From Natrinema salinisoli (GTDB lineage: Archaea > Halobacteriota > Halobacteria > Halobacteriales > Natrialbaceae), in the NCBI RefSeq assembly GCF_020405205.1, contig NZ_CP084469.1, forward strand, positions 3,968,001 to 4,032,000: a DNA stretch of 64,000 nucleotides, read 5' to 3'. The translations under genes and the position numbers were made by a program. This document shows, in pieces, positions 1 to 64,000 of the stretch. Positions within the stretch are counted from its first letter, which is position 1. The number at the start of each line of letters is the position of its first letter. A model generated the notes under the pieces. It had not been told where the DNA came from. It saw only the letters and a list, made by a program, of their open reading frames with translations, and made no database searches.

Positions 1-136
1 TGAGGAACACGATGTACGCGAGCCCGTTGTCCCGATCCCGGTAGGCGATGGCCGTCGCCAGATACGGATAGGACGTCAGGACGACGAGAAGAGCCCCAGC
101 TGCGAGCGCGACGGGAACCAACTGGGAGACGTTCAT
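1..136 (-). CDS. Membrane protein, N-terminal part only
   Basis: The reverse strand opens with ATG at 136 and stays open to the window edge, giving 45 residues that begin MNVSQLVPVALAAGALLVVL. This is a hydrophobic first helix followed by a short polar loop and the start of a second helix. Haloarchaeal sensor kinases and other multi-helix proteins can start this way, but too little is visible to assign a family. It diverges from tyrA, so the bases between 137 and 299 must hold both promoters. Confidence 0.5.
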   Translation of the reverse strand, partial: MNVSQLVPVALAAGALLVVLTSYPYLATAIAYRDRDNGLAYIVFL

Positions 137-299
137 ACGACAACACTCCGTGGAGGTAACTTGTATATTCCGACGGTTCACCGGCACCCTCTCGAGCGGT
201 CGGCGGGTGGTGGCGATCCCGTTCCGCTCGAGCGAGCTGACAGTCGTGCGAGTCGGTCGATCGAACGGCTTTTGCAACGCCGGCAGGTAGAAGCGGGCA

Positions 300-1082
300 A
301 TGGACGTACTGATCGTCGGCGCGGGGTCGATGGGGACGTGGTTCGGGGAGGCCGTCGACGCCCGAGTTACGTTCGCCGACGTCGACCGGGAGGTGGCGGC
401 AGCCGCGGCCGAACGGGTTGGGGGCGACGTGACCGACCTCGAGGCCGGGACGACGTACGATATCGTCTGCCTCGCGGTCCCGATGACCCACGTGACCGAC
501 GCGATCGCCGAGCAAGCAGCGCGTGCCGAGCGGGCGGTCGTCGACGTCTCGGGCGTGATGGAACCCGCGATCGAGGCCATGCGGCGTCACGTCCCCGACC
601 TGGAACGGGCGAGCCTGCACCCGCTCTTCGCACCCGAGCGCGCCCCCGGCTCGATCGCGGTCGTCCGGGATCGATCGGGGCCGGTAACGGACGAGCTCCT
701 CGCGGCCCTCGAAGCGCGCGGAAACGAGTTACTCGAGACGACGGCCGTCGACCACGACGAGGCCATGGAATCGGTACAGGCGGCCGCCCACGCCGCCGTC
801 CTCTCCTTCGCACTGGCTGCGGAGTCGGTTCCCGACGGGTTCGAGACGCCGATCTACGACGGGCTCCGACAACTCGTCAGACAGGTGACCGGCGGCACGC
901 CGCGAGTCTACGCCGACATTCAGGAAACATACGACGGTGCGGAGGCGGTCGCCGACGCCGCTGCCGCGATCGCGGCCGCCGACGCCGACGAACTCGAGGC
1001 GCTATACCGGGAGGCGACGGCGGGCTGGCAGGAGCAACGGGACGATCGACGCGACGTCGAATCCGAGGAGGATTCCGAATGA
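300..1082 (+). CDS. tyrA: Prephenate dehydrogenase
   Basis: 260 residues. It should oxidise prephenate to 4-hydroxyphenylpyruvate with NAD(P)+ in tyrosine synthesis in the cytoplasm. The N-terminus is a Rossmann fold with GAGSMG at about residues 7-12 and an Asp ending the second strand (DVDRE). The middle has the family's VVDVSGVMEP and LHPLFAPE segments, and the rest is helical. There is no chorismate mutase or ACT domain, so this is the short monofunctional archaeal form. The ATG lies just before the Rossmann strand. The stop overlaps the next start (ATGA at 1079-1082), so it is likely co-translated with the downstream methyltransferase. Confidence 0.88.
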   Translation: MDVLIVGAGSMGTWFGEAVDARVTFADVDREVAAAAAERVGGDVTDLEAGTTYDIVCLAVPMTHVTDAIAEQAARAERAVVDVSGVMEPAIEAMRRHVPDLERASLHPLFAPERAPGSIAVVRDRSGPVTDELLAALEARGNELLETTAVDHDEAMESVQAAAHAAVLSFALAAESVPDGFETPIYDGLRQLVRQVTGGTPRVYADIQETYDGAEAVADAAAAIAAADADELEALYREATAGWQEQRDDRRDVESEEDSE

Positions 1083-2635
1083 CCGATCAACGAGAATCGA
1101 TTCGATCGAACGCGAAGTACCTGCGCAACGTCCGCCCGGTCGACCCCGACGAGATCTGCGAGTACGTCGAGGGAACCCCCCATCCCGCAGTCGTTCGACA
1201 ACATCTCCGCGAGGACGCCGCCGATCTCGGCCTGATCGAGCGCGACGACGGTACCTTCGTCCCCGTCGACGACGACCCGGTCGGTCCGCGCCGGGGGCCA
1301 GTCGAGCGGTTTCCGACCGAATACGAACGTCGACTCGAGGACCTGCTGGTCGACCGCTACGGCCCGAACTGGGAAGACGGCGCGTCCGGCGACCTGCTCC
1401 GGTCGACGATCCGCCGGTTCAAAGCCGACTATCTCGACGGCCGAGCCGTGGAGTACGACGACGACGTCGCGGCGGGGTACGCGATCTACCACCTGCCGGG
1501 CTACTACGCGGCGATCCAGTACGCGCTCGACGACCTCGCGGATCGCGGACTGCTCGGCCGCAACCTGCGCGTCCTCGACGTCGGTGCGGGCGTGGGCGGC
1601 CCCGCCCTCGGGCTCTGTGACTACCTCCCCGACGACGCCCTGATCGAGTACCACGCGGTCGAGCCGAGCGCGGCCGCGGACGTGCTCGAGGAACTCCTCG
1701 CGGAGACGGGCCGGAACGTCCACCCGACGGTTCACAGGACGACCGCGGAGGAGTTCGACGCGAGTGACGCTCTCACCGGCGACGATGACGGATTCGATCC
1801 GACCACACCGGGCGACGGCTTCGACCTCGTCCTCGCCTGTAACGTCCTGAGCGAACTCGACGATCCGATCGCAGTCGCGCGATCGCTCCTCGAGACGCTC
1901 GCACCGGAGGGTACCTTCCTCGCGATGGCGCCCGCGGACAAGAACACGAGCGTGCAGTTGCGCGAGGTCGAACGGGAACTCGAGGGCGAGCGACTCTGGG
2001 AGCGGTCGGCGGTCGATTTCGACGAGCCGGATGACGAGAGCCCGAGACGCTACCGACGCGGCGAGGTAACGGTTTACGGCCCCGCGGTTCGGCTCTGGCC
2101 CGGCGAAACCCCCTCGGATCGGGGCTGGTCGTTCGACGTCCGACCGGATCTGGCGGTCCCGTCGGTGCAGCGGCGGCTCGACGAGGCCGCGCCGAGCGAC
2201 GACGACGAGCACGCGCCGGGCGAGTTCGTCAACGTCGACGTGCAGTTTTCGTACTCGCAGCTTCGGCTCGACGGCCGTCGGCGGATCGACATGGCGCTCG
2301 AGACGAACGAGTGGGCGAAGATGGCCGACATGGAGCGCCACGTCACCGAGCGGATCGATCTGATCGCGGCGAAGCTCAGCCGGTCGCTCTCCGACGATGG
2401 GGCCGCCGGTCGCGGCAGCGGACGGTCGAACCCCCTGTTCAAGATCAGCGACGGCAGCGAGGCCACCGATCACTACGCCGTCGTCACGAAGGAAACCGCA
2501 CTCAACCGGCCGCTGCTCGAGGCCGACTACGGCGACGTCTGTTCGTTCGAAAACGTCCTCGCGCTCTGGAACGACGACGAGGGGGCGTACAATCTGGTCG
2601 TCGACGGAGAGACGATCGTCGATCGGATCGCGTGA
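1079..2635 (+). CDS. Rsm22-like small-subunit methyltransferase
   Basis: 518 residues. The frame is open far upstream, but the ATG at 1079 overlaps the tyrA stop and the protein upstream of it is arginine-rich shadow. Residues 1-80 form a small winged-helix-like region. The SAM-binding motif VLDVGAGVGGPALGL lies near 165, and NVLSELDDP follows, the segment that marks Rsm22-type ribosomal methyltransferases. The C-terminal 200 residues resemble the beta-rich tail of that family. Rsm22 proteins methylate or assist the small ribosomal subunit. The cysteine cluster of the mitochondrial Fe-S members is not seen here; only four scattered Cys are present. Substrate is inferred from family only. Confidence 0.75.
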   Translation: MTDQRESIRSNAKYLRNVRPVDPDEICEYVEGTPHPAVVRQHLREDAADLGLIERDDGTFVPVDDDPVGPRRGPVERFPTEYERRLEDLLVDRYGPNWEDGASGDLLRSTIRRFKADYLDGRAVEYDDDVAAGYAIYHLPGYYAAIQYALDDLADRGLLGRNLRVLDVGAGVGGPALGLCDYLPDDALIEYHAVEPSAAADVLEELLAETGRNVHPTVHRTTAEEFDASDALTGDDDGFDPTTPGDGFDLVLACNVLSELDDPIAVARSLLETLAPEGTFLAMAPADKNTSVQLREVERELEGERLWERSAVDFDEPDDESPRRYRRGEVTVYGPAVRLWPGETPSDRGWSFDVRPDLAVPSVQRRLDEAAPSDDDEHAPGEFVNVDVQFSYSQLRLDGRRRIDMALETNEWAKMADMERHVTERIDLIAAKLSRSLSDDGAAGRGSGRSNPLFKISDGSEATDHYAVVTKETALNRPLLEADYGDVCSFENVLALWNDDEGAYNLVVDGETIVDRIA

Positions 2636-2682
2636 GACGGGAAAGCGGTGGGCTTTTCGCGACGCCGGCCAACCGGCACGAC

Positions 2683-3489
2683 ATGAGCGACGACCTCGAG
2701 ATCCTGTTGACCAACGACGACGGGATCGACAGCACCGGTATCAGGGCGCTGTACGATACCCTTTCGGACCACGCCAACGTGACCGTCGTCGCCCCGGCCG
2801 ACGACCGAAGCGCCTGCGGCCGGTCGCTCTCACACGAGGTCGACGTCGACGAGCGAGAACTGGGATATGCGGTCCACGGAACGCCCGCCGACTGCGTGGT
2901 CGCCGGCCTCGCCGAACTCGGCCCGTTCCCCGACCTAGTCGTCGCGGGCTGTAACAAGGGCGCGAACCTCGGCGAATACGTCCTCGGACGGTCGGGCACG
3001 ATCAGTGCAGCCGTCGAGGCCGCCTTCTTCGACGTTCCCGCCATCGCGACGTCGCTGTACGTGCCCGTCGACGACACGCCGTTCGACGAGGTCGAGGTGA
3101 CGGCCGAGGAGTACGCCGAAGCTACACGCGTGACGAGCTATCTGGCCGAGCACGCGCTCGAGGCGGGCGTGTTCGACCACGCAGCCTATCTCAACGTCAA
3201 CGTTCCCCTGCCGGACGGCGAGCCCGCCCCCATCGAAATCACGCGCCCCTCGAAGCGCTACGAGATGGACGCCGAACGCGACGGTGCACGCGTCACGCTC
3301 CACGACCGCGTCTGGAACGACATGGATCCCGACTCGCTCCCCGACCCCGAGGGAACCGACCGCCGCGCCGTCGTCGAGGGGCGCATCAGCGTCTCGCCGC
3401 TGACCGCACCCCATTCGACGAACCACCACGATGCGCTCGACGCACTCGCCAGATCCTACCGTGAGACCGTGGAGCCGACCGACGGCTGA
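2683..3489 (+). CDS. surE: 5'/3'-nucleotidase SurE
   Basis: 268 residues, the usual size for SurE. The metal site LLTNDDGIDSTGI is at residues 8-20, with the second family block APADDRSACGRSLS near 40 and a VVAGCNKGANLG segment that matches the S-G-x-N-x-G block of the family. SurE removes phosphate from nucleoside monophosphates and is a stationary-phase and housekeeping phosphatase. The ATG at 2683 starts the first beta strand; the longer open frame upstream reads as shadow of the previous gene. It is separated by 47 bases from the methyltransferase and probably belongs to the same transcript. Confidence 0.9.
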   Translation: MSDDLEILLTNDDGIDSTGIRALYDTLSDHANVTVVAPADDRSACGRSLSHEVDVDERELGYAVHGTPADCVVAGLAELGPFPDLVVAGCNKGANLGEYVLGRSGTISAAVEAAFFDVPAIATSLYVPVDDTPFDEVEVTAEEYAEATRVTSYLAEHALEAGVFDHAAYLNVNVPLPDGEPAPIEITRPSKRYEMDAERDGARVTLHDRVWNDMDPDSLPDPEGTDRRAVVEGRISVSPLTAPHSTNHHDALDALARSYRETVEPTDG

Positions 3490-3835
3490 GGACCGCGCCG
3501 ATCCGACGCAGTAGCGCTCGAGAGTTCCTCTCCGAGCCGCGACGCGGCCACGAACGATCTCTCGGGACGACTCGAATCGACGAAACCGATGACTACCGGA
3601 GTGTCACGCGCGTAGCACGTGTCTTTACGGGGCCGCTTTCCGGTTGTCGACGAGCCTGTCGGTCGCAGAAAGTGATAACAGACTTGCGGGTCGCAAGGTC
3701 GCCGCTATTCGAGCCTCGCACCGTCACGATAGTCACGGCGTAACCAACGGACTCCAAACATGTTATTTGAAGAGCATAAAAGCAAGGTAGGTGGGCGTTC
3801 AAGCTACAACAGTCCCAACGGAGCGTGATTAACAG
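3490..3835. other. Intergenic stretch with a promoter near its right end
   Basis: 346 bases without a convincing gene. The only visible element is an A/T-rich GCATAAAAGC at about 3775-3784, placed to serve as a TATA box for the winged-helix gene at 3836. A 69-codon minus-strand frame here has no recognisable protein character. Confidence 0.4.
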
Positions 3836-4231
3836 ATGGTATTCAATTCACTCTGGGCTCGCCTTTCGTCTCTCTGGAACGGATCGACCAGCGAGTCCCC
3901 ATCGGGTGAGTCCACCGCGACAGCAGCCGATGAACCGAGTACAGACGCCGACGACGAGACGTTGAGCTACGCCGAAGACATCGAATACGGCGTCGACGAA
4001 CGCGAACTCCCCGACGAGGACAAGATTCTCAGATTACTCGTCAAACGCGGCGGCCGCGTCGACCAATCGACCGTCCGGGAGGAAACCGGCTGGTCCCAGG
4101 ACCGTCTCGCCGACGTCATCGATCGCATGGAAGACGACGACCAGATCAGCGCGATTACCGTCGGTCGAAAGCGCGTGATCTGTCGGCGCGGATTCGAACC
4201 GAAAGGCTATCGTGGGCATCTCAACGAGTAA
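3836..4231 (+). CDS. Winged-helix DNA-binding protein
   Basis: 131 residues. The first 60 are a low-complexity Ser/Thr/Asp-rich arm after a short amphipathic start. From about residue 62 the sequence DEDKILRLLVKRGGRVDQSTVREETGWSQDRLADVIDRM reads (in pieces) as a MarR/IclR-like winged helix, followed by a basic wing with VGRKRVICRRG. It is likely a haloarchaeal transcription factor of unknown target. It stands alone, with surE upstream and a small membrane protein downstream, so context gives no function. Confidence 0.7.
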   Translation: MVFNSLWARLSSLWNGSTSESPSGESTATAADEPSTDADDETLSYAEDIEYGVDERELPDEDKILRLLVKRGGRVDQSTVREETGWSQDRLADVIDRMEDDDQISAITVGRKRVICRRGFEPKGYRGHLNE

Positions 4232-4509
4232 CAGCGACCTGTCCGCGACCAGCGATGGGCCCCGTTCCTGACCGGTAGTTCGGCTCGAGCCGCTCGGAAT
4301 CGATCGCCGCTGTTTACTTTCCGGTCGTACCCCAGGCGAGCCCCGAGATCGGACGCGACCAGTAGGTCTCGAGCACCGACCTGCTTTTGCACATTCGAAC
4401 GACCGAACTGATACTGCGCGCTCGTCCACCCTCGGGACACCCCCCTCCATCACGACTGTTTCCTTAGGCAGACCATCACGTTTAAGCGGACGAGTTCCGA
4501 TCACGAGAT

Positions 4510-4638
4510 ATGGACATTAACGAATTCCTCGACGGAGAGTCGCTCACCGGTCGACAGGCGGGACTGGTTTTCATCGGATTCCTCAGTTTCGTCGTCCTTT
4601 CCGGGGTCGCGCTGGTACTGTTCAGAGGACTGTTTTGA
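4510..4638 (+). CDS. Small single-helix membrane protein
   Basis: A 42-residue frame with ATG at 4510 and TGA at 4636-4638. Residues 1-17 are polar (MDINEFLDGESLTGRQAG) and residues 18-38 form one transmembrane helix ending in RGLF. Proteins of this size and layout are common in haloarchaea and are often missed by annotation. No function can be read from it. Support comes from clean hydrophobic patterning and the GC-rich third positions, not from homology. Confidence 0.55.
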   Translation: MDINEFLDGESLTGRQAGLVFIGFLSFVVLSGVALVLFRGLF

Positions 4639-4663
4639 CCGAAATCGAACTCCTCGATCGACT

Positions 4664-5026
4664 CTACTCCTCGAGTTCCGTGTCGTATTCGTACTGATTG
4701 GCAGAGAGCGAATCTGAAAAACTGATATCGAACCCGAGTTCGAACGTATTCGAACTGTCTCCGGTGACCGTCACGTCTCGGCGTTTCGTATAGGTGTCTC
4801 CCCCGGAGATATCGACCTGACCGATCAGCGTGCTGGATTTCGACGAGCCGCTGTCGTTGGTGATCGTGACAGTGAGAACGATATCCCCGAGTGAGGTGGT
4901 CCGAGAGTCGACGTTTTCGATCTCCAATCCGCCGGTAACCCCGCTAAGACTTTCGGAGCATCCCGCCAGCGCTGCTATCGTCGCCACACCTGCTCCCCCG
5001 AGTATCGCCCTTCGACTTGATTGCAT
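4664..5026 (-). CDS. Secreted lipoprotein, function unknown
   Basis: 120 residues. The start MQSSRRAILGGAGVATIAAL carries a twin arginine and is followed by a lipobox LAGC with Cys at about 23, so it should be exported by Tat and anchored by a lipid on the outer face of the membrane. The mature part is Ser/Thr/Asp-rich with alternating beta-strand patterning (VLTVTITNDSGSS), like the Ig-like or FxLYD-type domains common in haloarchaeal lipoproteins. The gene is convergent with the 42-residue membrane protein. Confidence 0.75.
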   Translation of the reverse strand: MQSSRRAILGGAGVATIAALAGCSESLSGVTGGLEIENVDSRTTSLGDIVLTVTITNDSGSSKSSTLIGQVDISGGDTYTKRRDVTVTGDSSNTFELGFDISFSDSLSANQYEYDTELEE

Positions 5027-5584
5027 GATGCTCAGCAGTTATATCCAACTCTCTTGGCCTCTTCGATTACGTCCGCTCCCGTTGGAACTCGTTGTACAGT
5101 CCGGATAGTTTGTTAGCGATTACGATTCGACCGGTGTGCAAGCCGGCCGAATTCGGATAGCAATGCGCGGAAATCGTCGGCCGCCGCTTTCGTTTCGAAC
5201 TTTGTCCGCTCGGTCATTGGTAGGATCCGGTGCCGTGGCGAGCGAACCGGCAGTTTTTCAGCGTCCTCGAGTGGCCGTCGCCGTCGGTCGGCTCAGCCTG
5301 TTGAAGTGAAATTCGATCAGCGACCGACCAGTTGTATGACGAGATGGAAGAGGTCGGAGAGCACCCTCTCCCCTCGGGTTCCACGATCTCCGGCAAGCCC
5401 GGGCGACCGCACTCGCCTCTGCCGACGTCGATTCGCTCTTGGTGTGTGATTGGAATGGATAGAACGATCTCGAGACGGTTCTCAGTCACTATTTAGAAAT
5501 CGACAAATAAGAGACACAGCATCACGAACGCGGTGTAGTAGATTGAGGGAAAAGAATATTTTCGACACAAATGTCTAAGTATAT
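5027..5584. other. Intergenic stretch, possible gene debris
   Basis: 558 bases with no gene I can defend. A 34-codon minus-strand frame (5113-5217) encodes MTERTKFETKAAADDFRALL and then a short tail, which looks protein-like but is isolated. Another minus-strand frame at 5214-5489 has no family signature. Composition turns AT-rich after about 5500, just before the next gene. Confidence 0.35.
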
Positions 5585-5809
5585 ATGGACCCATCGACGC
5601 ATATGGATCGCACTGATTGGTTTCTTGCTCTGATCACGTATCTCTTGGCGGCTCAGATATTTGTGACCGCAGATGGAAATACTACTCCGACATTTATCGT
5701 ACTTTCCGTTTTAGCAATTCTTCTTGGAATTCCATTTTACTTGCTTATTCACACACTGGCTGTAATACTTGAACCACCGGGGAAGCCAATACTAGGTGAT
5801 CGCGAGTGA
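5585..5809 (+). CDS. Small two-helix membrane protein
   Basis: 74 residues from the first ATG, or 68 from the second ATG at 5603 (MDRTDWFLAL). Two hydrophobic helices span about residues 10-30 and 36-62, with a short polar loop and a C-terminal EPPGKPILGDRE. An A/T-rich element (GAATATTTT, 5554-5562) sits about 25-45 bases upstream. Codon use is more AT-rich than the neighbours, and the gene lies between gene debris and an integrase remnant, so it may be cargo left from an integrated element. No family recognised. Confidence 0.5.
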   Translation: MDPSTHMDRTDWFLALITYLLAAQIFVTADGNTTPTFIVLSVLAILLGIPFYLLIHTLAVILEPPGKPILGDRE

Positions 5810-5977
5810 AATCTACTTCTCTGCATGCGATATTTATCCTTGGGCGTCAGTCCCTCGCACGCTACAATTTCGCGGTCAAAAGGCATCGCTTGGTGTCGGT
5901 GATCGCCCCCCGTCTTCGCAGTCCTAACGCTCAACGCAACTCTCCTCGATTGAAGACTGTCCAACGAGCGCGAACCG

Positions 5978-6205
5978 ATGGGTTGTGAGGCGAAAGAATA
6001 CGGCCACTACTCACAGTGTCCGAGCAGCCTCTCCTCGCACACGATCCGGCGAGGGTCGATCACCCACCGGCTCCGCGAGGACTTTCCCGAGAAAATCGTC
6101 AGCGATCGCTGTGACGTGTCCTCGGAAGTCCTCGAGCGCCACTACGACCGGCGTACAGACCGCGAGAAGATGGAACAGCGACGCAACTTCATCGAAGATC
6201 TATAA
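5978..6205 (+). pseudogene. C-terminal remnant of a tyrosine recombinase (integrase)
   Basis: About 75 codons encode the last part of a phage-type integrase. The stretch SSHTIRRGSITHRL carries the HxxR of the catalytic core and LERHYDRRT carries the nucleophilic tyrosine, ending EQRRNFIEDL as haloarchaeal integrases do. An in-frame TGA at 5951-5953 cuts it off upstream, and the N-terminal DNA-binding and core domains are missing. The fragment ends 114 bases from the 3' end of tRNA-Ala, the arrangement left by an element that integrated into the tRNA gene. It should be inactive. Confidence 0.75.
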
Positions 6206-6319
6206 CAGAAACATGACCCAGAAGCAAGCAGCTGTAAGCGTCGACTCACCGGTAGTCGTCAGAACACCCTCAAACAGTCGAATTCACGAAGTAGAGGGTC
6301 TGAAACGCCAATTCAGCGA

Positions 6320-6391
6320 TGGACTCGCCGGGATTTGAACCCGGGGCCTCTCCCATGCCAAGGGAGTGATCTACCCCTGATCTACGAGCCC
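6320..6391 (-). tRNA. tRNA-Ala (anticodon GGC)
   Basis: 72 bases on the minus strand. Acceptor arms GGGCTCG and CGAGTCC pair fully with discriminator A; the T arm reads GGGTTCAAATCCC; the anticodon loop TTGGCAT between CTCCC and GGGAG gives anticodon GGC. CCA is not encoded. The 3' end points at the integrase remnant. Confidence 0.96.
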
Positions 6392-6530
6392 TCGTACGCA
6401 TCTCACAGTTCCCGACGGGAATAGATAAACCCCTCGAATTCCTCGAGTCCCCGTCACGCCTCCACACTCGTCTTCCGAGCCGCACCTCGAGCACCCGACC
6501 AAAACCACGACTACCGATAATTCCAGTAGC

Positions 6531-6547
6531 TATAAGTTATAGTATAG
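6531..6547 (+). promoter_or_regulatory. TATA-rich tract upstream of a hairpin cluster
   Basis: The tract TATAAGTTATAGTATAG is much more AT-rich than its surroundings and lies about 15-30 bases before the first of four hairpins. It could be the promoter of a non-coding RNA, or a distant promoter of the zinc-ribbon gene at 6769. Confidence 0.4.
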
Positions 6548-6553
6548 ACAGTA

Positions 6554-6663
6554 TTCGAACGGAAGCGACGTTTCCGAATCCGCCGCGGGGGCATGCGCCG
6601 AAATGCCCCGGGTGCGACAACACCCGAGACGTGGCTTCCAAACACGACCCGTTTGCAAGCCAT
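6554..6663 (+). ncRNA. Candidate structured RNA with four hairpins
   Basis: Four stems follow one another. They are CGGAA/TTCCG (6560-6564 with 6572-6576), GGGGCAT/ATGCCCC (6588-6594 with 6603-6609), GGGTG/CACCC (6610-6614 with 6621-6625), and a bipartite stem GTGGCTT/AAGCCAT plus CAAAC/GTTTG (6631-6643 with 6651-6663). Three of the four loops contain CGAC. It does not match tRNA, RNase P, SRP, C/D or H/ACA layouts that I can recognise. Strand is inferred from the TATA-like tract before it. It could instead be the structured leader of the gene at 6769. Confidence 0.4.
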
Positions 6664-6768
6664 GATTCAGTTCATCCTACCGCGACATAAACGTCTCGCA
6701 CGACGGCAGTATCGCCAGCACAGGTACACCTCGAGTCGGCCCGCCAACGGTTTCGACGGTGGTCACCG

Positions 6769-6978
6769 ATGACGGACGGCGATCCTCGCTCGTCCGATCC
6801 CGTCGCTACGGGTGACTCCGTCGTTTCCGAGGCCGCCGAGTCCGGGGATCGTCTGATCTTCCCGCCGTGTCCGCGGTGTGGCGAGCGGGTCATCACCGTT
6901 ACGTCTCGCGGGCCGCGGGATCACGTGGCCGGGCCGTGTGGCTGTCAGCTCACTCGCGGCGAAGTGAAGCGACTCTGA
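6769..6978 (+). CDS. Small zinc-ribbon protein
   Basis: 69 residues. The first 38 are a disordered acidic arm. The rest carries CPRCGERVITV at about 41 and CGC near 60, a treble-clef or ribbon-type site with three to four Cys ligands. Such small zinc proteins are abundant in haloarchaea and mostly uncharacterised; roles in RNA or DNA binding or in regulation are possible. The ATG at 6769 directly follows a weakly AT-rich stretch and the hairpin cluster, so it may be regulated by that RNA structure. Confidence 0.65.
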   Translation: MTDGDPRSSDPVATGDSVVSEAAESGDRLIFPPCPRCGERVITVTSRGPRDHVAGPCGCQLTRGEVKRL

Positions 6979-7068
6979 GGTCGCCGTCTCCGATCGACAC
7001 GGCAGTGACCGCCCACCGCTCGGTGGGTTTGCGAACGCTTTTTGCGCGTCCCGCGACGAAACCCGACG

Positions 7069-7770
7069 ATGGCCGGGGATCGGGACCGAACCCACAGTCG
7101 AGACGACGAGCAGGCTCGCCGCGCCGACGTACGCGACACCTACGACCGGATCGCCGACCACTTCGCGTCCACGCGGGAGTACGCCTGGCCGGAAGTCGAG
7201 TCCTTCGTCGAGACCCACGCGACCGGCTCGAGCACCGGCAGCGTCGGCCTCGATCTCGGCTGCGGAAACTGCCGCCACGCCGAGCTCCTCGCCGCGGACC
7301 TCGAGTCCGTCGTCGGCCTCGACGTCAGTCGCGGATTGCTCGAGACGGGCCGGGAGCGAGCGCTCGAGCGCGGGTTCGACGTCGAGCTGGTTCAGGGAGA
7401 CGCTGCGACGCTGCCGCTTGCTGCCGACAGCGTCCACGTTGCAGTCTACGTCGCGACGCTCCACCACCTGCCGACGCGGGCTGCCCGGCGGGCGAGTCTG
7501 GACGAACTCGCGCGCGTGCTCGCCCCCGAGGGCCGCGCACTGGTCAGCGCGTGGTCGACCGCCCACGACCGGTTCGACGAGACCGAGGGGTTCGACACGA
7601 CGGTCGAGTGGACCCTCCCCGGCGGCGAGCCGGTCGACCGCTTCTACCACATCTACTCGCCCGACGAGTTCGAGGCCGATCTCACCGCCAGCGACATCGC
7701 GCTCCGCGAGTGGGAGCTCTCGAGTGGCAACTGCTACGCGACGGTAGCCGGTACGCGGTCGGACGCGTAG
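7069..7770 (+). CDS. SAM-dependent methyltransferase, Trm9/AlkB-type
   Basis: 233 residues from the ATG at 7069; an in-frame ATG at 7042 would add nine basic residues that do not fit the family. VRDTYDRIADHFASTR opens the domain, VGLDLGCGNCRHAELL is the SAM-binding loop, and VYVATLHHLPT is motif IV. LDLGCGNC and LHHLPT are typical of the eukaryotic and archaeal Trm9/ABH8 tRNA wobble-uridine methyltransferase group, so tRNA modification is the best guess. Family membership is clear, substrate is not. Confidence 0.7.
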   Translation: MAGDRDRTHSRDDEQARRADVRDTYDRIADHFASTREYAWPEVESFVETHATGSSTGSVGLDLGCGNCRHAELLAADLESVVGLDVSRGLLETGRERALERGFDVELVQGDAATLPLAADSVHVAVYVATLHHLPTRAARRASLDELARVLAPEGRALVSAWSTAHDRFDETEGFDTTVEWTLPGGEPVDRFYHIYSPDEFEADLTASDIALREWELSSGNCYATVAGTRSDA

Positions 7771-8071
7771 TCGCCATCGGCCCTCCTCACAACCGCGTCG
7801 GCAGGTTTTGGACGTCAGTCCGCGGCTCGAGCGAGTGGGATGCGGACTCGAGACTCGTTTTGAGACTGATGGGTAGTGTCGACCAGAATTCTTGCCGTAT
7901 ATTACCATACGGAACGGATCGGCTGTTTTAACCCGGTCGGACGGTCGAAATTCCTCCCAGTGTCAGCTGCTGGGAACGGAACAAAATGGAGTAAAACGAT
8001 CGAAATGGACGTTAACTCCGTTAAGTACGTTCAGGTTTTATGAACGTCTCGCCGCCAGACCCGGATGCGCT
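7771..8071. other. Intergenic stretch with palindrome and TATA element
   Basis: 301 bases. It contains a 6-bp palindrome CCGTAT/ATACGG with a 6-base spacer (7895-7912), of operator size, and an AT element GGTTTTATG at 8035-8043 about 30 bases before the propeller gene start. Otherwise nothing is recognisable. Confidence 0.4.
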
Positions 8072-9016
8072 ATGACGCGCTTCACCCGACGTTCGGCGCT
8101 GAAGGCCGCAGGCGCATCGCTTGCCGCAGCTACCGTTCCCGCGACGGTATCCGCCTCCGAATCCGACTGGACGGTCGTCGAGACCCCGGTCGACAACACG
8201 CTCCACGATGTCGCGTACACGTCCACGAACCCACACGCGGTCGCGGGCGGTGGACTAGTGATCGAACGCACTGCGAACGGCTGGGAGGTCGTCGTACAGG
8301 GCGGCCCCACCGGAAACGGGAACGACCTCTACGGTGCGGATACCACGGACGACGGCGAGCGGCTGTGGATCGTCGGCGCGAGCGGTGCGATCGCCGAGTA
8401 CGACGTCACGACCGGCAACCTGGTCGACCGCTCGGCTCCCAACGACTACACGTCGAATTTCAACGACGTCGCCGTCACCGGTCCCGCAGGCGAGGCCGAC
8501 GTGTACGTGGCCGACGACTCCGGTGCCGTCCACTACAGCTTCGACAATGGAAAAGAGGGCTCCTGAAACTACGTAGTGCCCGGCAGCGGCTCGGGTCTCA
8601 ACGCGATCGAGTTCTACGACGACGGCGCGGGCCACGTCATCGACACGAACGGGAAGGTCTTCGCCACCGACGACGGCGTCACCTGGAACCCGATCGGGAT
8701 CGAGGACGCCGGCGTCACCTACTACGGCCTCGACAGCGACGCCGCGGACGATGTCTACGTTAGCGGCGGTAACGCCTCCGTCTTCGCCTACGACGGCAGC
8801 CGATGGGTCCCCGAGAGCCTCGGCGACGCTGCCCTGTTCGACATCGAAACCGACAGTGGAACCGGCTACACCGTCGGCAGCGGCGGTGCCGTCTTCGAAC
8901 TCGAGGGGGGCGAGTGGGTCCGAAACGAGACTCCCGTCGGCGAGAATCTCAAGGCCGTCGCAACCGGGTCCGTCGACATCGCCGTCGGCTCCTCCGGAAC
9001 GCTCCTCGAGCGATAG
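8072..9016 (+). pseudogene. Tat-exported beta-propeller protein, broken by in-frame TGA
   Basis: Codons 1-164 and 166-314 are in one frame separated only by a TGA at 8564-8566. The start MTRFTRRSALKAAGASLAAA is a Tat signal ending near SAS. Both halves repeat a blade pattern of the YCF48/BNR type (LWIVGASGAIAEYD, DVYVADDSGAVHYS, GYTVGSGGAVFELEGGEW, DIAVGSSGTLLER). The codon is most simply a mutated TGG, because the two halves join without loss and the next residues are NYVVPG. Haloarchaea are not known to insert selenocysteine, so the gene is probably dead or the base is a sequencing error. An intact gene would give about 314 residues. Confidence 0.75.
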
Positions 9017-9191
9017 GACGCCACGTCCTCGGCGGCTGTGACCACATTCGACTCGCTCGAAGCGACTCGACCACTGAGCAACGCGACGGCGATTTTTCGC
9101 GTGGCAACGGAATCGACACGGGGTTAATCGATAGCCGGGGACCGAACGGAAAAGGAAGAGCCTTAAACGTGGAACGAAAACTCGGTGATGC

Positions 9192-9262
9192 GCGCGGATG
9201 GTCTAGTGGTAGGACCTGAGCCTTCCAAGCTCATGGCCCGGGTTCAAATCCCGGTCCGCGCA
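9192..9262 (+). tRNA. tRNA-Gly (anticodon UCC)
   Basis: 71 bases. Acceptor arms GCGCGGA and TCCGCGC, T arm CCGGGTTCAAATCCCGG, and anticodon loop CTTCCAA between GAGC and GCTC give anticodon TCC; discriminator A, no encoded CCA. The 3' end of this gene is repeated at 9364-9382. Confidence 0.95.
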
Positions 9263-9363
9263 TTACTGTCGCGAGCAAATCCGCGAGCGACAGCAATCGA
9301 AAGAGGAATTTGAATGAGAGAAGTCCCAACGTGTGAGCGGAGCGAACGCGACCGTCTTCGCGT

Positions 9364-9382
9364 GGTTCAAATCCCGGTCCGC
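9364..9382 (+). repeat. Second copy of the tRNA-Gly 3' end (att-like)
   Basis: Nineteen bases, GGTTCAAATCCCGGTCCGC, are identical to 9241-9259 in tRNA-Gly and start 123 bases downstream. No acceptor or anticodon arm precedes them, so this is not a second tRNA. Such partial copies are what remain at the far attachment site when an element integrates at a tRNA gene and is later lost. Confidence 0.65.
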
Positions 9383-9492
9383 ACATCACCGTTTTCCGCA
9401 TCGTCAGCGTCCACTCGAGCGAAGCTCATCTGTCACAGTCCGAGTAGCGAATGATCTGGGAACGAGTACGAGTGAACGACCGTAGCGAAGTG

Positions 9493-10485
9493 TTACTCGT
9501 CCCAGTCGATAAGTGGGTCTCGCTCAGATTCGTGGAGGACGAACGGGCCGATAGCCCCCGATTCCTTCGCGATTGAGGCCGTTCGAAGGACGTACGAAGT
9601 GAATATAAAGAACGGAATCAGCGCAAACGTTACGCCGCCGTTGATTATCCAGACGAGTACGGGGACGCTGAGTACCGTCCCTGACACAGTTTCAGGTTTC
9701 AGATAGAGCGCCGCATAGATCGCGAACAGGAGCGCTGGAATCCCCGTATAGAGAATCCGTCGGGAGAGATTGACCAGTTCCCACTGGAGATAGTGGGCCT
9801 TGAAGAACTCCTCTGCAGGGCCGAACAGCTCCAAGATGTCGACCAGATCATCGATTGCCTCTCGTTCATCGTCGCTCAAACTCTCTCGATGCTCCCAGTA
9901 CAGTCGACGAACGAGGTAAATCTTCCACGAGTAATTATACGAGAGGGCGGCTTGCATTATCGTGAACTCTCCGAACGGCGCGTCTTCCAACTCGTCGGTG
10001 ATTTCGTCGGCGCTCGTAGCGATCCGGTCGACTAGCTGATCGACCCGGTTCCGAAGGAGGTGATCGGAATTCTCGTTCACGGCCTCCTGAACTGTCCGGG
10101 CACGATCGACGCTCGTGTTGATGAGCGTACTGAGGAACCGCTCCGGCTTCGGGGGACCAGTCCATTGAAACTCTCGTTCGGCCTCCTTCCTGAACGCCAT
10201 CGATTTATCCATCCGCTCGCGCTGTCGACCCAGTGATCCGAATTCTTCGGAGAGGACGAGCTGATTGATCGAGACGACGAGCGTCATTCCGGTTATGAGA
10301 ACACCGATGAGCGTCTGAAACAGCGTCTCGACCGTGTCTCCCTCACTCAATATCGACTGGAAAGGGATGGGAAGCATACTGAGAACCGTAAGGAGAACGA
10401 AACAAATGAGCGCCAGTATTCCCGTGACGGTCACGCGGCTCGCGCTGAACAAGACCCAGTCTCTGACTGATCGTCCGTTATCCAT
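9493..10485 (-). CDS. Membrane protein with two helix pairs and a long soluble middle
   Basis: 330 residues from the ATG at 10485 (MDNGRSVRDWVLFSA). Upstream in-frame codons to 10587 lie in the divergent promoter region and are not favoured. Two helices at about 18-40 and 55-75 are followed by a charged alpha-helical region of some 160 residues, then two more helices near 250-305 and an acidic tail ending DWDE. No known family is recognised; the architecture resembles haloarchaeal proteins of unknown function rather than transporters. It diverges from the ZIP transporter, with about 130 bases between. Confidence 0.65.
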   Translation of the reverse strand: MDNGRSVRDWVLFSASRVTVTGILALICFVLLTVLSMLPIPFQSILSEGDTVETLFQTLIGVLITGMTLVVSINQLVLSEEFGSLGRQRERMDKSMAFRKEAEREFQWTGPPKPERFLSTLINTSVDRARTVQEAVNENSDHLLRNRVDQLVDRIATSADEITDELEDAPFGEFTIMQAALSYNYSWKIYLVRRLYWEHRESLSDDEREAIDDLVDILELFGPAEEFFKAHYLQWELVNLSRRILYTGIPALLFAIYAALYLKPETVSGTVLSVPVLVWIINGGVTFALIPFFIFTSYVLRTASIAKESGAIGPFVLHESERDPLIDWDE

Positions 10486-10614
10486 TATATTTCGGGTGTG
10501 TATACGCTTGTCGAGGAAGTACGATTCAAAGATCGGCTCTCGAGCGGGGTATTTCTTCACCCCGAATTTGACGGTGGGTACATTCACCCGGTTCGAGGTA
10601 CAATCACTAGTCGA

Positions 10615-11337
10615 ATGGTTGGGACCCTAGTTCAAGCGCTTTCGTACACGATGTTGGCGGTCGTCGCCGCACTCGTCGGAGGGATTCTGGCTGTCTACCG
10701 TACGCCAGGACCGCAAATGGAGAGTAACGTCCAGCACTTCGCGGCTGGCGTCGTGTTCGCCGCCGTCGCCGCCGAACTCCTCCCGGATGTCCATACACGT
10801 GCTCCGGTTGTGGTTGTCATCGGATTCGCGATCGGTGTCGCCACGATGCTCGGCATCCATCGACTCAGTACCTACGTCGAAAAGCGCGGAATCGGCGGAA
10901 AGATGGCGGGTGCCGCTGGCCTGCTGATCACCGTGAGTATCGACATGCTGATCGATGGCGTCCTGATCGGCGTGACGTTCCTCGCGGAGGCGGCCACGGG
11001 TGTTCTCATCGCAGTGGCACTCGCGATCGAGGTCCTCTTTCTCGGCGTCACCGGCGTCATAGCACTCCCGGAGGAGACGAGTACGCTGAAGAAACTCGCC
11101 GTCCCCGCCGGGTTCGGAATGTTACTGCTGAGCGGAGTGACCGCCGGGGTACTCGTGTTCGACGGCGTTACGGGCGCTCCGATCGCGCTCGTACTCGCGT
11201 TCGGATCTGCTGCCCTTCTGTATCTGGTGACCGAGGAACTTCTCGTCAAAGCCCAGAAGGTGCCGGAAACACCGACGTCCACGACGCTGTTCTTCGTCGG
11301 ATTTCTCCTCATCTTTCTCCTCGATATGTTGCACTGA
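10615..11337 (+). CDS. ZIP-family metal transporter
   Basis: 240 residues, seven or eight hydrophobic helices. The segment HFAAGVVFAAVAAELLPD near 36-53 and SIDMLIDGVLIGVTF near 105-120 (polar residues inside helices) match the metal-conducting helices of the ZIP family, which import Zn2+ or other divalent metals. The start at 10615 (MVGTLVQALSY) puts the first helix at the N-terminus; the open frame upstream overlaps the divergent promoter. The C-terminus FLLIFLLDMLH is typical. No metal-dependent operator was recognised upstream. Confidence 0.75.
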   Translation: MVGTLVQALSYTMLAVVAALVGGILAVYRTPGPQMESNVQHFAAGVVFAAVAAELLPDVHTRAPVVVVIGFAIGVATMLGIHRLSTYVEKRGIGGKMAGAAGLLITVSIDMLIDGVLIGVTFLAEAATGVLIAVALAIEVLFLGVTGVIALPEETSTLKKLAVPAGFGMLLLSGVTAGVLVFDGVTGAPIALVLAFGSAALLYLVTEELLVKAQKVPETPTSTTLFFVGFLLIFLLDMLH

Positions 11338-11658
11338 GTTTCGAGAGTGTACGTACCGCTGACTCGGGTCCAGTGCCGGCCAAGACGTTTGGACCAGTCG
11401 TCGCTTTCTGTGCCTCTCCCGAGTCGTCGTTCGGATCGAGTACAGACACTTCCTACGTCCCTGTATCGGTCGGTGTCACTCGCATGGGCTGATCCGTTGC
11501 GTTGCCGTCCTCGTATCCCAACCTGGGCACCTGACGCACGCTCTTCCGAGGCATCGTCGACACTGGGCAAGACTTCGTCGATGGCACAGTCGGCATCTCA
11601 GGACGGACGGAACGTTCCGATACCGTGGACTGTAGTGACTCGGTCGCGAAGTCGTCCC
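11338..11658. other. Intergenic stretch before the acetyltransferase
   Basis: 321 bases. The acetyltransferase frame is open through it, with an in-frame ATG at 11581, but the translation is Ser/Arg-rich and unlike the family's N-terminus. No RNA or repeat is recognised. Confidence 0.4.
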
Positions 11659-12207
11659 GTGGAGTACGAACTGCTCGAGTGGCCGCCGGACGGACCGAAA
11701 CTCCGACTCGATCACGAACGGTTCAGCTACGCCGGGAAATTCGTCATGACGAACACGGGGAAAGCGGTGGCGCGAGCGGACGACGGCCGGATCGTTGGCG
11801 CGGTCGCGTTCAACGAGGATCGCACCGACGCGGACACGCTGTGGCTGCGCTACGTGACGGTCGATCGCGAGCGTCGCGGCGAGGGGATCGGGCCCCGGCT
11901 CTGTCGGCTGGTCCGCGATCGCGCCATCGATCGGGGGTACGAGCGGCTCCGGATCGCGGTCAACAACCCCTTCGCGTACGAGGCGCTCTACCGGACGGGA
12001 TTCGCCTACACCGGCGAGACGACCGGGATCGCGGAACTGGTTCTCGAGTATCCGGCACCGAGTACCGATGCGGACACGAAGTGGGACGAACGGGAGCGGT
12101 ATCAGGCCGGTCTCGAGGAGTTTCGCGACCGTGACCTTTCCGACGAGGAGGAGGCGTTTCTCGATTCACGACGTGAGAGCGAGCCGCCGGGCTCTCGAAC
12201 TGAATGA
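11659..12207 (+). CDS. GNAT-family N-acetyltransferase
   Basis: 182 residues from a GTG at 11659, whose product starts VEYELLEWPPDGPKLRLDHE as haloarchaeal relatives do; an ATG at 11581 would add 26 unlikely residues. The acetyl-CoA loop RRGEGIGPRLCRLV follows a YVTVD strand, and AVNNPFAYEALYRTGF is the C-terminal motif B region. It should transfer acetyl from acetyl-CoA to an amine of unknown acceptor. The last 40 residues are an acidic helical tail. Confidence 0.75.
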   Translation: MEYELLEWPPDGPKLRLDHERFSYAGKFVMTNTGKAVARADDGRIVGAVAFNEDRTDADTLWLRYVTVDRERRGEGIGPRLCRLVRDRAIDRGYERLRIAVNNPFAYEALYRTGFAYTGETTGIAELVLEYPAPSTDADTKWDERERYQAGLEEFRDRDLSDEEEAFLDSRRESEPPGSRTE

Positions 12208-12410
12208 CAGTCGTCACGTGAACGGTGGCGTCGAGACTGACACCTACTGGGACTCGAACCCCTTCGATGGTGCCCAGGACAACGTCCGTGATCGACGACT
12301 GCGGCGGTGGCGATGCCAGTGAGCGCATTGCCGACGTGCTCGAGCCGGAGCACGAGCGAGTGGATCGGGAAGCCAACGATTCAAATCCCAGCTTTCCCAA
12401 GTAGTCTCCA

Positions 12411-13388
12411 ATGGGAAACGCTGCACTTCGGGACATCGCCGTCATCGAGGACATCCCCTTCGAGGACATCGAGGGCGTCGTCGCTGTCGACGCACACAAC
12501 TGGCTCTACCGGTACCTGACGACGACCGTCAAGTGGACCGACAGCGGCAAATACACGACTACCGACGGAACCGAGGTCGCTAACCTCGTCGGCATCGTCC
12601 AGGGGCTACCCAAGTTCTTCGAACACGACATCACGCCGGTAATGGTCTTCGACGGCGGCCCATCCGTCCTCAAGGACGACGAGATCGAGTCCCGCCGCGA
12701 ACAGCGACGGAGCTACGAGGACCAACTCGAGACCGCCCGGGAGGAGGGCGACGCGGTCGCGATCGCCCAGCTCGAGTCTCGAACGCAACGATTGACGCCG
12801 ACGATCCAGGAGACCAGCCGCGAGCTCCTGGAGCTGCTCGACGTGCCCGTCGTCGAAGCGCCCGCGGAGGGCGAGGCGCAGGCCGCTCACATGGTCAAGC
12901 GGGGTGACGCCGACTACGTCGGCTCGGAGGACTACGACGCGCTGCTCTTTGGCTCCCCGCTGACGCTGCGCCAGCTGACGAGCAAGGGCGACCCCGAGCT
13001 GATGGATCTCGAGGCCACCCTCGACCACCACGAACTCACCCTCGAGCAGCTGATCGACGCGGCGATCCTCATCGGGACGGACTTCAACGAGGGGGTCTCG
13101 GGTATCGGCCCGAAGACGGCGATTTCGGCGATCACCGAACACGGCGACCTCTGGAACGTCCTCGAGGCCCGCGGAGACCATATCGAGTACGGCGACCGCG
13201 TCAGACAGCTGTTCCGCGACCCCGACGTCACCGACGAGTACGAGTTCGACGCGGCGATCGATCCGGACCTCGAGGCCGCGCGGGCGTACGTCACCGACGA
13301 GTGGGGCGTCGACGCCGGCGAGGTCGAACGCGGCTTCGAACGCATCGAGGAGAGCGTCACGCAGACGGGGCTGGATCGCTGGACGTAG
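12411..13388 (+). CDS. fen: Flap endonuclease 1
   Basis: 325 residues, standard for archaeal FEN1. It cuts 5' flaps during Okazaki fragment maturation and base excision repair. The XPG-N part has [12 protein letters not shown] (Asp ligand) near 28 and VMVFDGGP near 75; the XPG-I part has [13 protein letters not shown] and [14 protein letters not shown] near 155-180; the helix-three-turn-helix is [20 protein letters not shown] near 225. The extreme C-terminus QTGLDRWT fits a reduced PCNA-interaction box (Q-x-x-L-x-x-W). A single gene; the upstream 200 bases hold no other gene. Confidence 0.95.
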
Positions 13389-13458
13389 TTCTCGTAGCCC
13401 CTGAAGCGATTGACACACTACTCGCGACGCAGTCGTGCGATCCGGTTTGCAGTGACTG

Positions 13459-14634
13459 TCACTGACTTCTATACCGGTCGCGCTGCAACCGCTCCGGAAC
13501 GAGCTCTCGATAGGCGAGCTCGGCCACGTTTTCGACGTTACTGACTCCGGAAAGGTAGCCGAGGCCGATACTCGTCTTCAACGCCTTTGCCGGTCGTCCC
13601 GTGAGAACCCGCGAGCCGACCGTCGCGACCGCGTCGTCGCCGACGCTGACGACCCAGCCGGGCGATTCGAAGGTGAACTGCTCGAAAGGTTCGGCTGTGT
13701 ATCCGGTACCGACCGCGGACTCGCGGTCGTCGGTCACGAGGGCGGTGATGTTCGCGGCGACCGTCCGCGCCTCTCGGACGGCCGCTTGCGCACTCGCCGG
13801 GACCGGCTGCCCGTCGGCGTCGACGGCGCGAACCGCATCGCCGAGGGCGAAGGTTCGATCGTCCAGTCGGAGGTCGCTCTCGACCGTCGGGCGCTCGCCC
13901 GCGAGTGGATCCGGGCCGCGGATGCCGCCCGTCCAGACGAACTGGTCGTAGGGAACCCGCTCGCCGGACTCGAGGTGGACGTGCGTCTCGTCGGCTCCCG
14001 AAACGGCTGCGCCGGTCCGGATTTCGATAGCCTGTGCTTCCAGCGCGGTCCGAACCGCCCGCTGGAAGTTCTCGTCGAAGCTCGGCGCGACGCTGTCGAG
14101 TTGCTCGAGGATCGTGATCGTCGCGTCGCTGTGTTCGTCGCGTGCGAGCGCCGCCAACTCGCCGGCGACCTGCACGCCCGAGAGGCCGGCTCCGCCGACG
14201 ACGATCCGGGAGTGGTCAGTCCTGAGCGCCCCGAGTGCTCCCGATCGAATTCGACTCGCGTGCGAGAGTCGTTTCAACGGGGTCGCGTGGTCGCGAACGC
14301 CCTCGAGCCCGTAGTAGGCAGTCCGCGCGCCGAGACAGATCGCCGCGACGTCGTAGGACAGCGAGCCAGAGGAGAGGGACACGACTCGCTCGCCCCGATC
14401 GATTGCCTCGACGCGAGCGACGCGGACACTCGCCCGCTCGAGAACCTGCGGCAACGGAACCGTGATCGCCGCGGCCAGCTCCGGCCGGCGAATCACCCGG
14501 TGGAGTTCGTGCTGGACGAGGTGATCCGGCGACTGGTCGACCAGCGTGATGTCGACCTCGTCGGGGAGGTCCCGCTCGAGCAAGCGCGTCAGCGTCAGCC
14601 CCGCATACCCCGCTCCGAGCACGACGACGTGCAT
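13459..14634 (-). CDS. NDH-like FAD-dependent pyridine nucleotide oxidoreductase
   Basis: 391 residues. The ATG at 14634 begins MHVVVLGAGYAGLTL, the FAD-binding Rossmann motif; a start upstream at 14697 would place 21 extra residues before it. The second dinucleotide site IVVGGAGLSGVQVAGELA is near 155, and FALGDAVRA near 275 is the FAD-contacting end. It resembles type II NADH dehydrogenases and sulfide:quinone oxidoreductases; the redox Cys pair of the latter is not seen, so NAD(P)H:quinone oxidoreductase is more likely. It may complement the Nuo complex encoded further on. Confidence 0.8.
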   Translation of the reverse strand: MHVVVLGAGYAGLTLTRLLERDLPDEVDITLVDQSPDHLVQHELHRVIRRPELAAAITVPLPQVLERASVRVARVEAIDRGERVVSLSSGSLSYDVAAICLGARTAYYGLEGVRDHATPLKRLSHASRIRSGALGALRTDHSRIVVGGAGLSGVQVAGELAALARDEHSDATITILEQLDSVAPSFDENFQRAVRTALEAQAIEIRTGAAVSGADETHVHLESGERVPYDQFVWTGGIRGPDPLAGERPTVESDLRLDDRTFALGDAVRAVDADGQPVPASAQAAVREARTVAANITALVTDDRESAVGTGYTAEPFEQFTFESPGWVVSVGDDAVATVGSRVLTGRPAKALKTSIGLGYLSGVSNVENVAELAYRELVPERLQRDRYRSQ

Positions 14635-14871
14635 GGGTCGGGGTAGGGGCTCGAGGGGTATAGTTGTGCTCGAGAAAGACGGAGGCGACTGAAGCACAGC
14701 GATCGAAACTGTGGCCGGGAGCGGGCTCCGAGCATCGCGAGGAGTCCGCGACCCGGGGGAGGGCAGGCACTTGCCCAGTTATCGACCGCGAGCGAGTGAA
14801 ACGAGCGAGCGGGCCGACGACCGATGTGGAGAGCGCGAAGCGCTCGGAACGGAGGGAGGAGTGCTTTTGAT

Positions 14872-14922
14872 CGAAATTTTACCGAGGGCGAGCCGTAGGC
14901 GAGCCCGCAGAGTAAAATTTCG
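14872..14922 (-). terminator. Inverted repeat downstream of mvaD
   Basis: Eleven-base arms CGAAATTTTAC (14872-14882) and GTAAAATTTCG (14912-14922) face each other around a GC-rich loop that itself contains GGGC/GCCC. It lies a few bases after the mvaD stop on the minus strand and next to T-rich tracts on either side, so it could end transcripts from mvaD and from the convergent side. Archaeal terminators do not need hairpins, so the role is inferred. Confidence 0.45.
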
Positions 14923-14926
14923 GTTT

Positions 14927-15910
14927 TTAGAACAAGTGCTCGTCCTCGTCGAGCAGTTTCGCGGGACCGCCGACGTCCCAGGTGGTCGTGGAGACGCCGC
15001 AGTCGGAGACTGCCTCTTCGACTTCCTCGGCGTGTTCCTCGGTGGTGTTGACGTAGACGCTGGCACCGGTATCGGTCGAGAAGTAGACCGGGATGTCCTC
15101 CTCCTCGCGGAGTTCGCGGACCGTATTGAAGACCGCGAGGGTGGCGGGCTGCCAGTAGACCCACCCCGAGGGCCCGGTCATCGTGGTCGCCGCGAGCGAC
15201 AGCGAGTCGTGTTCGGCGCGTTCGAACACGCCCTCGAAATCGTCGTTGCGAAGGGAATCACGCATCTTCGCGATCTGCTCGTGGATGTGGGCGTTGCGGG
15301 CCTGGAACATGTGGCTGTCGGCGGCTTCGCGGTGGGCGTCGTCGGTGTCCTTGTGGTAGGGGACGAGGCCGACGACGATCTTGAGGTCCTCGTGGAGGTT
15401 CGACGGGATCCGCTCGGAGCGACAGTCCTCGTCGTTCATCCCGGTTCGGAGATGCGAGAAGGCGCCGGTGACCGCTCGAGCCGCCGAGGCCGACCCGACG
15501 CGGGCGATCGTCGAGATCTCCTGCTTCGTGGCGTCGAGCTCGGCCGCCTCGGCCAGCGCCATCGCCGCGGCCGCGAAGCCCGACGAGGACGATCCCAGTC
15601 CGACGTTCGTCGGGAAGCTGTTCTCGCTCTCGAGGCGCACCGGGTAGACGGTGTGGGCGGCGTCGGACTTCGAGCGGGCCTTCTCGACGACGGCTTCGAC
15701 GCGTTCGTGGGCGCGTCCCTCGAGTTCCTCGCCGTCGACGATGAAGGTGTCATCCTCGTGGTCCATCGAGAACTCGACGGTCGTTCGGGTGTGACTGGGG
15801 GCCGTACAGACGCTGATACTGTCGTGATAGGGGAGCCGCTCGATCTCGTCTCGCATCCCGTGATACTTGACCAGCCCCTGGATGGGGTGGGCCATGGCCG
15901 TGGCTTTCAT
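14927..15910 (-). CDS. mvaD: Phosphomevalonate decarboxylase (GHMP kinase family)
   Basis: 327 residues. The enzyme converts phosphomevalonate to isopentenyl phosphate with ATP in the haloarchaeal version of the mevalonate pathway, feeding lipid ether synthesis. The GHMP ATP loop is NVGLGSSSSGFAAAAMA near 103-119, preceded by SENSFPTN. The family's decarboxylase features TAPSHTRTTVEF, VYFSTDTGASVYV and DVGGPAK are present. The start at 15910 (MKATAMAHPIQGLVKYHGM) is chosen because it matches the family's N-terminus; the 17 residues upstream do not. A hairpin follows the stop. Confidence 0.88.
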   Translation of the reverse strand: MKATAMAHPIQGLVKYHGMRDEIERLPYHDSISVCTAPSHTRTTVEFSMDHEDDTFIVDGEELEGRAHERVEAVVEKARSKSDAAHTVYPVRLESENSFPTNVGLGSSSSGFAAAAMALAEAAELDATKQEISTIARVGSASAARAVTGAFSHLRTGMNDEDCRSERIPSNLHEDLKIVVGLVPYHKDTDDAHREAADSHMFQARNAHIHEQIAKMRDSLRNDDFEGVFERAEHDSLSLAATTMTGPSGWVYWQPATLAVFNTVRELREEEDIPVYFSTDTGASVYVNTTEEHAEEVEEAVSDCGVSTTTWDVGGPAKLLDEDEHLF

Positions 15911-15979
15911 ACCCACATAGCTGGATGACGACCGCTTAAATGTCACGGCATCGTCGTCCACACCCGTCCGCAGCCGGAT

Positions 15980-16924
15980 CTACTCCCGGTCGCCGGACTG
16001 CGACTCGAGATCGTCGATCTCGGCCGCCAGCGACTCGATTTCCTCCTCGAGGTCGTTGGACGTGTAGACCAGCGTCTTTTCGACCTCCATGATCTCGTCG
16101 GAGAGGTCGGCCTCGAGATTGGCGATCCGGTCCTCGAAACGGGACGCGAGGCGGTCGATCTTCGCGTCGACTTCGTCGTCGGTCGCGGAGAGGTCGTCCC
16201 GGAGCGCGTCGAGCTCCCGCTCGAGATCGCCATCGAGTTCGGCGAACTGCTCGTCGACCGCCGATTCGAGGTCCTCGAGCGCCGATTCGAGCCGCCTGGT
16301 TCGCGAATTGACCGTCGACGTTGCGTCGTCGACCCGCTCGGAGAGGATATCGAGGCGTTGCTCGAACGTGTTGACGCGTCCTTCGAGGGCGATCCATTGG
16401 TCGTCCAGGGTCTTGACCGCCGCCTCGGTGGCTTTCTCGAGGTCCGCAAGTTGCCCTGCGAGCGTCTTGACTGCGTCTTCGATCGAGTCACAGCGTGCCT
16501 CTGTCGTGGCGAGGCGCTCCGCGTGATCGGCGTCGGTGGCCTCGAGGTCCGCGACGGACGCCGACAGCGTCTCGAGTTCGTCGCGGGTGTCGTCGAGTCC
16601 CGTCTGCACGTCCGCGAGGACGGTTTCGGCCGTTCCGTTCTCGTCGAGAAACGCCTCGAGCGAATCGGTGTAGGCGGCGAGCGACTCGACGGTCGCCTGT
16701 AACCGTTCGATGCGAACGTCGTTGCTGACGCGGGCGTCGTCGGTGTCGGTCGATTCGTCTTGAGGACCCAGCCCGGCTGCGTCGTCGACGTCGAGCGCTC
16801 GTCTGAGCGCAGCCTGCTTGGTACCACCCTGATCGTCCTTGAGTTCGGCCAGCAGTGCGTCGACGATGGCCCCGTCTCGTGACGATTCCCCCTCGACGTT
16901 TCCGGTGTCGTTCTGAATGGTCAT
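15980..16924 (-). CDS. Long coiled-coil protein, haloarchaeal family
   Basis: 314 residues. After a short variable head (1-60) almost the whole protein shows heptad spacing with repeated Leu/Ile/Val, such as VESLAAYTDSLEAFLDEN and DALRDDLSATDDEVDAKIDRL. It is strongly acidic and has no signal peptide or helix long enough to cross the membrane. Families of this kind are known from haloarchaeal genomes as uncharacterised coiled-coil proteins, and a structural or scaffolding role is plausible. The region before its start is AT-rich and may hold its promoter. Confidence 0.7.
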   Translation of the reverse strand: MTIQNDTGNVEGESSRDGAIVDALLAELKDDQGGTKQAALRRALDVDDAAGLGPQDESTDTDDARVSNDVRIERLQATVESLAAYTDSLEAFLDENGTAETVLADVQTGLDDTRDELETLSASVADLEATDADHAERLATTEARCDSIEDAVKTLAGQLADLEKATEAAVKTLDDQWIALEGRVNTFEQRLDILSERVDDATSTVNSRTRRLESALEDLESAVDEQFAELDGDLERELDALRDDLSATDDEVDAKIDRLASRFEDRIANLEADLSDEIMEVEKTLVYTSNDLEEEIESLAAEIDDLESQSGDRE

Positions 16925-17122
16925 GGTCGATCACCCCCGAACCGATTCCGCCGAATTCGGCAGCGTCCGGACGACCGGCGAGAATTGTCTGGTATGAGTT
17001 ATTCAATCATAGTTTCTCGTTCATAATAATAGTATCTAACCGGCGAAAACATATCGGGCTGATATCCGACGCGGTCGACGGAGCGCGGAATCCGAACGCT
17101 CAAACGACGACGCGCCTAGCGG

Positions 17123-17812
17123 ATGCGCATGGGAACCCCACTGGAGACCCGCCGGGAGCAGACCACCGAGGTCGTCGACCGGCTCGAGGCGGAATACCCC
17201 GATTCTACGATTTCGCTGCGGTACGCGAACCGACTGGAGTTGCTGATCGCGGTGATCCTCTCGGCGCAGTGTACCGACGAACGGGTAAACGAGGAGACGA
17301 AGCACCTCTTCGAGAAGTACGACGGAGCCGAGGACTACGCGAACGCGGAGCAGGACGAGCTCGCCGAAGACCTGAACTCGATAACGTACTACAACAACAA
17401 GGCCAAATACATCCGCAGCGCCTGCGAGACGATCCTCGAGGAACACGACGGCGAGGTGCCGGATACGATGGACGAGCTGACCGAACTGTCGGGCGTCGGT
17501 CGGAAAACGGCGAACGTGGTCCTCCAGCACGGCCACGATATCGTCGAAGGGATCGTCGTCGATACGCACGTCCAGCGGCTCTCGCGGCGGCTCGGGCTGA
17601 CGGAGGAGGAGTATCCCGAACGGATCGAGCAGGACCTGATCGAGATCGTCCCCGAAGACGACTGGCAGCAGTTTACACACCTCTGTATCGATCACGGGCG
17701 GGCGGTCTGTACCGCACAGAACCCCGACTGTGTCGACTGCGTCCTGGCGGACATCTGTCCCTCCGAGAAGGGTGACAGCGAGATCGACCTCGCTTCCGGT
17801 GACGCCTGGTAA
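17123..17812 (+). CDS. nth: Endonuclease III
   Basis: 229 residues (or 227 from MGTPLETR at 17129). This DNA glycosylase/AP lyase removes oxidised pyrimidines. ILSAQCTDERVN is the N-terminal core, LSGVGRKTANVVL is the helix-hairpin-helix with the catalytic Lys, and VVDTHVQRLSRRLGL carries the catalytic Asp. The 4Fe-4S cluster ligands are visible as C-x6-C-x2-C-x5-C in the run beginning CTAQNPDCVDC. All catalytic features are intact. Confidence 0.95.
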   Translation: MRMGTPLETRREQTTEVVDRLEAEYPDSTISLRYANRLELLIAVILSAQCTDERVNEETKHLFEKYDGAEDYANAEQDELAEDLNSITYYNNKAKYIRSACETILEEHDGEVPDTMDELTELSGVGRKTANVVLQHGHDIVEGIVVDTHVQRLSRRLGLTEEEYPERIEQDLIEIVPEDDWQQFTHLCIDHGRAVCTAQNPDCVDCVLADICPSEKGDSEIDLASGDAW

Positions 17813-17913
17813 CTGGCGGCTGGATGGCCAGAGTCCCCGAAATATCCGTCACGCCGACGCTCGCAAGCCCAACGCCTTTTCAGAAACCGGCGATACCCCC
17901 GATCGGGATCACA

Positions 17914-18174
17914 ATGTCCGACACCACTGACGAGCGCGATAACACCGGCAAAGACGAACACGGGCGAGACGTCCAGCTTGACCAAGAGAAGACCGATCCC
18001 GAGGAGGCGCGAGACGAAGAGGGGCTGACCGAGGAGGAGAAAGCGGCCCGCGAACGGGCGGACGAAGAGCAGCGGCGACAGGACATCGAACAGGGGTCGG
18101 TCGACCGGGAGGACGATGCCCTCGAGAACGAGAACCCGGACAATCATCGGGACGAGGAACCGCACAACAGTTAA
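17914..18174 (+). CDS. Small highly charged, disordered protein
   Basis: 86 residues, nearly all polar, with long runs of Asp, Glu, Arg and Gln (LTEEEKAARERADEEQRR) and no hydrophobic core. It starts with MSDTTDERDNTGK at 17914. Such short hydrophilic proteins are common in haloarchaea and of unknown role. It sits between nth and the NAD-kinase-like gene on the other strand. The arginine-rich frame on the opposite strand is its shadow. Confidence 0.6.
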   Translation: MSDTTDERDNTGKDEHGRDVQLDQEKTDPEEARDEEGLTEEEKAARERADEEQRRQDIEQGSVDREDDALENENPDNHRDEEPHNS

Positions 18175-18246
18175 CGGGAGCGTCGAGGGACGGCGGTCGA
18201 CTCCGGTCCGTTACGCATCCGTCGACACCGGTATTCTCGGTCGTTC

Positions 18247-19053
18247 TCACTCGCCCTCGAGTCGCTCGTCCGGAACGATCAGCGTCGCGAGCGTCCCCGC
18301 GAGGGAGACGGACACCCGCGAGTCGACGGTGACCGTGCCGACCGGTCGTCCGTCGACGACGAGCGTCACGTCGCCCTCGTTGCGTTCGACCGTGAACGTC
18401 AGGTCGTCGGTCGGCAGGACCCACTGCCGAGTCTGGGTGACGAATGGACCGATCGGCGAGACTGCGACCGCGTCGACGGCCCGCGAGAGGTGTGGCGCGT
18501 CGACTGCGCTCGCGTAGCCGTGGCTCCCTGCCGGCGTGGCCGTCACGACGCCGTCGGCGCGAAAGGTCGCGACGGACCGACCGCGATCTCGGACGCCGTA
18601 CTCGGAGATCCGGGCCGGTTCGTCGGTGATGAGCGTCACGTCGAAGAGGGCACGCACTCGCGTTGCAGCCTCCGCCGAGTCGGTGTCGCCGTCCGCCTCG
18701 AGGCTCACGCCCAGCACCGACCGCTCGCGACGGACGGCGCGGCCCGCGAGCGCGGCCTCGAGCGCAGCGGGCGCGTCGTCGCGGTCGACCCCGTCGATTC
18801 CGGGAATCGAGCCGACCGGGAGCACGGGAACGTCGACGCCGGCACGAGCGGCCGCCGATAGCGTCGACTCGCCGACTGCCACCAGTATCGACGGCTCCGC
18901 CGCGAGAACGTCCTCGAAGTCGCCGCTCGTGATCGTCCCGTCGGTGACCGTCGACTCGAGGGAGTCGCCGATCTCGCTGGCGTCGCTCGCGGTCGCCTCG
19001 TGATCGACGACGCCGACGACGGGGGAGTCGCCCGCGTTCCACGCCGCATCCAT
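18247..19053 (-). CDS. NAD-kinase-like protein lacking the GGDG motif
   Basis: 268 residues from the ATG at 19053 (MDAAWNAGDSPVVGVVDHE). The C-terminal half follows the NAD kinase fold, with VTATPAGSHGYASAVDAPHLSRAVD (in pieces) in place of the TGSTAYSLSAGGP segment and AVSPIGPFVTQTRQWVLP as the final family block. The N-terminal motif that should read GGDGT is VGESTL, so the ATP/metal site is missing and phosphorylation of NAD is doubtful. Fifty to sixty residues of the usual N-terminus are divergent. It may be a regulatory or binding paralogue of the true NAD kinase, which is not in this window. Confidence 0.7.
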   Translation of the reverse strand: MDAAWNAGDSPVVGVVDHEATASDASEIGDSLESTVTDGTITSGDFEDVLAAEPSILVAVGESTLSAAARAGVDVPVLPVGSIPGIDGVDRDDAPAALEAALAGRAVRRERSVLGVSLEADGDTDSAEAATRVRALFDVTLITDEPARISEYGVRDRGRSVATFRADGVVTATPAGSHGYASAVDAPHLSRAVDAVAVSPIGPFVTQTRQWVLPTDDLTFTVERNEGDVTLVVDGRPVGTVTVDSRVSVSLAGTLATLIVPDERLEGE

Positions 19054-19131
19054 GGCCGCCAGTTCACACGGCCCGCTCAAAAGCGTACGGTTGTCGATCG
19101 CCGCGCGCGATCGATCTCTCCGGCGGACGCC

Positions 19132-20442
19132 TCACTCGTCGTACGGCCAGTCACCAGTAATTCGCATCCCCGCCGCGAGATCCTGTGCTTCGAGGTCCGC
19201 CGCGATCTCCTCGCGTTCTCGATGGTCGACCGTCACGTCTTCGCGAGCGAGCGCGACGACGTACTCGGTCAGGAGGATCGCCTGTTCGCGCAGGGTCCGG
19301 GGCTCGAGTTTCTCGATCGTGTCGGCGTACGTGTGGCCCCAGCCGCGGCCCGGCCCGTCCGATATCGACTTGACGTGACAGCCCGGAACCCCCCGTTCGA
19401 CGAACGGCCAGTGATCGCTGTGGGGACCGACCTTCGGGACGGTACCGATCGGGTGATCGTACCGCTCTGCGACGTCGTTGGCGACGTCCTGGAGCGCGTC
19501 GAACCCGTGCGTGATGATCGAGAGCGTTCGGTCACGAACGACGCCGTCGCTGTTGACCACCGCTTTGATCGCCTCCCGATCTGCCCCCTCGGCGTACCGC
19601 GTCGAGCCGAGGAGACCGACCTCTTCCGCTCCGAAGGCGACGAACTCGACGCGGGTTTCGAGTTCGTCTTCCCGCTCTGCGAGCGCGTTCGCGAGTTCGA
19701 CTACCATCGCGGTTCCGGCGCCGTTGTCCATCGCACCTTCCGCGATATCGTGGGCATCGACGTGACTCGTCACGAGGACGCGCTGGTCCGTGTCCGGTCC
19801 GAGTTCGGCCCGGACGTTCTGGCTCTCCGCGGGGTGGACGTCGGCCTCGACGGAGAGCGTAACCGATTCGCCGTCGAACCGGCGACCGAGCCGCGCGCCG
19901 ACCTCGCTCGAGACGCCGACGGCCGGAATCGGGCCGATCGGCTCGTCCTTCCAGCCGACGCTCCCGGTCGGCGGGAGACACCCCTCGACGTGGTTTCGGT
20001 AAACGAATCCCGCTGCACCGTTCTCGACGGCGTGGTGGTACTTCTCCCGGCGGTGGAGGTACCGATCGTAGTAGCCGGGAACGTCGCTTCGGACCATGAC
20101 GATCGCGTCCTCGACGTCGGTTTCCTCGAAGTCCGCGGGCAGCCCGTAGCCGAGATCGATCAGCGGCGCGCGGATGCGGTCGTCGGGACTGCGCGGCAGA
20201 GCGATGCAGTCCTGCGTCGTGTCGGCCGCCACGATCGCGCTGTCGCCACGAGTCCAGCCCTGTATTTCGAAGGGCTCGAGCCGAGCGTTTCGCGCGCCGG
20301 CGTCGGCCAGCGCGTCTCGGGTCAGCTCGGCGGCTTCCCGCTCACCCTCGCTCCCGGCCATTCGGTTTCCGATATCGACGAGTCCCTCGAGGTGGTTCCA
20401 ACCGACGTCGCTCTCGAAGACGGTACCGATCCAGGCTGTCAT
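19132..20442 (-). CDS. M28-family zinc aminopeptidase with PA-like insert
   Basis: 436 residues. The co-catalytic zinc site of the M28 family is visible in order: SHVDAHDI (His), MDNGAG (bridging Asp), FGAEEVGLLGS (Glu-Glu), NSDGVV (Asp) and HTYADTIEKL (His). Between 90 and 210 lies a protease-associated domain with YYDRYLHRREKYHHA and FVYRNHVEG. No signal peptide is seen, so it probably acts in the cytoplasm on peptides. It is transcribed away from the prenyl synthase, with a shared promoter region. Confidence 0.85.
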   Translation of the reverse strand: MTAWIGTVFESDVGWNHLEGLVDIGNRMAGSEGEREAAELTRDALADAGARNARLEPFEIQGWTRGDSAIVAADTTQDCIALPRSPDDRIRAPLIDLGYGLPADFEETDVEDAIVMVRSDVPGYYDRYLHRREKYHHAVENGAAGFVYRNHVEGCLPPTGSVGWKDEPIGPIPAVGVSSEVGARLGRRFDGESVTLSVEADVHPAESQNVRAELGPDTDQRVLVTSHVDAHDIAEGAMDNGAGTAMVVELANALAEREDELETRVEFVAFGAEEVGLLGSTRYAEGADREAIKAVVNSDGVVRDRTLSIITHGFDALQDVANDVAERYDHPIGTVPKVGPHSDHWPFVERGVPGCHVKSISDGPGRGWGHTYADTIEKLEPRTLREQAILLTEYVVALAREDVTVDHREREEIAADLEAQDLAAGMRITGDWPYDE

Positions 20443-20561
20443 GGCTGGAACGTGGATGGACGGCCGTGTAACTGTATCGCTCGAGTGGAGGTCGAGATCT
20501 ATTCACAGCTCGAAATTTTGCATGTTAGTAATTATCACTGTTTGACACGACAAACTGCGAA

Positions 20562-20571
20562 TCTTTTTTAC
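20562..20571 (+). promoter_or_regulatory. TATA-like element of the prenyl synthase gene
   Basis: TCTTTTTTAC lies 23-32 bases before the ATG at 20594, the distance expected for a TATA box of a leaderless haloarchaeal transcript. Confidence 0.5.
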
Positions 20572-20593
20572 GCCGGTCCCTCTCGGACTCGAT

Positions 20594-21658
20594 ATGCGGG
20601 AGACGCTTGCCGACTGGCGGCCGGCCATCGACGAGGCGATCGCCGACCTGGTTCCACGCGAAATCGACGCCGCCTACCTCGAGTCGTTCTTCGGTGTGCC
20701 GACGTACGAGTACGATCCCATCGGACTTCAGCGAGCGCTGTCGACGCCGCTGTGGGATCTGCTCGACCGGGGTGGAAAACGGTGGCGTGCGGTACTGTTT
20801 CTCGTCTTCGTCGAGGAGTTCGGAGCGGACCCGGCCGAGTATCTGCCCTACGCCTGCATTCCGGAGATTCTACACAACGGGACGATCATCGTCGACGACG
20901 TCGAGGACGAGGCCACGATCCGACGCGGTGAACCGGCACTGCATCGCATCTACGGCCGAGATATCGCACTCAACGTCGGCAACGCGATGTACTTCCTGCC
21001 GCTGAAGATCATCGCGCAGGATCCGGCCGACCTCCCGGCCGACCGGCGGCTGGCCGCCTACGAGATGCTGATGTACGAACTCAACCGGACCCATCTGGGC
21101 CAGGGAATGGATATCGCCTGGCACAACGAACGGGAGGTCCGGGTCGGTACCGAGGAGTACCTCGAGATGTGTGCGTGCAAAACCGGCTGTCTCGGTCGGA
21201 TCGTCGCCCGCCTCGCCGCGATCGTCACCGACCAACCCCCGGCGGTCGAGGACGCCGTCGCGGAGTACGCCGAACTGACCGCCGTCGCCTTTCAGATCGG
21301 CGACGACATCCTCGACGTCGAGCACTCGCTGGGTCGGGCCGGCGAGTTCGGCAAAGAGTTCGGCAACGACATCCGCGAGGGCAAGAAGACGCTCATGGTC
21401 ATCCACGCGATCCGGGAGAGCGAGCCCGAGCGCGCCCGACGGCTGCAGGAAATCCTGGAGACGGACGAGAACACCGACGACGAGGTCCTCGAGGCCTTCT
21501 CGATCCTCGAGGACGCAGGGAGCCTCGAGTACGCGCGCGAACGCGCACTCGAGCTGGCTGCACAGGCCCGCGCGGCGATCGACGGGCTGGACTTCGACGC
21601 GGAGACGACCCGGAAGCTGAACGAGTTCACGGAGTTCGTCATCGAACGCGACGAGTAG
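20594..21658 (+). CDS. Polyprenyl diphosphate synthase
   Basis: 354 residues. It condenses isopentenyl diphosphate with an allylic primer to make lipid or quinone precursors. The first Asp-rich motif is DDVEDEATIRRG (101-112), here DDxxD, and the second is GDDILD (236-241), both intact. GGKRWRAVLFL near 60 carries the Lys-Arg of the IPP site. The chain-length region upstream of the first motif reads HNGTIIV with small residues, which would allow a long product. Cysteine-rich MCACKTGCLG near 192 is unusual. An own TATA-like element lies just upstream. Confidence 0.85.
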   Translation: MRETLADWRPAIDEAIADLVPREIDAAYLESFFGVPTYEYDPIGLQRALSTPLWDLLDRGGKRWRAVLFLVFVEEFGADPAEYLPYACIPEILHNGTIIVDDVEDEATIRRGEPALHRIYGRDIALNVGNAMYFLPLKIIAQDPADLPADRRLAAYEMLMYELNRTHLGQGMDIAWHNEREVRVGTEEYLEMCACKTGCLGRIVARLAAIVTDQPPAVEDAVAEYAELTAVAFQIGDDILDVEHSLGRAGEFGKEFGNDIREGKKTLMVIHAIRESEPERARRLQEILETDENTDDEVLEAFSILEDAGSLEYARERALELAAQARAAIDGLDFDAETTRKLNEFTEFVIERDE

Positions 21659-21694
21659 CGCGTAGAACTCATCCGCTCGTATATACAATACGCT

Positions 21695-22381
21695 ATGGGA
21701 CGCATCGAAACGGTTCTCTTCGATCTCGACGGGACTCTCCTTCGATACGAGCGATCTCCGGGGGAGGTACTACGGGCCAGCTTAGACCGAGTCGGGACCG
21801 ACCCCCTCTTTTCGGTCGAAGATTACTACGACCGGTTCGACGAGTTCGCTCGCCGGTGTGATTCGATGGCCGAGCTTCGCTCTGAATGCTTCGCCGCCCT
21901 CGCCGCCGAAAACGGGCACGATGCAGCCCTCGGACGAGCGGTGGCGACGGCGTTCGACGCCGAACGCGACCAGTCGAACGTGGAACTGTACCCTCGCGCC
22001 CGGGAGGTACTCGAGACGATACACCAACAGTACGCGGTCGGCATCGTGACGAACGGGGCGCGAGACGCCCAACGACGGAAGATAGACGCCGTCGGACTCG
22101 AGCGCTGGACTGATACGATCGTCATCGCCGGACAGGACGTCCCGCCGAAACCGGCCCCCGAACCGTTCGAACGCGCGCTCGATGCGCTCGACGCAATCCC
22201 AGAGACGGCCGTTCACGTCGGCGATTCGCTCGAATCGGACGTTAGGGGTGCGGCGGACGCGGGGTTGCACTCCGTCTGGGTATCCGGCGGTGATACCGAT
22301 GCCGACGGACCGACGCCGACCTATCGGATCGAGACGATCGGGACCCTGCTGCCGGCCCCGTGGAACCGATCGGACTCCTGA
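21695..22381 (+). CDS. HAD-superfamily hydrolase
   Basis: 228 residues. Motif I is VLFDLDGTLL near 7-16, motif II VTNG near 117, motif III KPAPEPF near 149 and motif IV VHVGDSLESDVRGAADAG near 170-187, so all catalytic residues are present. A helical cap between motif I and II makes it a type I (phosphoglycolate phosphatase or dehalogenase-like) enzyme. Substrate unknown. It follows the prenyl synthase by 36 bases on the same strand, with its own ATG. Confidence 0.85.
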   Translation: MGRIETVLFDLDGTLLRYERSPGEVLRASLDRVGTDPLFSVEDYYDRFDEFARRCDSMAELRSECFAALAAENGHDAALGRAVATAFDAERDQSNVELYPRAREVLETIHQQYAVGIVTNGARDAQRRKIDAVGLERWTDTIVIAGQDVPPKPAPEPFERALDALDAIPETAVHVGDSLESDVRGAADAGLHSVWVSGGDTDADGPTPTYRIETIGTLLPAPWNRSDS

Positions 22382-22484
22382 CGGCGTTCGTCCGGCCACC
22401 GGTTCCAACACTCCGGTACTCGAGACTCTCTCGAGAGACGGTCAGTAGGGCCAGATACAATCCCCTCGACGTGGAACGCCGAGT

Positions 22485-22904
22485 ATGGCCGACCACTCGA
22501 GCCGGGCGACGACTGAGCGGACCGACGCCGCGAGGCCGTGGCCCCTTCTGGTGGCCGTCGGGCTCGCCGGCTCGGAGGTCGGCATCGTCGTCGACCTCGT
22601 TCCCGTCGCCGTCGCCGGGCTCGTCGTGTTCGCCGCGAGCGTCGCCGGGGTTCTGGCGGATGCGGAGTACGTCGACCGGCCGTTGACGCTCGTCACTACG
22701 TTCGGCGCGGTGTTCGTCGTCGTCGGTGGCGTACTGGCTGCCCACGGGACTGGGACGCTCCCGATCGCCCCTCTCGAGCCGCTCTCCGGGCTGACGAGTC
22801 GCGGCATCGCGCTCGTCCTCGCCGGCCTCGTGACGGTCGTCGGGGCCGGTCTGGTGCGGGCACGAGAGCCGACGCAGCGACCGAGCGACCCACACGATGA
22901 CTGA
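22485..22904 (+). CDS. Small membrane protein with three or four helices
   Basis: 139 residues. After a polar head of 18 residues, hydrophobic segments follow at about 19-60, 68-90 and 105-126, with a polar tail. It overlaps no other real gene and runs into a second small membrane gene after 51 bases. From memory, families of this type sit beside terminal oxidase genes in haloarchaea, but no oxidase is seen here. Function unknown. Confidence 0.6.
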   Translation: MADHSSRATTERTDAARPWPLLVAVGLAGSEVGIVVDLVPVAVAGLVVFAASVAGVLADAEYVDRPLTLVTTFGAVFVVVGGVLAAHGTGTLPIAPLEPLSGLTSRGIALVLAGLVTVVGAGLVRAREPTQRPSDPHDD

Positions 22905-22955
22905 CCGACTCACTCGGCCGACCATACCCCGAACTATCGCACTCATCACACAGCT

Positions 22956-23216
22956 ATGAGCCGACGCGCCTTCGACGCGGAAATCACGCTCGACCTCGCG
23001 GTCAACCTGATCCCGTTCGCGATCATCGGCTTCTTCGTCGCCGTTTTCGCGGTCTTCAATCCGTGGGGGTTCGATCCGCTCCAGTCGACGATCCAGTTCG
23101 CGATCCTGTTGGTGACGATGGGGACGCTCGGGGTCGTGACCTGGCTCGCAGCCAGGGTGATCGAAACCGACGATCGAACGCGACACGATACCTCCGAGAC
23201 GTCGTCCGATCGGTAG
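22956..23216 (+). CDS. Small two-helix membrane protein
   Basis: 86 residues. MSRRAFDAEITLDLAVNLIP begins with a polar stretch. Two helices follow, at about 18-37 and 47-69, and the tail is Asp/Thr-rich. The central NPWGFDPL loop is distinctive. It probably forms a pair with the membrane gene upstream. Haloarchaeal proteins of this layout are annotated as domains of unknown function, recalled to be near respiratory genes. Confidence 0.6.
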   Translation: MSRRAFDAEITLDLAVNLIPFAIIGFFVAVFAVFNPWGFDPLQSTIQFAILLVTMGTLGVVTWLAARVIETDDRTRHDTSETSSDR

Positions 23217-23232
23217 CTGCCGGCCGTCGGAC

Positions 23233-23367
23233 TCAGTTGACGATGAGGACGAATCCGGTCACCGCCATCATGACCGCGATCCCGACCAGCAGTAGCAAGA
23301 ACAGCTCCTTTTCGGACAGTCGTCGCCGGAACACCGACCCGTCGGACTCGGATCTATCGGGACTCAC
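23233..23367 (-). CDS. Very small C-terminally anchored membrane protein
   Basis: A GTG at 23367 gives 44 residues, VSPDRSESDGSVFRRRLSEK followed by one helix (LFLLLLVGIAVMMAVTGFVLI). The frame is open to 23535 with a further ATG, but the extra residues are polar, Arg-rich and not membrane-like. Small proteins of this design (charged head, single C-terminal helix) are common in haloarchaea. It is convergent with the two-helix protein upstream. No function can be read. Confidence 0.45.
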   Translation of the reverse strand: MSPDRSESDGSVFRRRLSEKELFLLLLVGIAVMMAVTGFVLIVN

Positions 23368-23595
23368 GGGAACCACTATCGGCGCTACACCGCACTTACG
23401 GAAGAACGTTTCCCGGGCCGTCGTTCCCGGTCGCTCGCCGATCTCTGCGCCCTCGTCGCGGTCGTTTCGTTCGGGACCCCCGAAAAACGAGCCCGGATCG
23501 ACTTTCTTCGCGATCCGTTCGATTCCGAGGGACAACCACCTGCTACAACGACGCCCGACGAAAGAGCCTCCACTCGGGACGGCGTACGACCGACT

Positions 23596-23862
23596 GTGTT
23601 CGACGACGAGCGAGTGGCGGGCCGTCGGGCCGTCGCCGGCCTCGGCCTCGCGCTCATCGCCGCGACCGCCGCCTTCGGGGCACTGCTCGGTGCGACCCTC
23701 CCCGGCCGAACCGGCCTCGAGGAGATCTCCATCCTCGCAGTCGCAGTCCCCGTCACTCCGTTCACGCTCGCCATCTACGGAGCCCTCGCCGTCGGTAGCG
23801 TCCTCGCAACGCTCGGGATCGTCGTCATCGTTCTCTCCCGATTCGACGAAAACGGCGTGTAA
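23596..23862 (+). CDS. Small two-helix membrane protein
   Basis: 88 residues from a GTG at 23596 (product MFDDERVAGRRAVAGLGLAL). Helices span about 13-33 and 52-80, separated by a short loop with GRTGLEEIS. The layout, acidic start and length match small membrane proteins found in haloarchaeal respiratory neighbourhoods, but this is a recollection. It is convergent with the mutase gene. Confidence 0.55.
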   Translation: MFDDERVAGRRAVAGLGLALIAATAAFGALLGATLPGRTGLEEISILAVAVPVTPFTLAIYGALAVGSVLATLGIVVIVLSRFDENGV

Positions 23863-23884
23863 TCGGTGACGTAACTGCCGCCGC

Positions 23885-25585
23885 TCAGGCCAGTCCGAGG
23901 TTCTCGCTGTACGCCCCGTACTGCTCCTCGAAGACGCCCATGATCTCGCCCATCGTCGCGTAGGCCTTCACCGCGTCGACGATGTAGGGCATCGTGTTCT
24001 CGCCGCGCTCGCTAGCCTCGCGGAGCGCCTCGAGCGCGTCCTCGACCGCCGCGTCGTCCCGGTCGGCTTTCACCTCCTCGAGCCGGCCCAGCTGGCGTTC
24101 GGCCGTGGTCTCGTCTATCTTGAGGGTGTCGGGGCTGGTGTCCTCCTCGAGGGTGTACTTGTTGACGCCGACGACGACTTCCTCGCCGCGCTCGACGCGC
24201 TCCTGGTACTCGTAGGAGGCGTCCTGAATCTCCCGGAGGAAGTAGCCGTCCTCGATTCCGGTGAGGATGCCGTCGCGAACCGAGCCGTCGCCCATCTCTT
24301 TGATTTCCTCGATGTAGCGCATCGTCCGCTCCTCGATCTCGTTCGTGAGGGTCTCGACGGCGAAGGAGCCCCCCATCGGATCGACGATGTCCGCCGCGCC
24401 GGACTCGTCGGCGATGATCTGCTGGGTCCGCAACGCGACCCGAACCGCCTTTTCGCTCGGCAGCGCCAGCGCCTCGTCGAAGCTGTTCGTGTGCAGCGAC
24501 TGGGTGCCGCCGAGGACGCCGGCCAGCGCCTGAATCGTCACCCGAGCGACGTTGTTCAGCGGCTGCTGGGCCGTCAGGGACTGACCTGCAGTCTGCGTGT
24601 GGAACTTGAGTCGCTTGGACTCGTCGGCCTCGGCGCCGTACCAGTCGTCCATCACCCGCGCGTAGATCCGGCGGGCCGCACGGAACTTCGCGATCTCCTC
24701 GAAGAAGGAGTTGTGGCAGTTGAAGAAGAAGGAGAGGCGTGGTGCGAAGTCGTCTACCTCGAGGCCCCGATCGAGCGCGTCCTCGACGTAACCGAAGCCG
24801 TCCGCGAGAGTGAAGGCCAGTTCCTGGACCGCCGTCGAGCCCGCCTCGCGGATGTGATACCCCGAGACCGAGATCGGGTGGAACTTCGGGGTTTCCGCCG
24901 TGCTGAACTCGAGAACGTCCGTCACGAGATCGAGCGACGGATCCGGCGGGATCACCCACTCCTTCTGGGCGATGAACTCCTTGAACATGTCGTTCTGGAG
25001 GGTTCCGCGCAGCTGTTCGCGCGGGACGTCCCGCTGGTCGGCCAGCGCGACGTACATCGCGTAGATCACCGGTGCGGAGGGGTTGATCGTAAACGAGGTC
25101 GAGATCTTCTCGAGGTCGATCCCGTCGAAGAGGATCTCCATGTCTCGAAGCGTGTCGACCGCGACGCCCTCCTTCCCGATCTCGCCCTCGCTCATGGGGT
25201 CGTCCGAATCGAGTCCCATCAGCGAGGGCATGTCGAAGGCCACCGAGAGCCCGGTCTGGCCCTCGTCGATCAGGTAGTGAAACCGTTCGTTGGTTTCCTC
25301 CGCGGTGCCGAAGCCGGCGAACTGGCGCATCGTCCACGTCCGTCCCCGGTACATCGCCGGATACGGGCCGCGGGTGTAGGGCTCCTCGCCCGGAAATCCC
25401 AGGTCCTCGAGGTAGTCGAGATCGCCGACGTCGTCGGGGGTGTAGAGTCGATCGACTTCGTGATTCGAAACGGTCGCAAACCGATCCTGACGCTCGCCGT
25501 GACGGTCGAGGGTCGGCTCGAGCGTCTCCGTCTCCCACCGATCGCCTGCAGTACGGATCTCCTCGAGATCCTCGTCGTCGTACAT
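23885..25585 (-). CDS. Methylmalonyl-CoA mutase large subunit
   Basis: 566 residues, the catalytic TIM-barrel half without the B12-binding domain, as in split archaeal mutases. It interconverts methylmalonyl-CoA and succinyl-CoA during propionate and methylaspartate-cycle metabolism. Family blocks include RQFAGFGTAEETNERFHYLI, GLSVAFDMPSLMG, SFTINPSAPVIYAMYVALAD (pieces), ISVSGYHIREAGSTAVQELA and GGTQSLHTNSFDEALALP. The small cobalamin subunit is not in the window. The start MYDDEDLEEI is close to other archaeal copies. Confidence 0.93.
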   Translation of the reverse strand: MYDDEDLEEIRTAGDRWETETLEPTLDRHGERQDRFATVSNHEVDRLYTPDDVGDLDYLEDLGFPGEEPYTRGPYPAMYRGRTWTMRQFAGFGTAEETNERFHYLIDEGQTGLSVAFDMPSLMGLDSDDPMSEGEIGKEGVAVDTLRDMEILFDGIDLEKISTSFTINPSAPVIYAMYVALADQRDVPREQLRGTLQNDMFKEFIAQKEWVIPPDPSLDLVTDVLEFSTAETPKFHPISVSGYHIREAGSTAVQELAFTLADGFGYVEDALDRGLEVDDFAPRLSFFFNCHNSFFEEIAKFRAARRIYARVMDDWYGAEADESKRLKFHTQTAGQSLTAQQPLNNVARVTIQALAGVLGGTQSLHTNSFDEALALPSEKAVRVALRTQQIIADESGAADIVDPMGGSFAVETLTNEIEERTMRYIEEIKEMGDGSVRDGILTGIEDGYFLREIQDASYEYQERVERGEEVVVGVNKYTLEEDTSPDTLKIDETTAERQLGRLEEVKADRDDAAVEDALEALREASERGENTMPYIVDAVKAYATMGEIMGVFEEQYGAYSENLGLA

Positions 25586-25673
25586 GGTCGTAATATTTGC
25601 CGACAGCGCAATGAAGGTTCGGGAGCGACCATCGGTCCTGAGAACGCGGGCGCTATGGAGCGGATAACGATAC

Positions 25674-26414
25674 TCAGAGACGCTCTCGTTCTCGTTCGAC
25701 CGGGTGCAGATCCTCCGCCCAGTCGATGTCGACGCGGTGAGTCGGCCTGCTCGACAGTCCCTCGCGGCTGACGATCTCGAGCGTTCGGTTGCGCGCGTCG
25801 GGCGTGAACGGGGCCGCAGCCATCACCCGCGCGACGTCTGCACGCGGGATCGATCCCGAGACTGTATCGCCGCCTTCACCGACCACTACCTGACCGGTCG
25901 GCGGTTCGTTCGTCAGTTTTCCGGGGCGGAGGATCGTGTACGCCAGTCCCGAGCGCCGCAGCGCCGTCTCCGCGTCTCCTTTCGCCCGGAGCGAGCCCCG
26001 AAGCACGAGCCGAGCCGGCAGGGACATCCCCGCCTTCGAGTTCCCGACGCCGATCGCGCTCTCGAAGACGACGTACGAAACCCCTTCCGCGACGGCAGCA
26101 GTCACGAGGTTGATGACGCCGGTTCGATCGACCAGTTTCCCGCCGGTCACGTGACGCAGGCTCGGCGGCGTTCCGAGCGCACAGTAGACGATATCACAGT
26201 CTTCGACCGCCCTGACGGCGTCGGCGGACTCGAAAAAATCGACGACGGCAACCTCGTCGGCCCCGTGTCGCTCGAGCGTGTCGACGCTCGCGTACGATCG
26301 CGTCGTCGCGCGAACGGTGAGGTCGGTCGGTCGCAGGACGGAGAGTAACTCCTCGCCGGTCGCTCCGCTGCCACCGGCGACGAGGACGCGGTCGGACGTG
26401 TGTGAACCAGTCAT
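25674..26414 (-). CDS. NAD(P)H-binding atypical short-chain reductase-like protein
   Basis: 246 residues from the ATG at 26414 (MTGSHTSDRVLVAGGSGATG). The Rossmann motif GGSGATG is at about 13-19, a second-strand ATTRSY region gives the NADP-type basic residue, and YCALGTPP near 80 and YTILRPGKLTNEPPTG (about 165-180) are typical of NmrA/YwnB-like atypical SDRs. The catalytic Tyr-x3-Lys is absent, as usual for this group. It may bind NADPH and act as a sensor or reductase. Confidence 0.75.
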   Translation of the reverse strand: MTGSHTSDRVLVAGGSGATGEELLSVLRPTDLTVRATTRSYASVDTLERHGADEVAVVDFFESADAVRAVEDCDIVYCALGTPPSLRHVTGGKLVDRTGVINLVTAAVAEGVSYVVFESAIGVGNSKAGMSLPARLVLRGSLRAKGDAETALRRSGLAYTILRPGKLTNEPPTGQVVVGEGGDTVSGSIPRADVARVMAAAPFTPDARNRTLEIVSREGLSSRPTHRVDIDWAEDLHPVERERERL

Positions 26415-26529
26415 CGCACGAGGTACTGCCCGGACACGGAAAACGCTCATCAGCGATCAATCGAGCCGACTATCCGTCGGAAACGACTGTGATAACGCTG
26501 GGCGCTACCGATACCCTCCTTCTGGTCCG

Positions 26530-27348
26530 CTATTCGTCCTCGCCGCCGTCGGATTGCAGTCGCTTCGTCGTCTGGACCAGCGGATGTCGCGCGTAGTCGA
26601 CGACGTTGATGTCGTCGATCCGCTCCAGCCCTTCTTTTTCGGCCGTCCGTGCCATCCCCAGATCGATCTCGTGATCGATGACGATGACGTAGGCGTCCAT
26701 CTCGTCGATGTCCAGCCGATCGGCCGCGAGCACGCGATGGTGGCCGTCCGCCAGCAAGAGAGTGCCGCCGTTGTCTATCACGACGAGCGGCTCAGCGAGC
26801 CCGCGCTCGAGCTCGTATCGCCGGCCCTCGAGCTCGTCCGCGTAGACCCGACCCTGTGTGGGGGTCAGGTCAGCGAGCGCGACGGTGCGGCGCTCTTCGG
26901 TCAGGTCGATCTCGTGGATCTGTTCCAGGGTTCGCATCAGCTTGCCGACCTTTTCGGGCGTCGCGCGTTCTATCTGACTGCGGATGACGTCCGCGTTGGA
27001 GATGATCCCGACGAGGTTGCCAGCGTCGTCGACGACGGGCAGCTTCTGAATCCCCGATCGGAGGATGACGCGCGCGGCGTCGGTCACCTTCATATCGGGG
27101 TGGGCGACCAGGAGATCGGTCGCCATCACTTTGAAAATCGGATCGCCGTCGTCCGCGAGCAACAGATCGCGGGCGCTGATGAAGCCCTCGACGCGGCGTC
27201 GCTCGCAGACGGGGAAGCCGCTGTGTTCCTCGCTTTCCGCGATCCGCGTCGCGACCTGCCCGACGGTTTCGTCGGGCGATACCGTCGCGACATCGCGTGT
27301 CATGTAGTCCTTGACCTTGGGCTTCGTCCGATCCGACGCGACCTCCAT
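26530..27348 (-). CDS. Tandem CBS domains fused to a ParB-like domain
   Basis: 272 residues. Residues about 10-65 and 75-130 are CBS modules (VKDYMTRDVATVSPDETVGQ and VVDDAGNLVGIISNADVIR), which usually bind adenine nucleotides. From about 150 the sequence VALADLTPTQGRVYADEL leads into LLLADGHHRVLAADRL, like the ParB/Srx nucleotide-binding fold that ends in a G-x-x-R motif. A CBS sensor coupled to a ParB-like domain suggests nucleotide-dependent control of an enzyme or DNA-binding activity. Start at 27348 (MEVASDRTKPKVKDYM); the frame is open 27 bases further. Confidence 0.75.
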   Translation of the reverse strand: MEVASDRTKPKVKDYMTRDVATVSPDETVGQVATRIAESEEHSGFPVCERRRVEGFISARDLLLADDGDPIFKVMATDLLVAHPDMKVTDAARVILRSGIQKLPVVDDAGNLVGIISNADVIRSQIERATPEKVGKLMRTLEQIHEIDLTEERRTVALADLTPTQGRVYADELEGRRYELERGLAEPLVVIDNGGTLLLADGHHRVLAADRLDIDEMDAYVIVIDHEIDLGMARTAEKEGLERIDDINVVDYARHPLVQTTKRLQSDGGEDE

Positions 27349-27498
27349 AGTGGGACACACGGGGCCGGCGCGCAAAAGTACTGGCTTCCCCGCGGTCGGA
27401 GACTCGCTTCGAGAGCCGACACTGTCGTCCGGGTCGCGCGAAATTTCGTCCCCATCGACGAACCCGGGAGTCAGCGCCCGCTCGGTGCGCCAGCGTTC

Positions 27499-28998
27499 CT
27501 ACGCCGACTCGCCGTCTTCCGGCTCGCCGCGCTGGGTGAACAGCCACTCGCTGGTCTGCGTGTAGGCGCCGACCGGGACTCCCGGCCGCGAGTCGATCGA
27601 CTCGAAGAATCGGTTGGTGATGACCTCCTCGACGACGCTGACGATCGACTCGATCTCCTCCTCGTCGTCCGCACTGCCCAGAATACCGATCTCGAGTTGC
27701 GCGCCGGCCATATCGGCGTGGCCACCGGCGCTCCCGATTCGATCGAACGCGTCGCGAAGCGTCTCCCCGAGATCGACGTCCGCGGCCCGGGATCGGGCCG
27801 ACAGGAAGACCATCTCGTCGGCGAATCCGAAGACCAGCGTCGTATCGATGCCCTCCATCGCGAGTAACTGGTCGGCCGCCTGGGGGAGCGCATCCCGGTC
27901 GCCGATTCGACCGACGCTGGCGACGGCGACCGAATCCCGCTGGACCCGGTTCTTGATCGCTCGTGCGATCGTCTCGAGAGTATCGCCCTCGAGCGAGGGC
28001 TGTTCGATCTGATCCAGCAGCGAGGTATCGACGTGGGGCCACAGTAGCGACGCGGCACGAAAGTCGGCGGGAGAGACTTCCCTGGAGAAGTCGTTCGTGT
28101 CGACCCGGATTCCGTACAGCAGGGCCGTCGCCGTCGCCGGATCGAAGTCGAGATCGACGTGATCGAGGTACTCGGTCAGGACGGTGCTGGTCGCGCCCGC
28201 CTGCTGGCGCAGATCGACGAACTCGCCGGGGACCGGTCCGCGAGGCGGATGGTGGTCGATGACGATATCCACGTGGAGATCCGCCGGGAGCTGGTCGTTG
28301 ACACCGGGCCGAGAGTGATCGACGAGTGCGAAGGCCGAGTACTCCCCGAGCGAGTCGTTTCGGTCCAGGTTTCGCAGGTTCAGGCCGAGGAGGTTGACCA
28401 TCGCCCGGTTCTCTTGGTGGGAAATGTTCCCGAAATAGCAGGCGTCGGCGTCGACGCCGACCGACTCGGCGATGGCGACCAGCGCGACCGCGCTCGCGAT
28501 CGCGTCCGGATCCGGGTTGTCGTGGGCGACGACCGCGAGCCGGCCGTCGATCCCAACGAGCTGCTTCCGGAGTTCGATCGCGGATTCGGCCGTCGGCATC
28601 GCCGTTCCGCCGATCACTCGATCGGCAATGGCGGCCGTCGGATCGACGACGTGGTCCGCCAGCTCGTCGAACCGCTGTCGGTCGGCCGCCGTCGCGTTGC
28701 CGCCCAGATACCCCACGATCGACGCCGCCGGGAACCGCTCTCGGGCCGCCTCGAGGGCGGCTCGGTTGACGTCGGTACGGTCGCTGGCGACGAAGATAAC
28801 GTCCGGGTGATCGACGTTCTCGATCGCGTCGGGATCGGCGGGATCGGCACTGCGAGCCGGCACGCTTTCCTCGCGCAACGTTTCCACGACGGTCTCGTCG
28901 TCAGTGATGACGAGTCGCCGGTCGCCGTCGCGCTCGGGCAGCCGCTCCGTCACCTGTCGGCAGATCGTCCCGCAGCCGAGCACGAGCCGGAAAACCAT
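27499..28998 (-). CDS. DHH-family phosphoesterase with N-terminal RCK-like domain
   Basis: 499 residues. The first 130 are a TrkA-N-like Rossmann domain (VLGCGTICRQVTERLP) that may bind NAD or a nucleotide. From about 145 the DHH domain follows: VVAHDNPDPDAIASA and VDIVIDHHPPRGP supply the Mn2+ ligands, and FDRIGSAGGHADMAGAQL near 440 is the DHHA1 glycine-rich loop. Related proteins hydrolyse cyclic dinucleotides, nanoRNA or pAp. The RCK-DHH combination is widespread in haloarchaea and not biochemically settled. Confidence 0.8.
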   Translation of the reverse strand: MVFRLVLGCGTICRQVTERLPERDGDRRLVITDDETVVETLREESVPARSADPADPDAIENVDHPDVIFVASDRTDVNRAALEAARERFPAASIVGYLGGNATAADRQRFDELADHVVDPTAAIADRVIGGTAMPTAESAIELRKQLVGIDGRLAVVAHDNPDPDAIASAVALVAIAESVGVDADACYFGNISHQENRAMVNLLGLNLRNLDRNDSLGEYSAFALVDHSRPGVNDQLPADLHVDIVIDHHPPRGPVPGEFVDLRQQAGATSTVLTEYLDHVDLDFDPATATALLYGIRVDTNDFSREVSPADFRAASLLWPHVDTSLLDQIEQPSLEGDTLETIARAIKNRVQRDSVAVASVGRIGDRDALPQAADQLLAMEGIDTTLVFGFADEMVFLSARSRAADVDLGETLRDAFDRIGSAGGHADMAGAQLEIGILGSADDEEEIESIVSVVEEVITNRFFESIDSRPGVPVGAYTQTSEWLFTQRGEPEDGESA

Positions 28999-29053
28999 TT
29001 GTCGCGGCTTGCAACCCCTGCGGGTAAAAGCTACCGGGTCGCCCGCGGGATCC

Positions 29054-30592
29054 TCAGACGATGATCGCGGTCGCCGCCTCGGTCGCGGCGTCGGCGATCG
29101 GACTGAATGCTGGCAGGATCAGGACCGTCAGCACTGCCGCAGCGATGATCGCCGCGTAGAGCCCGGTCGGCTGTGCGAGCCGCTCCCGGTCGAGAATCGG
29201 CTCCTCGATCCAGAGTGCCTTGACGAGCCGCGAGTAGTAGTACAGCGAGAGCGCGCTGTTGATCACCAGCGCGGCGGCGAGAACGAGCAAGATCGTGTTG
29301 TCCGCGGCCGCTTCGATGGTCGCGGTGTACAGCAGGTACTTGCTCGCGAAGCCGGCGAAGGGCGGGACGCCCGCAAGGCTGAACATGAAGACGGCCATCG
29401 CGGCGCAGGCGAAGGGCGCCTGCTTCGAGAGGCCGTTGTAGTCCTCGAACGTCCGGCCGACGCCCCAGTACTCCGCCAGCCCGACGAACAGGAACGCGCC
29501 CGTGTTCATGAAGCCGTAGACCAGCAGGTGCATCATGGCGGCCCCCATGACGGCGTCGCCGCCGTCTGCCGAGAGGGCCGCGAGTCCGATCAGCACGTAG
29601 CCGGCGTGCCCGATCGAGGAGTACGCGAGCATCCGCTTGACGTTCTCCTGGGTCGCCGCCGCGAAGTTCCCGACCGTCATCGTGACGATCGCGAGAATGC
29701 CGAAGGCGAGCGTCCAGTCGACGCCGATCACGGCGGTCGTCGCCTCGAGCGGGAACGCCGTCGCGAACACGCGGAAGGCGAGCACGAAGCCGGCGGCCTT
29801 CGAGGCCGAGGAGAGGAACGCCGAGATCGGCGCGGGCGCGCCCTCGTAGGCCTCGGGGGCCCAGAAGTGGAACGGGACGCTCGCGGTCTTGAACGCGATC
29901 CCGCCGATCAGCATGAGGATGCCGAGTCCGAGGAGGCCGCCCATCTCGACGACGTTCTGGTCGGAGCTTTCGAGCGCCCCGGCGATCGCCTCGAGTTGCA
30001 GCGAGCCGGTCGCGCCGTAGACCAGCGAGACGCCGTAGACGAAGATCGCCGACGACAGCGCGCCGATCAGGAAGTACTTCAGCCCGGCTTCGACGCTGCC
30101 GCGGTTGTCCTTCAGGATGGCGACCAGGGCGTACGAGGGGAGGCTCGTCAGCTCGAGCGCGATGAAGATCGTCACGAGGCTGTTCGAGGCGGCCATCATC
30201 GACATCCCGGTCGCGGCGAGGATGACCAGCGAGTAGTACTCGGCCTGATAGGTGTGATCCCGCAGGTAGTCGTAGCTCGCGACCGCGACGAGGGCGGTGA
30301 CGACGGCGATGATGATCATGAAGTACAGCGCCAGTTGGTCGACGACGAACTGGCCGTTCATGACGTCGATGACGCCGTGGTTCTCGATTCCGGTCGCGCC
30401 GACGCCGGCGGCGGTGTACCAGACCGCGACGGCGAGCGACGCCAGTGAGCCGACGATCGCGGTGCCGGCGAGCAGCGAGCGATTCGTCGAGTGCGGGTCG
30501 ATGCTGTCGAGCAGGAACAACACGAGCGCCGTCCCCGCCAGGATCAGTGCCGGCGCGAGCGCCATCCAGTCGGGGAGCTCGAAGACCGCCAT
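29054..30592 (-). CDS. nuoN: NADH dehydrogenase-like subunit N
   Basis: 512 residues, a 13-14 helix antiporter-like subunit of the complex I membrane arm. Conserved charged helices include ALTSLPSYALVAILKDN (Glu/Lys of the proton path), AFKTASVPFHFWAPEAYEGA and QENVKRMLAYSSIGHAGYV. It shares one base with the nuoM stop and is the last gene of the operon. Translation is probably coupled. Length is normal. Confidence 0.93.
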   Translation of the reverse strand: MAVFELPDWMALAPALILAGTALVLFLLDSIDPHSTNRSLLAGTAIVGSLASLAVAVWYTAAGVGATGIENHGVIDVMNGQFVVDQLALYFMIIIAVVTALVAVASYDYLRDHTYQAEYYSLVILAATGMSMMAASNSLVTIFIALELTSLPSYALVAILKDNRGSVEAGLKYFLIGALSSAIFVYGVSLVYGATGSLQLEAIAGALESSDQNVVEMGGLLGLGILMLIGGIAFKTASVPFHFWAPEAYEGAPAPISAFLSSASKAAGFVLAFRVFATAFPLEATTAVIGVDWTLAFGILAIVTMTVGNFAAATQENVKRMLAYSSIGHAGYVLIGLAALSADGGDAVMGAAMMHLLVYGFMNTGAFLFVGLAEYWGVGRTFEDYNGLSKQAPFACAAMAVFMFSLAGVPPFAGFASKYLLYTATIEAAADNTILLVLAAALVINSALSLYYYSRLVKALWIEEPILDRERLAQPTGLYAAIIAAAVLTVLILPAFSPIADAATEAATAIIV

Positions 30593-32115
30593 CAGCGCTC
30601 ACCTCCGATGATCGGATCGATTGCGTCGGTTATCATGTCGAAGATCAGGTCGGGGGCCACGCCGAGGGCGATGATGAGCCCCAGCAACACGACCATCGAC
30701 GCGACGTCGTGCACGGGCGCACGGCCCACCTCGTAGTCGGTTTCGAGTCGATACGGTCCGAACACCGTCCGCTGGAGCGCGAACAGCAGATAGCCGGCGA
30801 CGATGACGATGCCGAACATCGCGAGCGAGGTGAACACGGCCGAGTACGCGAGCAACTCGGAGCCGAAGGAGCCGAAGAAGATGAAGTACTCGGCGGCGAA
30901 GCCGCTCATCAGCGGCAGTCCCATGTAGCCGAAGGCACCGGCGATGAGGATTCCGACCGCGATCGGCATCCGATCCGCCATCCCGGACATGTCGGTGACC
31001 ATCCGGGTGTGGGTCGCGTTGTAGATGACGCCGACGGCCATGAACATCAGTCCCGAGATCAGGCCGTGGGAGATCATCTGGAAGGTCGCGCCGCCGATCC
31101 CGAACTGGGTGTAGGCGACCAGTCCGAGGATGACGTATCCCATCGAGGACACGGACGAGTAGGCGACGATCCGCTTCAGGTCCGTCTGTGCGAGCGCCAG
31201 CATCGCGCCGTAGATGACGCTGATCACCGCGATCGCCGCGATCGGGACCGCGTAGGCCTCGACCTGGTCCGGGAACATCGTGAAGTTGAACCGGAGCAGG
31301 GCGTAGGTCCCCATCTTCAGCAGGACGCCGGCCAGCAGTATCGAGGCCGGGGTCGGGGCCTCGACGTGGGCGTCGGGTAGCCACGTGTGGAAGGGGACGA
31401 TCGGCACCTTCACCGCGAAACCGAGGAACATCCCGATGAAGACGACGGACGCGAGTGCCGTCCCACCGAGACCGAAGAGTCCCTCGGGCCCGCCGTTGAC
31501 CATCGCCGTCGCGATTTCTGGCAGGGCGAAGGACGTCACCGAGTCGCCGAGCCCGAAGACGAGCGCGATGAACGACCCGAACATCACCAGCGACGCCACG
31601 TTCGTGTAGACGAAGAACTTGATCGCGGCGTACTTCCGTCGCGGGCCGCCCCAGATACCGATCAGCAGGTACATCGGGATCAGGACCGCCTCCCAGAAGA
31701 TGAACCAGACGAAGAAATCGAGCGCCGAGAAGACGCCGATCAGGTTCGCCTCGATGAACAGGATGAGCCCGTAGAACTGGGACTCCCGTTCGTCGATCGG
31801 CGTCCACGAACTCACGGTCGCCAGCGTACAGAGGATCGTCGTCAGAACGACCAGCGGCAGGCTGATACCGTCCAGACCGACGAACCACGAGATCGAGTAG
31901 TCGCCGATCTCGAGCCACGCCAGCTGCGATTCGAACGCCAGCTCGCCATCGAGCAAGGCGTTCCCGCTGCCGTCGAAGGCGGTGAACAGCCACAGGCTGA
32001 TCGCCGCCGGCACGAGACTGATGGCGAAGGCGAGCTTGCCGGCGATGCGATTCGGCGCGACGAACGTGATCAGCGCGCCGAGCAGTGCGACCGCGATGAG
32101 CGCTTCTATCATCAT
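30592..32115 (-). CDS. nuoM: NADH dehydrogenase-like subunit M
   Basis: 507 residues from the ATG at 32115 (MMIEALIAVALLGALITF); a second ATG at 32112 and a GTG at 32124 are alternatives. Antiporter-like proton channel subunit. Family blocks FIFWEAVLIPMYLLIGIWGG, VKVPIVPFHTWLPDAHVEAP and DLKRIVAYSSVSSMGYVILG show the conserved Glu, Lys and His. It overlaps nuoL by four bases. Confidence 0.93.
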   Translation of the reverse strand: MMIEALIAVALLGALITFVAPNRIAGKLAFAISLVPAAISLWLFTAFDGSGNALLDGELAFESQLAWLEIGDYSISWFVGLDGISLPLVVLTTILCTLATVSSWTPIDERESQFYGLILFIEANLIGVFSALDFFVWFIFWEAVLIPMYLLIGIWGGPRRKYAAIKFFVYTNVASLVMFGSFIALVFGLGDSVTSFALPEIATAMVNGGPEGLFGLGGTALASVVFIGMFLGFAVKVPIVPFHTWLPDAHVEAPTPASILLAGVLLKMGTYALLRFNFTMFPDQVEAYAVPIAAIAVISVIYGAMLALAQTDLKRIVAYSSVSSMGYVILGLVAYTQFGIGGATFQMISHGLISGLMFMAVGVIYNATHTRMVTDMSGMADRMPIAVGILIAGAFGYMGLPLMSGFAAEYFIFFGSFGSELLAYSAVFTSLAMFGIVIVAGYLLFALQRTVFGPYRLETDYEVGRAPVHDVASMVVLLGLIIALGVAPDLIFDMITDAIDPIIGGER

Positions 32116-34160
32116 GCGAACCACCCTCCGAGATAGCCGAGGACGAGCAGTAAGCCGATGAACCCGCCCACCAACAGCGCCGCGTAGTTAGTCACGATAC
32201 CCGTCTGAATCCGTTTCAGCCGATCGCTGCCGAACAGGCTGATCGTCGACGTCCCGTTGACGACGCCGTCGATGACGGTCTGATCGAACCGGTCGGCCGC
32301 TCGAGCCAGCGGGAGCGTCAGGCCTTCCGCGAGCCAGACCTGGTACTCGTCCTGGTAGTAGTTGCGCCGCAGGAGGCTGTACGCGCCGCCGAGCTTCGCC
32401 GTGTGGCGGGTCGGCTCGGGCACGTTGTACAGCGTGTGCGCCGTGAACGCGCCGGCCAGCGCGAGGCCCAGCGACAGGCCCGCGCTCAGTAGCATAGTGA
32501 CCGTCTCCGAGCCGATCACGCCCTCCTCGAAGGCGACCGTCTCGTGGTAGGCGTGGTAGGTCAGCCCCTCGACGTAACCGTACTCGCCGTCGAGCCAGAA
32601 CTCGAGGAACGTGATGTCGACCCCGAGAACGTGGGCGATGGGTGCCATGTTCGCGAGACCGGTGAGCGCCGCGAGGACGCCGAGTACGATCAACGGGGTT
32701 TTGACGGCCCAGCCGACCGGATGCGGGTCCTCGGCCGTCTCCGAGCGGGGCTCACCGTGGAAGGTCAAGAAGACCATCCGGAACGTGTAGAAGCCGGTGA
32801 AGAACACGGCGATCAGTCCCATCGCGTAGGCCGCGAGGATGACCGGCTGCTCGAGGCCGACGATCAGCGCGTCGAAGAGGATCTCGTCTTTCGACCAGAA
32901 GCCCGAGAAGGGGACGATCCCCGCGAGCGCGAGCGCGCCGGCGAGGAACGTGTAGTAGGTGACGGGTGCCTTGTCCTTTAGGCCGCCCATCTCCCACATG
33001 TCCTGTTCGTGGTGCATGAGGATGATGACGGCCCCGGCACCGAGGAACAGGAGCGCCTTGAAGAAGGCGTGATTCATCAGGTGGAAGACGCCGGCGACGT
33101 AGCCGCCGACGCCGAGTCCGAGCATCATGTAGCCGTACTGGCTGATGGTCGAGTACGCCAGTACCTGCTTGACGTCGTCCTTGACGACGCCCATCGTCGC
33201 GGCGAAGAGCGCCGTGAAGCCGCCGACGAAGGCGATGATCGCCAGCGCGGTCGGACTCAGCGCGTAGTAGCCGAACATCCGGGCGACCAGGTAGACGCCG
33301 GCCGCGACCATCGTCGCCGCGTGGATGAGCGCGGAGACGGTGGTCGGACCCTCCATGGCGTCGGGGAGCCAGGTGTGGAAGGGGAACTGCGCGGACTTGC
33401 CGAGGACGCCGCCGAGGACGAGCAGTCCGGTGATCGTCACCCAGGTCTGGGCGTCGAAGCCGAACAGGGTCGCTTCGTTGTCGATCGCCGTCTCGGCGGC
33501 GGTGACGAACGATTCCTCGCCGGCGAAGCCGACCGTGCCGAACGTCGCCGCGATGGCGACGACGCCGATCAGGAAGAAGTAGTCCCCGAAGCGGGTGACG
33601 AGGAACGCCTTCTTCGCGGCCGACGGTGCCGACTTCGTGCGGAACCAGAACCCGATCAGTAGGTACGAGCACAGTCCGACGAGCTCGAAGAACATGAACG
33701 CCATCAGCAGGTTGTCCGCGAAGACGAACGCGAGCATGCTGAAGGTAAAGAGCCCGAGTTCGGCGTAGTACCGCGGCAACCCGGTTTCGCCTTCGACGTT
33801 CATGTAGCCGAGGCTGAAGACGTGGACGAGCAGTGCGACGAGCGAGACGATCACCAGCATGAGCGCCGAGAGCGGATCGATCAGGATTCCGAAACTGAAT
33901 GCGATCGTTTCGACGCCGGTCGCGCTCTGGGCCGCACCGTTCGTCCACTCGTACAGCGTCGCGTGATGCGTCTTACCGCCGCCGACGGCCGCGAACATCA
34001 CCAGTGAGATGACGAGCGAACCCGCCGTCGCGAGGATACCCGGGAGCGCGCCCTTCTTCGGCAAGTGCTTGCCGAAGAGAAGCGCGACCACGAACGCCAC
34101 GAGTGGGAACACTGCGATCGCCGGTGCGAATCCGAACGGATCTGTTGCTATTCCTGCCAT
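32112..34160 (-). CDS. nuoL: NADH dehydrogenase-like subunit L
   Basis: 682 residues, the distal antiporter-like subunit of complex I with a long C-terminal lateral helix. FFELVGLCSYLLIGFW, SAQFPFHTWLPDAMEGPTTV and DVKQVLAYSTISQYGYMMLG carry the conserved ion-path residues. The C-terminal portion after 560 (RRNYYQDEYQVWLAEGL) is the coupling helix and anchor. It starts one base after nuoK stops. Confidence 0.93.
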   Translation of the reverse strand: MAGIATDPFGFAPAIAVFPLVAFVVALLFGKHLPKKGALPGILATAGSLVISLVMFAAVGGGKTHHATLYEWTNGAAQSATGVETIAFSFGILIDPLSALMLVIVSLVALLVHVFSLGYMNVEGETGLPRYYAELGLFTFSMLAFVFADNLLMAFMFFELVGLCSYLLIGFWFRTKSAPSAAKKAFLVTRFGDYFFLIGVVAIAATFGTVGFAGEESFVTAAETAIDNEATLFGFDAQTWVTITGLLVLGGVLGKSAQFPFHTWLPDAMEGPTTVSALIHAATMVAAGVYLVARMFGYYALSPTALAIIAFVGGFTALFAATMGVVKDDVKQVLAYSTISQYGYMMLGLGVGGYVAGVFHLMNHAFFKALLFLGAGAVIILMHHEQDMWEMGGLKDKAPVTYYTFLAGALALAGIVPFSGFWSKDEILFDALIVGLEQPVILAAYAMGLIAVFFTGFYTFRMVFLTFHGEPRSETAEDPHPVGWAVKTPLIVLGVLAALTGLANMAPIAHVLGVDITFLEFWLDGEYGYVEGLTYHAYHETVAFEEGVIGSETVTMLLSAGLSLGLALAGAFTAHTLYNVPEPTRHTAKLGGAYSLLRRNYYQDEYQVWLAEGLTLPLARAADRFDQTVIDGVVNGTSTISLFGSDRLKRIQTGIVTNYAALLVGGFIGLLLVLGYLGGWFA

Positions 34161-34161
34161 C

Positions 34162-34467
34162 TTACCACCTCATCGTCGTCGGAACCGTGACGTCGACGTC
34201 ACGGAAGTTGCGGTACAACACCAGGATGATCCCGAGTCCGACGGCCACCTCGGCGGCGGCGAGCGCCATCGTGAACAGCGCGAACAACTGCCCCGTGAGG
34301 TTGCCGTGATAGAACGAGAACGCGATCAAATTGATATTCGCCGCGTTCAGCATGAGTTCGACGGACATCAGGAACAACAGTGCGTTGCGACGCGTCAGCA
34401 CCCCGAAGAGGCCGATACAGAACACTGCCATCGACAGCAGCACGTAGTACTGCACGTCGACGGTCAT
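34162..34467 (-). CDS. nuoK: NADH dehydrogenase-like subunit K
   Basis: 101 residues, three helices, the standard NuoK size. LLFLMSVELMLNAANINLIA holds the conserved Glu in the second helix and FALFTMALAAAEVAVGLGI the Glu in the third, both part of the proton relay at the quinone end of the membrane arm. It overlaps nuoJ2 by four bases (start 34467). Confidence 0.93.
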   Translation of the reverse strand: MTVDVQYYVLLSMAVFCIGLFGVLTRRNALLFLMSVELMLNAANINLIAFSFYHGNLTGQLFALFTMALAAAEVAVGLGIILVLYRNFRDVDVTVPTTMRW

Positions 34468-34889
34468 CGGTCCTCACCTCCCGTCTCGGTCGAACCGCCC
34501 TCCGACCGCGTCCCGCCGTCTGCGACTGCCGGTTCGGCGCCCTCGCTGCTGCTCGAGGCCTCGCCGGCGCTCGAGAGCGCGGAAACGGGTTCGCCACCCT
34601 CCTCGCGTTTCGCGAGGACGAGCGAGGCGTCGAGCGCGGCGTCGAGCGCGACGGCGACGAGCAGGACGGCGGCGAGGAAGGGTTCCGTGCCGCCGATCGT
34701 CTGGAGTTCGTCGAAGCCGAACAGCGCGTAGCCGAGTTCGGCGGTGATCGAGACGTCCGGGAAGCCGCCCTGTGACATCGGCTCGAACGCCGTGTTCAGG
34801 GTGATGAGCGCCATCACCGCGAACAGCCCGACGGCGAGCAGTCCCGGCACGAGCGTCTTGCCGAGTCGGAGTTTCGGACCGGTCGTCAT
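34464..34889 (-). CDS. nuoJ2: NADH dehydrogenase-like subunit J, second part
   Basis: 141 residues from the ATG at 34889 (MTTGPKLRLGKTLVPG), within a longer arginine-rich shadow frame. Two or three helices (10-32, 50-66, 72-92) correspond to the second half of NuoJ. The last 45 residues (after LAKREEGGEPV) are Ser/Gly/Glu-rich and look disordered, an extension not present in the bacterial subunit. The gene overlaps both neighbours by four bases. Split NuoJ is typical of haloarchaea. Confidence 0.85.
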   Translation of the reverse strand: MTTGPKLRLGKTLVPGLLAVGLFAVMALITLNTAFEPMSQGGFPDVSITAELGYALFGFDELQTIGGTEPFLAAVLLVAVALDAALDASLVLAKREEGGEPVSALSSAGEASSSSEGAEPAVADGGTRSEGGSTETGGEDR

Positions 34890-35158
34890 GCCTGTACCAC
34901 CTCTTCCGTGCTGGCGTCGTCGCGCTGGGTCAGCATGACGGCGAACGTGATGAGGACGAGGACCCCGCCCACGTAGACGAGGACCTGCATCATGGCGACG
35001 AATTCCGCCGCCAGCATCACGTAGTGCACCGCCACGCTGAGCAGCGCCACGCCCAGCAGGAGCGCCGAATGCCACGGGTCCTGCATGAGCACGACACCCA
35101 CCGCGCTGGCCAGCGTGACGATGGCGAACAGCGCGAACGCGATCAGCTCGTAGTTCAT
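34886..35158 (-). CDS. nuoJ1: NADH dehydrogenase-like subunit J, first part
   Basis: 90 residues with three helices, ending in an acidic tail DDASTEEVVQA. LASAVGVVLMQDPWHSALLLG and EFVAMMQVLVYVGGVLVLITF correspond to helices 1-3 of NuoJ, including the Tyr-Val-Gly-Gly turn that becomes a pi-bulge in complex I. It begins 39 bases after the nuoI stop, the only sizeable gap within the operon. Confidence 0.88.
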   Translation of the reverse strand: MNYELIAFALFAIVTLASAVGVVLMQDPWHSALLLGVALLSVAVHYVMLAAEFVAMMQVLVYVGGVLVLITFAVMLTQRDDASTEEVVQA

Positions 35159-35197
35159 GTTTGTTGGTAGTGCCCGTTTGCGGGACGGGCGAGCCCG

Positions 35198-35659
35198 TTA
35201 CTGGTAGTCGACCTCTCCCTCTCCCTCACCGACCCACGCGCCCCGATCGGGTTCGCGGGACGCGAGCGGGTCGATGTCCTTGTACCACGGGACGGCTTTC
35301 AGCTGCTCTTTGTTGTAGACGAAGTCGTGTTTCGTGTCCGCGGTGAACTCGAAGTTCTCCGTGAGCAGGATGGCGTCGACGGGGCAGACCTCCTCGCAGA
35401 GCCGGCAGTAGATGCACTGCCCGATGTGGAGGTTGTACTGTTCGCCCTGTCGCTGATCGTTCGTGACGATCTGGATCGTGTCGTTCGGGCAGACGTTCTC
35501 GCACTGGCGACACCAGATACACCGCTCCTGACTGAACTTGTGGACGCCGCGAAAGCGCGGCGAGACGTCGGGTGCGGTCTCCGGGTACTCCACCGTGAAG
35601 GTAGAGCCGTCCAGTGCGTGCTTCATCGTCGTCGCCATCGATTTGAGTATCCCGATCAT
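35198..35659 (-). CDS. nuoI: NADH dehydrogenase-like subunit I, 2x[4Fe-4S] ferredoxin
   Basis: 153 residues from the ATG at 35659 (MIGILKSMATTMKHALDG); the very long frame upstream is a shadow of nuoH. Two cluster motifs, CIWCRQCENVCP near 47 and CIYCRLCEEVCP near 86, bind the N6a and N6b clusters that carry electrons toward NuoB. The C-terminus is acidic (EGEGEVDYQ). The start overlaps the nuoH stop by four bases. Confidence 0.93.
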   Translation of the reverse strand: MIGILKSMATTMKHALDGSTFTVEYPETAPDVSPRFRGVHKFSQERCIWCRQCENVCPNDTIQIVTNDQRQGEQYNLHIGQCIYCRLCEEVCPVDAILLTENFEFTADTKHDFVYNKEQLKAVPWYKDIDPLASREPDRGAWVGEGEGEVDYQ

Positions 35660-36777
35660 GTTATCAGCCCCACGATTATCGCGGTCAGAATGAGATTGGC
35701 GAAGGAGAGGACGAGTAGTCCCTTCCAGCCGATCTCGATGAGTTGGTCGATCCGAACCCGGGGAACCGCCGATCGCAGCCACTGCGTCGCGAAGAAGACG
35801 CCCCAGATCTTGATGATGAACCAGACGATCCCGAGCGCCGCCGGTCCGGGACCGGCGGGACCGCCGAGGAAGATCGTCGCGATGATCGCACCGCCGAGGA
35901 AGATGTGGAGGAACTCCCCGAGGTAGATCAGTACGAAGTAGACCGAGGAGTACTCGGTCTGGTAGCCGGCGACGATCTCGGTCGGTGCCTCCGGCGTGTC
36001 GAAGGGGTTGCGGCCGACTTCCGCGAAGTTCGCGACGAGGAACAGGACGAACGCGAAGGGGTTGACCAGCGCGTACCACGAGGGGATCGAAACGCCCGCG
36101 ATCGTCACCAGCGGCTCCGCCTGAGCCGAAACGATCTCGCCCAGCTGCAGCGTGCCGGCGAAGATCACGACCGACATCCCGGTGATGACCAGCGGGATCT
36201 CGTAGGCGATGTTCTGTGCCACCGCGCGGAGCCCGCCGAGCATCGAGTACTTGTTCGCCGACGCGTAGCCGGCCATCACCAGGCCGAGGCTCGCGATGCC
36301 CGACACCGCGAAGACGTACGCGAGTCCGACTTCGGGGTCGGCGAGGTGAATCCCGCTTCCCATCGGAATGACGGCGAACCCGAGCAGCGCCGACGACGCG
36401 ACGACGATCGGCGCGAGGTCGTACGCCGGCCGATCCGCGTTTTCGGGGATGACGAGCTCCTTCGACAGGAGCCGCACGGAGTCGGCGACGATAATGAGGA
36501 TTCCGGCCGGTCCGAGCCGGTTGACGGCGATCCGGTCCGTGAAGGCGGCGGTTATCTTCCGTTTCGCCCACGGTCCAGCGACGCCGGTCATCGCGAGCAT
36601 CAGGTTGCCGACGATGAAGGCCGCGAGGAAGGTCGCGAGCAGTTCACCGCCGAGTCCGAGCCCGTCGAGGCCGGTCAGCTCGCCGATCCGCTCGGGAAGC
36701 AAGACGGTATCCTGCAGCGGCACTGCCGGTAGTGCCGGCGTCACATCGGTCGCGCCGGTGACGGTCGTGCCGCTCAT
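35656..36777 (-). CDS. nuoH: NADH dehydrogenase-like subunit H
   Basis: 373 residues, eight or nine helices forming part of the quinone cavity. Characteristic blocks are NRLGPAGILIIVADSVRLLSK (pieces), YASANKYSMLGGLRAVAQNI, YEIPLVITGMSVVI and FAEVGRNPFDTPEAPTEIVAGY with the conserved acidic loop. It lies one base from nuoCD and overlaps nuoI, consistent with co-translation. Confidence 0.93.
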   Translation of the reverse strand: MSGTTVTGATDVTPALPAVPLQDTVLLPERIGELTGLDGLGLGGELLATFLAAFIVGNLMLAMTGVAGPWAKRKITAAFTDRIAVNRLGPAGILIIVADSVRLLSKELVIPENADRPAYDLAPIVVASSALLGFAVIPMGSGIHLADPEVGLAYVFAVSGIASLGLVMAGYASANKYSMLGGLRAVAQNIAYEIPLVITGMSVVIFAGTLQLGEIVSAQAEPLVTIAGVSIPSWYALVNPFAFVLFLVANFAEVGRNPFDTPEAPTEIVAGYQTEYSSVYFVLIYLGEFLHIFLGGAIIATIFLGGPAGPGPAALGIVWFIIKIWGVFFATQWLRSAVPRVRIDQLIEIGWKGLLVLSFANLILTAIIVGLIT

Positions 36778-36778
36778 A

Positions 36779-38437
36779 CTACCTGTCCACCTCCCCGAGG
36801 ACGATGTCGAGGCTGCCCAGCGACGCGATCAGGTCCGGCACGTACTCCCCTTCGGCCATCTCGGGCAGCGCCGAGAGGTTGTGGAAACACGGACTCCGGA
36901 TCTTGAACCGGCCCGGTTTGTCCGTCCCGTCCGAACGCATGTAGATGCCGAGTTCGCCCTTCGCGGCCTCGACGCTGCGGTAAATCTCCGTGTCCGCGTC
37001 CGGCTTGAGCGTCCGGGGGACGTTGCTCTGAACCGTCCGCTCGTCTTCGGGCCAGTCCTCGAGCAGATCGACGCACTGCTCGATGATCTTCGCGGACTCC
37101 TCGACCTCCTGCATGCGAACGAGGACGCGGCTGTAGTTGTCGCAGCCGTCCTCGGTGACGACGTCCCACTCGAGGTTGTCGTAGTAGCCGTAGGGGTCGT
37201 CCCGGCGGAGGTCGTAGTCGATGCCGGAGCCGCGGGCGACGGGGCCGGTACAGCCGTACTGTTTGGCGACCTCGGGCTCGAGGATCCCGGTGTCGTGACA
37301 CCGAACCTGGAAGATCTCGTTGCCCGTCAGCAGGTCGTTGTACTCGTCGACCTTCGCGGGGAGCCCGTCGAGGAAGTCCCGCGTCTTTTCGAAGAACTCC
37401 TCGCGGGGTTCGGGCAGGTCCCAGGCGACCCCGCCGAGCCGGAAGTAGTTGAACATGAGCCGCTGGCCGGTGAGGTCCTCCAGGATGTCCTGGACGACCT
37501 CGCGGTCGCGCATGCCGTACTGGAAGATGGCGGTGAAGTCGCCGTAGACGTCCAGCGCGAACGTGGCGAGCGCGAGCATGTGCGCGGCGATCCGACAGAG
37601 TTCGGCCCCCATCGTCCGGATGACCTGCGCGTACTCGGGGACCTCGATGTCCGCGAGGTCCTCGGCCGTGCGCGCGTACGCCCACTCGTTGAGCAGGCCG
37701 GCGGAGACGTAGTCCCAGCGGTCGGGGTAGGGCATGATCTGGTGGCGGTAGGTCCCCTGCTGACACATCTGCTCCTCGCAGCGGTGCAGATAGCCGATAT
37801 CGGGATCGACGTCGACGACCGTTTCGCCGTCGAGTACCGTCTCGATGTGGAGCACGCCGTGGGTCGCCGGGTGGTGGGGACCGATGTTGAGGAACATCGT
37901 GTCCGACTCGTCGTCGTGGTGGTCCGGCTGGACCGGGTTGGCGTGTTCGGTCAGGGTCACGAGCTGGGGTTTCTCCTGATCGTAGCCCCGCGAGAGCGGG
38001 TGACCCTGCCAGGTTTCTGGCAGGAGGATCCGTCGCGGATCGGGGTGCCCCTCGTAGTCGATGCCGACGAGGTCGAACGCCTCCCGCTCGTGCCAGTCGG
38101 CGGTTCGGAAGACCGGCTCGGCAGTCTGGCTGACCGGCTCGTCGGTGGTCGTCGGAACGACGACCGACACCTCCTGTGTCGGATCCGCGTACTTTCGGAG
38201 GTGATAGATCGACTCGTAGCGGTCCGCGTACTCCTGTGCGGTGAGATTGGCGAGGTGATCGAACCCCGCCTCGTCGCGAAGATCCGTGAGGACGTCCTGC
38301 ACGTCGTCCGGCCGGATGACGAATCCGGGCGCGTTCAGGTGGTCGTCGCGTGCGAGCGCGCGATCGCCGATCAGCGCCGCGAGCTCGTCTTCCGTGACCT
38401 CGATCGACGGCTGGCCTCGCTCGAGTCCCGTGCTCAT
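36779..38437 (-). CDS. nuoCD: NADH dehydrogenase-like fused subunit C/D
   Basis: 552 residues. The first 160 are the NuoC domain, with YADRYESIYHLRKYADPTQE and ADWHEREAFDLVGIDYEGHP. The rest is NuoD, with FLNIGPHHPATHGVLHIETV at its start, DIGYLHRCEEQMC and YRHQIMPYPDRWDYVS. The histidine pair and Asp/Tyr that hold the quinone head are in these blocks. A C-D fusion occurs in several lineages and is usual in haloarchaea. It overlaps nuoB by four bases. Confidence 0.93.
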   Translation of the reverse strand: MSTGLERGQPSIEVTEDELAALIGDRALARDDHLNAPGFVIRPDDVQDVLTDLRDEAGFDHLANLTAQEYADRYESIYHLRKYADPTQEVSVVVPTTTDEPVSQTAEPVFRTADWHEREAFDLVGIDYEGHPDPRRILLPETWQGHPLSRGYDQEKPQLVTLTEHANPVQPDHHDDESDTMFLNIGPHHPATHGVLHIETVLDGETVVDVDPDIGYLHRCEEQMCQQGTYRHQIMPYPDRWDYVSAGLLNEWAYARTAEDLADIEVPEYAQVIRTMGAELCRIAAHMLALATFALDVYGDFTAIFQYGMRDREVVQDILEDLTGQRLMFNYFRLGGVAWDLPEPREEFFEKTRDFLDGLPAKVDEYNDLLTGNEIFQVRCHDTGILEPEVAKQYGCTGPVARGSGIDYDLRRDDPYGYYDNLEWDVVTEDGCDNYSRVLVRMQEVEESAKIIEQCVDLLEDWPEDERTVQSNVPRTLKPDADTEIYRSVEAAKGELGIYMRSDGTDKPGRFKIRSPCFHNLSALPEMAEGEYVPDLIASLGSLDIVLGEVDR

Positions 38438-39141
38438 GGCGAATCAGCCCAGTTGTAGCGCATGACGAGGTCCTCCTCGTCGATGTCGTCCGCGAGCTTC
38501 TGGACGAGCTCGTCCTTGGGCAGGTCGCCGAACTCCTCGAGCTCGTACGGCTTGACCACGACGGGCGTCGATTCGCCGTTGCGGATCCGCTCCTGGAGTT
38601 TGGCGATGCCGTAGACGAGCGCTTCCGGTCGCGGCGGGCAGCCGGGGACGTGGATGTCGATGGGGATGATCTCCTCGGCACCCTTGACGACGTTGTATCC
38701 CTCCTGGAAGGGGCCGCCGGAGATCGTACACGAGCCCATGCCGACGACGAACTTGGGTTCGGGCATCTGGTCGTAGACCCGCTTCATGCGGGGGCCGAAC
38801 TTGGAGACGATCGTCCCGGGGACGATCATCACGTCGGCCTGCCGGGGTGAAGCGCGGGGAACGCCGGCCCCGAAGCGGTCGAGGTCGTGTTTGATCGCGT
38901 ACGTGTGCATCATCTCGATGCTGCAACACGCGATCCCGAACTGGAGCATGAACATGGAGTTGCCCCGCACCCAGTTCATGAACTTGTCGAACTTCGTGAG
39001 GATGAACGGGGTCGACCCGAACGCCTCCCGGAGCTTGGAGTTGAAGCGGTCGTCGGCACCCTCACCGATCCGCGAATCCCGGGTGTCCGTCGACGGTGCG
39101 GTGCTGTCGTAGATTTGCTTGCGCGGTTGTTCGCTACTCAT
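38434..39141 (-). CDS. nuoB: NADH dehydrogenase-like subunit B
   Basis: 235 residues. It holds the terminal N2 [4Fe-4S] cluster next to the quinone site. Ligands are the tandem Cys of FGIACCSIEMMHTYA, the Cys in VVGMGSCTISGG and the Cys in HVPGCPPRPEAL. A disordered head of about 45 residues precedes the domain. The C-terminal 45 residues with ELEEFGDLPKDELVQKLADD are longer than in bacterial NuoB. It overlaps nuoA by four bases. Confidence 0.93.
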   Translation of the reverse strand: MSSEQPRKQIYDSTAPSTDTRDSRIGEGADDRFNSKLREAFGSTPFILTKFDKFMNWVRGNSMFMLQFGIACCSIEMMHTYAIKHDLDRFGAGVPRASPRQADVMIVPGTIVSKFGPRMKRVYDQMPEPKFVVGMGSCTISGGPFQEGYNVVKGAEEIIPIDIHVPGCPPRPEALVYGIAKLQERIRNGESTPVVVKPYELEEFGDLPKDELVQKLADDIDEEDLVMRYNWADSP

Positions 39142-39545
39142 TGTCTGTCAGTTTCCAGCTGGCGCGGTGTCTGTGCCCACTGTACTGCGCCCGTGCGCCA
39201 CGCCCACGCGAGTCCGACGAGCAGGATGGCGACGAACAACAGCATCGGTCCGAGCGCGCGGACCAGCGAGATCTCCGGCGCGGCGAGCGCATCCTGATAG
39301 GCGACCGCCCACGGGAACAACAGGACGGTCTCGATATCGAAGACGACGAACAGCAGCGCAACCATGTAGTACTGGATATTGAACCGGATGCGCGTTCCGC
39401 CGGTCGGAATCTCGCCACTCTCGTAGGTGGCTCGTTTGCTCGTTTCGGGCACGGTGGGCCGCAGGAGGTACGATACCGTCATCATCCCGAACGGTATCAG
39501 CACTCCGACGAGCGCCAGCGCCCCGATGGCGATCCAATCATTCAT
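39138..39545 (-). CDS. nuoA: NADH dehydrogenase-like subunit A
   Basis: 135 residues from the ATG at 39545 (MNDWIAIGALALVGV); the frame is open for 38 more codons, but these lie in the operon's promoter region. Three helices. YYMVALLFVVFDIETVLLFP is the family signature, with Asp-Glu in the second helix, and the loop before it is the quinone-access loop. It is the first gene of the operon. Upstream on the same strand, CCCTTATG about 35-45 bases before the ATG may be the promoter element. Confidence 0.9.
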   Translation of the reverse strand: MNDWIAIGALALVGVLIPFGMMTVSYLLRPTVPETSKRATYESGEIPTGGTRIRFNIQYYMVALLFVVFDIETVLLFPWAVAYQDALAAPEISLVRALGPMLLFVAILLVGLAWAWRTGAVQWAQTPRQLETDRQ

Positions 39546-39827
39546 CTCGGTAACGTTCGAGGCTTCAGACCGCACGCACATAAGGGTTGATTCTTCGTTA
39601 TTCGGGGAAACACGGGCCGAGACGCGGTTCTGCGGGAGGCATCCTTCGTGAATAATCACGTGAAACTATAGCTGCTCGTGGAGAACGTAACCGGATCGAT
39701 AATAGAGTATCATTCGCTGCCGAAATCAGGGGCTACGCACGCTCGAGACGGCTTTCCCTGCTACCCCCGCGAATTCGCTCGATCGAACAGTTTCCCGTCG
39801 CCGATGGCCACGTTCACCGGCGTCCGC

Positions 39828-40466
39828 CTAGCGATCGCGGTTCCGGAACGCCGGCGTCCCGCTATCGTGAAGCTCTCGAGAGACAGCACCGACGCCCTCG
39901 CGTAAGTCCTCGTGGTAGGCGACCAGTCGATCGCGGACCTCGTCGTGCTGGCGAGCGAGAATCTGCGCGGCCGACAGTGCCGCGTTGAACGATTTCCCGG
40001 CGTCGACCGCGACCAGCGGCGCGCCGGTCGGCATGCCGATGACGCTGTCGACCGATTTCTCCTGGACCGGGACGCCGATGACCGGCAACGGATACGCGAT
40101 CGACGCGGTCATGTTCGGGAGGTCCGCGGACTTGCCGCCCGCACCGGCGATGATCACCTCGAGGCCCCGTTCCTCCGCGGTTTCGGCGTACACAGTCATC
40201 AAGTCCGGCGTTCGATGGGCCGAGGTCACGTAGGTCTCGAAGGTAAACTGCTCCGCCGGCGAGTTCTCGTAATCGGTCTGCTCGGCGAAGCCGAGTTCGT
40301 CGACGAAGGCGTCGTAGGCTCCGCGGCGCTTGCCGCCGGTCATCATCGTCTCGAGGTCGGAGTCGCTCCCCATGACGATCCCGACGTCGGGCGTTTCCTC
40401 GGCGGGACGATCCTGGCTCGCTTCGTCCTGTAGGCGGTCGATCAGGTCGCTAACGCTGTCGCTCAT
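39828..40466 (-). CDS. purE: 5-(carboxyamino)imidazole ribonucleotide mutase PurE
   Basis: 212 residues. It moves the carboxyl group made by PurK onto the imidazole ring in purine synthesis. VGIVMGSDSDLETM opens the fold, VTSAHRTPDLM carries the catalytic His, and IAGAGGKSADLPNMTAS and VPVQEKS complete the active site. Compared with bacterial PurE, about 25 residues are added at the N-terminus and about 20 between the SDSD and SAHRTP blocks (KRRGAYDAFVDELGFAEQ). It is 97 bases downstream of purK on the same strand. Confidence 0.92.
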   Translation of the reverse strand: MSDSVSDLIDRLQDEASQDRPAEETPDVGIVMGSDSDLETMMTGGKRRGAYDAFVDELGFAEQTDYENSPAEQFTFETYVTSAHRTPDLMTVYAETAEERGLEVIIAGAGGKSADLPNMTASIAYPLPVIGVPVQEKSVDSVIGMPTGAPLVAVDAGKSFNAALSAAQILARQHDEVRDRLVAYHEDLREGVGAVSRELHDSGTPAFRNRDR

Positions 40467-40563
40467 GCGTGAAGGTGGTCGGGCGATCGACTTGAAACGA
40501 TAGCAAACGAGACGGACGACGGGTGACCGCGCAGCCGACGCTACGTTGGGAACGTCACGGCGT

Positions 40564-41727
40564 TTACGTTCGGAAGGTTACGGCGTCCTCGAGTTCGCGC
40601 GCACGCTCGAGCAAATCCTCGACCGATTCGTTCTCCTCGACCGCCGAGAGCGTCACGTGGCCCATTTTCCGCAGCGGCCGGGCCTGGCGCTTGCCGTACC
40701 AGTGGAGGGTCGCGCCGGGCGTCTCGAGGATCTCGTCGATGTCCTCCAACTGTGCGGACTGCTCTTCGTCGACGTCGCCGAGCAGGTTCGTCATCGCGGT
40801 CGGCGAGCGCAGTTCGGTCGAGCCCAGCGGCCAGCCGAGGACGGCGCGGGCGTGCTGTTCGAACTGCGAGGTTTGCGCCCCTTCGATCGTCCAGTGGCCG
40901 GAGTTGTGCGGCCGCGGCGCGATCTCGTTGAGCAGTATCTTTCCGTCTGGCGTTTCAAAGAGCTCGATCCCGTACACGCCGCGTCCGTCCATCACCTCGA
41001 GGACGTCACGCGCCACCGCGTGAGCCCGCTCGGTGACGGCCTCGCTCGAGCGCGGGGGAACGACCGTCTCCCGGAGGATCTCCTCTTCGTGAATGTTCTC
41101 CCCGATCGGGAAGGTCGCGACTTCGTCGGCTCCCTTGACGGCGATGACCGACACCTCGCGCTCGAAGTCGACGAACGACTCGACCATCGCGGGGCCGGCG
41201 ACCGACTCGAGAGCCTCCTCCGCGTCGGCTTTCGACTCGACGGGGACGTTGCCCCGGCCGTCGTAACCGCCGGTCCGGGCTTTGAGCATCACCGGGGCGC
41301 CGTAGTCGTCGATCGCCTCGCGGACGTCGTCGGCGTCCTCGACTTCGCGAAACGGCGGCACCGGAACGCCGGCGTCCTCGAGCTCTCGCTTCTGGACGAG
41401 TTTGTCGTGAATCGTCTCCAGCGTCGACGGCTTCGGGTGGACGGGCGTTCCGGTGTCCTCGCTCACGCGCTCCATTACGTCCTGATCCGCGAGTTCGATT
41501 TCGAACGTGAGGACGTCGGCGCGCGCGGCGAGTTCGCGGATCCCCGCTTCGTCGTCGAACCCGGCGACGATCTGATCGCGGGCGACGAGCGCCGCGGGAC
41601 AGTCCGGCGTCGGATCGAGCACGACCACCTCGACGCCCAGCGGCGCGGCCGCCTCGGCGAGCATCCGTCCGAGCTGTCCCCCTCCGACTACGCCGATCGT
41701 CGGTCCCGGCGTCCGTAGCGTCGTCAT
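40564..41727 (-). CDS. purK: N5-carboxyaminoimidazole ribonucleotide synthase PurK
   Basis: 387 residues. An ATP-grasp enzyme that makes N5-CAIR from AIR, bicarbonate and ATP. TIGVVGGGQLGRMLAEAAAP is the N-terminal block, VMLKARTGGYDGRGN the ATP-grasp Lys and glycine loop, and GIELFETPDGKILLNEIAPR (near 265) the metal-binding Glu/Asn pair. The C-terminal domain ends with MGHVTLSA. It precedes purE in the same transcription unit. Confidence 0.93.
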   Translation of the reverse strand: MTTLRTPGPTIGVVGGGQLGRMLAEAAAPLGVEVVVLDPTPDCPAALVARDQIVAGFDDEAGIRELAARADVLTFEIELADQDVMERVSEDTGTPVHPKPSTLETIHDKLVQKRELEDAGVPVPPFREVEDADDVREAIDDYGAPVMLKARTGGYDGRGNVPVESKADAEEALESVAGPAMVESFVDFEREVSVIAVKGADEVATFPIGENIHEEEILRETVVPPRSSEAVTERAHAVARDVLEVMDGRGVYGIELFETPDGKILLNEIAPRPHNSGHWTIEGAQTSQFEQHARAVLGWPLGSTELRSPTAMTNLLGDVDEEQSAQLEDIDEILETPGATLHWYGKRQARPLRKMGHVTLSAVEENESVEDLLERARELEDAVTFRT

Positions 41728-41904
41728 TACGCGGCGGTTCTCGTCGCCCGCGGTTAAGAATTCCCAAACGGCCTGCGCTCGAGGCGAACGCGCTGTCTCG
41801 TCTCGATCGATCGGTTCTCTGTCTCTGGATCGAACCGCCGAACCTAGGCGACGTGCGTTCTCGTATAAATTCGTTGTGCAGAGAAATCGCGCCGGAAACT
41901 GGGC

Positions 41905-41918
41905 GCTATTATATACAT
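41905..41918 (+). promoter_or_regulatory. TATA element of the DUF4097-type lipoprotein gene
   Basis: CTATTATATACATA lies 25-38 bases before the ATG at 41943, strongly AT-rich in a GC-rich region. It is well placed for a leaderless transcript. Confidence 0.6.
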
Positions 41919-41942
41919 AGATGGCAACGTACAGACACGAAC

Positions 41943-42776
41943 ATGAGATCGAGCATATCGCGGCGTCGGGTGCTCGCCGGTAGCGGTGTGTGTCTGCTCG
42001 CGTCGCTCGCCGGCTGCCTCGCGACCGGCCGAGGGGAAACGGAGACCGTTACGGAAACGTACGGCCCCGACGACGTCGACGCGGTTTCGCTCACGACCGA
42101 ACACGGGTCGGTCGCCGTCGCGGGAACGGGAAGTGACGCGATCGAGATTCACGGCCACAAGGCCGCGCCGACCGAGGACTCCCTGGAATCGATGACGATG
42201 GCGACCGGTCTCGACGATGGCCGCCTCGCCGTCGACGCACGACGGGGCGAGGAGCCGCCGTTCCTGTTCGGTCCCGATCCGAAACTGGACCTCGAGGCGA
42301 CGGTCCCCGACGGAACGCGAGTCGCACGTGCAGCGACGGTGAACGGGGACATCGACGTCCGCGACGTGACCGGCGAGTTGGAAGCGAACACGACCAACGG
42401 GGATATCGACGTTCAGGGCGTCGACGGTGGGTTGGTCACCGAGACCACCAACGGATCGGTTCGGGTGGCCGGCGTCAGCGGTGACGTTCGCGCGTCGACG
42501 ACCGACGGCGGGATCGATATCACGCTCGAGAGCGGCGGGGGCGGTGATCTGGTTGCCGAAAGCACGAACGGCGAGATCACCGTTCGCGCACCCCCCTCGC
42601 TCGATGCGACCGTCAGCGTCTCGACGACGAACGGAGCGACCGCCGTCGAGGGGTTCGACGGCGAAACCGCCTCGAGCGACGGCTCGTTCGAGATGACGCT
42701 CGGCGACGGGACGCGCAGTATTCGCGTCGAGACGACTAACGGCGGCGTAACCGTTCGGAACGAAGACGGCGCGTGA
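41943..42776 (+). CDS. Tat-exported lipoprotein with DUF4097-type beta repeats
   Basis: 277 residues. The head MRSSISRRRVLAGSGVCLLA has twin arginines and is followed by lipobox LAGC near 26, so it should be exported by Tat and lipid-anchored. The rest is a right-handed beta solenoid-like series of turns repeating G-D-I-D-V and T-T-N-G (DIDVRDVTGELEANTTNGDI, TETTNGSVRVAGVSGDVRAS), the pattern of DUF4097 proteins. In bacteria such domains occur with stress regulators; no partner is seen here. It has its own TATA element. Confidence 0.78.
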   Translation: MRSSISRRRVLAGSGVCLLASLAGCLATGRGETETVTETYGPDDVDAVSLTTEHGSVAVAGTGSDAIEIHGHKAAPTEDSLESMTMATGLDDGRLAVDARRGEEPPFLFGPDPKLDLEATVPDGTRVARAATVNGDIDVRDVTGELEANTTNGDIDVQGVDGGLVTETTNGSVRVAGVSGDVRASTTDGGIDITLESGGGGDLVAESTNGEITVRAPPSLDATVSVSTTNGATAVEGFDGETASSDGSFEMTLGDGTRSIRVETTNGGVTVRNEDGA

Positions 42777-42914
42777 GACGGCTAACCGGCCGGGTGAGGC
42801 GTGGTCTCTCGAGACGGCGAATCCTCGATCGATCCGCGGCGTCGGGCTCCGCGGGTTCCCGTCGGCTCACCCGAGAACGGTACCTCTTTTACCTGCCCTC
42901 TCCACCCCACGCCT

Positions 42915-43349
42915 ATGACCACGCTCGGACTGGTGGTCGCGGAATTCAACCGACCGATCACCGAGCAGATGGAGCAGGAGGCACTCGAGGCGGCCACTGC
43001 CGCGGGTGCCGAGGTGTACGAGACGGTCCACGTCCCGGGAGTGTACGATGCCCCGCTGGCCGCGGATCGACTCGCGCGCCTCGATGCCGTCGACGCCGTC
43101 GCAGTCATCGGAACCGTCATCACCGGTGACACGGACCACGATCAGGTGATCACCGACGCCACCGCCCAGCGGCTCTCCGACGTGAGTCTCGAACGCGACA
43201 CGCCCGTGACCCTCGGCGTGACCGGGCCCGGCATGTCGGCCGCCGAATCGCGCGAACGCGTCGAAAACGCGGCGAAAGCCGTCGACGGGGCGCTCAGTCT
43301 CGTCGACGAACTACCCAACCCCAGTTCAGCGACCGATTCCCAACAATGA
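42915..43349 (+). CDS. ribH: 6,7-dimethyl-8-ribityllumazine synthase
   Basis: 144 residues, the length of archaeal lumazine synthases. It joins the ribityl pyrimidine and butanone phosphate in riboflavin synthesis. LGLVVAEFNRPITEQMEQEA is the first strand and helix, VHVPGVYDAPLAA the substrate loop (P-G-x-x-D/E), and VIGTVITGDTDHDQVITD the phosphate-binding GDT-x-H motif. The ATG at 42915 follows a short T-rich stretch. The stop overlaps the aminotransferase start (ATGA), so the two are co-translated. Confidence 0.9.
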   Translation: MTTLGLVVAEFNRPITEQMEQEALEAATAAGAEVYETVHVPGVYDAPLAADRLARLDAVDAVAVIGTVITGDTDHDQVITDATAQRLSDVSLERDTPVTLGVTGPGMSAAESRERVENAAKAVDGALSLVDELPNPSSATDSQQ

Positions 43350-44491
43350 CGATGGAATTCACCGACCGCGTATCCCGAGTCGAACCGTCCGCAACGCTCG
43401 CTATCTCCGCGCTCGCCACCGAACTCGAGGCCGAGGGCGCAGACGTCGTCGACCTGAGCGTCGGCGAGCCCGACTTCCCCACGCCCGAGAACATCGTCAA
43501 GGCGGGCAAGGACGCGATGGACGCCGGCCACACCGGCTACACGACCTCCGCCGGCATCCTCGAGCTGCGGGAGGCGATCGCCGACAAACTGGCCGACGAC
43601 GGCCTCGATCACAACGCCGACGAGATCATCGTCACGCCCGGCGCGAAGCAGGCACTCTACGAGATCGTCCAGGCACTGGTCGGCGAGGGCGACGAAGTCG
43701 TCCTGCTCGACCCCGCGTGGGTCTCCTACGAGGCCATGGTGAAGATGGCTGGCGGCGACCTCACTCGCGTCGACCTCTCCGATTCGGAGTTCCAGCTCGA
43801 GCCGGCACTCGACGACCTCGGGGCCGCCGTCTCCGACGAGACCGAGCTGCTGATCGTCAACTCGCCGTCGAACCCCACCGGTGCCGTCTACTCGGATGCG
43901 GCACTCGAGGGCGTCCGCGATCTCGCCGTCGAACACGACATCACCGTCATCAGCGACGAGATCTACAAGGAGATTACCTACGGCGTCGAACCGACGAGTC
44001 TGGGCACGCTCGAGGGCATGGCCGACCGGACCGTCACGGTCAACGGCTTCTCGAAGGCCTACTCGATGACCGGCTGGCGGCTCGGCTACTTCGCCGGCCC
44101 CGAGGAGCTGATCGACCAGGCGGGTAAGCTCCACAGCCACTCCGTTTCCTCCGCGGTGAACTTCGTCCAGCACGCCGGGCTCGAGGCGCTCGAGACCGAG
44201 GACGCCGTCACCGAGATGGTGGAGGCCTTCGAAGAGCGCCGTGACCTCGTCGTGGACCTGCTCGACGACCACGGCGTGGACGTCGCCGTGCCGGAGGGCG
44301 CGTTCTACATGATGCTCCCGGTAGCTGAGGACGATCAGGCGTGGTGTGAGGGCGCGATCGAAGACGCCCACGTCGCGACGGTGCCCGGCAGCGCGTTCGG
44401 AACGCCCGGCTACGCGCGGATCTCGTACGCGGCGAGCGAGGAGCGGCTCGAGGAGGGCATCGAGCGACTGGCCGAGGAAGGCTACCTGTAA
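43346..44491 (+). CDS. Aspartate-type aminotransferase (PLP, class I)
   Basis: 381 residues. Fold type I aminotransferase with SVGEPDFPTPENI near 37, YTTSAGILELREAIA, NSPSNPTGAVYSDAALEG (PLP Asn), ISDEIYKEITYG (PLP Asp/Tyr), and the Schiff-base Lys in NGFSKAYSMTGWRLGY near 235. The C-terminal Arg in YARISYAASEERLEEG is the carboxylate ligand. It most likely uses aspartate or aromatic amino acids. Overlapping ribH start and stop indicate an operon, although the pathways are not obviously linked. Confidence 0.9.
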   Translation: MTMEFTDRVSRVEPSATLAISALATELEAEGADVVDLSVGEPDFPTPENIVKAGKDAMDAGHTGYTTSAGILELREAIADKLADDGLDHNADEIIVTPGAKQALYEIVQALVGEGDEVVLLDPAWVSYEAMVKMAGGDLTRVDLSDSEFQLEPALDDLGAAVSDETELLIVNSPSNPTGAVYSDAALEGVRDLAVEHDITVISDEIYKEITYGVEPTSLGTLEGMADRTVTVNGFSKAYSMTGWRLGYFAGPEELIDQAGKLHSHSVSSAVNFVQHAGLEALETEDAVTEMVEAFEERRDLVVDLLDDHGVDVAVPEGAFYMMLPVAEDDQAWCEGAIEDAHVATVPGSAFGTPGYARISYAASEERLEEGIERLAEEGYL

Positions 44492-44630
44492 GCCGGTTTT
44501 CGCGGCTCGCGATCGCTTTTCCGGCCGGCTGCGACTGTTTTCCGTTGATTTACCGTTGCGATCAGCTCCGGGTTCGTTTCGGGCGGCGGTATCCGGACTC
44601 GGAATTCGGTTCCGGTACGAGACGCCTCGA

Positions 44631-44638
44631 GTTTATAC
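44631..44638 (+). promoter_or_regulatory. TATA-like element of the HNH gene
   Basis: GTTTATAC ends 23 bases before the ATG at 44662, suitable for a leaderless transcript and supporting that start over the open frame further upstream. Confidence 0.5.
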
Positions 44639-44661
44639 GTGATGCCGCGGCCAACGGTCGC

Positions 44662-45396
44662 ATGGACTGTCCGACGTGTGGAAAAGCGCTCCGGACGGAA
44701 CAGGGAATGCGACAGCATCATACGAAGGTCCACGGAGATCCGCTTCCGAACCGTACGTGTAACAGCTGTGGAGTCGATTTCTACGATCCGAAAGCGCGGC
44801 GCGAGTATTGCGACGGCTGCAATCCGAACGCCGGCGAGCACAACGGTAACTGGAAGGGCGGAACGGAGACGACCACGTGCGACCGCTGTGAGTCGTCGTT
44901 CGAATTCTATCCGTCGGATAAACAGGGTGTGTACTGTTCAGAGTGCGTCGAGAACGCCGACGAATTCCTCGGAGTACCCTATTACGAATACCACGAGATA
45001 GACCGAGTACAGAAAGTTTGCGAGTGGTGTGGGCGAATTTCGACTGTTCTCAGATCTAAAGCACAACGCGAACCGGTTCGATTTTGCAGTCGAAACTGTC
45101 TCAGTCGTTGGTTATCTGACCAGTGGGAAGACACTGAAAACGCGTACAACGGTCGTTGGAGAGAGGTGAGACGGGAAGCACTCGAGCGAGACGACCATAC
45201 GTGCCAACACTGTGGTAGTACCCGTGAAGAAATCGGGCACGAACCGGATGTCCACCATATTATCCCGGTACGGAAATTCAGTGATCCACAGCTCGCACAC
45301 ACCCTAGATAACGTTATCTGTCTCTGCCGAAGTTGTCATCGATACGCCGAAATTGAGTCGATAGACGAACTCTCTTCCTCTCGACGCAAACAATAA
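44662..45396 (+). CDS. HNH endonuclease with several zinc fingers
   Basis: 244 residues. MDCPTCGKALRTEQGMRQHH begins a C2H2-type finger. Then come Cys pairs CNSCG and YCDGC, CDRCE and YCSEC, and CEWCG and FCSRNC, so at least three further zinc sites. The C-terminal 70 residues are an HNH domain with CQHCG, DVHHIIPVRKF, and NVICLCRSCH. The Asn and His residues match the nicking family. Such proteins occur as homing, repair or defence nucleases. It ends 40 bases before tRNA-Gln, a common place for mobile genes. Composition drops to lower GC in the second half. Confidence 0.8.
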   Translation: MDCPTCGKALRTEQGMRQHHTKVHGDPLPNRTCNSCGVDFYDPKARREYCDGCNPNAGEHNGNWKGGTETTTCDRCESSFEFYPSDKQGVYCSECVENADEFLGVPYYEYHEIDRVQKVCEWCGRISTVLRSKAQREPVRFCSRNCLSRWLSDQWEDTENAYNGRWREVRREALERDDHTCQHCGSTREEIGHEPDVHHIIPVRKFSDPQLAHTLDNVICLCRSCHRYAEIESIDELSSSRRKQ

Positions 45397-45436
45397 CTCA
45401 TAAGCCGCTCTGTCGATTACCCGGAGTTGAAGGCGA

Positions 45437-45509
45437 AGTCCCGTGGTGTAGTGGCCAATCATATGGGCCTTTGGAGCCCATGACGGCAGTTCGAATCTGC
45501 CCGGGACTA
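45437..45509 (+). tRNA. tRNA-Gln (anticodon UUG)
   Basis: 73 bases. Acceptor arms AGTCCCG and CGGGACT with discriminator A, T arm GGCAGTTCGAATCTGCC, anticodon loop CTTTGGA between GGGC and GCCC giving TTG. CCA not encoded. Confidence 0.95.
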
Positions 45510-45852
45510 TGACAAAATTTTCATCTTTCTGAGGAGACTGTCGCACGAATGAGTACTCTCCACGATCGAAAGCACATCAGAACCATAGCAACCCCGACCG
45601 AATACGGCCCTCAAACGACTCGAGCATACGGTCAATCACTGATTCAGCCACTGTGTCTGGCGAGTGTACCGATGCATACTCTCTTAGCGATCAGTTCTTG
45701 CAAACCGAGCCCATATTCGCTCTATTATTGTAAAACCATAGCCCGAGTAGAATGAAGGATTACTTCTGTTCCGTTACCGCGGCTCAGCAACTAAATGAGG
45801 GGGGATTATAGGCCAAAGATTTTATATATAATAGTTTCCGAACAGTATAGCG
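45510..45852. other. Intergenic stretch after tRNA-Gln
   Basis: 343 bases, AT-richer than neighbouring genes. Nothing is recognised except the promoter-like tract near the right end. Short frames here have no family signature. Confidence 0.4.
45821..45832 (+). promoter_or_regulatory. TATA element upstream of leader ORF and oxidase
   Basis: TTTATATATAAT lies 21-32 bases before the leader ORF start at 45853 and 107 bases before the oxidase ATG. If used, the transcript would begin close to the leader ORF start codon. Confidence 0.6.
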
Positions 45853-45939
45853 ATGGTATTCAGAGAGGGGAGGGCGGTAGCAGTCGAAGGGGAGTCAGCG
45901 CTATCGAATCGGAGTGAATCGGAACGGGGGTGTCGCTAA
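45853..45939 (+). CDS. 28-residue leader ORF ending on the oxidase start
   Basis: ATG at 45853, stop TAA at 45937-45939, whose last A is the first base of the multicopper oxidase ATG. The peptide begins MVFREGRAVAVEGESALSNR and is polar, with one Cys near the end. The start sits about 21 bases after a TATA element, the geometry of a leaderless transcript, so ribosomes would read it first and reach the oxidase by termination-reinitiation. It could be chance; conservation would decide. Confidence 0.4.
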   Translation: MVFREGRAVAVEGESALSNRSESERGCR

Positions 45940-47807
45940 TGCGGGACCTTTCGCGGCGGCTGTTGCTTCGGGCTAGTGCGACGCTGGGTATCGCGGGGTC
46001 AGTCCCGAGCGGTGCACTGGCGGCGGAGGACGAGCACGACGGTGATCACTCGGAAGAGGACGGAGAGCACTCGTCCGACGCGGGTGTCTCACCGCATCTC
46101 GAGAAATACAAACAGGAACTGCCGATCCCGGAGGAACGAACGCCGGACGGCACGCGAAACGGTGCCGACTACCACGAGATTCAGGTGAAAGAGACCACGC
46201 ACAGCTTCCACCCGGACCTCGACGACACGACGATCTGGGGATTCGACGGGCAGTTCCCGGGCCCGCTGCTGGCGGGCGACCGGAACGAGGAACTGGCGAT
46301 CGAATTCGACAACAGTCAGCTGCCGGACGACCACCTGTTCGAGATCGACGACCGCATCGAGGGAACGACGTCGGAGAACTACGTCGATTACGACGGTCCG
46401 GTCCCGGACGTGCGGACGGTAACTCACTTCCATGGGCTCAACACTGCCACGGAGAGCGACGGGCAGGCCGATATGTGGACGTCCCCGGACGGGGTAACCG
46501 GACCCCGGTTCCAGCGAGCTGTCCAAGAAATGCCGAACCGACAGTCGAGTACGACGACTGTCTACCACGATCACGCCCGCGGGATCAGCCGGCTCAACAA
46601 CTACGCCGGCCTGGTCGGTCCCTACGTAATCCACAGTCAAACGGAGGAGCAACTCGACCTGCCGGAGGACGAGTACGACATTCCGCTGGTGCTGGCGGAT
46701 CGCTCGTTCGAGGACGACGGGTCGCTGCATTACCCCGACGAGTTCGTCGCGAACTTCGCCGGCGATACAGCTACCGTCAACGGCAAAGTGTGGCCCTATC
46801 TCGAGGTCGAGCCGCGCAAGTACCGATTCCGGATCGCGAACGTCTCCAACGGCCGAACGTACGATCTCAGTCTCGAGAACGAGGACGACGACCACGAACA
46901 CGAGTCCGGCGACGTTCCGACCATGTACCAGGTCGCGCCCGACCACGGGTTCCTGGAAGACGTCGTCTCGATCGGGCACGGCGGCGACATGGAATCGCTG
47001 ATAGTGGCACCGTTCGAGCGCGCCGAGATCGTCGTCGACTTCTCCGACCACGCCGGTAAGACGTTCACCGTCGGGAACGATGCCGAGTTCCCCTACGAGG
47101 GCGGCATGGATCACGACGACGGTGGGATGGATCACGGCGGTGACGACATGGATGGCATGGACATGGGTGACGACGACATGGACATGGGCGACGGTGGGAT
47201 GGACCACGGGGACATGGAATATCCCGAGATCGACGAGATCATGCAGATCCGCGTGGCCGAGGAGACCACCGAACCTGACACCAGCACCCACCCGGCCGAT
47301 CTGCGACTCCCGAATCGCACCGGACCGAACCCGGCCGCTGCTAAAACGACCCGGGAGGTGACGATGGGCATGGGGATGGACGAGCACGACCTTATGATCC
47401 ACAAGCTAAACGACCGGACCTGGGGCGACGAGATACAGTACAAACCCCAGCGTGGGACGACCGAGATCTGGGAACTCGTCAACGACGACGCTCACACCCA
47501 CCCCATCCACATCCACCTGGTCGAGTTCGAGGTTCTCGAACGCGAGCGCCACGACAGCCACGAGGGTCCACAGCCCCCGCTTCCGAACGAACGGGGCGGC
47601 AAGGACACCGTTCGGGTCAATCCCGGCGAGACGGTCAGGGTCGCCGCGCAGTTCGGCGACTTCGCCGGCAAGTACCCCTTCCACTGCCACATCCTCGAGC
47701 ACGAAGAACACGCCATGATGCGCATGTTCGAGGTCGTCGAAGGAAATGCGGACGACAATCCGGGGGGAAGCGGCGATTCGAACGCCGATCAGGACGGCGG
47801 CAGATAA
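45939..47807 (+). CDS. Exported multicopper oxidase with Met-rich insert
   Basis: 622 residues. The head MRDLSRRLLLRASATLGIAG is a twin-arginine signal ending near ALAA, so it folds with copper before export. Copper motifs are HFHGL (163-167), YHDHA (209-213), HTHPIHIHL (519-527) and HCHILEHEEHAM (582-593, with the axial Met). It resembles CotA/bilirubin oxidase and the haloarchaeal laccase type. Residues 390-427 are a Met/Asp/Gly/His insert with nine Met, resembling the Cu+ binding regions of cuprous oxidases. Copper detoxification or phenol oxidation is likely. A GTG at 45930 is an alternative start. Confidence 0.9.
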   Translation: MRDLSRRLLLRASATLGIAGSVPSGALAAEDEHDGDHSEEDGEHSSDAGVSPHLEKYKQELPIPEERTPDGTRNGADYHEIQVKETTHSFHPDLDDTTIWGFDGQFPGPLLAGDRNEELAIEFDNSQLPDDHLFEIDDRIEGTTSENYVDYDGPVPDVRTVTHFHGLNTATESDGQADMWTSPDGVTGPRFQRAVQEMPNRQSSTTTVYHDHARGISRLNNYAGLVGPYVIHSQTEEQLDLPEDEYDIPLVLADRSFEDDGSLHYPDEFVANFAGDTATVNGKVWPYLEVEPRKYRFRIANVSNGRTYDLSLENEDDDHEHESGDVPTMYQVAPDHGFLEDVVSIGHGGDMESLIVAPFERAEIVVDFSDHAGKTFTVGNDAEFPYEGGMDHDDGGMDHGGDDMDGMDMGDDDMDMGDGGMDHGDMEYPEIDEIMQIRVAEETTEPDTSTHPADLRLPNRTGPNPAAAKTTREVTMGMGMDEHDLMIHKLNDRTWGDEIQYKPQRGTTEIWELVNDDAHTHPIHIHLVEFEVLERERHDSHEGPQPPLPNERGGKDTVRVNPGETVRVAAQFGDFAGKYPFHCHILEHEEHAMMRMFEVVEGNADDNPGGSGDSNADQDGGR

Positions 47808-48223
47808 TACCCGGTACTACCGATTCGAGTCACCGACACCAAGGTCGCGTGAAGACGGCAACGGTGGATCCACCGCTGTCGACCACGTCGGTTCGGTTGA
47901 ATCCGGGACTCCTGTGTTCCGGTTCGGTCTCACAGAGGGAGTATTCCTGATACGCGGTCCCGATGAATCGACCGAAACTGCTCGTTCACAGCGTATTTGG
48001 GTTTTTATTTCGACACATTCTATACTGGAGTAATAACGTATTACCCGGTCTAGATGGGGGTTGATAGTGACCCATTGAACCTCCCAAAACCGGGTTTTGG
48101 ACGTTCTCACGTCTCGTTGACGGCTCGACAGACGACCGGTCCTTGAGCGAATGTCCGGCCGAGTGAATGGAACGGTCGTCGCTCTTTTTCAGTGTCCCCG
48201 TGCGAGCAGCGACCGGGGGAACT
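47808..48223. other. Intergenic stretch between oxidase and SPW protein
   Basis: 416 bases. The centre is AT-richer (47990-48060). No gene, tRNA or repeat is recognised; the frames here carry no protein signature. Confidence 0.4.
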
Positions 48224-48682
48224 ATGAGTGAGTCCACGACCGACGATCCGACGACCGGTGAATCGCGCACCCACGATCAGGGTGAACCGGACGGTCAGAA
48301 GTGGTTGAGCGGTTTCGTCTCGCTGATCGGGCTCTGGATTGCCGTTTCTCCGGTTTTCTACGAACAAACCGCGTCGGTGCTGTGGAACAACGTGTTGATC
48401 GGTACCGCGATCTTCCTACTGGCAGGCTACAATTACTACCGAATCAGCAACGGCCACTCGACGAGTACCGGCGTGATGTCACTGGTCGCCCTGCTGGCGC
48501 TGTGGACGGCCGTTTCTCACTTCGCGATGAGCGGCGAAGTCGCGATGAGCGGCCTCGAGGACGTGGGCCAGGGCCTCGCCTGGAGTAACGTCGTATCGGG
48601 CCTCATCGCTGCGGCGTTGTCGGCGTATATCGCGTACACCGCCGGCCGCGACGTCCCGCGGGGTACGGCCACGGGAACCTGA
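48224..48682 (+). CDS. SPW-repeat membrane protein
   Basis: 152 residues. After a polar head of 25 residues, the sequence shows four helices. GLWIAVSPVFYEQTASVLWN and ALWTAVSHFAMSG are two SPW-type repeats (the S-P-x turn at the end of a helix). Family members are small integral membrane proteins of unknown role. The longer frame starting at 48167 is not supported; the ATG at 48224 gives MSESTTDDPTTGESRTHDQG. Confidence 0.7.
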   Translation: MSESTTDDPTTGESRTHDQGEPDGQKWLSGFVSLIGLWIAVSPVFYEQTASVLWNNVLIGTAIFLLAGYNYYRISNGHSTSTGVMSLVALLALWTAVSHFAMSGEVAMSGLEDVGQGLAWSNVVSGLIAAALSAYIAYTAGRDVPRGTATGT

Positions 48683-48788
48683 TCTCCACCGATCGCTGCC
48701 CGTTGTCGTTCTCGTTTCAACGGCGGATATCGTTCGGTTTCAACGGGACGTGTCCCATCGAGCGGGTCCAGCCGAGAGACGCTCGCAG

Positions 48789-49403
48789 TTAGTCGTCGTC
48801 CGGCGGGCCAGCATCCTCCGGCGGCCCTCGCTCGTCGTCATCCGGCACCCCACGGTCGCTCTCTTCAGGCTCGTCCTCGTCCGCGTCGTCCGTCAGCCCG
48901 ACATCCTCGAGTATCCGCTCGAATTCGTCGATACCGGGGTCGTCAGCGTCATCGTCAGATACCGGTTCTTCGGGGTCGTCTGGCGTGTCGTCGCCATCGT
49001 CGCTATCGTCGCCATCGTCATCGTCGGAATCAGCCGTTGGTTCGGACGATTCTTCGGGGTCGTCGGAAGACTCGGCTTCCGGTTCGGGCGGCTCTGCGGA
49101 ATCGTCGTCGATAGACGACCCGCCGTCGGTAGGTGGATCGGGTTCGGACGGCGATTCGCTCTCGTCACCATCGGAGTCCGAGCCATCGGTATCGGTGGCA
49201 GTCGTCTCGACCTCGTCACTCCCCTCGGTGGGTTCCGTGGCCGATACGCCGTCGCCCTCCACGGCTGTGGCGGGCGAATCCGTCTCTTCGGCCGTCATAT
49301 CCGGGGCGAAAACGACCGTGAGGGCGCCGAACGCGAGGGCAACGGCCGCGATGGTGAGCAGCATCGCGAACGCCGACGGGAGGTCGTCTCGAATGCGGGA
49401 CAT
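48789..49403 (-). CDS. Membrane-anchored acidic low-complexity protein
   Basis: 204 residues from the ATG at 49403 (MSRIRDDLPSAFAMLLTIAA). One helix spans about 10-32, then almost the entire rest is Asp, Ser, Pro and Glu (DSDGDESESPSEPDPPTDGG), with a single structured-looking piece near 160-180 (FERILEDVGLTDD). It would lie outside the cell behind an N-terminal anchor, or be a spacer between membrane and S-layer. The long frame on the plus strand over this gene is a shadow with repeated Val and Gly. Confidence 0.6.
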   Translation of the reverse strand: MSRIRDDLPSAFAMLLTIAAVALAFGALTVVFAPDMTAEETDSPATAVEGDGVSATEPTEGSDEVETTATDTDGSDSDGDESESPSEPDPPTDGGSSIDDDSAEPPEPEAESSDDPEESSEPTADSDDDDGDDSDDGDDTPDDPEEPVSDDDADDPGIDEFERILEDVGLTDDADEDEPEESDRGVPDDDERGPPEDAGPPDDD

Positions 49404-49615
49404 GGTACCAGTCGATCGGAGACGATCGATGCGCTTTGTTAATCTCGGCCCACAGTAGGCGCGGGCGGCACCGGGGGCTGCGACGGGACCGGTATGCGGC
49501 CCCAATGCTCGAGTCGAGCCGGACGATTTCGATCACGACGCGGGACGGCTCGACCGCACGGCCGAACAATGATATAGCCGGCCCACTCAGTGGGTGACAA
49601 CGGACCTCGCCGACA

Positions 49616-52381
49616 ATGACGAGTCATTACGATCACGCGCAGGTACAGGAGTTCTGGCAGTACGTCTGGGAGCGCGACGACGTCTACGCGCTCGATGCCG
49701 ACGCCGACGATCCGACCTACGTGCTCGGCATGTTCCCCTACACGTCGGGCACGCTCCACATGGGGCACGTCAGAAACTACGCGATTACGGACGCGTACTC
49801 ACGCTATCGCCGCATGCAGGGCGACGACGTCCTCCACCCGATGGGCTGGGACGCCTTCGGGCTTCCCGCCGAAAACGCCGCCTTCGAGCGGAAGACGGAC
49901 CCGCGATCCTGGACCGAGGCGTGTATCCGGCGGATGCGCGAGGAACTCGAGACCATGGGCTTCGGCTACGACTGGTCTCGAGAGATCACCACCTGCGAGC
50001 CGGAGTATTACCGGTGGAACCAGTGGCTGTTCAAGCGCCTCTACGAGGCGGGGCTCGTCGAGTACGAGGCGGCGACGGTCAACTGGTGTCCCGACTGCGA
50101 GACGGTGCTGGCCGACGCCCAGGTCGTCGATCGCGAGGACGAGCGCAGCGAGTCCTCGAATCAGGCGAGCAGCGAGGCCGAACACGATGAGGCCTCGGAT
50201 CGGGAGAGCGGCGACGGCGCCCGCGTCTGCTGGCGCTGCGAGACTCCCGTCGGGCGGCGCGAACTCGATCAGTGGTTCTTCACGATCACCGACTACGCCG
50301 AGGAGCTCCACGAGGGGCTCGCCGATCTCGAGGGGTGGCCGGAGGGCGTTCGCGAGATCCAGCGCAACTGGATCGGCCGGCAGGAAGGCGCGCGGATCAC
50401 GTTCGACGTGACCGGGTACGGTGACGATACCGACGGGAGCAACCCCGTCGACGTGTTCACCACGCGGCCGGAGACGATCTACGGGGCGACCTACCTCGCG
50501 GTGTCGCCGGGACACGAACTGGCTCGGGAACTGGCCGAATCCAATAGCGCAGTCACCGAATACGTCGATACCGCCCGCGAACAGGACCCCAACGAAGTCG
50601 GCTTTTCGGGCGTCGAAACGGACGCGACAGCGATCCACCCGTTGACCGGCGAGGAACTTCCCGTCTACGTCGCCGGCTACGTTCTCGAGGACGTCGGAAC
50701 CGGGGCCGTCATGGGCGTTCCCGGCCACAACGAGCGCGATCGCTCTTTCGCACGCGAACACGACCTCCCGGTCGAGCGCGTGATCGTCCCCGAAACCGAC
50801 GACGGTAACGGCGACGAAACCGACGAAACGCCGGCCTACACCGGCGAGGGGATCCTCGAGAACAGCGGCGAGTACGACGGGCTCGCGAGCGAGGTCGCCG
50901 GCGAACGACTCGTGGCGGCACACGATGCGCTCGAGGAAGACGTCACCTACCGGTTGCGGGATTGGCTGATCTCCCGGCAGCGCTACTGGGGGACGCCGAT
51001 CCCGGTCGTCCACTGCGACGACTGCGGCCACGTCCTCGTGCCGGACGAGGAGCTGCCCGTCGAACTCCCCGAGTTCGTTCGGACCACGGGCAACCCGCTC
51101 GAGGCCCACGAGTCGTTCCGCGAGACGACCTGTCCTGACTGCGGCGGGCCCGCGCGCCGCGAAACGGACACGATGGACACGTTCGTCGACTCCTCGTGGT
51201 ACTACCTGCGCTTCCTCTCGCCGGACCTCGCGGATGCACCGTTCGACACGGATCTCGCCGACGATTGGCTGCCGATCGACGTCTACGTCGGCGGCGACGA
51301 ACACGCCATCCTCCACCTGCTGTACACCCGCTTCTTTACGAAGGCGCTGGCCGATATCGGGCTTCTCGAGCGGCGAGAACCGATTCGGGAGCTCATGAGT
51401 CAGGGGACGGTGCTGTACGACGGCGAGAAGATGTCCAGTTCGAAGGGGAACGTCGTCACCCCCGAGGAGTACGGTGCGGAGACGACTCGACTGTTCGTGC
51501 TCTCGGCGGCCCACCCCGAACAGGACTTCGAGTGGACCGCCAACAACGTCCGCGGGGCGTACGACCTCCAGCAAACGCTCTATCGGATGGCGACCGAGTT
51601 CGTCGACGAGGGCACGCCCCGCGTCGAGCGGCGCGAGCACGACGACTACGTGGCCCGAGAGATCGACCGAACGATCGCAGCGGTCACCGAGGAGTACGAG
51701 CGGTTCCGGTTCCACCGAGCTGCGACCGAGATCCGAGAGCTGGCACGACTGCTTCGACGGTATCGTGAGTACGACGACCCACACGGCGACGTCTACCGGC
51801 GAGGACTGCTCACGCTCGCTGCATCGATCGCTCCCATGGCACCCCACCTCGGCGAAGAACTCTGGAATAAACTCCGCGGAGAGGGGCTCGCCGTCGAGGC
51901 CGACTGGCCCGAACCGACCCACGACGCGTCGTCCTACCGGCTCGAGCGGCAGCTGATCGAGCGAACGCTCGAAGACGTGCGAGATATCGTCGACGTCGCC
52001 GCGATCGACGAACCGGAACGGATCGAACTGGTCGTCGCTCCGAAGTGGAAGTACCGTGCTGCCCACCTGGCAAGCCGGAACGCGGGTGAGGAGAGCGACG
52101 GGATCGACGACGCCGGTTCTGTGGTCGACCGCGTGATCGAGGATGACGTGATCGATGCCGACCGTGAGACCGTCAGCGCCTTCGTCGGGGAACTGGCCGG
52201 CCACGACGGCGACGAAAGCGGACAGACCCTCACCGGGGATCGCGAGTTGGCGATCCTCGACCGCGCGTCCTGGCTCGTCACCGACGAGTTCGGTGCGGAC
52301 GTCGTCGTCCGACAGGCGAGCACGGACGACGAGCACGCGGCTCGAGCCCGGCCCGGCAAACCCGCGATTCACATCAGGTGA
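49616..52381 (+). CDS. leuS: Leucyl-tRNA synthetase, bacterial-type catalytic core
   Basis: 921 residues. Class I synthetase. The HIGH box is HMGHVRNYAITD near 44 and the KMSKS box EKMSSSKGNVV near 605; both match the bacterial form. The editing domain is between, with TTYLAVSPGHELARELAE-like blocks and the TRPETIYGATYLAVSPGHEL region. The first zinc region CPDCETVL is split by a Ser/Glu/Asp-rich stretch (RSESSNQASSEAEHDEASDR) before CWRCETPV. The C-terminus is long and acidic. Haloarchaea are known to carry bacterial-type LeuRS with archaeal tRNA-binding parts. Confidence 0.93.
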   Translation: MTSHYDHAQVQEFWQYVWERDDVYALDADADDPTYVLGMFPYTSGTLHMGHVRNYAITDAYSRYRRMQGDDVLHPMGWDAFGLPAENAAFERKTDPRSWTEACIRRMREELETMGFGYDWSREITTCEPEYYRWNQWLFKRLYEAGLVEYEAATVNWCPDCETVLADAQVVDREDERSESSNQASSEAEHDEASDRESGDGARVCWRCETPVGRRELDQWFFTITDYAEELHEGLADLEGWPEGVREIQRNWIGRQEGARITFDVTGYGDDTDGSNPVDVFTTRPETIYGATYLAVSPGHELARELAESNSAVTEYVDTAREQDPNEVGFSGVETDATAIHPLTGEELPVYVAGYVLEDVGTGAVMGVPGHNERDRSFAREHDLPVERVIVPETDDGNGDETDETPAYTGEGILENSGEYDGLASEVAGERLVAAHDALEEDVTYRLRDWLISRQRYWGTPIPVVHCDDCGHVLVPDEELPVELPEFVRTTGNPLEAHESFRETTCPDCGGPARRETDTMDTFVDSSWYYLRFLSPDLADAPFDTDLADDWLPIDVYVGGDEHAILHLLYTRFFTKALADIGLLERREPIRELMSQGTVLYDGEKMSSSKGNVVTPEEYGAETTRLFVLSAAHPEQDFEWTANNVRGAYDLQQTLYRMATEFVDEGTPRVERREHDDYVAREIDRTIAAVTEEYERFRFHRAATEIRELARLLRRYREYDDPHGDVYRRGLLTLAASIAPMAPHLGEELWNKLRGEGLAVEADWPEPTHDASSYRLERQLIERTLEDVRDIVDVAAIDEPERIELVVAPKWKYRAAHLASRNAGEESDGIDDAGSVVDRVIEDDVIDADRETVSAFVGELAGHDGDESGQTLTGDRELAILDRASWLVTDEFGADVVVRQASTDDEHAARARPGKPAIHIR

Positions 52382-52507
52382 CCATCCGTTCGGGCGTCCT
52401 TCGACCCGACCGCGGTGTCCGTCTGCGTCCGCGACCGTGACCGGCCACGAGTGCGACTGAGCCCGGAAGGACAGCTTTATTCGACCGGCTTCGAAAGGGC
52501 CGAATAC

Positions 52508-52801
52508 ATGTCGAGGGGACGGGATAGCATTGATAAAGCGGCCGGAACGCCGCCGAGCCAGGCAGTGATCGAAGCGGTCGCCGAGGCGGAAGGCGTTCCA
52601 CCGACGACGGTCTCGCCGCCGGAGTACGAGTCGCTCCACGCCGTCGCCGACCCGACGGCGCTCGACGCGCTTTTCGCGGATCGATCCAACGGGGCGAGCA
52701 GACCCGGCGGGACCGTCACCTTTCCCTTCTGTGGCTACGACGTCACCGTCGAGCGAGACGGATCGGTATCGCTCGAGGAACGGAACGAACGGGGCAACTG
52801 A
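52508..52801 (+). CDS. HalOD1-type output domain protein
   Basis: 97 residues. The N-terminal PPSQAVIEAVAEAEGVPPTT and the central LHAVADPTALDALFAD follow the small haloarchaeal HalOD1 domain, found alone or behind response regulators. The end GTVTFPFCGYDVTVERDGSV forms the final beta hairpin. It is probably a signalling output module with unknown partner. The ATG at 52508 is 126 bases from leuS. Confidence 0.7.
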   Translation: MSRGRDSIDKAAGTPPSQAVIEAVAEAEGVPPTTVSPPEYESLHAVADPTALDALFADRSNGASRPGGTVTFPFCGYDVTVERDGSVSLEERNERGN

Positions 52802-52894
52802 CAACGTATCGGGAGGTGGTATCGGCTGTTCGACGGACCAACTGAGAACGAACACGGAAAGACTCTTTTCGACGAAGGATCGATTACCGCCACG

Positions 52895-53665
52895 ATGGAG
52901 AGCCACTACGAGGTCCTCGGACTGTCCGTCGATGCCGACGAACAGGCAGTTCGGCGGGCTTACCGGTCCTTACTGAAGGAACACCATCCGGATCAGGGTG
53001 GCTCTCGAGAGCAGTTTATACGGATCACGGAGGCGTACGAAGCGATCCTCGGCGAGCGGGTTCCGGGCGAACGCGAAACGGACGGGGGTGCGATTACCCG
53101 AGGACACCGGGGATCACACCGCCGTCAACAGCCCACCTACGACCCGGACGAGCGCGACGATAGTGACGACCGCGATCGCACCCACGAACTGACGGTCAGC
53201 GGCGAATACCTCACGGTGACGCTCGCCGGGCTGGTTCACGACGTCGACCTCGCGGCGCTGGTCGACGGCCCCGTTACTGCCGCGACCGAGCGGACGGTCG
53301 CGTTCGTCCGCCTCCACAATACGAGCGCACGATCCCTCTCCTGGCAGGGCAAGACGAACACGAGTTTCATCGGCGACGACGGGTTCCTCTACGAGGGCTC
53401 GAGTATCGTCGCTGCCCACGCCACCGACCTCCCGGAGCGATGGGTCGGGACCGACGTCGAACTCGAGCCGGGTCGAGCAGTGGACGGGGTCGTCGTCGCC
53501 CAGGAAATCCCGGACGACGTCGACGTCGAACAGGTCATTTACACGCAACACGTTCCCGACGAAGGGTCCGACGAAGGCGGTTTCGCGGACACCGAACGGT
53601 ACATCTTCGAACTGAAACCGCTCGTTCGCGAGCGACTCAACCGGTTCCCGTTCGATCGGAACTGA
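52895..53665 (+). CDS. J-domain protein
   Basis: 256 residues. The first 65 form a J domain with YEVLGLSVDADEQAVRRAYR and the HPD motif in EHHPDQGG, so it should stimulate a DnaK ATPase. A charged linker (about 66-105) leads to a C-terminal beta-rich domain with TVAFVRLHNTSARSLSWQGK and YIFELKPLVRERL, which is not a DnaJ zinc or substrate domain. It is a specialised co-chaperone rather than canonical DnaJ. Single gene, plus strand. Confidence 0.8.
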   Translation: MESHYEVLGLSVDADEQAVRRAYRSLLKEHHPDQGGSREQFIRITEAYEAILGERVPGERETDGGAITRGHRGSHRRQQPTYDPDERDDSDDRDRTHELTVSGEYLTVTLAGLVHDVDLAALVDGPVTAATERTVAFVRLHNTSARSLSWQGKTNTSFIGDDGFLYEGSSIVAAHATDLPERWVGTDVELEPGRAVDGVVVAQEIPDDVDVEQVIYTQHVPDEGSDEGGFADTERYIFELKPLVRERLNRFPFDRN

Positions 53666-53797
53666 GCCGGATCGGTTCGACTCCCGGTGCGTCGAGTCGC
53701 GGACTGACTCGAGTCCCGAATGCGGGCCGCGGTTAATTCCCCATGCGAGCGTGCTGGAACAGCAAGGGTGATACGGTGGTGTTCCTAACGTCGGATA

Positions 53798-54403
53798 ATG
53801 GCAACCGCTGACGCGAGACGCCGGCTCCGCGAGCAGCCGATCGGTGCAACGATCGTCCTGACGATCGTCGGATACGCGCTGGTGCTCGGGACGTTCCTCC
53901 TGGACATCCCGCTCTATCCGGACTTGACGAACGCGCAGGTCAACCTGCTCTCCCACGTGATCGCGGTCATCAACACCACTGCGACGGTCGTGTTGGTGCT
54001 CGGCTGGTACTGGATCCGCGCCGGCGAGGTCGCGAAACACCGGGCTGCGATGAGTAGCGGGTTCGTGTTGATCCTCGGATTCCTGGTCGTCTACCTGCTC
54101 AAGGTCGGCGGCGGCGGGACGAAAGAGTTCGTCGGCCCCGATGTGGTCTACTACCCCTACCTCATCATGTTAGCGATCCACATCATTCTCTCGATCGTCT
54201 CGGTTCCGGTCGTCCTCTACGCGCTGGTGCTCGGAGTGACCCACACGCCCGCCGAGCTCCGGAACACGTCCCACGCTCGAGTCGGTCGGATCGCCGCGGG
54301 CTCGTGGATTCTGAGTCTCTTCCTGGGAGTCGTCACGTACGTCCTGCTCAACCACGCTTTCAGCTACGAGTTCGCGTCGATGATCGGTCCAGTTGGCTTC
54401 TAA
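53798..54403 (+). CDS. DUF420-family membrane protein
   Basis: 201 residues with five or six helices. Conserved His sit in NLLSHVIAVINTTATVVLVL, GEVAKHRAAMSSGFVLI, YLIMLAIHIILSIVSVPV and SHARVGRIA, a pattern typical of DUF420 proteins, which are often encoded near cytochrome oxidase assembly genes and may bind haem or copper. No oxidase gene is near here. The start at 53798 is the only suitable ATG. Confidence 0.78.
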   Translation: MATADARRRLREQPIGATIVLTIVGYALVLGTFLLDIPLYPDLTNAQVNLLSHVIAVINTTATVVLVLGWYWIRAGEVAKHRAAMSSGFVLILGFLVVYLLKVGGGGTKEFVGPDVVYYPYLIMLAIHIILSIVSVPVVLYALVLGVTHTPAELRNTSHARVGRIAAGSWILSLFLGVVTYVLLNHAFSYEFASMIGPVGF

Positions 54404-54502
54404 CCGACTCGTCTCGGGTTCGTTCCTTCCCCTACGTCGAGAAAGACACACCGCTGGGACCGACAAGTTATCCCGCTGGCCGTTCCTATTCCCGAGCAAC
54501 GA

Positions 54503-55402
54503 ATGCAATTCGTCGAAGAAATCGTCGTAGACGAGTTCCTTCCCACCATCAGGTCGCTTCTCGCCGGCGATCTTCGGGACCGCGGATTCACGCAGAGCGA
54601 CGTCGCCGAGGTGCTCGGCATCAGCCAGAGCGCCGTCTCGAAGTACGCCCACGGCGACGTCACGATCAACGACCGTATCGCCGAGGACGAGCGGGTCCGG
54701 ACGCTCGTCGACGAACTCGGTACCGGGCTGGCGGCCGGTGATATCTCGCCCGTGCAGGCCCTGATCGAGATCGAGGTCCTGATCCGCGACCTCGAGTCCG
54801 GCGGCGACCTCCTCGCACAGCTCCACGAGGAGGCCGTGCCGGAGCTCGCCGATCACGGCTCCGGATTCCGGGTTCACGACCCCGAGAGCGATCTCCGGAC
54901 GAGCGAGCGCGTCCTCTCGTCGCTCCGGCGCGGGCTGGGCATGCTCGAGACCGCCAGCGGATTCACGAACCTGATCCCCGCGGTCGGCTCGAATCTGGTC
55001 GCCTGTACGCCGGATGCCGAAGACGTCGACGACGTCGCGGGCGTCCCCGGGCGCATCTTCGACGTGAAAGGGCGAATGACGGTCCCTGCGGATCCCGAGT
55101 TCGGCGTCTCCGAGCACGTCGCACGCGTGTTGCTGGCCGCACGCCGCCACGGCGCGGACGTTTCGGCGGGGATCAACATCACGTACGAGCCGGAACTGAT
55201 CGACGACCTGACCGAGCGGGGTCACGTCGCCGCCGAGTTCGACGAATCGGGCGACGTCGCCTCGAGCGCCGGCGCGGCGATCGAGGACGAGCCCGACGCG
55301 ACGGTCCTGTACCAGACGGGTGGCATGGGGATCGAACCGCTCATCTACGTACTCGGTCCGGACGCGGAGTCCGTCGCGGACACGGTCCGGTCAATCATCT
55401 GA
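54503..55402 (+). CDS. HTH-ThiN regulator of thiamine genes
   Basis: 299 residues. Residues about 15-55 form a helix-turn-helix (GFTQSDVAEVLGISQSAVSK). From about 125 the sequence is a ThiN domain (LGMLETASGFTNLIPAVGSN, DVKGRMTVPADPEFGVSEHV, and TGGMGIEPLIYVLG at the end), which in thiamine synthesis makes thiamine phosphate. The HTH-ThiN fusion without ThiD marks archaeal ThiR-type repressors that sense thiamine phosphate. No thiamine biosynthesis gene is adjacent, so its regulon lies elsewhere. The start is MQFVEEIVVDEF. Confidence 0.8.
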   Translation: MQFVEEIVVDEFLPTIRSLLAGDLRDRGFTQSDVAEVLGISQSAVSKYAHGDVTINDRIAEDERVRTLVDELGTGLAAGDISPVQALIEIEVLIRDLESGGDLLAQLHEEAVPELADHGSGFRVHDPESDLRTSERVLSSLRRGLGMLETASGFTNLIPAVGSNLVACTPDAEDVDDVAGVPGRIFDVKGRMTVPADPEFGVSEHVARVLLAARRHGADVSAGINITYEPELIDDLTERGHVAAEFDESGDVASSAGAAIEDEPDATVLYQTGGMGIEPLIYVLGPDAESVADTVRSII

Positions 55403-55432
55403 GCCGCCGGTCGGCGGTAGTGAACGCAGGTC

Positions 55433-56119
55433 ATGTCTGAATCAGCACAGGACTTTTACGGCCGTTGGGCGCGTCTCTACGATCTGATCGCACGCCGAAC
55501 CCCCGGTATCGCACGGCTCCGTGAACGGGCGGCCGCCGCCTGTCGACTCGAGCCCGGCGACACCGTCGTCGAGATGGGCTGTGGCACGGGTGCGAACCTT
55601 CCGTATCTCCGGGAGCGAGTCGGTCCCGAGGGAACCGTGATCGGGATCGACTTCACGGGGCCGGTGCTCGAGCGGGCGCGTGCGGCCACCGCGGCGTACG
55701 ACAACGTCCACGTCCTGCGGGGAGATGCGACGCGGCCGCCGGTCGGCAGCGAGGGTCTCGAAGGAGAAGCCGGCGAGATCGACGCCGTCCTCGCGACGTT
55801 CGTCGTGGGGATGCTCGAGGACCCGGCGGGCGCGGTCGACGACTGGTGCGATCTCGTCGGTCCCGACGGCACCGTCGTCCTCGCCAACGCGGCCCGAAGC
55901 CAGGAGTGGTACGCCCCGCCGGTCAACGCCCTCTTCCGGGCAATCGTCGTCCTCTCGACGCCGCCGACGACGAAATTCCGGTACAAGGACGATCCCCACG
56001 TACGGCTCGACGAGAAGATCGACGCCGCACACGCCCGCCTCCGCGAGCGCGCCGTCGCCGTCGCGGACGAGACGCACGTCTTCGGCGTGGTTCGGCTTAC
56101 GGGTGGTCGGCTCGAGTGA
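55433..56119 (+). CDS. Class I SAM-dependent methyltransferase
   Basis: 228 residues. The SAM loop is DTVVEMGCGTGANLPYL near 42-58, the acidic end of strand two is VIGIDFTGPVLERAR, and motif IV is ATFVVGMLEDP. The head FYGRWARLYDLIARRTPG is like UbiE/phospholipid methyltransferases, and the C-terminus contains no metal site. Substrate could be a lipid or quinone. It follows the ThiN gene after 30 bases and may share its transcript. Confidence 0.8.
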   Translation: MSESAQDFYGRWARLYDLIARRTPGIARLRERAAAACRLEPGDTVVEMGCGTGANLPYLRERVGPEGTVIGIDFTGPVLERARAATAAYDNVHVLRGDATRPPVGSEGLEGEAGEIDAVLATFVVGMLEDPAGAVDDWCDLVGPDGTVVLANAARSQEWYAPPVNALFRAIVVLSTPPTTKFRYKDDPHVRLDEKIDAAHARLRERAVAVADETHVFGVVRLTGGRLE

Positions 56120-56149
56120 GGGAAGTGATAACCGCGCCGTTCCGACCGG

Positions 56150-56560
56150 TTACGCCGTCGCCTCGAGCCCCTCGTACTCCCGAATCCGCCGCGCCATCCC
56201 GTCGGGGATCGGGCTCGGTCGCTCCGTCTCGGGGTCGACGTGGACGATCGTGGTTTCGGCCGTCGCCGCGACTGCGCCGTCGGCCCGGATCTCGTAGCTC
56301 ATGGTGCAACTCGAATTGCCGAGCCGCGATACGGAGAGCGCGATCGTGGGGTCGTCGCCCATTCTGACCGGGCGGTCGTAGGCGATCTCGAGGTTCGCCA
56401 TGACGAAGGAGATCTCTTCCGAGGGCAGTGCCGCGACCTCACGGAGGTAGCTGGTGCGGGCGATCTCGAGGTAGCTGGCGTAGACGGCGTGGTTGACGTG
56501 GTCGAGCGGATCGAGGTCGCGATAGCGGACGGGAACGTCGACGGTAAACTCGGCACTCAT
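56150..56560 (-). CDS. Acyl-CoA thioesterase, hot-dog fold
   Basis: 136 residues from the ATG at 56560 (MSAEFTVDVPVRYRDLDPLD); the frame extends upstream but includes low-complexity residues. RYRDLDPLDHVNHAVYASYL carries the 4HBT catalytic Asp and the following helix, and ISFVMANLEIAYDRPVRMGD and TMSYEIRADGAVAATAETTI complete the fold. It hydrolyses an acyl-CoA of unknown chain, probably in lipid or aromatic metabolism. It is convergent with the methyltransferase. Confidence 0.82.
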   Translation of the reverse strand: MSAEFTVDVPVRYRDLDPLDHVNHAVYASYLEIARTSYLREVAALPSEEISFVMANLEIAYDRPVRMGDDPTIALSVSRLGNSSCTMSYEIRADGAVAATAETTIVHVDPETERPSPIPDGMARRIREYEGLEATA

Positions 56561-56956
56561 TGTATGTTTTACGAGCGGGCTGAGACAAAAGTACGCACCG
56601 GTTCGAGTACTCTTGCCTCCTGCTTCAGGGAAGGGAAGCGGCGGGAAAGACAGATATTGCGCCAATTATCTGGGAATGATGCCGAATGAACCCGTGAATG
56701 GGATCGGTGATCGAGGAGCGACCCCCTTCGAGAAGAGTGCCCTGCTATCGTGGCGGCAGGGAATCGCCACGCCCTCCCCAGCCGATTCGTTCGCTTGCGA
56801 GGGGTTCACTCCGTTCCCCCTCGCTTCGCTCACTCATCCCTCGCGCTGTCGGCTGCCTTCGCTAGCGCTCAGACAGCCGACAGCGCGCGCCACCGCATAT
56901 CAGTTCGGTAGCTGAAATCGATAGAGCATTTTCCGTACACATCAGCCGCTCCGTTG
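56561..56956. other. Intergenic stretch with a long inverted repeat
   Basis: 396 bases. A 14-base perfect inverted repeat, CGCGCTGTCGGCTG (56842-56855) and CAGCCGACAGCGCG (56874-56887), flanks 18 bases. The surrounding text is dense in GAGCG/TCGCT runs, a common haloarchaeal intergenic pattern. It is downstream of one convergent gene and may act as a bidirectional terminator. No gene is seen. Confidence 0.45.
56842..56887. repeat. 14-bp inverted repeat, possible terminator or attachment site
   Basis: Arms CGCGCTGTCGGCTG and CAGCCGACAGCGCG are exact reverse complements with an 18-base spacer. In RNA the stem would be very stable. It lies upstream of the thioesterase gene and downstream of the stop at 56957 on the minus strand. 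Confidence 0.6.
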
Positions 56957-57718
56957 TCACTCGTACAGCCGCGCATGATCGCTGCAGAACGCGGGCTCAC
57001 GCAGCTGGGCGTCGATCAGGTCTTCGTGGTAGTGGGCGTTGAACAGTCGACACACCTCCCGATCGCAAAAGGCCTCGCCCGTCTCGAGGTAGTGGTACGC
57101 CTGCAGGACGTATCCCCGCAGCGCGTCGGTCGTTCGCGGATCGTCTTCCACGAGGAAGTCGCCCTCGACCTGGTTCTCGAGGACCTCTCGCGGCGGCGCG
57201 TCGCCGGATAGGAGGGCGTGACGTTGCTTTTCTTTGTAGTAGGCCTCGGGTTTGGCGGGCGCTTCGTAGAGCCCCGGTACCGAGACCAGCGCCGGCTGCC
57301 CGAGGATGTTCACGCGCTTGTGCCAGCGGCCGTCGTGGTCGCCCCAGGTCCCGACGGCCCGATCGAGAATCGGGACGTGCAGCGTCTCGAGCCCCCGTTC
57401 CGCCGCGGGAAGCGCGGAATTGAGCGCTCGCTGAATCTGGACGCCGTCGTAGAGGACGCCGCCCTCGCGCTCGGGGTGCTCGAGCGCGCGCTCCTCGTAG
57501 CGGATCGTCCCGAGCATCGTATTACCAGTTTCGCGCTCGTACGGCGAGGGGACCCGCGCCTCGGCGAAGCGTTCGGGGAGGTTTTCGGTGCGGTGGACCT
57601 CGAAAAAGCGATCGCGGACGGTCACGTCGGCGTCGATCCGTTCCGTAAGCCAGTCAGCGATCGCGTCGACGTCGCAGACCGTCGTCGGTGCTCGATAGAG
57701 GACGACGCTATCGACCAT
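56957..57718 (-). CDS. Uncharacterised protein with C-terminal Cys/His cluster
   Basis: 253 residues. The middle has ALNSALPAAERGLETLHVPI and YYKEKQRHALLSGDAPPREV, and the end reads FCDREVCRLFNAHYHEDLID and FCSDHARLYE. The spacing Cys-x4-Cys, His-x-His and Cys-x2-His could bind zinc. I recall a putative archaeal metallopeptidase family with a similar Cys-rich end, but cannot confirm the match. The start MVDSVVLYRAPTTVCD is the only ATG. Confidence 0.6.
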   Translation of the reverse strand: MVDSVVLYRAPTTVCDVDAIADWLTERIDADVTVRDRFFEVHRTENLPERFAEARVPSPYERETGNTMLGTIRYEERALEHPEREGGVLYDGVQIQRALNSALPAAERGLETLHVPILDRAVGTWGDHDGRWHKRVNILGQPALVSVPGLYEAPAKPEAYYKEKQRHALLSGDAPPREVLENQVEGDFLVEDDPRTTDALRGYVLQAYHYLETGEAFCDREVCRLFNAHYHEDLIDAQLREPAFCSDHARLYE

Positions 57719-57938
57719 GGTGCGTACTGAGTGGAGACGATTCGAACGGTCGATCGGTCCCTCGAGCGGCGCGGATCGACGGTTCGTCGGGGCAACCCGC
57801 AGTCATATCCCGATTGTATTACTCGGTGGTTAAAACGGATTGCGGTTCGGTGGTTCGACCAAGTGACTCGAGCGGCTCGCTCGAGTCGGTGATTCGTCCG
57901 GAACGGCCCGTGGGACGGAAGTCGATCGTCTCACCGGA

Positions 57939-60548
57939 TCAGTGGTGATACCAAGTATCGTCGTCATTCCGCTGATCGCCAGCGTCACCGTCGCCACCGG
58001 TCTCGGCGCTGTCCGAGCCAAGGCTCGAGTCCGTCTCCGCGACCGCTTCGAGGAGGTGTCGCTCGCGGACGCGATCGCTGGCCCGCATCGCCCGCCGGGC
58101 CGCGTTGTCGGCAAGCAGGGCGATATCGCTGGCCGCGTATCCGTCGGTGGCGTCGACGACCGCTTCCCAGGAGATGTCGGCGGCGACCGGCCGGTCCGCG
58201 AGGTGAACCCGAAGGATCTCCCTGCGCGCGGTCGCGTCCGGCGGCGGTACTTCGATCCGCTCGTCGAAGCGGCCGGACCGCAAGACGGCGTCGTCGATAT
58301 CGGTGATGCGGTTCGTCGCGGCGACGACCACGACCGCCTCGTCCCCGAGGGACTCGAGTTCGGTGAGCAACTGATTGACCAGCTGGCGCTGACTGGCGTT
58401 CCCACCGTCGGTTCGCGCGCCGGCGATGCCGTCGATTTCGTCGAGAAAGACCACGCAGGGGGCGTTCTGGCGGGCGATCTCGAAGAGATCGGCGACGTTC
58501 CGTGCAGGCTTGCCCATCCACTTGCTCGTCAGGTCCGCTGGGGCCACTTCGAGGAAGGAATAGTCGAGTTCGCCGGCGAACGCACCGGCGACGTGCGTCT
58601 TCCCACAGCCCGGCGGGCCGTGTAGCAGGAGCCCGCTCGTGACGCCCAGTCCGTACTCGGCGTACCGATCCGCGTTCTCGAGGGGATCGATCACCGTGTC
58701 GTGCAACCGCTCTTTCAGGTCGTCCATCCCGCCGACGTCGTCGAATCCGCGGTCGACCGTCGGGGTGACGAGCGACCGGGCGCTCAGATCGACACCGTCG
58801 GGCTGGGTAATCGTCTTCCCGTCGCCCAGCGCTCCGCCCGCCCAGTCGGGAACGCTCGAATCGACGGCCTCGACGGCGGCGAGCAGGTGCTCGGAATCGA
58901 TCAGGTCGTCGTCTCGAAGCGCCCGGCGCGCCGCGTCCGTCGCGATGTACTCGAGGTCGCTCGCCGCGTATCCGGCGGTGCGGTCGACGACGGACTCGAG
59001 CGCCAGATCGTCGACGACCGGTCGCTCCTCGAGGTGTATCTCGAGGATCTCCTCGCGAGCGGCCGCGTCCGGCGGCGGGACCTCGATCCGCTCGTCGAAC
59101 CGGCCGGTCCGCAGGATCGCGTCGTCGACGTCTTCGAGCAGGTTCGTCGCCGCGAGCACCAATACGCCGTCCGAAACGGCCTCGAGTTCGGTCAGGAGCT
59201 GGTTGACCATTCCCCGTTCGCTCGTGCTCGACTGGTCCTCCCGGGCGCTCGCGATGGCGTCGATCTCGTCCAGAAAGAGCACGCACGGCCGGTTCGCCTC
59301 GGCGATGGCGAAAACGTCCTGGACGTTCTCGGCGGGTTTGCCCATGTACTTGCTCGAGAGGTCGGCAGGGGTCACCTTGAGGAACGAATAGTCGAGTTCC
59401 CCGGCCAGCGCACCGGCCACGTAGGTCTTGCCACAGCCGGGCGGTCCGTGGAGCAAGACGCCGGAGACGGGGTCGAGCCCGTACTCCCGGAACTGGTCGG
59501 GGCGTTCGACCGGGCCGATGACGGTCCGTCGTAACGTCTGCTCGAGATCGGCCATGCCGCCGATGTCGGCGAAACAGCGATCCGGGGCCGGGTCCACCAG
59601 CGTCTCGGCGTCGAGCTCCGCGGTCTCGGGCTGGACGGGTTCGGAGCTGCCGGATTGCGGTTCGCCGCGATCGTCGGCTCCGCCGGTGGCAGTCGACCGC
59701 TCGTCCGCTGTCTCTGCCGCGTCGGACGCGCTATCGTCGCGTCCGTCCCCGGGGTCGCCGGTCTGTCCGTCCGGGTCAGTGCTATCGCTCGAGTCGGAGC
59801 CGGAATCGTCGGCCCCCGACGGATCGGTCGGCTGCCGAATCGACGTGTGGGCGTACCGGGCGAGGCGGCTCTTATCCGTGCGGAAAAACGCGGAGAGCCA
59901 CTCGTGTGGCGAATCGTTGTCCTCGCGTGTGTCCTCCGGATCTCGTACGACGCCGATGAGGTCGCGCTCGTCGGGTCGATACACTTCACAGACCCAGAAC
60001 GGCAGATAGAGTCGCGTCACGTCCGCGATGCCGTCGAACGCCGCGGGATCGAGATCCGACGGCAGCCCGAACGTGTCGACCAGTCCCTCGACGTACGACG
60101 ACGTGATCGACGCGGGATCGTCGAACCGGTGGGACTCGGCCACGTCAGCGAGCCGCTCCGGGAGCAACCGGCGCGCTCGCTGGGTCGGAACCTGAAAATC
60201 GAGCAGGACCGTCCGGCCGAGTCCCGGTCGATCCAGCCCCAGGTCGTACGCGTCGAGCGACACGGACTCGAGCGAGTCCGTTTCCGACCGGTACCGCTGT
60301 AGCGCGGCGTGATTGTCGGCCCAGAGCCCGTCGAGCAATGTCACGCCGTGGGTAGTTTCGTCCCCCCACGGGAGCCGACTCTCCCGTTCGTAGCGGTATT
60401 CGACCCGGAACACCGGGTAGAGAACGCGGTGGAGCCTCGTGAGCTCTGCATCCGGTCCGACGGCTTCCGTCGCGTAGGCCTCGAGCGAGTGCTTGATCGC
60501 TCCCGCGGCCGGTACCATCCGGTCGATCTCGACGGTGTCCGGAATCAT
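57939..60548 (-). CDS. Double-AAA ATPase with a distinct N-terminal domain
   Basis: 869 residues. Two Cdc48-like AAA modules: Walker A GPPGCGKT at 368-375 and 644-651, Walker B FLDEID at 425-430 and 701-706, and arginine fingers in GRFDERIE in both. Pore loops differ (SSKYMGKPAENV and TSKWMGKPARNV), both with an aromatic residue. The first 235 residues are unlike the Cdc48 N domain: they begin MIPDTVEIDRMVPAAGAIKH and contain YPVFRVEYRY and RLYLPFWVCEVY. An acidic Ser/Asp/Gly linker (240-310) follows. It may unfold a specific substrate; the true Cdc48 is elsewhere. Confidence 0.82.
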   Translation of the reverse strand: MIPDTVEIDRMVPAAGAIKHSLEAYATEAVGPDAELTRLHRVLYPVFRVEYRYERESRLPWGDETTHGVTLLDGLWADNHAALQRYRSETDSLESVSLDAYDLGLDRPGLGRTVLLDFQVPTQRARRLLPERLADVAESHRFDDPASITSSYVEGLVDTFGLPSDLDPAAFDGIADVTRLYLPFWVCEVYRPDERDLIGVVRDPEDTREDNDSPHEWLSAFFRTDKSRLARYAHTSIRQPTDPSGADDSGSDSSDSTDPDGQTGDPGDGRDDSASDAAETADERSTATGGADDRGEPQSGSSEPVQPETAELDAETLVDPAPDRCFADIGGMADLEQTLRRTVIGPVERPDQFREYGLDPVSGVLLHGPPGCGKTYVAGALAGELDYSFLKVTPADLSSKYMGKPAENVQDVFAIAEANRPCVLFLDEIDAIASAREDQSSTSERGMVNQLLTELEAVSDGVLVLAATNLLEDVDDAILRTGRFDERIEVPPPDAAAREEILEIHLEERPVVDDLALESVVDRTAGYAASDLEYIATDAARRALRDDDLIDSEHLLAAVEAVDSSVPDWAGGALGDGKTITQPDGVDLSARSLVTPTVDRGFDDVGGMDDLKERLHDTVIDPLENADRYAEYGLGVTSGLLLHGPPGCGKTHVAGAFAGELDYSFLEVAPADLTSKWMGKPARNVADLFEIARQNAPCVVFLDEIDGIAGARTDGGNASQRQLVNQLLTELESLGDEAVVVVAATNRITDIDDAVLRSGRFDERIEVPPPDATARREILRVHLADRPVAADISWEAVVDATDGYAASDIALLADNAARRAMRASDRVRERHLLEAVAETDSSLGSDSAETGGDGDAGDQRNDDDTWYHH

Positions 60549-60800
60549 TCGTTTTCGTCTCCCCCCAGTCGCAAGGGCCGACGGTGTGCCCGGCCCGTTC
60601 GGTGTGTCGTCATTACCAACTGATACATACTGGACCGAAATGACAGTATCGGTTGGATTTAGTTACTACCTGCCAACAATTAATGATTTGGCCCGTGACT
60701 GACGGGCGGGTTTCGCTCGAGACGCCTCCGGTGAATCGCATGACTACGTCGAGGCAAACCGGTACGACTGGGAGTAAAAGCGGGAGACTGGGGATGATCA

Positions 60801-60860
60801 CTGTCTAAAATCCCCCGCTTCACTGTAAAAGTCGAAGCACTTGCCAAAAACGCTGTTAGT
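60801..60860 (+). pseudogene. Left IS5-type transposase N-terminal remnant
   Basis: Read on the plus strand, 20 codons give LSKIPRFTVKVEALAKNAVS, the N-terminal segment of haloarchaeal IS5-type transposases. A stop precedes it and the frame diverges afterwards. The first 25 bases match 62921-62945 in inverted orientation at 22 of 25 positions. Confidence 0.6.
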
Positions 60861-60971
60861 GGTCGAGGTCGGCGACGCCCTGTTCCCCGAAGTAGGCGGT
60901 GACAACGTCGTCGATGGCTTCGATCGGCACGCCTGGCCCGAGTTCCTCGATGGCGATGGTCTGGGCTTGAG
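60856..60971 (-). pseudogene. C-terminal fragment of an unidentified gene
   Basis: Read on the minus strand, the sequence encodes AQTIAIEELGPGVPIEAIDD and then VVTAYFGEQGVADLDH before a TAA at 60856-60858. The residues look protein-like, GC-rich and end naturally, but upstream the DNA becomes AT-rich and the frame is lost. It is probably the tail of a gene cut by the insertion that brought the island. The family is not recognised. Confidence 0.45.
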
Positions 60972-61143
60972 AATAAAATCAGACTGTATTGATACGAATA
61001 TCTAAGCAACCCTAAAATAATTCCATATTTCATCCATTTTCACAACTAGTTCACAGCGCGCATTTTATTAGAATAGTATATTATTATTAGTGGACGGTGA
61101 AATCGAAACGTTCTTTTTTGTTAAGGGGAAATAACTATTTGCA

Positions 61144-62235
61144 ATGGTTGAAAACCATGGCAGACGGAAATGGCTTCGTGGTATCGGCATTGGAACTGCA
61201 TCCCTGGCTATTCCAGGTACAGCACTTGCTGATGGAACCAATGGAGACGAAGCAAGAGCAAACGATTACGATCGAGATGAAGGCAATCTCGATCTGACAG
61301 TCGAAACGGTTGAACTCGATGGGAAGACCGCTATCCTTTCTGTTTGTGAAGACACTGAAACTGGAGAGGAAGCAGCGTTTGTTTCCGAGATTGAAACTTC
61401 AGAGGCAGGAGTCCAATCGACGCAAGGCAAACTCAAAGGAGAGTTGACTCCGGCGACAGAGCCAGCTGTTGGGGCCCAAACCGCAGAAGCAGACGATGCT
61501 TCGCTCCTGAAGAGAAGTGATCCAGAAAAGGTGAAAGAAGTGATTCGGAAACTCGATGGAAATGATGTTGGCACTCTGGATCACGCTCCAGGCGGATGGG
61601 AAGGAGTGATTCAGGACCTTCCTACTGAGGCCGAAGATTACATCGTGCGTGCCGAATGGTATATGAACGACCTGGAGGAAGATTGTGAGGCTGATTTCTG
61701 GGAAGCTCCGACTCATTGGCAGTTTGGGATCGGTGTCGAATGGACAGACCTTATGGATGATTTGATTTCAAATGTTGTGTTTGGAACAATCCTAGGTCTT
61801 CTAGTCGGCGCAGGCTTGGGTGCCGCAGCAGGATCAATTACGGGACCAGGTGCAGTGGTAGCAGGTAAAGCAGGTGGAGTGATCGGAGCAGTTACTGGAT
61901 CCGTAGCAAGCGTAGTGTGGGACAACACAAAGGAATCGAAGTATCTCACATTTGGTTACCAAGATACTGATTTTTGTGCAGATGCTTGGAGGTTCGAAAC
62001 CTGTGTGCCCGGTATGCGAATCTTCGGAAATGGGCACTATCTCGATGAATCGGAGGACATCGGGTCATTCGGCAAACACCCTGGTCATATGAGAGACCAA
62101 GAGACGATTGTGAGTGCAGTTGGGGAGACAGCGTTACCAGGATTCCCGATCAACACCACCCGAGAACTCGTCGAATGGTTCATTGATAATGCTGGTGACC
62201 TCGATATAGACATATCGAACCCATTCGCCTTGTAG
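61144..62235 (+). CDS. Tat-exported protein with glycine-rich hydrophobic segment
   Basis: 363 residues, unlike neighbours in composition (low GC, A/T-ending codons). The head has RRKWLRGIGIGTASLAIPGT, a Tat signal ending GTALA near 29. Residues 31-200 are acidic and polar. Residues 208-258 are hydrophobic and glycine-rich (VFGTILGLLVGAGLGAAAGS and GKAGGVIGAVTGSVASVVW), like a glycine-zipper or pore-forming segment. Cys occur at 68, 181, 278 and 287. The end (FPINTTRELVEWFIDNAGDL) is polar. No known family is recognised. Similarity in plan to secreted halocin-type toxins is only structural. It may form a pair with the membrane gene after it. Confidence 0.6.
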   Translation: MVENHGRRKWLRGIGIGTASLAIPGTALADGTNGDEARANDYDRDEGNLDLTVETVELDGKTAILSVCEDTETGEEAAFVSEIETSEAGVQSTQGKLKGELTPATEPAVGAQTAEADDASLLKRSDPEKVKEVIRKLDGNDVGTLDHAPGGWEGVIQDLPTEAEDYIVRAEWYMNDLEEDCEADFWEAPTHWQFGIGVEWTDLMDDLISNVVFGTILGLLVGAGLGAAAGSITGPGAVVAGKAGGVIGAVTGSVASVVWDNTKESKYLTFGYQDTDFCADAWRFETCVPGMRIFGNGHYLDESEDIGSFGKHPGHMRDQETIVSAVGETALPGFPINTTRELVEWFIDNAGDLDIDISNPFAL

Positions 62236-62300
62236 AATTAGAAAACACCATACAACACATTATTTTCCCCACTGGACCAAAGAATATATGTGAACGGACC

Positions 62301-62306
62301 AAGGAG
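62301..62306 (+). promoter_or_regulatory. Ribosome binding site AAGGAG before the small membrane gene
   Basis: AAGGAG sits 7 bases before the ATG at 62314, a clear Shine-Dalgarno match that decides this start over the in-frame ATG at 62290. Strong sites are not common in this otherwise mostly leaderless region. Confidence 0.55.
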
Positions 62307-62313
62307 TATTAAC

Positions 62314-62562
62314 ATGGAAGAAGTAGATACTAATGAAAAGAAAGAATCGAGCGAGAGTGCTATAGGGGCTTTTCTATTCATTGCAGCAGGGGGAATTACA
62401 GGAGGTGCTGTTGCTTATGCAGTCATGACAATCGCAGATATATTTATTTCAATAGATGGATCAAATCTCATTTATTCATTAGCAGAAGCAAGTGTTACAA
62501 TAGTATTGGTGATATTGTATATACAAATTTTCAGCAATTATTATTTATATAGGCTTGAATAA
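62314..62562 (+). CDS. Small membrane protein, partner of the exported protein?
   Basis: 82 residues. A polar acidic head MEEVDTNEKKESSESA is followed by helices at about 17-42 and 55-77, the first with a GGITGGA stretch. It is AT-rich like the upstream gene, 78 bases downstream of its stop, and has a clear ribosome binding site. The combination of a secreted hydrophobic protein and a small membrane protein is the layout of a toxin-immunity or effector-partner pair. No homology is known to me. Confidence 0.5.
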   Translation: MEEVDTNEKKESSESAIGAFLFIAAGGITGGAVAYAVMTIADIFISIDGSNLIYSLAEASVTIVLVILYIQIFSNYYLYRLE

Positions 62563-63065
62563 TGTTAAATCTCCATATCTATTAATATTTTAATATTATC
62601 TATCATTCATACCTATTCTATAATATGACAAGTCATGAGTATGGTTGTGGGTCCGTAGGAGAAATTTGTTAAGAAGACAATATGCAGAACGGTTTTGCAT
62701 TCACTCTTCTTCTAACCATCTATTCCGAATTTTCAAGGCCGATCTCTGCCAGTATTTGTGGCATCTCGCCGAGAGATCGAGCGCTTCGCGGGAGGATTTC
62801 TCCAGGTAAATCTGCAGACAATACAGCGACACGACGGCGTAGTCAGTGAATCCGCCACCTCGTAGGGTGCGGGTTCACCTCGGCTACCAACAGCACTTTT
62901 AGACAACCTCGCTATTTTCCCAGTGAAGCGGGAGATTTTGGGCAGAGACCATCCGCTGTTTCCCACTTCAATTCCCTAGTTGTAACGGATCAAGTCGGCG
63001 CAATCTGACGATTCACTAAATCCCTCGAGCCGATCCTCAGTTAACGAGATCCGGGCGGCTGGCGG
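62563..63065. other. Intergenic border of the AT-rich island, right side
   Basis: 503 bases. The left half is very AT-rich. The right half is the IS5-type transposase remnant described separately (62701-62966), followed by about 100 bases with no recognisable element before the epimerase stop. Confidence 0.5.
62701..62966 (-). pseudogene. Right IS5-type transposase remnant
   Basis: Read on the minus strand, the first frame starts at a GTG (62966) and gives SLPKISRFTGKIARLSKSAV, then EPAPYEV; a frameshift continues as GGFTDYAVVSLYCLQIYLEK and SSREALDLS, and a further one as GEMPQILAEIGL. These are consecutive segments of the N-terminal third of an IS5-family haloarchaeal transposase. At least two frameshifts and the loss of the rest make it inactive. 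The 25 bases at 62921-62945 mirror the left remnant at 60801-60825. Confidence 0.7.
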
Positions 63066-63956
63066 TTAATTCTCTAAAAAGTCGGGCTCCGCGAGCGCTT
63101 CGTCCTCGGCCTCGCGCCAGGAGTGTTTAGGTTCCCACCCCAGTTCCGCGCGGGCTTTCGCCGTCGAGAACGCCGACTCGTCCCCCTCGAGGTCGCACTC
63201 GTCGGGCAGGTCGCCGAAGACGGCCTCGATGACCTCGGCAGTGGGGCGGTCGAGATAGTTCTCCTCGGCCACCGCCAGGTACGGCTCGTGGCCGTCGATA
63301 TCGGCCTCGAGCGCGGCGTCGACGATCGACACGACGTCGCGGACGTCGACGTACGACCAGAAGTTACCGCTCCGGTCGGCCGTCTCGGGGTCGAACGACG
63401 CTCGTTCGTCCGCGACGGGGTACGTCCCCGGATACTGGATCCACGAGGGGCGAATCGAGGCGACCGAGACGCCGTATCGCCGGACCGTCTTCGCGGCGAT
63501 TTCTTCGCCGACGAGCTTCGAGGTGCCGTAGCCGTCTTCCGGCCGCATCGGGTGGGACTCGTCGATCGGCAGGTAATCGGGAAGGAACGGCTCCGCGGCG
63601 AAGGGCATCCCGTAGAGGCTCTCGCTCGAGGCCCAGATCACGTCCGCGCCCGCTCGCCCAGCGGCCTCGAACACGTTGTAGGTGGTCGTGACGTTCGTCA
63701 GGAACGTTTCGGTCCCGGTCGCGATGCCCATCTTCGGGATTCCGGCGAAGTGAATCACCGAGTCCGGTTCGTGGTCGAGGATCGCTTCCCAGGCCCGTCC
63801 CTGGTCGGTGAGATCGGTCGCGAGAAAGGTGACGTTATCGCGCTCGCGCGGCGGGCGCTCGAGGTCGACGCCCAGCACGTCGTGGCCCTCGCTCGCGAAG
63901 TGATCGACGATCCAACTGCCCGCACCGCCGGTCGCACCGGTGACGACGAGATTCAC
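63066..63956 (-). CDS. NAD-dependent epimerase/dehydratase
   Basis: 296 residues. Extended SDR: MNLVVTGATGGAGSWIVDHF has the TGxxGxxG NAD-binding motif, DLTDQ ends strand four, WASSESLYGMPF carries the Ser, and YGTSKLVGEEIAAKTV the Tyr-x3-Lys pair. VDVRDVVSIVDAALE and the SWREAEDEAL tail fit sugar-nucleotide epimerases and related dehydrogenases. Substrate unknown; no surface-glycan genes are near, only the island to the left. The start is the only ATG before the Rossmann strand; the 44 bases beyond it to the window edge are non-coding. Confidence 0.85.
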   Translation of the reverse strand: MNLVVTGATGGAGSWIVDHFASEGHDVLGVDLERPPRERDNVTFLATDLTDQGRAWEAILDHEPDSVIHFAGIPKMGIATGTETFLTNVTTTYNVFEAAGRAGADVIWASSESLYGMPFAAEPFLPDYLPIDESHPMRPEDGYGTSKLVGEEIAAKTVRRYGVSVASIRPSWIQYPGTYPVADERASFDPETADRSGNFWSYVDVRDVVSIVDAALEADIDGHEPYLAVAEENYLDRPTAEVIEAVFGDLPDECDLEGDESAFSTAKARAELGWEPKHSWREAEDEALAEPDFLEN

Positions 63957-64000
63957 GTCGGAACGATACGCACGGGTCGCGAAAACGGTGGGGATTTCCT

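Follow-up and report, generated by a model that had tools for sequence, protein, structure and literature searches.

A structured leader RNA at the start codons of small haloarchaeal genes, with the features of a two-state translational switch

Overview

A structured RNA that ends in the start codon of its gene recurs throughout the archaeal order Halobacteriales, and it is probably a new class of haloarchaeal mRNA leader that acts as a two-state translational switch. It was found in a stretch of 64,000 nucleotides of the Natrinema salinisoli chromosome (contig NZ_CP084469.1, positions 3,968,001 to 4,032,000, forward strand), referred to below as the window. On the best reading, the element would be filed as a riboswitch-like orphan leader, the RNA family being new but its kind familiar, rather than as an established riboswitch. 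The more specific proposal is that it is an undescribed natural riboswitch class, confined to Halobacteriales but present in most of its genera in up to ~ 30 copies per genome, which masks the starts of small zinc-finger and winged-helix genes in answer to a single signal; this we consider quite possible, if a little short of probable. A search of the openly licensed literature found no published description of this RNA.

Architecture of the leader

The first-pass annotation of the window had drawn attention to four stable hairpins strung closely together behind an AT-rich tract. All four are present where they had been placed, and the region folds to −49.2 kcal/mol as compared with −37.8 ± 3.4 kcal/mol in dinucleotide shuffles (z −3.3), none of 200 shuffles being as good. 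The element proper is the leader at 6561–6664, extending to ~ 6713 when a fifth covarying hairpin, which lies inside the coding sequence, is included. Its parts are given below. The support for a helix is expressed as an arm-swap z, in which arms are swapped between copies and the resulting loss of energy is given as z.

6531–6537, + strand: TATA box, TATAAGT, the predicted archaeal promoter of the leader
6560–6576, + strand: hairpin 1, five pairs (CGGAA/UUCCG), a local alternative to P1 that appears in the MFE fold; weak covariation, arm-swap z −2.8
6561–6574, + strand: 5′ strand of P1, GGAAGCGACGUUUC, the 5′ half of which doubles as the 5′ arm of hairpin 1; its partner is 6626–6639, with one G–G mismatch in this copy
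6588–6609, + strand: P2 (hairpin 2), seven pairs (GGGGCAU/AUGCCCC), the 3′ side of the loop being A-rich; arm-swap z −5.8
6610–6625, + strand: P3 (hairpin 3), five pairs (GGGUG/CACCC), directly abutting P2 and P1
6626–6639, + strand: switching strand, GAGACGUGGCUUCC, which is both the P1 3′ strand and the 5′ arm of hairpin 4 and covaries with both partners
6630–6664, + strand: P4 (hairpin 4), 8 + 5 pairs (CGUGGCUU/AAGCCAUG and CAAAC/GUUUG), with the start codon, 6662–6664, in its 3′ arm
6662–6772, + strand: leader ORF of 36 codons, MIQFILPRHKRLARRQYR..., starting at the AUG that closes the RNA element
6681–6698, + strand: P5, CGCGA-CAUAAACG-UCUCG, a hairpin within the leader ORF with one mismatch in the window copy; arm-swap z −7.4
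6769–6978, + strand: gene of a 69-aa CPxCG...PCGC zinc-finger protein, its start overlapping the leader stop (ATGA)

The first hint of P1 came from RNAalifold on the first alignment, in which GGAAGCCA at the 5′ end was paired with TGGCTTCC behind hairpin 3. This helix, of up to 14 pairs (6561–6574 with 6626–6639), closes a three-way junction around hairpins 2 and 3, which it encloses without spacers on the 3′ side. The TGGCTTCC strand serves in addition as the 5′ arm of hairpin 4, the 3′ arm of which ends in or beside the start codon. Necessarily, therefore, P1 and P4 are mutually exclusive, since the one strand is common to both.

The predicted energies of the two states lie close together. 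Constrained folding of 73 copies gives mean energies of −47.7 kcal/mol for the P1 state and −47.8 kcal/mol for the P4 state, and real copies are more balanced between the states than recombined ones (mean gap of 2.8 versus 3.5 kcal/mol), all as computed for 1 M NaCl and 37 °C, such that the values are not applicable to molar KCl. The window copy, in which P1 and P5 have one mismatch each, favours P4 by 4.8 kcal/mol. As for a ligand pocket, no strongly conserved unpaired core that would mark one was seen, there being at most an A-rich run in the loop of P2 and, in that of P3, a weak YUGNAR-like sequence.

Covariation of the helices

Both exclusive helices are maintained by covariation. Within the Natrinema-type family the arm-swap z values, which overstate independence because the copies are related, are −6.4 for P1 (−5.5 for its inner part; −2.8 for the local hairpin 1, which is thus the less well supported of the two) and −11.3 for P4 as a whole (−9.6 for the upper part and −4.7 for the lower); in two distant sets they are −9.4 and −11.4 for P1, and −10.7 and −4.3 for P4. 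Pairing in P4 is poorer in the most distant set, where the upper part is 63% paired.

Two covariance models extend the comparison, R1 for the Natrinema-type family and R2, which adds distant members. Cross-family alignments were taken from the covariance model, the MAFFT alignment (A3) having P1 out of register. In the combined alignment, A4, 30 of the 35 pairs have undergone compensatory changes (217 cells, as compared with 51 when shuffled) and 89.4% of positions pair, compared with < 49% in slid versions; in A5, which comprises 30 distant sequences from outside the R2 building set, the figures are 34 of 35 pairs, 223 cells against 71, and 87.9% against < 47%, although both alignments were fitted to the structure model and are so biased towards it. 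At the level of single helices, compensatory changes affect six of the seven P2 pairs in A4 and all seven in A5. P3 hardly varies within the family, where it is therefore of no help, but shows such changes at four of its five pairs in the distant A5, while a single pair of P5 accounts for 21 compensatory cells in A4. The suggestion of a structured RNA behind a promoter is thereby borne out, covariation of the stems in relatives having been proposed at the outset as the check on it.

In the outer nine pairs of P1, G–U is found 51 times and A–C six times on the element's strand. This asymmetry points to the sense RNA, rather than a DNA palindrome, as the target of selection.

The loop sequences fared differently. 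The display of CGAC in three of the four loops had called to mind protein-sequestering RNAs, with the caveat that the repetition could be chance. In 99 copies, CGAC occurs in loops 1–4 only 10, 0, 1 and 12 times respectively, and the full three-loop set is found in the window copy alone (1 of 99); the tetranucleotide occurs every 62 nt here on average, and its repetition in the loops is chance. The same loop motif, repeated and conserved in the manner of a CsrB-type RNA, was not found among the 99 copies. Moreover, the hairpins are not independent of one another, since P1 ties the first to the last and is in competition with it, and the RNA ends in a gene's start codon in every family examined, which marks the element as an mRNA leader acting in cis, as opposed to a sponge acting in trans.

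Promoter, leader ORF and zinc-finger gene

The AT-rich tract had been taken for a promoter, and the copies agree with this: of the 95 copies that have a TATA motif, 72 have its start 30–31 nt upstream of the first P1 base, and the A+T fraction per column is 0.87–0.99 across five columns. Given the usual spacing of archaeal promoters, transcription is predicted to begin with the first base of the structure or one adjoining it.

At the other end of the element, the ATG opens a short frame that begins like MIxYILPGYKRPARxxNR in all 17 copies of the own genome that were aligned and in 99 from related genomes. The frame is open over 28 codons in 93 of 93 copies, the other two frames being closed in 76 and 93, and in 88 of 99 copies its stop and the zinc-finger start overlap, by 4, 8 or 11 nt. 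That this overlap is exact despite leader lengths of 28 to 51 codons is, at the level of sequence, strong evidence that the leader ORF is translated and coupled to the second gene. Selection on the leader peptide itself was not detected when the copies were compared, there being no synonymous excess (2599 changes as against 3219 expected under random placement). Indeed, the conserved leader codons coincide with hairpin P5, which accounts at least partly for their conservation, and the conserved peptide that translational attenuation would call for is not seen.

The second gene encodes a product of 50–110 aa with CPxCG and PCGC motifs, a recognisable zinc-finger gene being missing in 11 of 99 copies. 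Its invariant residues are C34, P35 and C37 together with P56, C57, G58 and C59; in other words, it has the CPxCG motif, the second Cys pair and the size (less than about 100 aa) of the CPxCG small zinc-finger proteins. Neither it nor the leader protein matches a Pfam or NCBIfam family above cut-off, and the predicted zinc-finger structure (pLDDT 76, confident over the ribbon alone) has no significant relative in the PDB.

In annotated genomes, and in plasmid records with relatives, the leader ORF is unannotated and the small protein is often missed too (L277 2001–2109, L280 2001–2330, L281–L282); in Haloarcula halobia the annotated CDS begins ~ 100 nt downstream of the element's AUG. In one distant member, L274, a CPxCG protein follows the RNA directly, and its N-terminal codons contain P5. 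A single CPxCG gene of this kind may have been the origin of the separate leader ORF seen in Natrinema.

Copies and distribution

The own genome has 17 copies as judged by DNA similarity search and 26–27 by R1. Alignment of the 17 gives a common unit that runs from the TATA box through the hairpins to a conserved stretch after the ATG. No conserved neighbouring gene was seen among these 17 copies, the neighbours of which vary. Elsewhere, R1 counts 33 and 29 copies in two further genera; a different family contributes two genomes, with 15 and 21. On E-values from a shortened calibration, R1 matches 87 of 125 genomes of the host family and 134 of 392 of the order, and R2 matches 238 of the 392, in 75 of 95 sampled genera. 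In a phylum sample of 295 genomes all 25 positives belong to this same order, with no other sampled order positive. Against Rfam, the window gives only its tRNAs at the gathering threshold and, at a permissive threshold, weak chance matches (E 2–3); in 20 distant loci there is no Rfam match at the element.

Two associations were considered and set aside. The window copy adjoins a tRNA-Ala gene, but none of the 16 other own-genome copies has a tRNA within ~ 1.5 kb. A viral origin was likewise discarded, as nothing related to the protein or to one element type came up in IMG/VR, nor any relative in phage records.

Some features of the surroundings may be recorded here. Beside the same tRNA-Ala, a 75-aa ORF at 5978–6205 of the window (HTIRRGSITHRL...VLERHYDRRTDREKMEQRR) resembles by eye the C-terminal end of a tyrosine integrase, and is probably the scar of an integrated element. 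In the genus of the host family with 33 copies (L147, G087), two copies stand in tandem ~ 1.1 kb apart (1501–1651 and 2644–2794). Plasmid copies of Natrinema sp. SYSU A 869 and Halomontanus rarus (L281, L283) adjoin genes of PAS-domain signalling proteins, and one also a TFIIB gene, while in L170 (1953–2633) an element copy has a CRISPR array at a distance of a few hundred bases.

Distant members

The distant members have the same architecture with a P1 of very different sequence (GGAAGACCGGUGCC pairs with GGCACCGGUCUUCC in one instance, GAGACGGUCCCCGCUC with GAGCGGGGCUGUCUC in another), the 3′ strand of which can every time re-pair with a segment that ends at the AUG. In all families the AUG is 0–1 nt from the end of the P4 stem. 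The genes that follow are various. Their products include SWIM-like zinc-finger and PadR-like winged-helix proteins (PadR E 1.2e-11), CxxC proteins of 48–70 aa, and a CxxC family of 150–200 aa which has no Pfam match; plasmids of Haloarcula, Halorubrum and strain DL31 also carry this last family, the element again being at its start codon. That one RNA stands before several unrelated proteins argues for one common signal, and against simple autoregulation by each product.

In a genus of another family (g87; L155, L156, L162, L163, L173, L174), 15–21 copies per genome precede genes of a 48-aa CxxC protein (MIGNEAETCNGVESYQ...); to judge from these loci, the same RNA has undergone a separate expansion here, with another small protein. 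Outside the Natrinema-type family, copy-specific inverted repeats such as TTTCCTACATAGGAA flank the TATA box (L152, L161, L168, L247, L259, L268), as if each copy had a repressor site of its own.

Proposed mechanism and alternatives

As read from the sequence, transcription would begin at or near the first P1 base. In one fold, P1 would form around P2 and P3 as a three-way junction and the start codon would be free; in the other, the 3′ strand of P1 would pass to P4, and the start codon would be paired in this hairpin or lie against it. Compensatory changes maintain both folds, whose predicted energies are close. The junction may then be the sensing part and P4 the expression part, such that a putative signal (a small molecule, an ion or a common RNA-binding protein) would stabilise one state and turn the start codon on or off. 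In the Natrinema lineage this start codon opens the leader ORF, the translation of which would be coupled through the stop/start overlap to the small zinc-finger protein; in other lineages the RNA immediately precedes SWIM-like, PadR-like and other small genes. The leader has several features of a riboswitch, in that it is a structured, predicted 5′ leader conserved by covariation which reaches its start-codon junction in all families, with one strand common to junction and start-codon hairpin and two mutually exclusive folds of equal mean energy.

The main rival to a small-molecule riboswitch is a common protein. Here the leader would be bound either by the zinc-finger products, regulating their own or each other's translation, or by one common host RNA-binding protein, and we regard such a protein-bound leader as a possibility, albeit a somewhat doubtful one. 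Small zinc-finger proteins, a class that can bind RNA, are the products of most downstream genes, and the 26 paralogous copies would make a cross-regulated set; it may be added that, of the cis-regulatory RNAs of archaea, ribosomal-protein leaders are the best known (PMC7247131). Against this, the PadR-like, SWIM-like and 150–200 aa CxxC products are unrelated and cannot all be the same binder, an argument that bears on the encoded proteins and less on a common host protein, and the loop sequences are not conserved. A leader that does not switch at all is unlikely. Such a constitutive structure, in which only P1 or P4 would matter, could protect the 5′ end or place the start codon at a helix end for initiation without a Shine–Dalgarno (SD) sequence, as would suit both the constant position of the AUG at the end of P4 and the lack of an obvious ligand core. 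What speaks against it is that two exclusive helices covary independently, and that the P1 5′ arm and P4 3′ arm stay near copies of one another even where P1 differs completely between families.

The remaining alternatives are much weaker. Multiple copies dispersed over chromosome and plasmids could suggest a repeat acting as DNA, whether as an operator or as the terminus or target site of a mobile element, but we think this very improbable given the excess of G–U over A–C in P1, the lack of a match in phage and in two viral searches, and the position of each copy between a promoter and a start codon to which it is joined, with no sharp ends beyond. As for the free trans-acting RNA first suggested, with its repeated CGAC loops, stable hairpins behind a promoter are indeed what was found; with the three-loop set in a single copy and a start codon always at the end of the RNA, it is hardly credible.

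Significance and comparison with known systems

With this RNA in most sampled genera of one order, and in tens of copies per genome, one signal could set the translation of a whole group of little-studied small regulators. It also reveals small genes that annotation has overlooked or given the wrong start codon. Haloarchaeal mRNAs are often leaderless, and the element makes the control of haloarchaeal initiation without a Shine–Dalgarno site open to experiment. The same is true of the natural signals sensed by archaeal RNAs, natural RNA switches being almost unheard of in archaea (PMC8241225, PMC7247131).

At the level of genes, the closest parallels are the pairs Brz/Brb and Bp4/OE2447F of Halobacterium salinarum, in which small basic and zinc-finger proteins act jointly on transcription, bp4 lying upstream of OE2447F with a 7-bp overlap (PMC3184054). 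The Natrinema layout, with its overlap of 4, 8 or 11 nt, likewise joins a basic small protein to a CPxCG protein through overlapping genes, presumably on one transcript, and the likeness drawn here is one of arrangement. It does not extend to the leader, since the bp4 transcript, from its reported start, would have next to no 5′ leader and hence no such switch (from the numbers in PMC3184054).

Among archaeal RNAs there are few to compare, only a handful of cis-regulatory RNAs having been confirmed or even predicted (PMC7247131). The ribosomal-protein leaders, including the Halobacteria S15 leader (PMC7247131), are likewise structured, cis-acting and haloarchaeal, but precede different genes, and the element has no Rfam match. 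The fluoride (crcB) riboswitch, the only experimentally determined natural riboswitch in archaea (PMC8241225), is similarly an archaeal 5′ leader thought to act on translation, although its structure is unrelated, its genes are different and the element does not match its Rfam family or any other.

Translational riboswitches with a three-way or multi-branch aptamer offer the nearest comparison. They differ from the element, which masks the AUG itself and not the Shine–Dalgarno sequence, has neither a strongly conserved unpaired core nor an Rfam match, and in many of its copies precedes one family of small proteins. What the two have in common is the design: many copies, conserved by covariation, standing before several gene families, and a P1 strand common to the junction and to the hairpin that masks the start codon.
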